The translations under genes were made by a program, and so were the position numbers. Positions 1-6,008 of a DNA stretch of 6,008 nucleotides are shown piece after piece. Numbering within the stretch: position 1 is the first letter of the stretch; each line of letters begins with the position of its first letter. Where the stretch lies: assembly GCA_016839405.1 (NCBI GenBank), contig JAEOUJ010000149.1:1-6008 (forward strand), in the 5' to 3' direction. Origin of the DNA: Candidatus Gerdarchaeota archaeon. GTDB lineage: Archaea > Asgardarchaeota > Heimdallarchaeia > JABLTI01. A model generated the notes under the pieces. That model saw only the letters and a program-made list of their open reading frames with translations. It was not told where the DNA came from and ran no database searches.

Positions 1-649
1 ATGCACCAACACCTTTTGGACCATAGAGTTTATGTGAGCTTAAAGAAAGCAGATCAACTCCTAAATCCTTTACATTTAGAGGTATTTTACCAACAGTTTG
101 AACAGCATCTGTATGAAAAATAGCTCCTGCATCATGAGTGATTTCAGCTAGCTCCTTAATTGGTTCTATTGTTCCTATTTCATTATTGGCATGCATGATT
201 GAAACTAAACCAGTATCTTTTGTTATAGCTTTTTTCAGATTTTCAGGATCTACTAAACCAAAATTATTAACAGGAAGATAGGTAACTTTTATGCCTTGGG
301 TCTCTAAAAATTCTGCTGTTCTTAAAACAGCTGGGTGCTCTATAACAGATGTAATAAGGTGTTTTTTCTTATTTTTTTTGGAAAGTAAAAATCCTTTTAA
401 TGCGGTATTGTCAGCTTCTGTACCGCCAGAATTAAAAATAATCTCTCTTGATTGTTCTGCACCAATTAATTTAGCTACATGTTCTCGAGCATCAATCATA
501 GCTTGAGCTGCATTTCGACCTAGTTCATACATCTGTGATGCATTGCCATATTCTTCACCAAAGAATTTTAGCATTTCTTTTTTAACTTCTGGATCAACTG
601 CTGTAGTTGCTCCATGATCCATATAAATTCGCATTGCTTCTTGGGTCAT
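1..649 (-). CDS. Cysteine desulfurase, NifS/IscS family (partial, N-terminal half)
   Basis: This is a PLP-dependent enzyme that removes sulfur from L-cysteine, giving alanine and an enzyme persulfide used for Fe-S cluster assembly and tRNA thiolation in the cytoplasm. The 216 residues visible match the family throughout: an N-terminal [14 protein letters not shown] motif, NSGGTEADN at 73-81, VIEHPAV with the cofactor-stacking His105, HANNEIGT at 153-160, HTDAVQ with Asp181 and Gln184, and [10 protein letters not shown] with the PLP Schiff-base Lys207. These sit at +1 relative to the corresponding E. coli IscS residues, so the length is normal. The start at 649 places YMD near the N-terminus as usual and follows a weak AGGTAAGG-like ribosome site. 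An in-frame ATG at 670 would add seven residues, and one at 634 would remove five. The C-terminal part with the catalytic cysteine loop lies outside the window, so the NifS, IscS or SufS subtype and activity cannot be settled. It is transcribed divergently from the HMG-CoA reductase gene. Confidence 0.93.
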
Positions 650-725
650 ATTCCTTACCTTACTTTCCATTAAATAACAACATATTGAATATTAACAAAA
701 GAATATTCATTAATTTTCTTAAGTC

Positions 726-733
726 TTAATATA
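726..733 (-). promoter_or_regulatory. Candidate TATA box for the cysteine desulfurase gene
   Basis: Read on the minus strand this is TATATTAA. Transcription would start about 25 bases further on, near 703, giving a leader of roughly 50 bases before the start codon at 649. The region is so AT-rich that other TATA-like strings are present, so this is only the best of several candidates. Confidence 0.3.
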
Positions 734-749
734 CATCTTTTTACAGCTC

Positions 750-764
750 TATTTAGTCTAAATA
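750..764. repeat. 15-bp palindrome in the divergent intergenic region
   Basis: TATTTAG, a central T, then CTAAATA form a perfect palindrome with 7-bp arms. It lies between the two divergent genes, upstream of both candidate promoters, where an operator for a dimeric regulator could sit. In DNA this AT-rich, a palindrome of this size can also arise by chance. Confidence 0.3.
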
Positions 765-779
765 AAATATTGTTTTAAA

Positions 780-788
780 CTTAAATAA
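780..788 (+). promoter_or_regulatory. Candidate TATA box for the HMG-CoA reductase gene
   Basis: CTTAAATAA resembles an archaeal TATA element. It would place transcription start near 808-812 and give a leader of about 45-50 bases before the ATG at 858. An alternative TATA-like string, CTAAATAAAATA, lies at 758-769. The AT-rich background makes this call weak. Confidence 0.3.
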
Positions 789-824
789 GATTTCAAATTA
801 TTTAGTAATTCTTTTAATCTAAAA

Positions 825-836
825 AAACAATTGTTT
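825..836. repeat. 12-bp palindrome in the HMG-CoA reductase leader
   Basis: AAACAATTGTTT is a perfect 12-bp palindrome, 21 bases before the chosen start codon and overlapping the rejected upstream TTG codon at 831. It could be an operator, or it may be a chance AT-rich palindrome. Confidence 0.25.
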
Positions 837-845
837 AATCATTTC

Positions 846-852
846 AAGGTGA
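846..852 (+). promoter_or_regulatory. Ribosome binding site that fixes the HMG-CoA reductase start
   Basis: AAGGTGA is complementary to the 3' end of 16S rRNA (CACCU core) and lies 5 bases before the ATG at 858. It decides the start in favour of 858 over the in-frame TTG at 831, for which no such site is visible. Confidence 0.7.
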
Positions 853-857
853 AAATT

Positions 858-2153
858 ATGGGTAATAGTATATCCAATGAAAATTTTGATATCAAAAATT
901 TCTCAGGATTTTATAAATTAACTAGTTTAGAACGACTAAAAAAAGTACAACAATTAATTCCTGAATTAACTAATGGTGATATTCAAACTATATTAGATAC
1001 TGGTTCATTAGATTTAGAAACAATAAATCGTATGATTGAAAATGGAGTTGGTATGATACCGATACCATTGGGTTTAGCTGTGAATTTTTTAATAAATGAA
1101 AAAATTTATGCTATTCCTATGGCTATAGAAGAACCTTCTGTTATAGCTGCTGCATGTAATTCTGCAAAGTTAACTTTGGATTCAGGCGGATTCAAAGCGT
1201 CCACAACAGAACAAATAATGATTGGTCAAATTCAAATTATAAATATACCAAACATAGATTCTGCAATTCAGCAAATTGAAAATAATAAAAATGAAATTCT
1301 TGAAATGGCTAATAGATGTGATCGTATGCTAATTGAATTGGGTGGAGGAGCACGTGATTTACGTGTTAAGAAAATTGAATCTAGAGTAGGTAAAATGCTA
1401 ATTTGTGAATTATTGGTTGATTGTTTAGATGCAATGGGTGCAAATGCTGTAAATTCAATGGCAGAATTTGTTGCACCATTTATTGAAGAGATTACCAGTG
1501 GAAAAGTTCTTTTAAGAATTTTATCTAATTTAGCTGATTTACGATTAGCTCGTTCTTCTTGTGTTATATTAAAAGAGAAAATAGGTGAAGAAGTTGTTGA
1601 TAATATTGTTGCAGCATCAGCTTTTGCTGAAGCTGATCCCTATCGAGCCGCAACTCATAATAAAGGAGTAATGAATGGGATTTCAGCTGTTATATTAGCG
1701 ACTGCTAATGACACAAGGGCAATTGAAGCAGGTGCTCATGCTTACGCAGTAAAAAATGGTCATTATGGTTCTTTAACAAGCTGGACAAAAAATGAAAATG
1801 GTGATTTAGTTGGTTCTATTGAAGTACCAATGGCAGTAGGTATAGTTGGAGGGGCTACAAAAACAAACCCTATAGCTAAAATTGCATTAAAAATATTAAA
1901 TATAAAAAGTGCATCTGAATTAGCTCAAGTAGCTGCTACTGTTGGTCTAGCACAAAATTTAGGTGCTTTAAGAGCACTTGCTACTTCTGGTATAATTAAA
2001 GGGCATATGAAATTACATTCTAAAAATGTAGCAACTGCTGTTGGTGCAATTGGTGATCAGATAGATGAAATAGCTAGTAGGATGATAGAAGAGAATAATA
2101 TAAATTTCACCAGAGCAAAAGAACTTCTTGATGAGATGATAAAAAAGAAATGA
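858..2153 (+). CDS. mvaA: Hydroxymethylglutaryl-CoA reductase, class II
   Basis: This enzyme interconverts HMG-CoA and mevalonate with a nicotinamide cofactor in the cytoplasm. In archaea the product feeds isoprenoid membrane lipids. The protein has 431 aa, close to the 428 aa of the Pseudomonas mevalonii enzyme, and can be aligned with it by eye for nearly its whole length. The four catalytic residues are present: Glu92 in EEPSV, Lys269 in HNKG, Asp285 in NDTRA and His383 in GHMKLH. The 16- and 98-residue spacings between the last three equal those of the P. mevalonii enzyme (Lys267, Asp283, His381). GGGARDL (162-168), DAMGANAVN (191-199), SNLADLRLARS (223-233), DPYRAATHNKG and GLVGGATKT-like GIVGGATKT (328-336) are class II signatures. 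No sterol-sensing or membrane domain is present. The start at 858 is chosen for its strong ribosome site. The class II assignment is firm. NADH versus NADPH preference cannot be read from the sequence, and a biosynthetic rather than degradative direction is inferred from the archaeal setting. Confidence 0.96.
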   Translation: MGNSISNENFDIKNFSGFYKLTSLERLKKVQQLIPELTNGDIQTILDTGSLDLETINRMIENGVGMIPIPLGLAVNFLINEKIYAIPMAIEEPSVIAAACNSAKLTLDSGGFKASTTEQIMIGQIQIINIPNIDSAIQQIENNKNEILEMANRCDRMLIELGGGARDLRVKKIESRVGKMLICELLVDCLDAMGANAVNSMAEFVAPFIEEITSGKVLLRILSNLADLRLARSSCVILKEKIGEEVVDNIVAASAFAEADPYRAATHNKGVMNGISAVILATANDTRAIEAGAHAYAVKNGHYGSLTSWTKNENGDLVGSIEVPMAVGIVGGATKTNPIAKIALKILNIKSASELAQVAATVGLAQNLGALRALATSGIIKGHMKLHSKNVATAVGAIGDQIDEIASRMIEENNINFTRAKELLDEMIKKK

Positions 2154-2183
2154 TTTTTCACTAACTGGTAGCTTTTCGACTTC

Positions 2184-2192
2184 TTTTTTTTT
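2184..2192 (+). terminator. T-tract terminator candidate after HMG-CoA reductase
   Basis: An uninterrupted run of nine T residues begins about 30 bases after the stop codon. No convincing stem-loop precedes it, which fits archaeal U-tract termination. It sits just upstream of the next promoter. Confidence 0.45.
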
Positions 2193-2206
2193 AAATGATA
2201 ATAGAC

Positions 2207-2218
2207 TTTATATAAATA
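2207..2218 (+). promoter_or_regulatory. TATA box of the phospholipase C-like surface protein gene
   Basis: TTTATATAAATA is a near-ideal archaeal TATA element, preceded by purine-rich bases that could serve as a BRE. The predicted transcription start is about 2233-2240, giving a leader of roughly 30 bases that contains the ribosome site. This is the best promoter in the window. Confidence 0.6.
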
Positions 2219-2221
2219 CAG

Positions 2222-2249
2222 CTTAGTTTAGAGAAGATTAGAAACTAAG
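2222..2249. repeat. 8-bp inverted repeat at the predicted transcription start
   Basis: CTTAGTTT (2222-2229) and AAACTAAG (2242-2249) are perfect inverted copies separated by 12 bases. The pair lies between the TATA box and the ribosome site and spans the expected start of transcription. This is a typical place for a repressor operator. If transcription starts further upstream it could instead form a leader hairpin ending 4 bases before the ribosome site. Confidence 0.4.
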
Positions 2250-2253
2250 AACT

Positions 2254-2259
2254 GGGTGA
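2254..2259 (+). promoter_or_regulatory. Ribosome binding site of the surface protein gene
   Basis: GGGTGA is a strong match to the anti-Shine-Dalgarno sequence and ends 9 bases before the ATG at 2269. It supports that start, from which the reading frame immediately encodes a signal peptide. Confidence 0.65.
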
Positions 2260-2268
2260 AATTAAGAA

Positions 2269-4515
2269 ATGAAATCTAGTAAAAGAGCATTAACAGCTTC
2301 TATTCTTATGTTTATTGTAGGTATATCATTAATACCAGCATATGCCTTAGCATGGCAAGGTGAAGATAGTGGTATCTATGATATTGATGATAGACCAAAA
2401 TACAACACTCATCAATGGTTGGCTTGGGAAGCTGTTGAAATGTTCCCCGATTCACAAGTATCTTGGATTACCGAGAACTTATTGGCTTTTTGGCAAGGTG
2501 TAGAAGCTCCCTATAATGGTGATGCTGCAACAGAAGTAGGTTTAAATGCAAGTCATTATGGGCTTGTTGAGGGCAGTGCATTGATTCTTGATGCTACTGG
2601 AACAACTGTTACTAATGATTCTCTAGCAACACTTGCTTTAGCAGAATATGATAAATTAATAATAGAATTATCAAAAGATGATACTGATTATAAGCTCGCA
2701 GCTTTTTATGCAGGTGCAATGAGTCATTATGTATCTCAAGCTGGTATTTATAAAGCAATTTGGAATGAAACTCTTTGGGGTACATTCAATACAGCTGAAT
2801 GGATTATTTTTGAATCAGCAATTGAGAATGGTCTCACAGTGTTAAATTACAATCCTCCAACATTTAATTACAATTTTGAGGATATGAGTATATATTATAA
2901 TACTTTCTTTAGCTTAATTCCAACAGAAATCGCTAGAGAAGATGCTTATAATGCAACTATTAATTTAGCTAAAAGCATTCATCCACTTGCTCAAAGCATT
3001 CATGATGATCTTAATGCTTCAATTACTGAAGCAGATCAATGGGAAGCAACTTATTTTGAAAATGTAGAAGATTGCTTAACATGGTCAGTTGAAGCAATAT
3101 ACGCAGCATTAAGTAAAGCAATGCATGAAGTTGAATGGCGATATTTAACCATCCCTGAATCATCGTTCACATATGATAATTATACACATCATTTAGAATT
3201 ACTAGAATTTGAAGTAACATATACTGAAGATTCTGTTATTTACATATTAAATGATAGTATGGCAACTTTAGCAGAAGCTTGGTATGTTTATTATGATGAA
3301 GATGATGAACCTGATTCATTATCCTCTGAAAAGATTGATTTAGAATATAATGATGTTAGTGAAAAATGGTTCCTTGGAGAAGAGTTAGCACCAAATACAA
3401 TTGCTTATGCTAATCACTCAATATTATATCGTTTTGATATGGATCGAGCTGCACCAACATGGAGTAATTTATCCTCAGAAAAATTCTATGTTGATTATTA
3501 TAATTGTTCAATTAATAGCGTAGAAGTAGCTTATTCCCCAGCCTATAGAACATTGAGTATTGATAACGTAACAATAACTTGTTATGATTTGCCAGAAATT
3601 GGTACAATACAAGACTATGAAGTCGAATCAGCTGAATGGATTCTTTACCAAAAAGGAACTGGTTCATCACAAACAGGTCATGCTGTTGGTTTCCCAGTCA
3701 CTGATACAGCAAATCAACTTGTAAGAGGTCTTTTAACCTTTAATTCAACTAATGGTACAACTTGGTACTCACACAATAATGATATTGGATTAGTATTTAC
3801 TCAAACTAATTCTGAAATGTATGTTGTAATAAGAGTTAGGCTAATTATTCCATCAGGATTCTGGAGAACTACTATTCTGGGTGGAACGGAGCCAGAATTT
3901 ATACCTTACTTGCAATTAGATAGTGATTATTACTTCAAAACAAAAGACCATCAAATAACTATATCAAAACCGAAAGTAGATTATTTTGAAGAATATGATC
4001 CTGTTGATGACATAACAAAGAAATACATAAGTGCTTATAATATAACTGCCTTTAGTGACTACAATGATACTGAATTAAATTATTATGAAATAGTTGAAAA
4101 AACAGTATACGGTGATGACCGAAGAGAAAGAAGATGGAAAGTATTTCTATGGGATGGTATTCAGTCTCGTTTAACTGGTGATTTACAATGGAATGATACT
4201 GCTATACCTGAATTAGGGTTAACAGGAACTTGGTACATTGAACGTGTAGAAGTAACTTTCTTACCTGATAATCAATATTACTTATCAGCTAAGATTGTAA
4301 ATATGAATGTAAACTTCACAACCTCGCCATGGGGACCAGAATCAGATTTGTTCGAAATTAAAAATCCTTTACCTGTGATATATTACATTCTCCCCGAATT
4401 CTTCTTGGCAGGATTTGTAGTATTCTTCGGTTGGTTAGCATGGTATAGACCACGTAAGAAACGATTAATGATAGAAAGAGAACGTCAAGAAAAGCTAGAA
4501 AAAGTTTATGACTAA
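2269..4515 (+). CDS. Membrane-anchored surface protein with zinc-dependent phospholipase C-like domain
   Basis: The 748-aa protein is predicted to be exported and anchored at the cell surface. Residues 1-28 form a signal peptide (basic KSSKR, hydrophobic core, AYALA then Trp29). A mature N-terminus starting with Trp followed by NTHQWLAWEAVEMF (46-59) resembles bacterial zinc-dependent phospholipase C, in which Trp1 and a following His bind zinc. His96 in ASHYG and His153 in AAFYAGAMSHY match two further ligand sites. However, where the family has the HYxxD...PxHA pattern this protein has HYVSQAGIYKAI, so the expected Asp is Gln157 and the next His is Ala163. Activity is therefore doubtful. 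Helical sequence continues to about 290. Residues 300-690 are beta-rich, perhaps several Ig-like modules. A transmembrane helix spans about 703-726, followed by a 22-residue charged cytoplasmic tail. Seventeen N-glycosylation sequons are spread over the ectodomain. The domain assignment is by eye and moderate. The substrate and role are unknown. It is flanked by its own promoter and terminator. Confidence 0.7.
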   Translation: MKSSKRALTASILMFIVGISLIPAYALAWQGEDSGIYDIDDRPKYNTHQWLAWEAVEMFPDSQVSWITENLLAFWQGVEAPYNGDAATEVGLNASHYGLVEGSALILDATGTTVTNDSLATLALAEYDKLIIELSKDDTDYKLAAFYAGAMSHYVSQAGIYKAIWNETLWGTFNTAEWIIFESAIENGLTVLNYNPPTFNYNFEDMSIYYNTFFSLIPTEIAREDAYNATINLAKSIHPLAQSIHDDLNASITEADQWEATYFENVEDCLTWSVEAIYAALSKAMHEVEWRYLTIPESSFTYDNYTHHLELLEFEVTYTEDSVIYILNDSMATLAEAWYVYYDEDDEPDSLSSEKIDLEYNDVSEKWFLGEELAPNTIAYANHSILYRFDMDRAAPTWSNLSSEKFYVDYYNCSINSVEVAYSPAYRTLSIDNVTITCYDLPEIGTIQDYEVESAEWILYQKGTGSSQTGHAVGFPVTDTANQLVRGLLTFNSTNGTTWYSHNNDIGLVFTQTNSEMYVVIRVRLIIPSGFWRTTILGGTEPEFIPYLQLDSDYYFKTKDHQITISKPKVDYFEEYDPVDDITKKYISAYNITAFSDYNDTELNYYEIVEKTVYGDDRRERRWKVFLWDGIQSRLTGDLQWNDTAIPELGLTGTWYIERVEVTFLPDNQYYLSAKIVNMNVNFTTSPWGPESDLFEIKNPLPVIYYILPEFFLAGFVVFFGWLAWYRPRKKRLMIERERQEKLEKVYD

Positions 4516-4530
4516 TTTTTCTATATTAAA

Positions 4531-4555
4531 AGAACCTTTTCGGTTCTCTTTTTTT
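4531..4555 (+). terminator. Hairpin plus T-tract terminator after the surface protein gene
   Basis: AGAACC (4531-4536) and GGTTCT (4542-4547) form a 6-bp stem with a 5-base TTTTC loop, followed after one C by seven T residues and more T-rich sequence. It begins 15 bases after the stop codon. It separates this transcript from the binding-protein gene downstream. Confidence 0.7.
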
Positions 4556-4597
4556 ATTTTTTATTTCTATACAAAGAATTATTTTATTCATTTACAC

Positions 4598-4612
4598 TAT
4601 AATCTATAGATA
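4598..4612 (+). promoter_or_regulatory. Candidate promoter of the solute-binding protein gene
   Basis: A TATAATCTATAGATA stretch gives overlapping TATA-like strings and contains a perfect 10-bp palindrome, ATCTATAGAT, at 4602-4611. Transcription would start near 4625-4632. A GTGAG at 4631-4635 could be a weak ribosome site for the ATG at 4646. Alternatively, its GTG is in frame and could be a leaderless start. Confidence 0.35.
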
Positions 4613-4645
4613 ATGTATTATTACTAATTTGTGAGTTATAATAAG

Positions 4646-6008
4646 ATGATGCACTCAATGAAATCTAAAAGTATGTTTTCCATTACAATTCTTCTAATAT
4701 GTATAACTATGATTTCCTCCGTTTCATTACAAGCTTTGCCTAGTGATGATTATTTCTTTAAAATAAGGATTCTAAGTAGTAGTGAAAGTCAAACATATTC
4801 TCTTTCAAATTTTTTAAGCCAAGAACTAAAAAGGATTCGAATTGATTCGTTAGTTATTACATATCCAGATTCATCTTTTCAATCTGCTGTGGTTTCTAAG
4901 GAATTTGATTTGGTATTAATAGACATAGATTGGCCAACGCTTGATGTGGATTCTACAGCTCTTTTTTCTAAGGCTGGGGCAGCAAATTATTGGGGTGTAG
5001 ATGATCAAACAACATCAGGTCAAGAAAATGAGGAATTACTTAAGGATGGATTAGTAGAAATTAATGAAAGTGCACGTGTTGATATTTACCGTTATTGGCA
5101 AGAGAATCTTATGAATAATGTATTGCCAATAATACCCCTCTATAATAAAATCAATACATATATTTCTTGGGAAACTTTAACTGGGTGGGACCATGAAGAA
5201 GGAATAATTGCTTCTTTACCATATATGGAATGGACTTCGCCACATCCTAATCAAGATAACACAAGTGTTTTTATTGATTATACAGAGAAATGGGAAATAT
5301 TGAATCCTTTATATTTAAAGGATAATTACTTTATTCAATTAGTTTCAGAACCATTGTTAAGATTTGATAAATCAAATAATCCTTATGGTGTATTAGCTGA
5401 AAGTTGGAGTTTTAATACAAATAGAACAATATTGACTTTTAATTTAAGAGAAGATATTTATTGGCAACCAGATATTGATGGGCTCTATACTGATTATTTA
5501 TTTACTGCTGATGATGTTATTTTTTCAGTTCAAATGTACCAAAATGTATCTACAATTGGCACTTTATTCCGATGGATAGCTGGGTATGAAAAAGAGAATG
5601 ACTATACTGTACATTTTTATATAGATGGTGATTCTTCTACACCTGGTTTACAACCTTATGCTCCAGCATTACAAGAATTCACTAGATTAATAATCCCAGA
5701 GCATTACTTGAATGTTAGTGTAGGAATAGATGGACTTCCAGATACATCGCATGAAAATTGGGAAAAATATGGTGTATATGGATTAGGTACAGGTATGTAT
5801 TATTTTGTTGAATATAAAGAAGGAGTTGAAACTAAATTTTATAGAAATGAAAATTGGTGGGGTACTACTTCAGATCCTTTTAATGATGATTTAGATATAG
5901 CCGAATATCGAATTAGTATCAAGGAAAATTGGGATTCAACAGAAATTAAAATAAATTTTGATGATGGTAATGTGGATATAGTTAAAAACTACGATATAAA
6001 CTTTGAAG
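4646..6008 (+). CDS. Secreted family 5 solute-binding protein, apparently permuted (partial, runs off the window)
   Basis: This is an extracellular binding protein of the peptide/oligopeptide (DppA/OppA-like) ABC transporter type; 454 residues are visible and no stop is reached. Residues 1-30 are a signal peptide (KSKS, hydrophobic 11-27, SLQA before LP) with no lipobox cysteine. Residues 36-181 resemble the normal C-terminal lobe: a strand-helix region with LSQELKRIRID, then EFDLVLIDIDW (86-96), a FSKAGAANYWG segment, and PIIPLYNKINTYISW (161-175) ending in TGW. After a linker, residues 216-454 resemble the normal N-terminal part: WEILNPLY, LVSEPLLRFD, GVLAESWSF, LTFNLREDIYW, FTADDVIFSVQMY (286-298), YGLGTGMYYFVEY (378-390), FYRNENWWG. 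The domain order is therefore reversed relative to ordinary members. Starts at 4649, 4658 (MKSKS, a clean signal peptide) or GTG 4631 are also possible. Permease and ATPase genes, if linked, lie downstream. The ligand cannot be predicted. Confidence 0.85.
   Translation, partial: MMHSMKSKSMFSITILLICITMISSVSLQALPSDDYFFKIRILSSSESQTYSLSNFLSQELKRIRIDSLVITYPDSSFQSAVVSKEFDLVLIDIDWPTLDVDSTALFSKAGAANYWGVDDQTTSGQENEELLKDGLVEINESARVDIYRYWQENLMNNVLPIIPLYNKINTYISWETLTGWDHEEGIIASLPYMEWTSPHPNQDNTSVFIDYTEKWEILNPLYLKDNYFIQLVSEPLLRFDKSNNPYGVLAESWSFNTNRTILTFNLREDIYWQPDIDGLYTDYLFTADDVIFSVQMYQNVSTIGTLFRWIAGYEKENDYTVHFYIDGDSSTPGLQPYAPALQEFTRLIIPEHYLNVSVGIDGLPDTSHENWEKYGVYGLGTGMYYFVEYKEGVETKFYRNENWWGTTSDPFNDDLDIAEYRISIKENWDSTEIKINFDDGNVDIVKNYDINFE

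Follow-up and report, generated by a model that had tools for sequence, protein, structure and literature searches.

The window, by which we mean the whole stretch of 6,008 nucleotides analysed here, ends inside a gene that we annotate as that of a permuted family-5 solute-binding protein (4646..6008, + strand). Its open frame runs from 4646 to the window end, giving 454 residues with the gene end beyond the window; an in-frame GTG lies upstream at 4631, and the frame from there has 459 aa. The product opens with a hydrophobic N-terminal stretch, a putative signal peptide judged from sequence only (residues 1-31; 4646..4738, +). The parts of the binding protein are named here A, B and C, after an A-B-C order that is typical of SBP_bac_5 and lies outside the Pfam definition. 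Segment C (residues ~36-196; 4751..5233, +) stands first, as placed by an HMM, by a profile match to PDB chains and by a model of the piece folded alone. Next comes TSPHPNQDN (residues 197-205; 5234..5260, +), where the two old ends are joined; its approximate borders are extrapolated from the profiles. Segment A, the ordinary opening part (residues ~206-409; 5261..5872, +), is recognised by Pfam, by the N profile and by structure. The start of segment B (residues 420-454; 5903..6007, +) is placed by a Pfam match that reaches residue 453 of the 459-aa frame and by the segments of relatives. The database copy of the protein, P0002, has 439 aa, is identical over the whole of its length and stops 15 residues short of the end of the window frame (window 5963-6007).

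The window neighbours of this gene are a gene for HMG-CoA reductase and, between the two, one for a 748-aa protein (2269-4515) with hydrophobic ends and without a significant Pfam match; the window holds no permease. The same arrangement of the three genes is found in locus L001. A tRNA scan and an Rfam scan of the window found nothing, and one segment-C DNA motif has a single occurrence in it.

Segment order in the window protein and its relatives

The SBP_bac_5 model (PF00496) matches the window frame with 74.1 bits, against a curated cut-off of 32.4, and the match, which uses profile positions 2-176, is confined to residues 251-453 in the 459-aa frame that begins at 4631. Such partial coverage follows from the rotation of the segments; the full-length relative P0004 scores 122.5 bits. 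The matches listed are to family 5, with the proviso that a list filled by one family can hide another. From an alignment of 65 ordinary family-5 proteins we made two profiles, one of the N part and one of the C part, and scored them separately. In P0002 the C-part profile lies at residues 38-183 (E 7e-11) and the N-part profile at 225-407 (E 1.8e-29), which makes the order C-then-N. A first-pass annotation had proposed that a C-terminal-lobe piece comes first and the opening part after it. The motifs it quoted are present in the window protein where it had placed them, and the piece it assigned to the C-terminal lobe (residues 36-181) does match that part of the profile.

Structural comparisons point the same way. 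A 28-row profile of segment C lands near the C-terminal ends of PDB chains, the best being 1xoc_A (358-506 of 520, E 5.4e-23). The structure prediction matches residues 1-321 of solved NikZ (4oet_A), and the predicted model of the N-terminal piece, folded alone, aligns to residues 320..494 of the same chain; the first-pass annotation had suggested checking whether this piece completes the fold of the later domain. Each aligned alone, the two predicted parts cover halves of an ordinary binding protein that complement each other.

Is this order shared by relatives? We assembled a family set of 68 proteins (P0002-P0063 and P0071-P0076, the window's own P0002 included). With the two-part profiles, 64 are C-then-N, none is N-then-C, and four, all fragments of 266-347 aa, miss one part. 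All 65 ordinary proteins are N-then-C; as the same proteins built the profiles, this figure gives the direction of the method and is no independent control. Finer profiles for A, B and C give 61 CAB proteins, three CA proteins and four AB fragments. The CA proteins are shortened records, P0002 among them, and the seven records that are not CAB measure 266-452 aa. A second segment C was found in none of the 61 proteins with all three segments. Two full-length relatives, P0003 (596 aa) and P0004 (594 aa), are 75% identical to the window protein over its full window length. P0003 ends in AKQYMLKAGYNPDT and P0004 in a near copy, followed by the tail; in both, the helix AKQYMLKAGY (or one nearly identical to it) and then one predicted membrane helix close the chain, with no second C-terminal piece downstream.

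We then compared a family profile built from 57 proteins with the ordinary family-5 profile written twice. Against this doubled profile it aligns in one stretch of 461 columns that spans the join, with a score of 465, whereas against the single profile it splits into two pieces whose order is swapped, with scores of 351 and 129. In 42 CAB proteins the join of the old ends, extrapolated from profile borders, has a median of 8 residues and a range of 2-29. Every segment present once, rotated, and with homology continuous over the join is thus what the relatives have. The window's own gene shows only C, A and the start of B, and its end is therefore inferred from them. By sequence, the complete chain would run from the hydrophobic leader through segment C, a join of ~10 residues, A and B to the hydrophobic tail seen in relatives. 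The chain is opened in the loop that follows the AKxxxxxAGY helix; some ordinary relatives carry a DxDxDG stretch in this loop. We conclude with high confidence that the window gene encodes a naturally circularly permuted solute-binding protein of family 5 (peptide/nickel type) from an Asgard archaeon.

The family is homologous over all three segments to SBP_bac_5, or cluster C (DppA, OppA, NikA, NikZ; PF00496). The predicted halves of the CAB protein match the same solved chains, and the genes of some CAB relatives adjoin importer permeases; the differences are the order, CAB and not ABC, and the position of the chain ends. A natural permutant of another binding protein is described in PMC4990184: TpMglB-2 (Tp0684), a circularly permuted glucose-binding protein of cluster B termed "Type Ic / Cluster Bc," which is a bilobed binding protein of an ABC importer and, although permuted, binds its ligand and changes shape. 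The same paper places its relatives in treponemes and Gram-positive bacteria, and gives the authors' suggestion that the permutation is linked to tethering. Going by that text, TpMglB-2 and the CAB proteins are both natural permutants of bilobed binding proteins of ABC importers, but TpMglB-2 belongs to the sugar-binding proteins of cluster B and differs in fold class and in the position of the cut. Our search of titles and abstract openings, which had preprints and most subscription papers outside its range, returned neither a permuted family-5 protein nor a permutation in Asgard binding proteins.

Cyclic orders across Asgard genomes

The PF00496 search covered 59 genomes, all from the Asgard phylum to which G001 belongs (the source of L001, with a record named Heimdallarchaeota), and found matches in 42. 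Regions were picked from the best matches and from unusual profile ranges, and the counts of orders that follow are not frequencies. In the selected regions, 114 frames have at least 200 aa and a segment at domain E <0.01: 42 are CAB, 34 ABC, 30 BCA and 8 partial, and none has two full copies of one segment. The finer profiles used were built from 65 bacterial and 18 Asgard ordinary proteins, those 18 being ABC partly by construction; an earlier scan of Asgard regions with bacterial-only profiles had already found both orders. The 114 frames span 39 genomes, with CAB in 13 and BCA in 10; CAB and BCA occur together in G021 and G048, and all three orders in G048. None of this, neither the commonness of rotation in Asgard archaea, nor a second rotation, nor repeated changes of order, was visible in the window alone.

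The second permutation, BCA, is carried under Thorarchaeota/Lokiarchaeota names by L079:738-2630 (+), L085-L100 and others, its proteins being annotated merely as substrate-binding protein or dipeptide transport protein. A profile of 23 BCA proteins gives one alignment with the doubled profile (494 columns, score 525). A search with these 23 proteins returned 611 relatives. The best 120 of them are all BCA (120/120), and their taxa, where named, are Thorarchaeota or Lokiarchaeota. Some family-5 proteins lie in frames of 1349-2520 aa (L095:876-8435 (-), L084, L102, L096 and L099), in which a single binding domain close to the start is followed by a very long tail; some of these frames are clipped by the fetched stretch.

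One near-complete genome, G051, consists of a single contig of 3,326,783 bases (3.33 Mb), about its whole stated size. Its 16 PF00496 matches lie in 11 intact genes, each CAB, and in others: near 1.68 Mb two frames hold pieces in CAB order by profile position, which we read as a broken gene, and near 3.29 Mb there is one partial match. No ABC gene was found among the PF00496 matches of this genome.

These data bear on the other explanations of the window gene. The first-pass annotation had left two readings side by side, a permutation or a partial tandem fusion in which a truncated C-terminal lobe precedes a complete second binding protein. As the window ends inside segment B, a fusion is compatible with the window alone; it would contain a second FDL..DW / P.IPLY segment, and the relatives contain none. 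The same order recurs in 61 of the 68 family proteins without a second C, the other seven are short records, and P0003 and P0004 end after segment B and a membrane tail. Together with the doubled profile and the structures, this upholds the permutation and makes the fusion very improbable. Even less credible is an artefact of assembly or binning: most records are metagenome assemblies, but the order is repeated in those 61 proteins, from several sources, and in the 11 genes of G051, on a contig about as long as the stated genome. We also considered chance similarity of motifs and set it aside.

A mosaic, in which segment C comes from another binding protein than A and B and a fusion with loss mimics a permutation, is the least implausible of these alternatives, and we regard it as unlikely. 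Tandem arrays exist (five BCA genes in L094), so swaps from copy to copy could happen. However, L066 and L068 are mutual best matches both in A+B and in C, and best matches stay within the order class for A+B (40/42 CAB, 32/34 ABC, 30/30 BCA) as for C (41/42 CAB, 32/34 ABC, 29/30 BCA). Such same-class matches speak against recent swaps and less against an old one. Two CAB proteins from metagenome records carry names from elsewhere, P0072 (Thermotogota) and P0014 (Bathyarchaeia); the tree places them among Asgard rows, and they would be either misbinned or transferred.

Probable importer role and membrane tail

What could a rotated binding protein do? A PF00528 permease lies within 2 kb of 9 of the 42 CAB genes, either downstream on the same strand (G032:C53, G032:C52, G054:C284, G019:C5, G021:C1 and G018:C26) or divergent (G054:C431, G019:C10 and G048:C64); at G021:C1 two oligo_HPY ATPases come next on the same strand. 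For BCA we counted the 26 genes in permease-searched genomes, four more being in genomes outside that search. Five of the 26 lie at most 2 kb downstream of a same-strand permease (G003:C33, G037:C27, G029:C56, G013:C211 and G048:C64), and one is 2.6 kb from a permease (G050:C1). Since permeases adjoin some CAB and BCA genes, some of the rotated proteins, at the least, probably work with ordinary importers. By inference, an importer role is likely for the window protein too, which is a probable cell-surface protein that catches nutrients. It would be exported and held by its tail on the outer face of the membrane, where it would close on its ligand, a small molecule and probably a peptide, before handing it to an importer of the DppBCDF type.

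The permuted fold might instead have left transport and serve as a sensor or surface receptor, which we consider doubtful while giving it some weight. In its favour, the window neighbours are HMG-CoA reductase and the 748-aa protein, with no permeases, and no importer permease was found near the counterpart of the window gene in G001. Moreover, no permease match lies within 2 kb of 33 of the 42 CAB genes. G051 carries 14 PF00528 permease matches and 4 oligo_HPY ATPase matches, none of them within 10 kb of its 11 CAB genes. The permease-adjacent CAB and BCA genes argue against this alternative, and binding proteins located away from a shared permease are known in other systems.

The model of P0004 has a helix at residues 2-28, low confidence at 24-33 and a tail helix at 572-593. 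The tail contains a hydrophobic stretch in 39/42 CAB, 29/30 BCA and 14/34 Asgard ABC proteins, counts that are inseparable from kinship. The raw comparison of permuted with ordinary proteins (68/72 vs 14/34, Fisher p 3.8e-9) ignores kinship; allowing for it leaves four independent pairs, too few and of no common direction, and we claim no link between permutation and anchor. By the domain borders of OppA, both chain ends would have shifted out of the first lobe and into the second, so that the anchor would now hold the second lobe. In several CAB proteins a PGF-like motif stands directly before the tail helix. Its reading as a sorting signal found little support: PGF-CTERM (PF18204) was seen in one of six proteins scanned (L051), below the cut-off (E 0.013), and of five genomes searched for the exosortase PF09721, G032 has it, while it was not found in G001, G051, G048 and G021.

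Repeated changes of segment order

Natural circular permutations are usually regarded as rare one-off events. Here, related proteins differ in order. L066 (CAB) and L068 (ABC), the mutual best matches named above, both belong to G032 and are sisters in the tree (SH-aLRT 99). L034 (ABC) and L056 (CAB) share 11 identical residues, SPNTNPARNQW, directly behind the cut; in L034 they are preceded by the loop DADNDGVYE, the like of which is absent in L068 and L016. On a 131-row tree, CAB takes 6 changes, at least 3 of them forced by well-supported branches, and BCA takes 2; a single CAB origin, with all 53 CAB rows as one clade, is rejected (p-AU 6.1e-53). In a smaller tree, with 43 of these rows and a simpler model, the two large CAB clades and their two nested ABC rows can be held together (p 0.245), the same group with L066 added is rejected (8.6e-68), and so is the L056 clade without its two nested ABC rows (2.1e-5). 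Both trees come from quick searches and have long branches, and the groups were defined with the tree already in view. The nested ABC rows may be reversals. Two statements are safe: there were several changes of segment order, and the CAB gene L066 stands apart from the large CAB clades.

We lean towards the view that rotation is a recurrent evolutionary way for Asgard peptide-binding proteins, in which all three cyclic orders occur, sometimes within one genome, the cut between B and C was made more than once, and the anchor shifted while the importer partner stayed constant. That one large fold takes all three cyclic orders inside one phylum, and that related proteins can form pairs of opposite order, amounts to a natural experiment in rewiring a protein chain while its fold is kept. 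It makes the origin of permutations, their folding cost and the effect of the placement of ends and anchor on importer docking testable. It also implies that annotation blind to order conceals permuted binding proteins.

How could such orders arise? Tandem copies would have fused and then been trimmed, as any three successive segments of ABCABC would give ABC, BCA or CAB. This route is only plausible, and no tandem-fusion intermediate was seen among the frames examined. In L066:1896-3662 (-), the tail after segment B (AALTIAYSSD...) looks to the eye like the opening of an ordinary C segment, perhaps left over from the duplication that would underlie the permutation.
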